Under the pieces are notes generated by a model. That model did not search any database. It worked only from the letters and a program-made list of their open reading frames with translations, and had not been told where the DNA came from. From assembly GCA_904502205.1 (NCBI GenBank), contig CAJGDR010000025.1:1-12126 (forward strand): 12,126 nt of DNA, read 5' to 3'. Source of the stretch: an uncultured Bacilli bacterium (lineage in GTDB: Bacteria; Bacillota_I; Bacilli_A; ML615J-28; CAG-313). Below, piece after piece: positions 1-12,126 of the stretch. The first letter of the stretch is position 1, and the number at the start of each line of letters is the position of its first letter. A program made the position numbers and the translations under genes.

Positions 1-426
1 AATCGAATAAACATGAATATCTTCAGGTGCAACATATTTTAAATAAACATTGTAAATTTCAGCACTATATTTCATATAATAGGCCATTCTAGGTGTTGCC
101 ATAATGTAATCAACTGCTAATAAATTATTTTCTTTCAATTCTAAATCATTGTAAGATGATCCAATTAATTGTTTATTTGGAGCTAATTTTCTTCTTTCTT
201 CATTAACTTCTTTTAATCTTTGATTAGCCTCAAATAATCTTGCTCTACCCGAAATGCCATATGCTTTTAAAGATGGTGATACAGCAAGACAAATTGTCTT
301 TTCAGTTCTTTCTCCATCAGCAACTAATAAATTAGTTGTAAGTGGATCAAGTTTTCTTTCGACACATTCAACGGATGCATAAAATGATTTTAAATCAATA
401 ACTGCATAAGTTTTCGAATTTTTCAT
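1..426 (-). CDS. Y-family DNA polymerase (UmuC/YqjW-like), 3'-truncated by window edge
   Basis: The first 142 codons of a translesion DNA polymerase are present; the rest lies beyond position 1. The visible protein opens MKNSKTYAVIDLKSFYASVE, with the metal-binding Asp at residue 11 and a probable steric-gate Tyr at residue 16. It continues with the family block ERTEKTICLAVSPSLKAYGI (about 41-60) and stops at PEDIHVYSI, just before the position where the second catalytic acidic pair (DE) is expected. The start at 424-426 is supported by AGGAGG at 435-440, 8 bases upstream. DLKSFYASVE resembles the UmuC/YqjW/UvrX branch of Gram-positive bacteria more than DinB, which has DMDxFF. Such enzymes copy past damaged bases with low fidelity. 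The gene has its own promoter and no visible partner inside the window. Family assignment is firm; subfamily is inference from the fragment. Confidence 0.88.
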   Translation of the reverse strand, partial: MKNSKTYAVIDLKSFYASVECVERKLDPLTTNLLVADGERTEKTICLAVSPSLKAYGISGRARLFEANQRLKEVNEERRKLAPNKQLIGSSYNDLELKENNLLAVDYIMATPRMAYYMKYSAEIYNVYLKYVAPEDIHVYSI

Positions 427-452
427 AATTTATGCCTCCTTTTCATAATTAC

Positions 453-481
453 ATTATATCATATTTCAACAATAATATCAA
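453..481 (-). promoter_or_regulatory. Promoter of the Y-family polymerase gene
   Basis: Reading the minus strand there is TTGATA (476-481), a 17-base spacer, and TATAAT (453-458), with TG one base upstream of the -10 (extended -10). Predicted start of transcription is near 446, giving a leader of about 20 bases that contains the AGGAGG ribosome site. No clear LexA-type operator palindrome was seen over it. Confidence 0.75.
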
Positions 482-570
482 AATCTTTATTCAGTAAAAC
501 CATTTTTTTCAATTACAATCTTTTGTATATTATAATATAAACTTTAGTCTTATATAATACTAACTACTAC

Positions 571-631
571 TTAAATTATACTAATTAATCTCATTAAATA
601 AAAAAGAGAACTTATAAAAAAGTTCTCTTTT
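571..631 (-). repeat. Terminator-plus-TATAAT repeat, copy A
   Basis: On the minus strand this ~60-base stretch has the order hairpin (GAGAACTT / AAGTTCTC), TTTTTTATT tract, short AT spacer, then ATTAGTATAAT. The same blocks occur in the same order at 2615-2670, differing by a few substitutions in the loop and a roughly 4-5-base indel in the spacer. The shared blocks are about 20 and 11 bases. The two copies flank pncB plus the broken rhuM gene. Confidence 0.55.
596..631 (-). terminator. Intrinsic terminator downstream of pncB
   Basis: A 12-bp perfect stem, AAAAGAGAACTT (602-613) with its complement (620-631), closes a 6-base loop. On the minus strand it runs straight into a TTTTTTATTT tract. 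It begins about 10 bases after the pncB stop. A close copy of this hairpin and its tail occurs at 2637-2668. Confidence 0.85.
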
Positions 632-641
632 AATTCAAATT

Positions 642-1835
642 TTATTTACCTTCAATCTTTACTCGGTAGTTAACACTTTCTTTTAAGTGATCTAAATATA
701 CTTGGTCTTTACACATTGTTTTACCTTCAACATCTGAAAGTTTCGCAACTGGTTTTCCATTAACATATTGTAATTTAATAACAATATTTAATGGTTCAGC
801 AAATGTGTCGTTAGAACAATAAGTTCCAATACCAAATGTAACTTTACAACGATCTTTAAAATATTGATAAATTTCTTCTGCTTTATCAAAATTTAAACTA
901 TCACTAAATAATAGTGTTTTTGTTTTAGCATCAATTCCTAATTTTTTGTAGTGAGCTAAAATTTTATCACCCCAAACAAATGGATCACCAGAGTCATGTC
1001 TTAAACCACTATATGTTGATGCTTGTAAGTAGTCAAAATCAAGTAAGAATAAATCTGTTGTTAAAGTATCTGTAAGTGCTGTTCCGTTGTCGCCATTATA
1101 TTCATTAAACCAGTCTTTCATAGCATAATAGTTTGTATATGCAAGTGGTATTTTAGATATACCTTGATACATTTGTACAAATTCATGTGCATATGTTCCA
1201 ATAGGTTTAATATTATGTTTCATAGCCAGATAGACATTCGATGTACCAACACAATATCCAGATTCATGAAATGTCTTAACGGCCGTATCAAGCCATTCTC
1301 TTGATAATCTTCTACGACAGCCAAATTCAGCGAATTTAAAATTATATTTACCTTTTTTAAAATCTTCAATTTTATTGTTTAATCTTTCTTTTGCAGATTT
1401 TACTAATTCATCATAATTATATGTAAATCTAAAATAAACTTCATTAACTATTTCTAATAAATAAATTTCAAATTGCATGGCACTAAATAAAGGTCCACGC
1501 ACATTAATGAAAAGTTCACCATCTTCACTTAATGATGTTGTAACATAATCTCTTAATGGATGCCAAAGTCTTAAAAATTCAACATAGTCATCTTTAATAA
1601 AACGAATACTACGTAAATAATCAAGTTCTTGTTTTGTGAATTTTAATGTACATAAATAGTCAATTTGTTCGTTAATTTCATCTAACATTTCTTTAGTGAA
1701 AACAACATCTTCATTACGACATTTAAAATCATATTCTCCAATTAAGTCAGTATGTTTATGAAACATAACTTGATTCATATTAAATTTATATAAATCAGTA
1801 TCTAATAAAGATTGAATAATTGGTTCAAATTTCAT
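642..1835 (-). CDS. pncB: Nicotinate phosphoribosyltransferase
   Basis: This enzyme joins nicotinate to PRPP, with ATP hydrolysis, to make nicotinate mononucleotide, the entry step of NAD salvage (Preiss-Handler pathway) in the cytosol. At 397 residues it matches the ~400-residue E. coli PncB type. Recognisable blocks are LLDTDLYKFNMNQ (10-22), EFGCRRRLS (170-178), GTYAHEFVQ with the likely active-site His at 217, GLRHDSGDP (277-285), FSDSLNFDKA (310-319) and FGIGTYCSND (334-343). The ATG at 1833-1835 has an AGAGGT ribosome site a few bases upstream. It is transcribed alone, with a promoter at 1870-1898 and a strong terminator at 596-631. The nearby hydrogenase uses NAD(H), so salvage of its precursor fits the metabolism, but there is no operon link. 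No disruption is seen. Confidence 0.96.
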   Translation of the reverse strand: MKFEPIIQSLLDTDLYKFNMNQVMFHKHTDLIGEYDFKCRNEDVVFTKEMLDEINEQIDYLCTLKFTKQELDYLRSIRFIKDDYVEFLRLWHPLRDYVTTSLSEDGELFINVRGPLFSAMQFEIYLLEIVNEVYFRFTYNYDELVKSAKERLNNKIEDFKKGKYNFKFAEFGCRRRLSREWLDTAVKTFHESGYCVGTSNVYLAMKHNIKPIGTYAHEFVQMYQGISKIPLAYTNYYAMKDWFNEYNGDNGTALTDTLTTDLFLLDFDYLQASTYSGLRHDSGDPFVWGDKILAHYKKLGIDAKTKTLLFSDSLNFDKAEEIYQYFKDRCKVTFGIGTYCSNDTFAEPLNIVIKLQYVNGKPVAKLSDVEGKTMCKDQVYLDHLKESVNYRVKIEGK

Positions 1836-1869
1836 ATTAATTTACCTCTATAAATTCATCACTCTTATA

Positions 1870-1898
1870 ATTTTATCAAAAAATATTGAGTATTACAA
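1870..1898 (-). promoter_or_regulatory. Promoter of pncB
   Basis: The minus strand reads TTGTAA (1893-1898), a 17-base spacer and TAAAAT (1870-1875), about 35 bases upstream of the pncB start codon. A 12-bp perfect palindrome (CTTTATATAAAG, 1907-1918) lies just upstream of the -35 box. In such AT-rich DNA this may be chance, so it is not called an operator. Confidence 0.6.
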
Positions 1899-2059
1899 GC
1901 AAAATACTTTATATAAAGAATCTTACAAATAATATTCGACATCTTAATCTTACTTATCTTAAGATATTACATCGTTAAAAAATTCATAATTAAATCTATT
2001 ATTATTTCTTTTTCTTCAGGTTTACTTTCAGCAATTAATATTGTTATTGTAACAAATAC

Positions 2060-2541
2060 TTAATCAGATAAGATTTTATTACCTTCATCAGATATTAATT
2101 TTTCATCTAATCTTGAAGCAATAGATATTAAGTTAATTTGTTTTTCTAAATAAGATAATCTTTTTTCATTTACAACATATCCTTCTACAAAATATTTCTT
2201 CAAAATATTACTAGCCCATTTTCTAAACAAAATCCCTTTTTTAGAATTCACACGATAACCTACTGAGATAATCATATCTAAATTATAATATTTAATAGTT
2301 CTTTGAATTTCCCTATTTCCTTCTAAACGAACTTGTGCATTTTCCACACTAGTTGAAAATTTATCTAATTCGCCATCTTTATAAATATTTGCAATATGCC
2401 TAACAAATCTTGTCATATTAACACAAAATAGGATTGCCATCTCATTTTGAGTTAACCACACTGTATCATTTTCTTTATCAAAATTACTTCTAAACATATA
2501 TCTTCATCATTAAATACAATTATATTAAATTGTTTATTCAT
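2060..2541 (-). pseudogene. RhuM-family protein gene, frameshifted and truncated
   Basis: The main frame (2060-2497) carries the RhuM signature: DTVWLTQNEMAILF, then a REIQRTIKYYNLDMIISVGY core, RVNSKKGILFRKWA and an ILKKYFVEGYVVNEKRL block. The natural N-terminus lies in another frame: ATG at 2539-2541 with AGGAAG at 2549-2554, reading MNKQFNIIVFNDEDICLEV (2485-2541). That frame should join NFDKENDTVWLTQ directly. Adding one A at about 2485 (GTAATTTT to GTAAATTTT) restores a continuous protein, so a 1-base deletion is the likely lesion. The main frame then stops at TAA (2060-2062), giving ~160 residues in total against roughly 300 or more for usual family members. After that stop the frame stays open for 30 codons (1967-2059). 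RhuM proteins are accessory genes of unclear function, first named in a Salmonella pathogenicity island. This copy is probably dead. Confidence 0.85.
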
Positions 2542-2619
2542 ATTATGACTTCCTACTTTTTTATATGATTGATAAACTCTCAAGAAAAATACTTATTTTT
2601 CATGTTAAGAAAACAACAC

Positions 2620-2625
2620 ATTATA
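2620..2625 (-). promoter_or_regulatory. Possible -10 box upstream of the rhuM remnant
   Basis: A TATAAT hexamer on the minus strand sits 78 bases upstream of the rhuM start and immediately after a terminator tail. No convincing -35 box is at the right spacing. It belongs to the block shared with 575-580, so it may be part of the repeat rather than a working promoter. Confidence 0.3.
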
Positions 2626-2636
2626 CTAATCAATAT

Positions 2637-2668
2637 AATAAAAAAGAGAACTTTCAAAAGAAGTTCTC
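2637..2668 (-). terminator. Intrinsic terminator, probably ending the priA-fmt-pgpA-rlmD operon
   Basis: The stem GAGAACTT (2646-2653) pairs with AAGTTCTC (2661-2668) around a 7-base loop. On the minus strand it is followed by TTTTTTATTATATTG. It lies about 165 bases beyond the rlmD stop, after a second hairpin at 2698-2720 and a possible gene remnant, and is nearly the same hairpin as the pncB terminator. Confidence 0.75.
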
Positions 2669-2697
2669 GAAGACTATAACTAAAATTGTCTATGTAC

Positions 2698-2720
2698 TAA
2701 GAGTGATGATATCACTCTTA
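2698..2720. other. Hairpin in the gap downstream of rlmD
   Basis: TAAGAGTGAT (2698-2707) pairs perfectly with ATCACTCTTA (2711-2720) over a 3-base loop. There is no T tract after it on the minus strand. On the plus strand it is followed by TTTTATG, but no plus-strand gene precedes it. It may stabilise the 3' end of the operon mRNA or be the leftover terminator of a lost gene. Confidence 0.5.
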
Positions 2721-2801
2721 TTTTATGTTCCAATATTTTTTTAGAATATCTAGTGCTTTATCTAAAATTTCATTGTTTAAGTCTTTTACTATTTTTCGTG
2801 A
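2718..2801 (-). other. Possible C-terminal remnant of a lost gene
   Basis: Between an in-frame TAA (2802-2804) and a TAA at 2718-2720 the minus strand encodes SRKIVKDLNNEILDKALD followed by ILKKYWNIK. This amphipathic, charged composition looks more like protein than random AT-rich translation. There is no start codon or ribosome site, and the stop falls inside the hairpin at 2698-2720. I do not recognise the family; 27 codons are too few to exclude chance. The rest of 2542-2833 holds the two hairpins, an upstream TATAAT and no intact gene. Confidence 0.2.
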
Positions 2802-2833
2802 TTAATCAAGTCTTAGATATCAGTACTTGATAT

Positions 2834-4240
2834 TTACTTAACTAAAACCGTAATATTTTCGATATGATTAGTATGTGGGAACATATCAACAGGTTGTACA
2901 AAGTTTGTAGTATATCCTAAATTAGTTAAATATTTTAAATCTCTTGCAAGCGTTGCAGGATCACATGAAATATATAAGATCTTCTTAATATCCATTTCAT
3001 TAATAGTATCCATTAAAACAGTATCTAAACCTTTTCTTGGTGGGTCTACAATGATCGCATCAATTTGAAGTCCTGCTTTTTTCCATTTAACAATTTGTTC
3101 TTCACTTTTTCCTACAACAAATTCAATATTTTTAACTTTATTTAATTTAGCATTTTCTTTAGCATTTTTAATTGCTTCTTTAACAATCTCAACTGAATAA
3201 ACATGATTTACTTTAGAAGATGCACAAATACCAATTGTACCAATTCCACAATAAGCATCAATAATATTATCAGTTGGTTTAAAGTTTGCCATTTCAATTG
3301 CTTTAGCATATAGTAATTCTGTTGTTTTAGGGTTTACTTGGTAGAAAGATGTTGTTCCGATTTTAAATGTGTATCCTAACAAAATATCTTCAATATAATC
3401 TTTTCCATAAAGATTAATTGTATCTTCACCCAAAATTACGTTAGTTTGTTTATCGTTAATGTTTTGCATTACAGAAACAATGCTTGGATGTCTATTAACT
3501 AATTTTTTAACAAATTCATCTAAGTTTCTAATATCTTTTTTAAGTGTTACTAAAACAACCATAATTTGGTTTGTTTTTTTACTTTCTCTAACTAAAACGT
3601 GTCTAATATCACCAGTATGTTTTTCTTCATTATAACCTCTGATTTTAAATTCATTACATAGGTTTCTAATGAATTTAACAATTTCTGTCATTTCATCACT
3701 TTGGATATAACAAGATTCTAATGGAATAATATCGTGAGATGCATTTTTATAAAATCCACAAACCGTTTTGTTGTTTTTACTTCCGAATGGTATTTGAACT
3801 TTGTTACGATATTTATCTTGAAGAGTTGATGCAATTACGTTTTTAACTTTTAAATCTTTAAAACCACCAATTTTTTCCATTGTTTGTTTAACCATGCTTT
3901 TTTTGAAAGCAAGTTGTCCTTCATATGATAGATGCATTAAATGACATCCACCACAATTTTCATATATAGGACACATTGGTTCTGTTCTAAATTTAGATGT
4001 TTTGTCTTTAAAAAGTTTGATAATTTTACCATTACCTAATGTTTTCTTTAAAGATGTTATTTCAACAATACCTTCTTCATTAGTAACAGCATTATTTACA
4101 AAGATTGGAAAGTTTTCAGCAAATGTTTCATTTTTTAACATCCCATTAATTTTACAAACACCTTTACCATCGTGTGTCATTGAAACAAATTTTACTTTAA
4201 ACTTTTCGCCTACTTGAATCTTTTTTACAAATTCTTCCAT
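2834..4240 (-). CDS. rlmD: 23S rRNA (uracil-5-)-methyltransferase, RumA/RlmCD family
   Basis: This SAM-dependent enzyme makes 5-methyluridine in RNA; relatives modify 23S rRNA U1939, or U747 and U1939 in the Gram-positive RlmCD type. The 468 residues begin with a TRAM RNA-binding domain (about 10-75). A four-cysteine iron-sulfur site follows at C90, C96, C99 and C177. Next come the SAM-binding motif DAYCGIGTIG (328-337), DPPRKG (399-404), the nucleophile C426 in YISCDPATLARDL, and the base E461 in FPHTNHIEN. All key residues are present and length is normal. It is the last gene of the operon, starting 6 bases after the pgpA stop with only a weak ribosome site (AGTAGG overlapping that stop), so it may depend on translational coupling. 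The exact target uridine cannot be told from sequence; tRNA-specific TrmA is less likely because of the TRAM domain and cysteine cluster. Confidence 0.93.
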   Translation of the reverse strand: MEEFVKKIQVGEKFKVKFVSMTHDGKGVCKINGMLKNETFAENFPIFVNNAVTNEEGIVEITSLKKTLGNGKIIKLFKDKTSKFRTEPMCPIYENCGGCHLMHLSYEGQLAFKKSMVKQTMEKIGGFKDLKVKNVIASTLQDKYRNKVQIPFGSKNNKTVCGFYKNASHDIIPLESCYIQSDEMTEIVKFIRNLCNEFKIRGYNEEKHTGDIRHVLVRESKKTNQIMVVLVTLKKDIRNLDEFVKKLVNRHPSIVSVMQNINDKQTNVILGEDTINLYGKDYIEDILLGYTFKIGTTSFYQVNPKTTELLYAKAIEMANFKPTDNIIDAYCGIGTIGICASSKVNHVYSVEIVKEAIKNAKENAKLNKVKNIEFVVGKSEEQIVKWKKAGLQIDAIIVDPPRKGLDTVLMDTINEMDIKKILYISCDPATLARDLKYLTNLGYTTNFVQPVDMFPHTNHIENITVLVK

Positions 4241-4246
4241 ATAAAC

Positions 4247-4777
4247 CTACTCATCTTTTGCTTTATCTTCACTAATGATTTGAGCAACTCTTGTTGATGC
4301 TGCTGCTGCAATTGAACCGACAATATCATCTAAGAATGTATGGCATCTTCCTTTTAAGTCTTTACCTTCTTCGTTTAATCTGTTAACAACACCTGGTTTA
4401 TTAACATCGATATCACCAAAGTTAGTTTGACCAATTGAGCCATATAATCTTGCAATATCAATTCCTAAAATTTCATCAACACCAAATACTCCAAGATCAT
4501 AACGCATTATATCTTGAATTGGACCTTTAAACATTCCTTCTTCAGTAAGTCTATCAATTTCAACTCCTAATTGTAATAGGTGAAAAACATCACGAAGTGA
4601 TAGAATTTTTTCAACACTTTCCATACAATCAGAATATTTTACGTTTGCTGAATATTTAGCTTGTTGTTGATATGCGATATCAGCAATATCTTCAATTTTT
4701 ACACCACGCTCAAGTAGGGTTTGTTTGTTAATATCTAACATTTCTTGTCTTGAATAATATAATTTAACTTCTTTCAT
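4247..4777 (-). CDS. Phosphatidylglycerophosphatase A-like protein (YutG type)
   Basis: The protein (176 residues) resembles the soluble Bacillus YutG branch of the PgpA family, whose E. coli member removes phosphate from phosphatidylglycerophosphate to make phosphatidylglycerol. The conserved core is FGVDEILGIDIARLYGS (98-114), IGQTNFGDID (115-124) and CHTFLDDIVGSIAAAAS (145-161), with the paired aspartates D150-D151. The N-terminal third, including LLERGVKIEDIADIAYQQQ (21-39), is the usual leading helix region. No transmembrane segments are evident, unlike E. coli PgpA, so activity on a membrane lipid is inferred from family only. It starts 4 bases after fmt, with an AGAAAAGAG-like ribosome site inside the end of fmt, and ends 6 bases before rlmD. 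Co-transcription is very likely. Confidence 0.82.
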   Translation of the reverse strand: MKEVKLYYSRQEMLDINKQTLLERGVKIEDIADIAYQQQAKYSANVKYSDCMESVEKILSLRDVFHLLQLGVEIDRLTEEGMFKGPIQDIMRYDLGVFGVDEILGIDIARLYGSIGQTNFGDIDVNKPGVVNRLNEEGKDLKGRCHTFLDDIVGSIAAAASTRVAQIISEDKAKDE

Positions 4778-4781
4778 TTTT

Positions 4782-5717
4782 TTACTCTTTTCTATATTTC
4801 TTTAATCCACCATTAATAAAATCACATGATGGCATTTTCTTTTTACCAACTGGTTGTACTTCATAAATATCAAGGGTTGTGTTATTACCACAAGCCATTG
4901 TAAAGAATTTCTTAGAGACACTAACAATTGTTCCTACTTCTTTATTATGTGATAAAATTCCAATTTTTGCATTGTATACTTTAATTCGATCATTTGGATC
5001 GTTAAATCCTTTAAAGTAGAAATACATTCCTGGTTCATCAAGTAATCCTCTTAATGTTCTTTCAATCACAGTTGCTTCTTTTGTAAAATCTATTTCTTCT
5101 TCATGACTTTCAATATTAAAAGAGAATGTTGCTTCTTCTTCAACTTGTTTAATTGGCGTAATATTTCCACTAATTAAATTAGGTATTGTTTCCATTAATA
5201 AGTCACGACCTAACAAACTCATTTTTTTAAATAAAGTAGTAGATGTGTCTGTAGGTAAAATTTCTAATTCTTTTTGTGCTAAGATATCACCGGCATCCAT
5301 TTTTTTAGCCATATACATAATCGTAATAACAGTAACTTTATCACCATTCATTATAGCACGTTGAATTGGTGCTCCACCTCGGTGTTTAGGAAGAAGCGAT
5401 CCATGAACATTGATACTTTTATATTTAGGTGCATTTAATAGTTTCATTCCTACAATTTGACCATAAGCTGCAGTAACAATTAAATCTGGATTTAAAGCTA
5501 GAATTTCTTCGTAATCTTCTCTAATTTTAACTGGTTGAAAAACTTTCAAATTATGACTTTCTGCATAAACTTTAACTGGACTTTTTTGAAGTTCTTTTTT
5601 TCTTCCAACCATTTTATCAGGTTGAGTAACAACACCTACAACATCATACGTGTTATTTAACGCATCTAAAATTGGAACGCTAAATTCTGGTGTTCCCATA
5701 AATACAATTTTTAACAT
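4782..5717 (-). CDS. fmt: Methionyl-tRNA formyltransferase
   Basis: The enzyme transfers a formyl group from 10-formyl-tetrahydrofolate to Met-tRNA(fMet), making the bacterial initiator tRNA. The N-terminal catalytic domain opens MLKIVFMGTPEFSVPIL and holds the hallmark SINVHGSLLPKHRGGAPIQ (101-119). The catalytic triad corresponds to N103, H105 and D141 (in MDAGD). The C-terminal tRNA-binding domain (about 205-311) includes IDFTKEATVIERTLRGL and the DEPGMYFYF stretch. Length (311) is typical. The start at 5715-5717 has a strong AGGAGA (5722-5727) that overlaps the priA stop codon TAG, so translation is probably coupled to priA. In many Firmicutes the order is priA-def-fmt; here peptide deformylase is missing from the slot. 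Confidence 0.97.
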   Translation of the reverse strand: MLKIVFMGTPEFSVPILDALNNTYDVVGVVTQPDKMVGRKKELQKSPVKVYAESHNLKVFQPVKIREDYEEILALNPDLIVTAAYGQIVGMKLLNAPKYKSINVHGSLLPKHRGGAPIQRAIMNGDKVTVITIMYMAKKMDAGDILAQKELEILPTDTSTTLFKKMSLLGRDLLMETIPNLISGNITPIKQVEEEATFSFNIESHEEEIDFTKEATVIERTLRGLLDEPGMYFYFKGFNDPNDRIKVYNAKIGILSHNKEVGTIVSVSKKFFTMACGNNTTLDIYEVQPVGKKKMPSCDFINGGLKKYRKE

Positions 5718-5725
5718 AATATCTC

Positions 5726-8041
5726 CTAACTAATGGATTTTGAATAACGATCAAAAATAACCATTGTTTCTTTCTTTTGAAACATTTCATATATATGCAT
5801 ATAGATCTTTTTAATATTTGGATCTTTATGTTTTACAATTAATTGGACTTTCTTTTCTTTGTAATTATAACTTGGTCCAATTACTGAAATATTTGGATTA
5901 ATATTAAGAATCGTTTTCTTAATATTGTTTGCTGTAATAAACACTTCTTTGAAATCACCTTTTACAAGTATTCTATTCACTTCATAAAGTGGTTCAACTT
6001 TTAGTGCTTGTCTTACTTTTAATTCTTCATAAAAATATTCATCAAAATCATTTAAAATAAAGTTTTTAAGAACAATATTTTTTACATCATATGTTTGAAT
6101 AACTAATGTACCATTATTTAATAACTTTTTAGCATGTTGTAACATACTATAAGCTAAATGATTAGCATCATATGATGGTGTATTTAAAACAACATCTAAA
6201 TTAATAATTCCAACAACACTTAAATCTTTGATATCAACAGATCTTGAGAATGTATCACTTGTAATTAAAATATCAAGTTCATCTTGATTAAAGTTATCGA
6301 TTATTTCTTCTAACGAATCAAAGTTTGATTCTTTCAAAACTTTAACTTTTGCATTATCAAATAAACTTAATACAACTTCTTCTAACTTTTCCATACCAAA
6401 GCCATCATAAGATAGTTTATTATTTTTACAAATTGGACAAAGTTTTACTTCTTGAAGTTTTCTATAACATACTGGACAATATAATTCATGTTTTTCTTTA
6501 TGATATTGAAGAGGAACATTACAACTTAAACATTTTAATGTTTTTCCACAACTTCTACATGTTACACTAGTAGAGTAACCTTTATTATTTAAAATAAGAA
6601 TTGTTTTTTGTTTTTTCTTTAGCGCTTCATTTATTTTCATATAAAGTGCAGGACTAACAATAGTTGACTTAAATTCTTTTGATAAAGTAGTAAGATTTAC
6701 TACTTCATACTTAATAACATCATCAGTTTTATTTGATATTAATTTAAGATGTCCAAGCATTGCTTCTTTATATGTATTTAAAAGTGGTGCTAATGAATGT
6801 AGGACTAACTTTATATCTTGGTTATTAATAGTTTTATATAAATTAACTAAATCTAACATAACTAAGTTTAGATCATATCGAGGTGATTGATCGTTTCTGT
6901 AGTTTGAAGATTCTTGGTCTAACATTACAATTGTTTTAAGATTTGGATAGTTCCATAAGCTATAAGCAGGCGTTGTTACAAATACACTATATTTATCTAA
7001 CTCATGAAAATAATCATAAATTAAAGATTCTGAAACATTCGAATTTAAACAAGCTACTTTTACTTTAAGTAATTTTTTTATTTTTGAAGATATTTCATAA
7101 CTTTGTAAAATATCACTACACAAAATTAAAGTATTTAATTTATTATTAAGATTATCATTGATAATTCTTAAAAGAAATTCTAGTTCTTCATCTTTATTTG
7201 ACGGAATATATAACAATTTGTTTGATTCAAGATATTTACTCATGTAACTTGTAACAATACTAGATGTTTTTATATCATTTACTTTATATTCAATAATTTG
7301 TTCTTTTGTTCTTGAATACGCTTCATATGATTCTTTTAAGTATCCCTCACTAACCATTTTAGTAATTAAATACTTTGAAACGCCAAGATAAACTTCTAAA
7401 TCTTCATATGTTAATCCTTTAGAATAATCTTTTAAGAAATTTAGAACATCTCTTCTCATACTTGATTTTTGACTCATTAAATGTAGGTCAAATAAATCAT
7501 AATAAACTGAATATTTTTTTATCCATTTTGGTTTTTTTCTTTCTACTGCATCATACTTAATAACTATATCGCCAGATTGAATAGCAAGTTTTATTTGTTT
7601 TTCATAATCTTTAAATTTAGGTGTTACTTTAACAATTTGTTCACCATTAAATAAATTTAATAAATTAGCATCTAAGTTTGATCCGTTTATTACTTCATAA
7701 TATTTAAAAGTCTTTAGTCTTAAACCTTCTGGAATCATCAAATTTAAGATTCTTGACATTGGACTAATTGTTTCTAATTTAATCATTTTAGCAAGTTCAA
7801 TTTGAACATTGGTAAGAATTGGTGTTTCATCTAAAACTTCCAAAATAGGCTTAATTTCACCTAAAAATTCTGTTTTGTCACTAATATCTAAAACAATACC
7901 TAAAGTAGGACGATTACCCATACCAAATGGTACTTTTACTCTCATACCTTTAGAAACAATCATATTATCAGGAATGATATAGTCAAACTGATAATCTACT
8001 TGTGATGATGGGTTATCAATAATAATATTTGCGTAAGACAT
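5726..8041 (-). CDS. priA: PriA-like primosomal protein N' lacking helicase motifs (probable pseudohelicase)
   Basis: Overall architecture is PriA (771 residues; Bacillus PriA is about 800). The N-terminal 3'-end-binding domain has FDYIIPDNMIVSKGMRVKVPFG (about 19-40, seen in part) and a winged-helix region follows (about 190-240). The zinc module retains all eight cysteines: C495, C498, C504, C507, C522, C525, C535, C538, preceded by LNNKGYS. The ATPase residues, however, are gone. The Walker A slot (GVTGSGKT in active PriA) reads IPSNKDEE (279-286). The DEEH box reads DQES (375-378). The SATPS motif reads SLAPL (416-420). The GTQMxxKGxDF slot reads TSDTFSRSVDI (594-604). The QVAGRAGR arginine-finger motif reads QHAKKLLN (635-642). 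The frame is intact and expressed first in a four-gene operon, which argues for a selected structural role in primosome assembly rather than decay. ATPase loss is read from sequence; the role is inference. Confidence 0.88.
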   Translation of the reverse strand: MSYANIIIDNPSSQVDYQFDYIIPDNMIVSKGMRVKVPFGMGNRPTLGIVLDISDKTEFLGEIKPILEVLDETPILTNVQIELAKMIKLETISPMSRILNLMIPEGLRLKTFKYYEVINGSNLDANLLNLFNGEQIVKVTPKFKDYEKQIKLAIQSGDIVIKYDAVERKKPKWIKKYSVYYDLFDLHLMSQKSSMRRDVLNFLKDYSKGLTYEDLEVYLGVSKYLITKMVSEGYLKESYEAYSRTKEQIIEYKVNDIKTSSIVTSYMSKYLESNKLLYIPSNKDEELEFLLRIINDNLNNKLNTLILCSDILQSYEISSKIKKLLKVKVACLNSNVSESLIYDYFHELDKYSVFVTTPAYSLWNYPNLKTIVMLDQESSNYRNDQSPRYDLNLVMLDLVNLYKTINNQDIKLVLHSLAPLLNTYKEAMLGHLKLISNKTDDVIKYEVVNLTTLSKEFKSTIVSPALYMKINEALKKKQKTILILNNKGYSTSVTCRSCGKTLKCLSCNVPLQYHKEKHELYCPVCYRKLQEVKLCPICKNNKLSYDGFGMEKLEEVVLSLFDNAKVKVLKESNFDSLEEIIDNFNQDELDILITSDTFSRSVDIKDLSVVGIINLDVVLNTPSYDANHLAYSMLQHAKKLLNNGTLVIQTYDVKNIVLKNFILNDFDEYFYEELKVRQALKVEPLYEVNRILVKGDFKEVFITANNIKKTILNINPNISVIGPSYNYKEKKVQLIVKHKDPNIKKIYMHIYEMFQKKETMVIFDRYSKSIS

Positions 8042-8064
8042 AATGTCACTCCTTTCATAAACTT

Positions 8065-8073
8065 ATTATACCA
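8065..8073 (-). promoter_or_regulatory. Extended -10 promoter of the priA operon
   Basis: The minus strand reads TGGTATAAT (8065-8073), a perfect TATAAT with the TGn extension. No good -35 box is found at 16-18 bases, as is common for extended -10 promoters. Start of transcription would be near 8058. The short leader contains AAAGGAGTG (8047-8055), 7 bases before the priA ATG. Confidence 0.7.
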
Positions 8074-8127
8074 TAAACAAATTAATTTTTTATAATATTT
8101 ACAAATAAACTAAAATTAATTACATTT

Positions 8128-8167
8128 TAATAAAAAAGTTTACAAATAGATATTCTATTTGTAAACT
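8128..8167 (-). terminator. Intrinsic terminator of the lipid-kinase gene
   Basis: A perfect 14-bp stem, AGTTTACAAATAGA (8137-8150) with its complement (8154-8167), closes a 3-base loop. It is followed on the minus strand by TTTTTATTAAAA. It starts right after the TAA at 8169-8171 and separates this gene from the priA promoter. Confidence 0.9.
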
Positions 8168-8168
8168 C

Positions 8169-8987
8169 TTATTTTAATGTTGTTTTGTATGTAGTTACAT
8201 CAATTACTTTTTCACCATCAATATGAAGTGTAAGTGGTTTATCAGATGTTACTTCGATATTTTTACCAGTATAAACAATAAAATTATTTTCATAATTTAA
8301 ATGACAATTTTTAAATATTTTTGAAAATAAACTTAAAGCTTTAAATTTTGATTTAGCTTCGAATACTATAAGGGATACATCATTTGTTGTTCTATCTTGT
8401 AAAGGTGTAAGCATCATACCACTTCCGTTATATCGTCCTTTCATACAAGAAGCAAACCAAACATTAGAATGAACATATGTTTTACCATCAACAGTAATTG
8501 TTGCTTTAAAAGGTTTTGTTTTTAAAATCCCGCGTTTTCCAATTTTTTTATAATCAACTTTTTTATTTTCTTTTTTAAGTTTATCTTCCATTAAACAACA
8601 ATATCCATCAAGTCCAAAACCAATACCATTAATAAAGTATTTATCAAGTTCTTTAACTTCTACTTTTGGTAAATCTTTAATATATGGATTTAATAAAACT
8701 TCATCACTATAGTTTTTAATATCATTAATAAAATCATTTGCGTGACCATTAGTTCTTAAATAAACATTGTTTTTAAGTTCGATGCCATCTATTGCGTTTA
8801 CAAAATAATTGACAGTTCCATCACCACCAACTAATACAATTTCATCTTCTTCTTTTAAAGATAAAACAAAGTCTTTGTGATTAAAAACATCTGTTTCAAT
8901 TACTTCTGATGTAACAGGATCTAAGTTATCTAAAAATTCAGGTCTTGCTTTATTTTTAGATAGTGGGTTATATAAATAGTATTTCAT
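8169..8987 (-). CDS. Diacylglycerol kinase-catalytic-domain (lipid kinase) family protein, divergent
   Basis: This is a 272-residue member of the DagK/YegS/LCB5 fold, which phosphorylates lipid hydroxyls such as diacylglycerol using ATP. The nucleotide-binding motif VLVGGDGTVN (51-60) is intact. The second conserved loop, usually GTGNDF, reads GHANDF (81-86). Later blocks are NGIGFGLDGYC (120-130), YNGSGMMLTP (186-195, usually GGGM-x-x-P) and LHIDGEK (254-260, the IDGE motif). Length is slightly short for the family (about 290-310). The ATG at 8985-8987 has an excellent AGGAGAG at 8991-8997. It is transcribed alone, with its own promoter (9018-9047) and terminator. The true substrate is unknown; the GHANDF change leaves open altered or weak kinase activity. 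It could recycle diacylglycerol for phospholipid synthesis, fitting the nearby pgpA-like gene. Confidence 0.82.
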   Translation of the reverse strand: MKYYLYNPLSKNKARPEFLDNLDPVTSEVIETDVFNHKDFVLSLKEEDEIVLVGGDGTVNYFVNAIDGIELKNNVYLRTNGHANDFINDIKNYSDEVLLNPYIKDLPKVEVKELDKYFINGIGFGLDGYCCLMEDKLKKENKKVDYKKIGKRGILKTKPFKATITVDGKTYVHSNVWFASCMKGRYNGSGMMLTPLQDRTTNDVSLIVFEAKSKFKALSLFSKIFKNCHLNYENNFIVYTGKNIEVTSDKPLTLHIDGEKVIDVTTYKTTLK

Positions 8988-9017
8988 AATCTCTCCTTTT
9001 ACATATCACCTATTAGT

Positions 9018-9047
9018 ATTATATCATTTAACTCTAAATTTGTACAA
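9018..9047 (-). promoter_or_regulatory. Promoter of the lipid-kinase gene
   Basis: The minus strand shows TTGTAC (9042-9047), an 18-base spacer and TATAAT (9018-9023), with TG upstream of the -10. Transcription would start near 9011, giving a ~23-base leader with a strong ribosome site. Confidence 0.75.
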
Positions 9048-9098
9048 CGAATATATATAATTTATGTTATTAAATTTTATAGATTAGGATGAATTTTT

Positions 9099-9131
9099 AA
9101 ATAAAAACAGGGTCAGTTTATAACTGACCCT
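9099..9131 (-). terminator. Intrinsic terminator of the hydrogenase operon
   Basis: AGGGTCAGTT (9109-9118) pairs with AACTGACCCT (9122-9131) around a 3-base loop. It is the most GC-rich stem in the window, followed on the minus strand by GTTTTTATTT. It lies 8 bases after the hydA stop and marks the 3' end of that operon. Confidence 0.9.
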
Positions 9132-9139
9132 TAATTTTA

Positions 9140-10915
9140 CTATTGTTCTTTTTTAACAAAACGAACTTTTGCTGAATATGTAGTATGTAATAATTCATGA
9201 GCTTTATGAGAATTTGGTTTACCTAAGAATTCTTTATATAAAGCTTGAACTTGTGTATTGTTGTGAGATTGACGTAAAGCTTGACGTTCATCTTCTGAAT
9301 ATAAAGCTTGTGCACGTTTTTCTCTATAAGTATCTAAAATATTAGTATCTTCGTTTGGTAAGAACATTGGTTTAACAAATGGTTGACCACCACCGTTTAC
9401 ACATCCACCAGGACAACCCATGATTTCAATGAATGTATAAGGGCTATTACCTTCACGGATTTGGTCTAATAATACTTTAGCATTTTTCATTCCACTAGCA
9501 ACTGCAACTTTTAATTCTTTACCAGCGATTTCAAGACTAGCTTCTTTTAAGCCTTCCATACCACGAACAGCTTCAAATTTGATAGCTTCGTGTTCTTTAC
9601 CAGTAAGTACATAATATGCAGTTCTTAAAGCTGCTTCCATTACACCACCAGTAGCACCGAAGATTACACCAGCACCTGAGTATTCACCCATGATGTCTTG
9701 GTCAAATTCTTCATCAGGAAGTTTATTAAAGTTAATACCTGAACGTTTGATAAGTTTTGCAAGTTCACGAGTAGTTAAAACTGCATCTACATCTCTAAGA
9801 CCTTCATTTTCCATTTCTGGACGTTCTTTTTCATATTTTTTTGCTGTACAAGGCATGATAGATACTACATAAATATCTTTTGGATCGATTCCTTGTTTTT
9901 CAGCAAAGTATGATTTGATAATTGCACCTTGCATTTGGTGTGGAGATTTACAACTTGATAAGTGATCTAATTGATCTCCATAATAGTATTCAGCATAATT
10001 TACCCATCCTGGTGAACAAGATGTAATCATTGGAAGAACACCATTGTTTTCGATTCTTGATAATAATTCAGTTGCTTCTTCCATAATAGTTAAGTCAGCA
10101 GCGAAGTTAGTATCATATACTTTATCGAATCCAAGTCTCTTTAAAGCTGCAACCATTTTACCAGTTACAGGTGTACCGATTTTCATACCGAATTCTTCAC
10201 CTAAAGCTGCACGAACAGCAGGAGCTGTTTGAACAACTAAATATTTACCAGCTTTTTTAGCTTCATCAATTAAGCTAATTTCTGATTTTTCCATTAATGC
10301 ACCTGTTGGACAAACGTTAACACATTGACCACATAAGATACATGGACTTTCAGCAAATGAACGATTTTCAGCTGGAGAAACGATAGTATTGAAACCACGT
10401 TTTTCAAATCCTAAAATACCAGTTCCATGAGCAGATACGCATCTTGCAACACATCTACCACAAAGAATACATTTTGAAGTATCACGAATAATTGATGGAG
10501 TTAATTGATCAATTGTAACTGGTGTTTTAGCACCTTGGAATTTACCTTCTCTTGCACCTGTGATTTGTGCTACGTATAATAATTCACAGTGACCGTTTTT
10601 GTCACATTGTTGACAGTTTTGATTATGGTTAGAAAGTAGTAATTCAACACTTGCACGACGAGCAGCTGTTGCTTTTGGAGTAGAAATTTTGATTTCCATT
10701 CCTTCTGATACAGGATATACACAAGATGCAACAAGTCCTCTTGCACCTGTAACTTCAACTAAACATACACGACATGATGCTAAACTACATTCACCATGAT
10801 TGAAAGCGCAAAGAGATGGAATTTCATAACCACATTCTCTTGCAGCTTCAAGAATTGTTAAGCCTTCTTCCACTTGGTAAGATTGACCTTCAATTTTAAT
10901 ATTTACTAATGCCAT
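9140..10915 (-). CDS. hydA: [FeFe] hydrogenase catalytic subunit (NAD(H)-linked HydA)
   Basis: This cytosolic enzyme reversibly makes H2 from protons and electrons at the H-cluster. Domains in order over 591 residues: an N-terminal [2Fe-2S] domain with C36, C48, C51 and C65; a His-ligated [4Fe-4S] site with H97, C101, C104 and C110; two ferredoxin-type [4Fe-4S] sites (C149/C152/C155/C159 and C192/C195/C198/C202); then the H-cluster domain. Its three motifs are TSCSPGW (298-304), MPCTAKKYE (354-362) and EIMGCPGGCVNGGGQP (497-512), with C356, C501 and C505 as ligands. The first motif has Ser where Clostridium pasteurianum HydA has a second Cys. The start at 10913-10915 has GGGAGGAT just upstream. 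It follows hydB by 17 bases, as in NAD(H)-dependent, sometimes bifurcating, HydABC complexes. A conserved hydrogenase tail (HNNTQVQALYKEFLGKP, then HKAHELLHTTY) is present. Confidence 0.96.
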   Translation of the reverse strand: MALVNIKIEGQSYQVEEGLTILEAARECGYEIPSLCAFNHGECSLASCRVCLVEVTGARGLVASCVYPVSEGMEIKISTPKATAARRASVELLLSNHNQNCQQCDKNGHCELLYVAQITGAREGKFQGAKTPVTIDQLTPSIIRDTSKCILCGRCVARCVSAHGTGILGFEKRGFNTIVSPAENRSFAESPCILCGQCVNVCPTGALMEKSEISLIDEAKKAGKYLVVQTAPAVRAALGEEFGMKIGTPVTGKMVAALKRLGFDKVYDTNFAADLTIMEEATELLSRIENNGVLPMITSCSPGWVNYAEYYYGDQLDHLSSCKSPHQMQGAIIKSYFAEKQGIDPKDIYVVSIMPCTAKKYEKERPEMENEGLRDVDAVLTTRELAKLIKRSGINFNKLPDEEFDQDIMGEYSGAGVIFGATGGVMEAALRTAYYVLTGKEHEAIKFEAVRGMEGLKEASLEIAGKELKVAVASGMKNAKVLLDQIREGNSPYTFIEIMGCPGGCVNGGGQPFVKPMFLPNEDTNILDTYREKRAQALYSEDERQALRQSHNNTQVQALYKEFLGKPNSHKAHELLHTTYSAKVRFVKKEQ

Positions 10916-10933
10916 ATTATGAATCCTCCCTTA

Positions 10934-12126
10934 TTATTTTTTAATAATTGCTTTGAATCTACATGCTGATTCACATAGACCGCATTTAATACATTTAGAT
11001 TGATCGATAACATAAACTTCTTTACCAGGAGTTCCTGAAATAGCTCCTACTGGACAGTTACGAGCACATAATGAACATTTCTTACAAAGTTCTGGAACTA
11101 CATAATATTGAGTTAATTTCTTACAAATATGAGCTGGACAAGTTTTGTCAACGATATGAGCAATATATTCATTTCTGAATTGTTTCATTGTAGATACAAC
11201 TGGGTTAGCAGCAGTTTGACCTAAACCACAAAGTGAGTTAGCTTGTACTGTTTGAGATAATTCTTCAAGTTCAGCTAAATCTTCCATTGTACCTTTACCT
11301 ACAGTAATCTTTTCTAAGATTTCTAACATACGTTTAGTACCGATACGACATGGTGAACATTTACCACATGATTCATCACAAATAAATTCCATATAGAATT
11401 TAGCAACGTCAACCATACAGTTATCTTCATCCATAACGATAGCTCCACCTGAACCCATCATAGAGCCAAGTGCTACTAAGTTATCGTAATCAATTGGAGT
11501 ATCTAAATCTTTTGCAGTTAAACATCCACCTGATGGACCACCAGTTTGGATAGCTTTAAATTCTTTACCGTTTGGAATTCCTCCACCGATATCGTAAATT
11601 AATTCACGTAAAGTTGTACCCATTGGAATTTCAACTAAACCTACGTTATTAACTTTACCACCAAGAGCGAATACTTTAGTACCTTTTGATCTATCAGTAC
11701 CTACAGATGCAAATTCTTCAGCACCTTTTCTTAAAATGAATGGAACACATGCTAAAGTTTCAACGTTGTTGATAATTGTTGGTTGTCCCCATAAACCTTT
11801 AACAGCTGGGAATGGTGGACGAGGACGTGGCATACCACGTTGACCTTCAATTGAGTTTAATAATGCTGTTTCTTCACCACAAACGAATGCACCAGCACCT
11901 AAACGAATATGAACATTGAAACTGAATCCAGTTCCTAAAATATTTTCACCAAGTAATCCTAATTCTCTAGCTTGTTTGATCGCAGTTCTTAAACGGTCAA
12001 CTGCAATTGGATATTCAGCACGAACATAGAAATAACCATTTTGAGCACCGATTGCATAACCAGCAATTGCCATACCTTCGATAACAGCAAGTGGATTACC
12101 TTCTAAGATTGAACGGTCCATAAATG
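10934..12126 (-). CDS. hydB: NAD(H)-linked hydrogenase subunit HydB (NuoF-like), 5'-truncated by window edge
   Basis: The gene runs off the right edge. The ATG at 12119-12121 is not the start: it is the internal Met of the family motif (GDPGA)FMDRS, and the codon before it is TTT (Phe). About 190 or more N-terminal residues are therefore missing. Counting from that Met, the visible part has the glycine-rich flavin/NADH loop [14 protein letters not shown] (75-88), an SLBB-type domain (about 150-200), the [4Fe-4S] cluster [12 protein letters not shown] (C252, C255, C258, with C298), and two C-terminal ferredoxin [4Fe-4S] sites (C346/C349/C352/C356 and C377/C380/C383/C387). In the complex this subunit oxidises or reduces NAD(H) through FMN and passes electrons to HydA. 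It ends TAA, 18 bases before hydA, and shares its transcript. A hydC-like subunit is expected just beyond the window. Bifurcation is possible but not proven from sequence. Confidence 0.95.

Follow-up and report, generated by a model that had tools for sequence, protein, structure and literature searches.

We found that the minus-strand gene at 5726..8041 of the window (the whole 12,126-nucleotide stretch of DNA analysed here) codes for a PriA orthologue, most likely the only one of its host, which has very probably turned into a pseudohelicase acting at replication forks. Underlying this reading, which the initial annotation had proposed, are an intact gene, a predicted model with the PriA fold, the loss of the ATP-site residues, purifying selection and order-wide presence in the relatives, and the retention of the loader genes. 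From these features we infer that the protein would have no ATPase activity, would bind forks and would recruit DnaD. In the following list of features, fractions out of 39 refer to a set made up of the window protein and those of 38 genomes of the relatives' order (genome copies only, without database copies).

5726..8041, minus strand: priA-like open reading frame, probable PriA pseudohelicase, 771 aa, ATG start, unbroken frame
7730..8041, minus strand: 3′ DNA-binding domain (3′BD), residues 1-104, kept (PF17764, E 2.7e-20)
7286..7729, minus strand: winged-helix domain and linker, residues 105-252, kept (from the predicted model and its match to 8fak/4nl4; limits approximate)
7181..7204, minus strand: former Walker A/motif I, residues 280-287, PSNKDEEL (GK[ST] in 0/39)
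6911..6922, minus strand: former motif II, residues 374-377, LDQE (acidic remnant, His absent)
6875..6901, minus strand: loop after motif II, residues 381-389, YRNDQSPRY (conserved above the remaining lobe columns)
6782..6799, minus strand: former motif III, residues 415-420, HSLAPL (from alignment with canonical PriAs)
6428..6559, minus strand: cysteine-rich region with eight Zn ligands, residues 495-538, kept (8/8 Cys in 39/39)
6230..6262, minus strand: former motif V, residues 594-604, TSDTFSRSVDI (from alignment with canonical PriAs)
6116..6136, minus strand: former motif VI/arginine finger, residues 636-642, HAKKLLN, shorter by one residue (both Arg in 0/39)
5729..6046, minus strand: C-terminal domain, residues 666-771, retained (all 39 rows share G722, P723 and K737)
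4782..5717, minus strand: fmt, methionyl-tRNA formyltransferase, 8 bases past priA, its synteny marking the orthologous priA locus
4247..4777, minus strand: pgpA, phosphatidylglycerophosphatase A, following fmt
9140-12121, minus strand: HydA-like iron-only hydrogenase and a NuoF-like subunit, preceding priA (upstream)
2060-2497, minus strand: RhuM-family (PF13310) frame of 145 aa, probably truncated (matches only profile positions 4-69 of 252)
1-426, minus strand: first part of a polymerase of the Y family (IMS, PF00817; Pfam match), cut by the window end

The coordinates, strand, intact frame and PriA identity that had been assigned to this gene are all borne out, as is the retention of the N-terminal DNA-binding domain and the eight zinc cysteines. 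The N terminus matches PF17764 at 72.5 bits (cut-off 22.7), and its 3′BD holds FDY (19-21) and K64, the latter invariant across the 39 rows; the cysteines (residues 495, 498, 504, 507, 522, 525, 535 and 538) make up two four-Cys zinc sites. The predicted model displays the six-domain PriA fold and matches 8fak/4nl4 over residues 2-770; an Mfd chain (9n11_A) equals the best Z (30.9), but across 332 residues only. Like canonical PriAs (Bacillus velezensis, Klebsiella pneumoniae; PDB 4nl4, 8fak), the window protein has all the domains, the fold and the eight Cys. Its TIGR00595 score of 207.1 bits lies below the curated priA cut-off of 230, with this model covering the helicase part, where the motifs of the window PriA are lost; this score and the Mfd tie count against the favored reading. 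To our knowledge, the actinobacterial PriA has no helicase domains; unlike that type, which we take to be represented by PRK14873 (at most 101 bits), the window protein is best matched by PRK05580 (299 bits). Actinobacterial PriA is described as smaller and very divergent (PMC1193525).

In the window, as in seven further loci that were examined, the gene lies ahead of fmt and pgpA, an fmt-like frame being discernible by eye after priA in L044-L048, L051 and L062. Long frames similar to the hydrogenase were seen by eye ahead of priA in L001 and L002. A search for Rfam families and tRNAs in the window found none.

Alignment with canonical PriAs places PSNKDEEL (280-287) opposite GVTGSGKT, LDQE (374-377) opposite DEEH, HSLAPL (415-420) opposite GSATPT, TSDTFSRSVDI (594-604) opposite GTQMIAKGLDF and, one residue short, HAKKLLN (636-642) opposite QVSGRAGR; the motif IV region (LILNNKGY) is largely kept. 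The earlier statement that every helicase motif has been replaced was slightly too strong: motifs I, III, V and VI are lost, but motif II leaves a remnant and motif IV stays. The replacement of the KGxDF region by SRSVDI and of the arginine-finger motif by HAKKLLN had been correctly recognized, and so had the loss of Walker A, although the ungapped alignment sets PSNKDEEL rather than IPSNKDEE against GVTGSGKT. The DEEH box is indeed altered to LDQES in the window protein, with its His gone and no DExH box left, but the acidic residues are not wholly erased across the lineage; similarly, HSLAP stands for GSATP, but Ser and Pro remain. Whereas all 14 canonical rows carry [AG]xxxxGK[ST], a DExH-type box and GRxGR, the window PriA has none of these, and neither the GK[ST] of Walker A nor the pair of motif-VI Arg is found in any of the 39 sequences.

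What persists of motif II is seen in Asp 375, kept in 29/39 sequences and one residue closer to the following Tyr (itself present in 39/39), in a DE at 375-376 in 17/39, and in a DEDH in two sequences, both from the half of the order to which the window does not belong; hence, an acidic relic of this motif persists. Along with some motif III residues, this remnant is more than free drift of the pocket would leave and counts against the pseudohelicase reading. It would favor a divergent active helicase in which a rearranged site still binds nucleotide or hydrolyses it, as would a Lys at the P-loop position in 12/23 sequences of the order's other half. However, the missing GK[ST] and motif-VI Arg in 39/39 sequences, motif columns that are no more conserved than random lobe columns, and the lack of a P-loop string, or of canonical Walker residues, anywhere in the window protein make such an enzyme very improbable. 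Chance [AG]xxxxGK[ST] strings do occur in 11/86 pseudo-PriA rows; we rejected these as relocated P-loops; ten lie near residue 130 (128-142, in the winged-helix region) and one (L073, its residue 494) just ahead of motif IV.

Conservation in the lineage is inverted, with the catalytic motifs at background level and the cysteines and the post-motif-II loop held. Measured as mean top-residue frequency over the 35 columns of the five motif blocks (I, II, III, V and VI), conservation is 0.93 in the 14 canonical PriAs and 0.40 in the 39 lineage sequences, where random columns of both lobes reach 0.44, so that the lost motif columns fare no better than these. The eight Cys have a frequency of 1.00 in the same 39 sequences, and the loop at 381-389 averages 0.66 (P 0.001 relative to random lobe columns, at 0.44), although in canonical PriAs its conservation does not exceed that of the lobes (0.69 vs 0.61, P 0.21). 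Within it, QSP at 385-387 marks 16/16 sequences of the window's half of the order and 0/23 of the other half. By position, we assign this loop as the PriA aromatic-rich loop. In E. coli PriA, an HD1 loop couples DNA binding to the ATPase and is seen by cryo-EM wedged in the fork junction (PMC10175261).

The motif-less PriA is a lineage-wide trait across a whole order of uncultured gut bacteria, which the initial annotation had offered as an alternative. Our order sample comprised 43 genomes of the order of G002, one of the window's relatives; the nearest relatives with a genome, G001 and G002, are 55% and 54% identical to the window PriA. TIGR00595 gave a single match of the motif-less type in 38/43 genomes (218-306 bits), exceeded its cut-off of 230 in 36/43, and found nothing at E<=1e-30 in 4/43 (G025, G026, G038 and G043). 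Motif I was checked in sequence for 37 of the 38 single-copy genomes and for the second copy of G041; the 389-aa fragment of G032 was left out of the 39, and G025, represented by a 230-aa fragment where its contig ends, was dropped. The two matches of G010 look like one gene split by contig ends and were kept apart. Among the matches listed, further TIGR00595 hits have the frame lengths of Mfd, RecG and UvrB and were set aside as extra PriAs. The search for a second canonical PriA with PF17764 and TIGR00595 also returned an extra PF17764 match in G003 (L013, G003:C28), which is a PriA-3′BD-like stretch (24 bits) at the C-terminal end of a 732-aa repeat protein.

In this survey of the window's relatives, an intact second PriA is wanting in 38/43 genomes, but one was found in G041, the sole exception among the 43, with two matches at 657 and 238 bits. 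That the gene is in decay while an intact PriA is encoded elsewhere, a situation for which G041 would be the precedent, is nonetheless extremely unlikely given that the motif-less form stands alone in those 38 and that dN/dS is 0.07-0.20 in relatives. Moreover, the contig that bears the canonical priA of G041 is 3,466 bp long and has a single further short frame, and this copy shares 92% identity with the database protein P0122 and 74% with G356 (a genome outside the order and not among the 43), which fits contamination, as it probably is; the motif-less copy of G041 is 44% identical to its closest kin within the order.

The NG86 dN/dS values come from six close pairs of relatives (five of the order and one Acholeplasma-type), the nearest relative of the window gene with DNA being 55% identical. 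They range over 0.068-0.204 overall, 0.075-0.237 in the former ATPase lobe and 0-0.138 in the cysteine-rich region, with synonymous divergence high in some regions (up to 1.8). By this comparison, which the initial annotation had called for, both regions are under purifying selection, and the lobe devoid of catalysis is still held, if somewhat looser in some pairs.

Of 149 genomes sampled from the class, 126 match TIGR00595 and the scores form two groups, with 103 at 382-678 bits, and 17 of the window's order plus four others at 226-306 bits; there are also two weak matches, G174 and a 387-aa frame of G068. In the protein search, 49 of the best 120 of at least 124 matches are without a DEAD domain according to precomputed Pfam assignments; these are P0119 and the 48 nearest to the query, P0001-P0048. 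A contig search with the single protein as query returned no relative; an alignment-based search then gave ten loci from MAGs of Bacilli, Acholeplasmataceae or Erysipelotrichaceae. The group A alignment of 58 rows mixes database and genome copies and includes one duplicate pair (L004, P0030), with database rows under 700 aa (P0007, P0018, P0046 and P0047) and the truncated duplicate loci L011-L042 dropped. Among the open-licence PMC matches listed for PriA, the titles and abstract starts describe no such lineage.

Four Acholeplasma-type genomes (G085, G109, G124 and G130) have also lost the helicase motifs, and this loss is independent of that in the window's order. The 12 genomes of the order that were sampled for an RpoB tree form one clade (100/100), and three of the Acholeplasma-type genomes (G124 is not in the tree) are sister to G136 (100/99), whose PriA motifs are intact (GVTGSGKT, DEAH, GRSGR). 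A single shared loss, imposed as a constraint of 15 rows against 12 (G044 excluded for its long branch), was rejected with a log-likelihood 258 lower and a p-AU of 1.3e-70. The Acholeplasma-type PriA shows the same lost motifs and the same priA-fmt-pgpA order as the window, but unlike the window's order it retains a GTQM remnant and has lost 4/8 Zn Cys, a deficit seen in all four copies (L045-L048). We counted G063, G165, G154 and G255 in the canonical group despite some degenerate motifs; on account of these, losses in the Acholeplasma-type clade may exceed one. The PriAs of these neighbors of the Acholeplasma type (L125-L127 and L062) have partly degenerate motifs and could be intermediate stages: that of G063 reads GKAASGKT and is without the motif-VI arginine pair, and G154, with most motifs kept, has a priA-fmt-pgpA order equal to the window's. 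Outside both groups, L049 (G174, 685 aa) and P0119 (702 aa) display no Walker A or motif VI and may be further independent losses.

A precedent for such a protein is the PriA of Deinococcus radiodurans (Deinococcus-Thermus), a proven pseudohelicase that has no ATPase or unwinding activity, keeps fork and ssDNA binding and contacts DnaB (PMC4504706). Like it, the window PriA is a helicase orthologue without its Walker residues, encoded by an intact gene under selection, as judged from relatives. The same paper gives the Deinococcus protein a Lys-to-Arg change in Walker A and poor matches to motifs I and II (PMC4504706); unlike that protein as described there, the window PriA is without motifs I, III, V and VI, the last being partly deleted. 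The host of the window PriA also differs in belonging to the Bacilli, and its relatives keep DnaD-DnaB-DnaI. On the simplest reading, Bacilli arrived independently at a protein of this kind and took the change further.

The loader genes, sought in the 43 genomes of the order as had been advised, are largely present: the DnaB_2 (DnaD/DnaB family) domain occurs in 43/43, in at least two places in 40, and DnaI_N in 37/43, both at E<=0.01; the six genomes in which DnaI_N was not found speak against the favored reading. RecG was recovered from 42/43, with partial frames in three and an Mfd-like frame only in G043, and Pfam confirms DnaD, DnaB, DnaI and a RecG with a DEAD domain in G002 and G004. 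RadA/Sms is the other proposed unwinder of the nascent lagging strand. At E<=1e-60 it was detected in 0/43 genomes of the order and in ten of ten bacterial controls, which together made up the test; at this limit a divergent RadA could still be present. Its absence is possibly a second loss of a fork-processing motor in the order.

In B. subtilis, PriA recognizes the branch and loads two proteins, DnaD and DnaB, that load the helicase together with DnaI; the need for the PriA motor is unsettled (PMC10804225). The ATPase-dead E. coli PriA K230A still supports DnaB loading in vitro, and PriA-PriB restart in vivo does not require the ATPase (PMC10175261). A loading role for the motor-less PriA is suggested by its retained domains and by the retention of DnaD, DnaB and DnaI. 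Alternatively, it might have left restart altogether for another task, such as binding DNA in a structural role or protecting forks, with PriA-free restart. Several small genomes of the class (e.g., G046, G058 and G069, 0.7-0.9 Mb) do lack a TIGR00595 match at E<=1e-30, so that life without a recognizable PriA seems possible nearby. However, we consider repurposing unlikely, as the best-kept parts are those of fork recognition (3′BD, eight Cys, post-motif-II loop and C-terminal domain), the loader proteins are kept, and priA stays ahead of fmt/pgpA.

On the favored reading of a fork-acting pseudohelicase, the window PriA would bind the branched DNA of a stalled fork via its 3′BD, winged helix, post-motif-II loop, cysteine-rich region and C-terminal domain, and would offer a surface recruiting DnaD, then DnaB and DnaI, which would place the replicative helicase onto lagging-strand DNA. 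Being motor-less, it would be unable to clear the nascent lagging strand itself; it might either act only at forks already exposing lagging-strand ssDNA, or depend on another enzyme, such as the RecG that is present, to prepare them.

More tentatively, and perhaps less likely to hold than to fail, motor-less restart may be a stable and repeatedly reached state in Bacilli, with at least two losses of the ATPase and an order devoid of recognizable RadA/Sms, in which restart would rest on a static, fork-reading PriA with DnaD-DnaB-DnaI, and RecG fork reversal would be the sole dedicated means of exposing the lagging strand. The order keeps the DnaD-DnaB-DnaI chain yet has lost the PriA motor and is thus a natural experiment on the need for this motor in restart; as the motor was lost separately in the Acholeplasma type, the question can be put to natural proteins rather than to point mutants. 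The surfaces conserved in the motor-less PriA, namely the 3′BD, the eight Cys, the post-motif-II loop and the C-terminal domain, point to the part of the protein that is relevant to loading.
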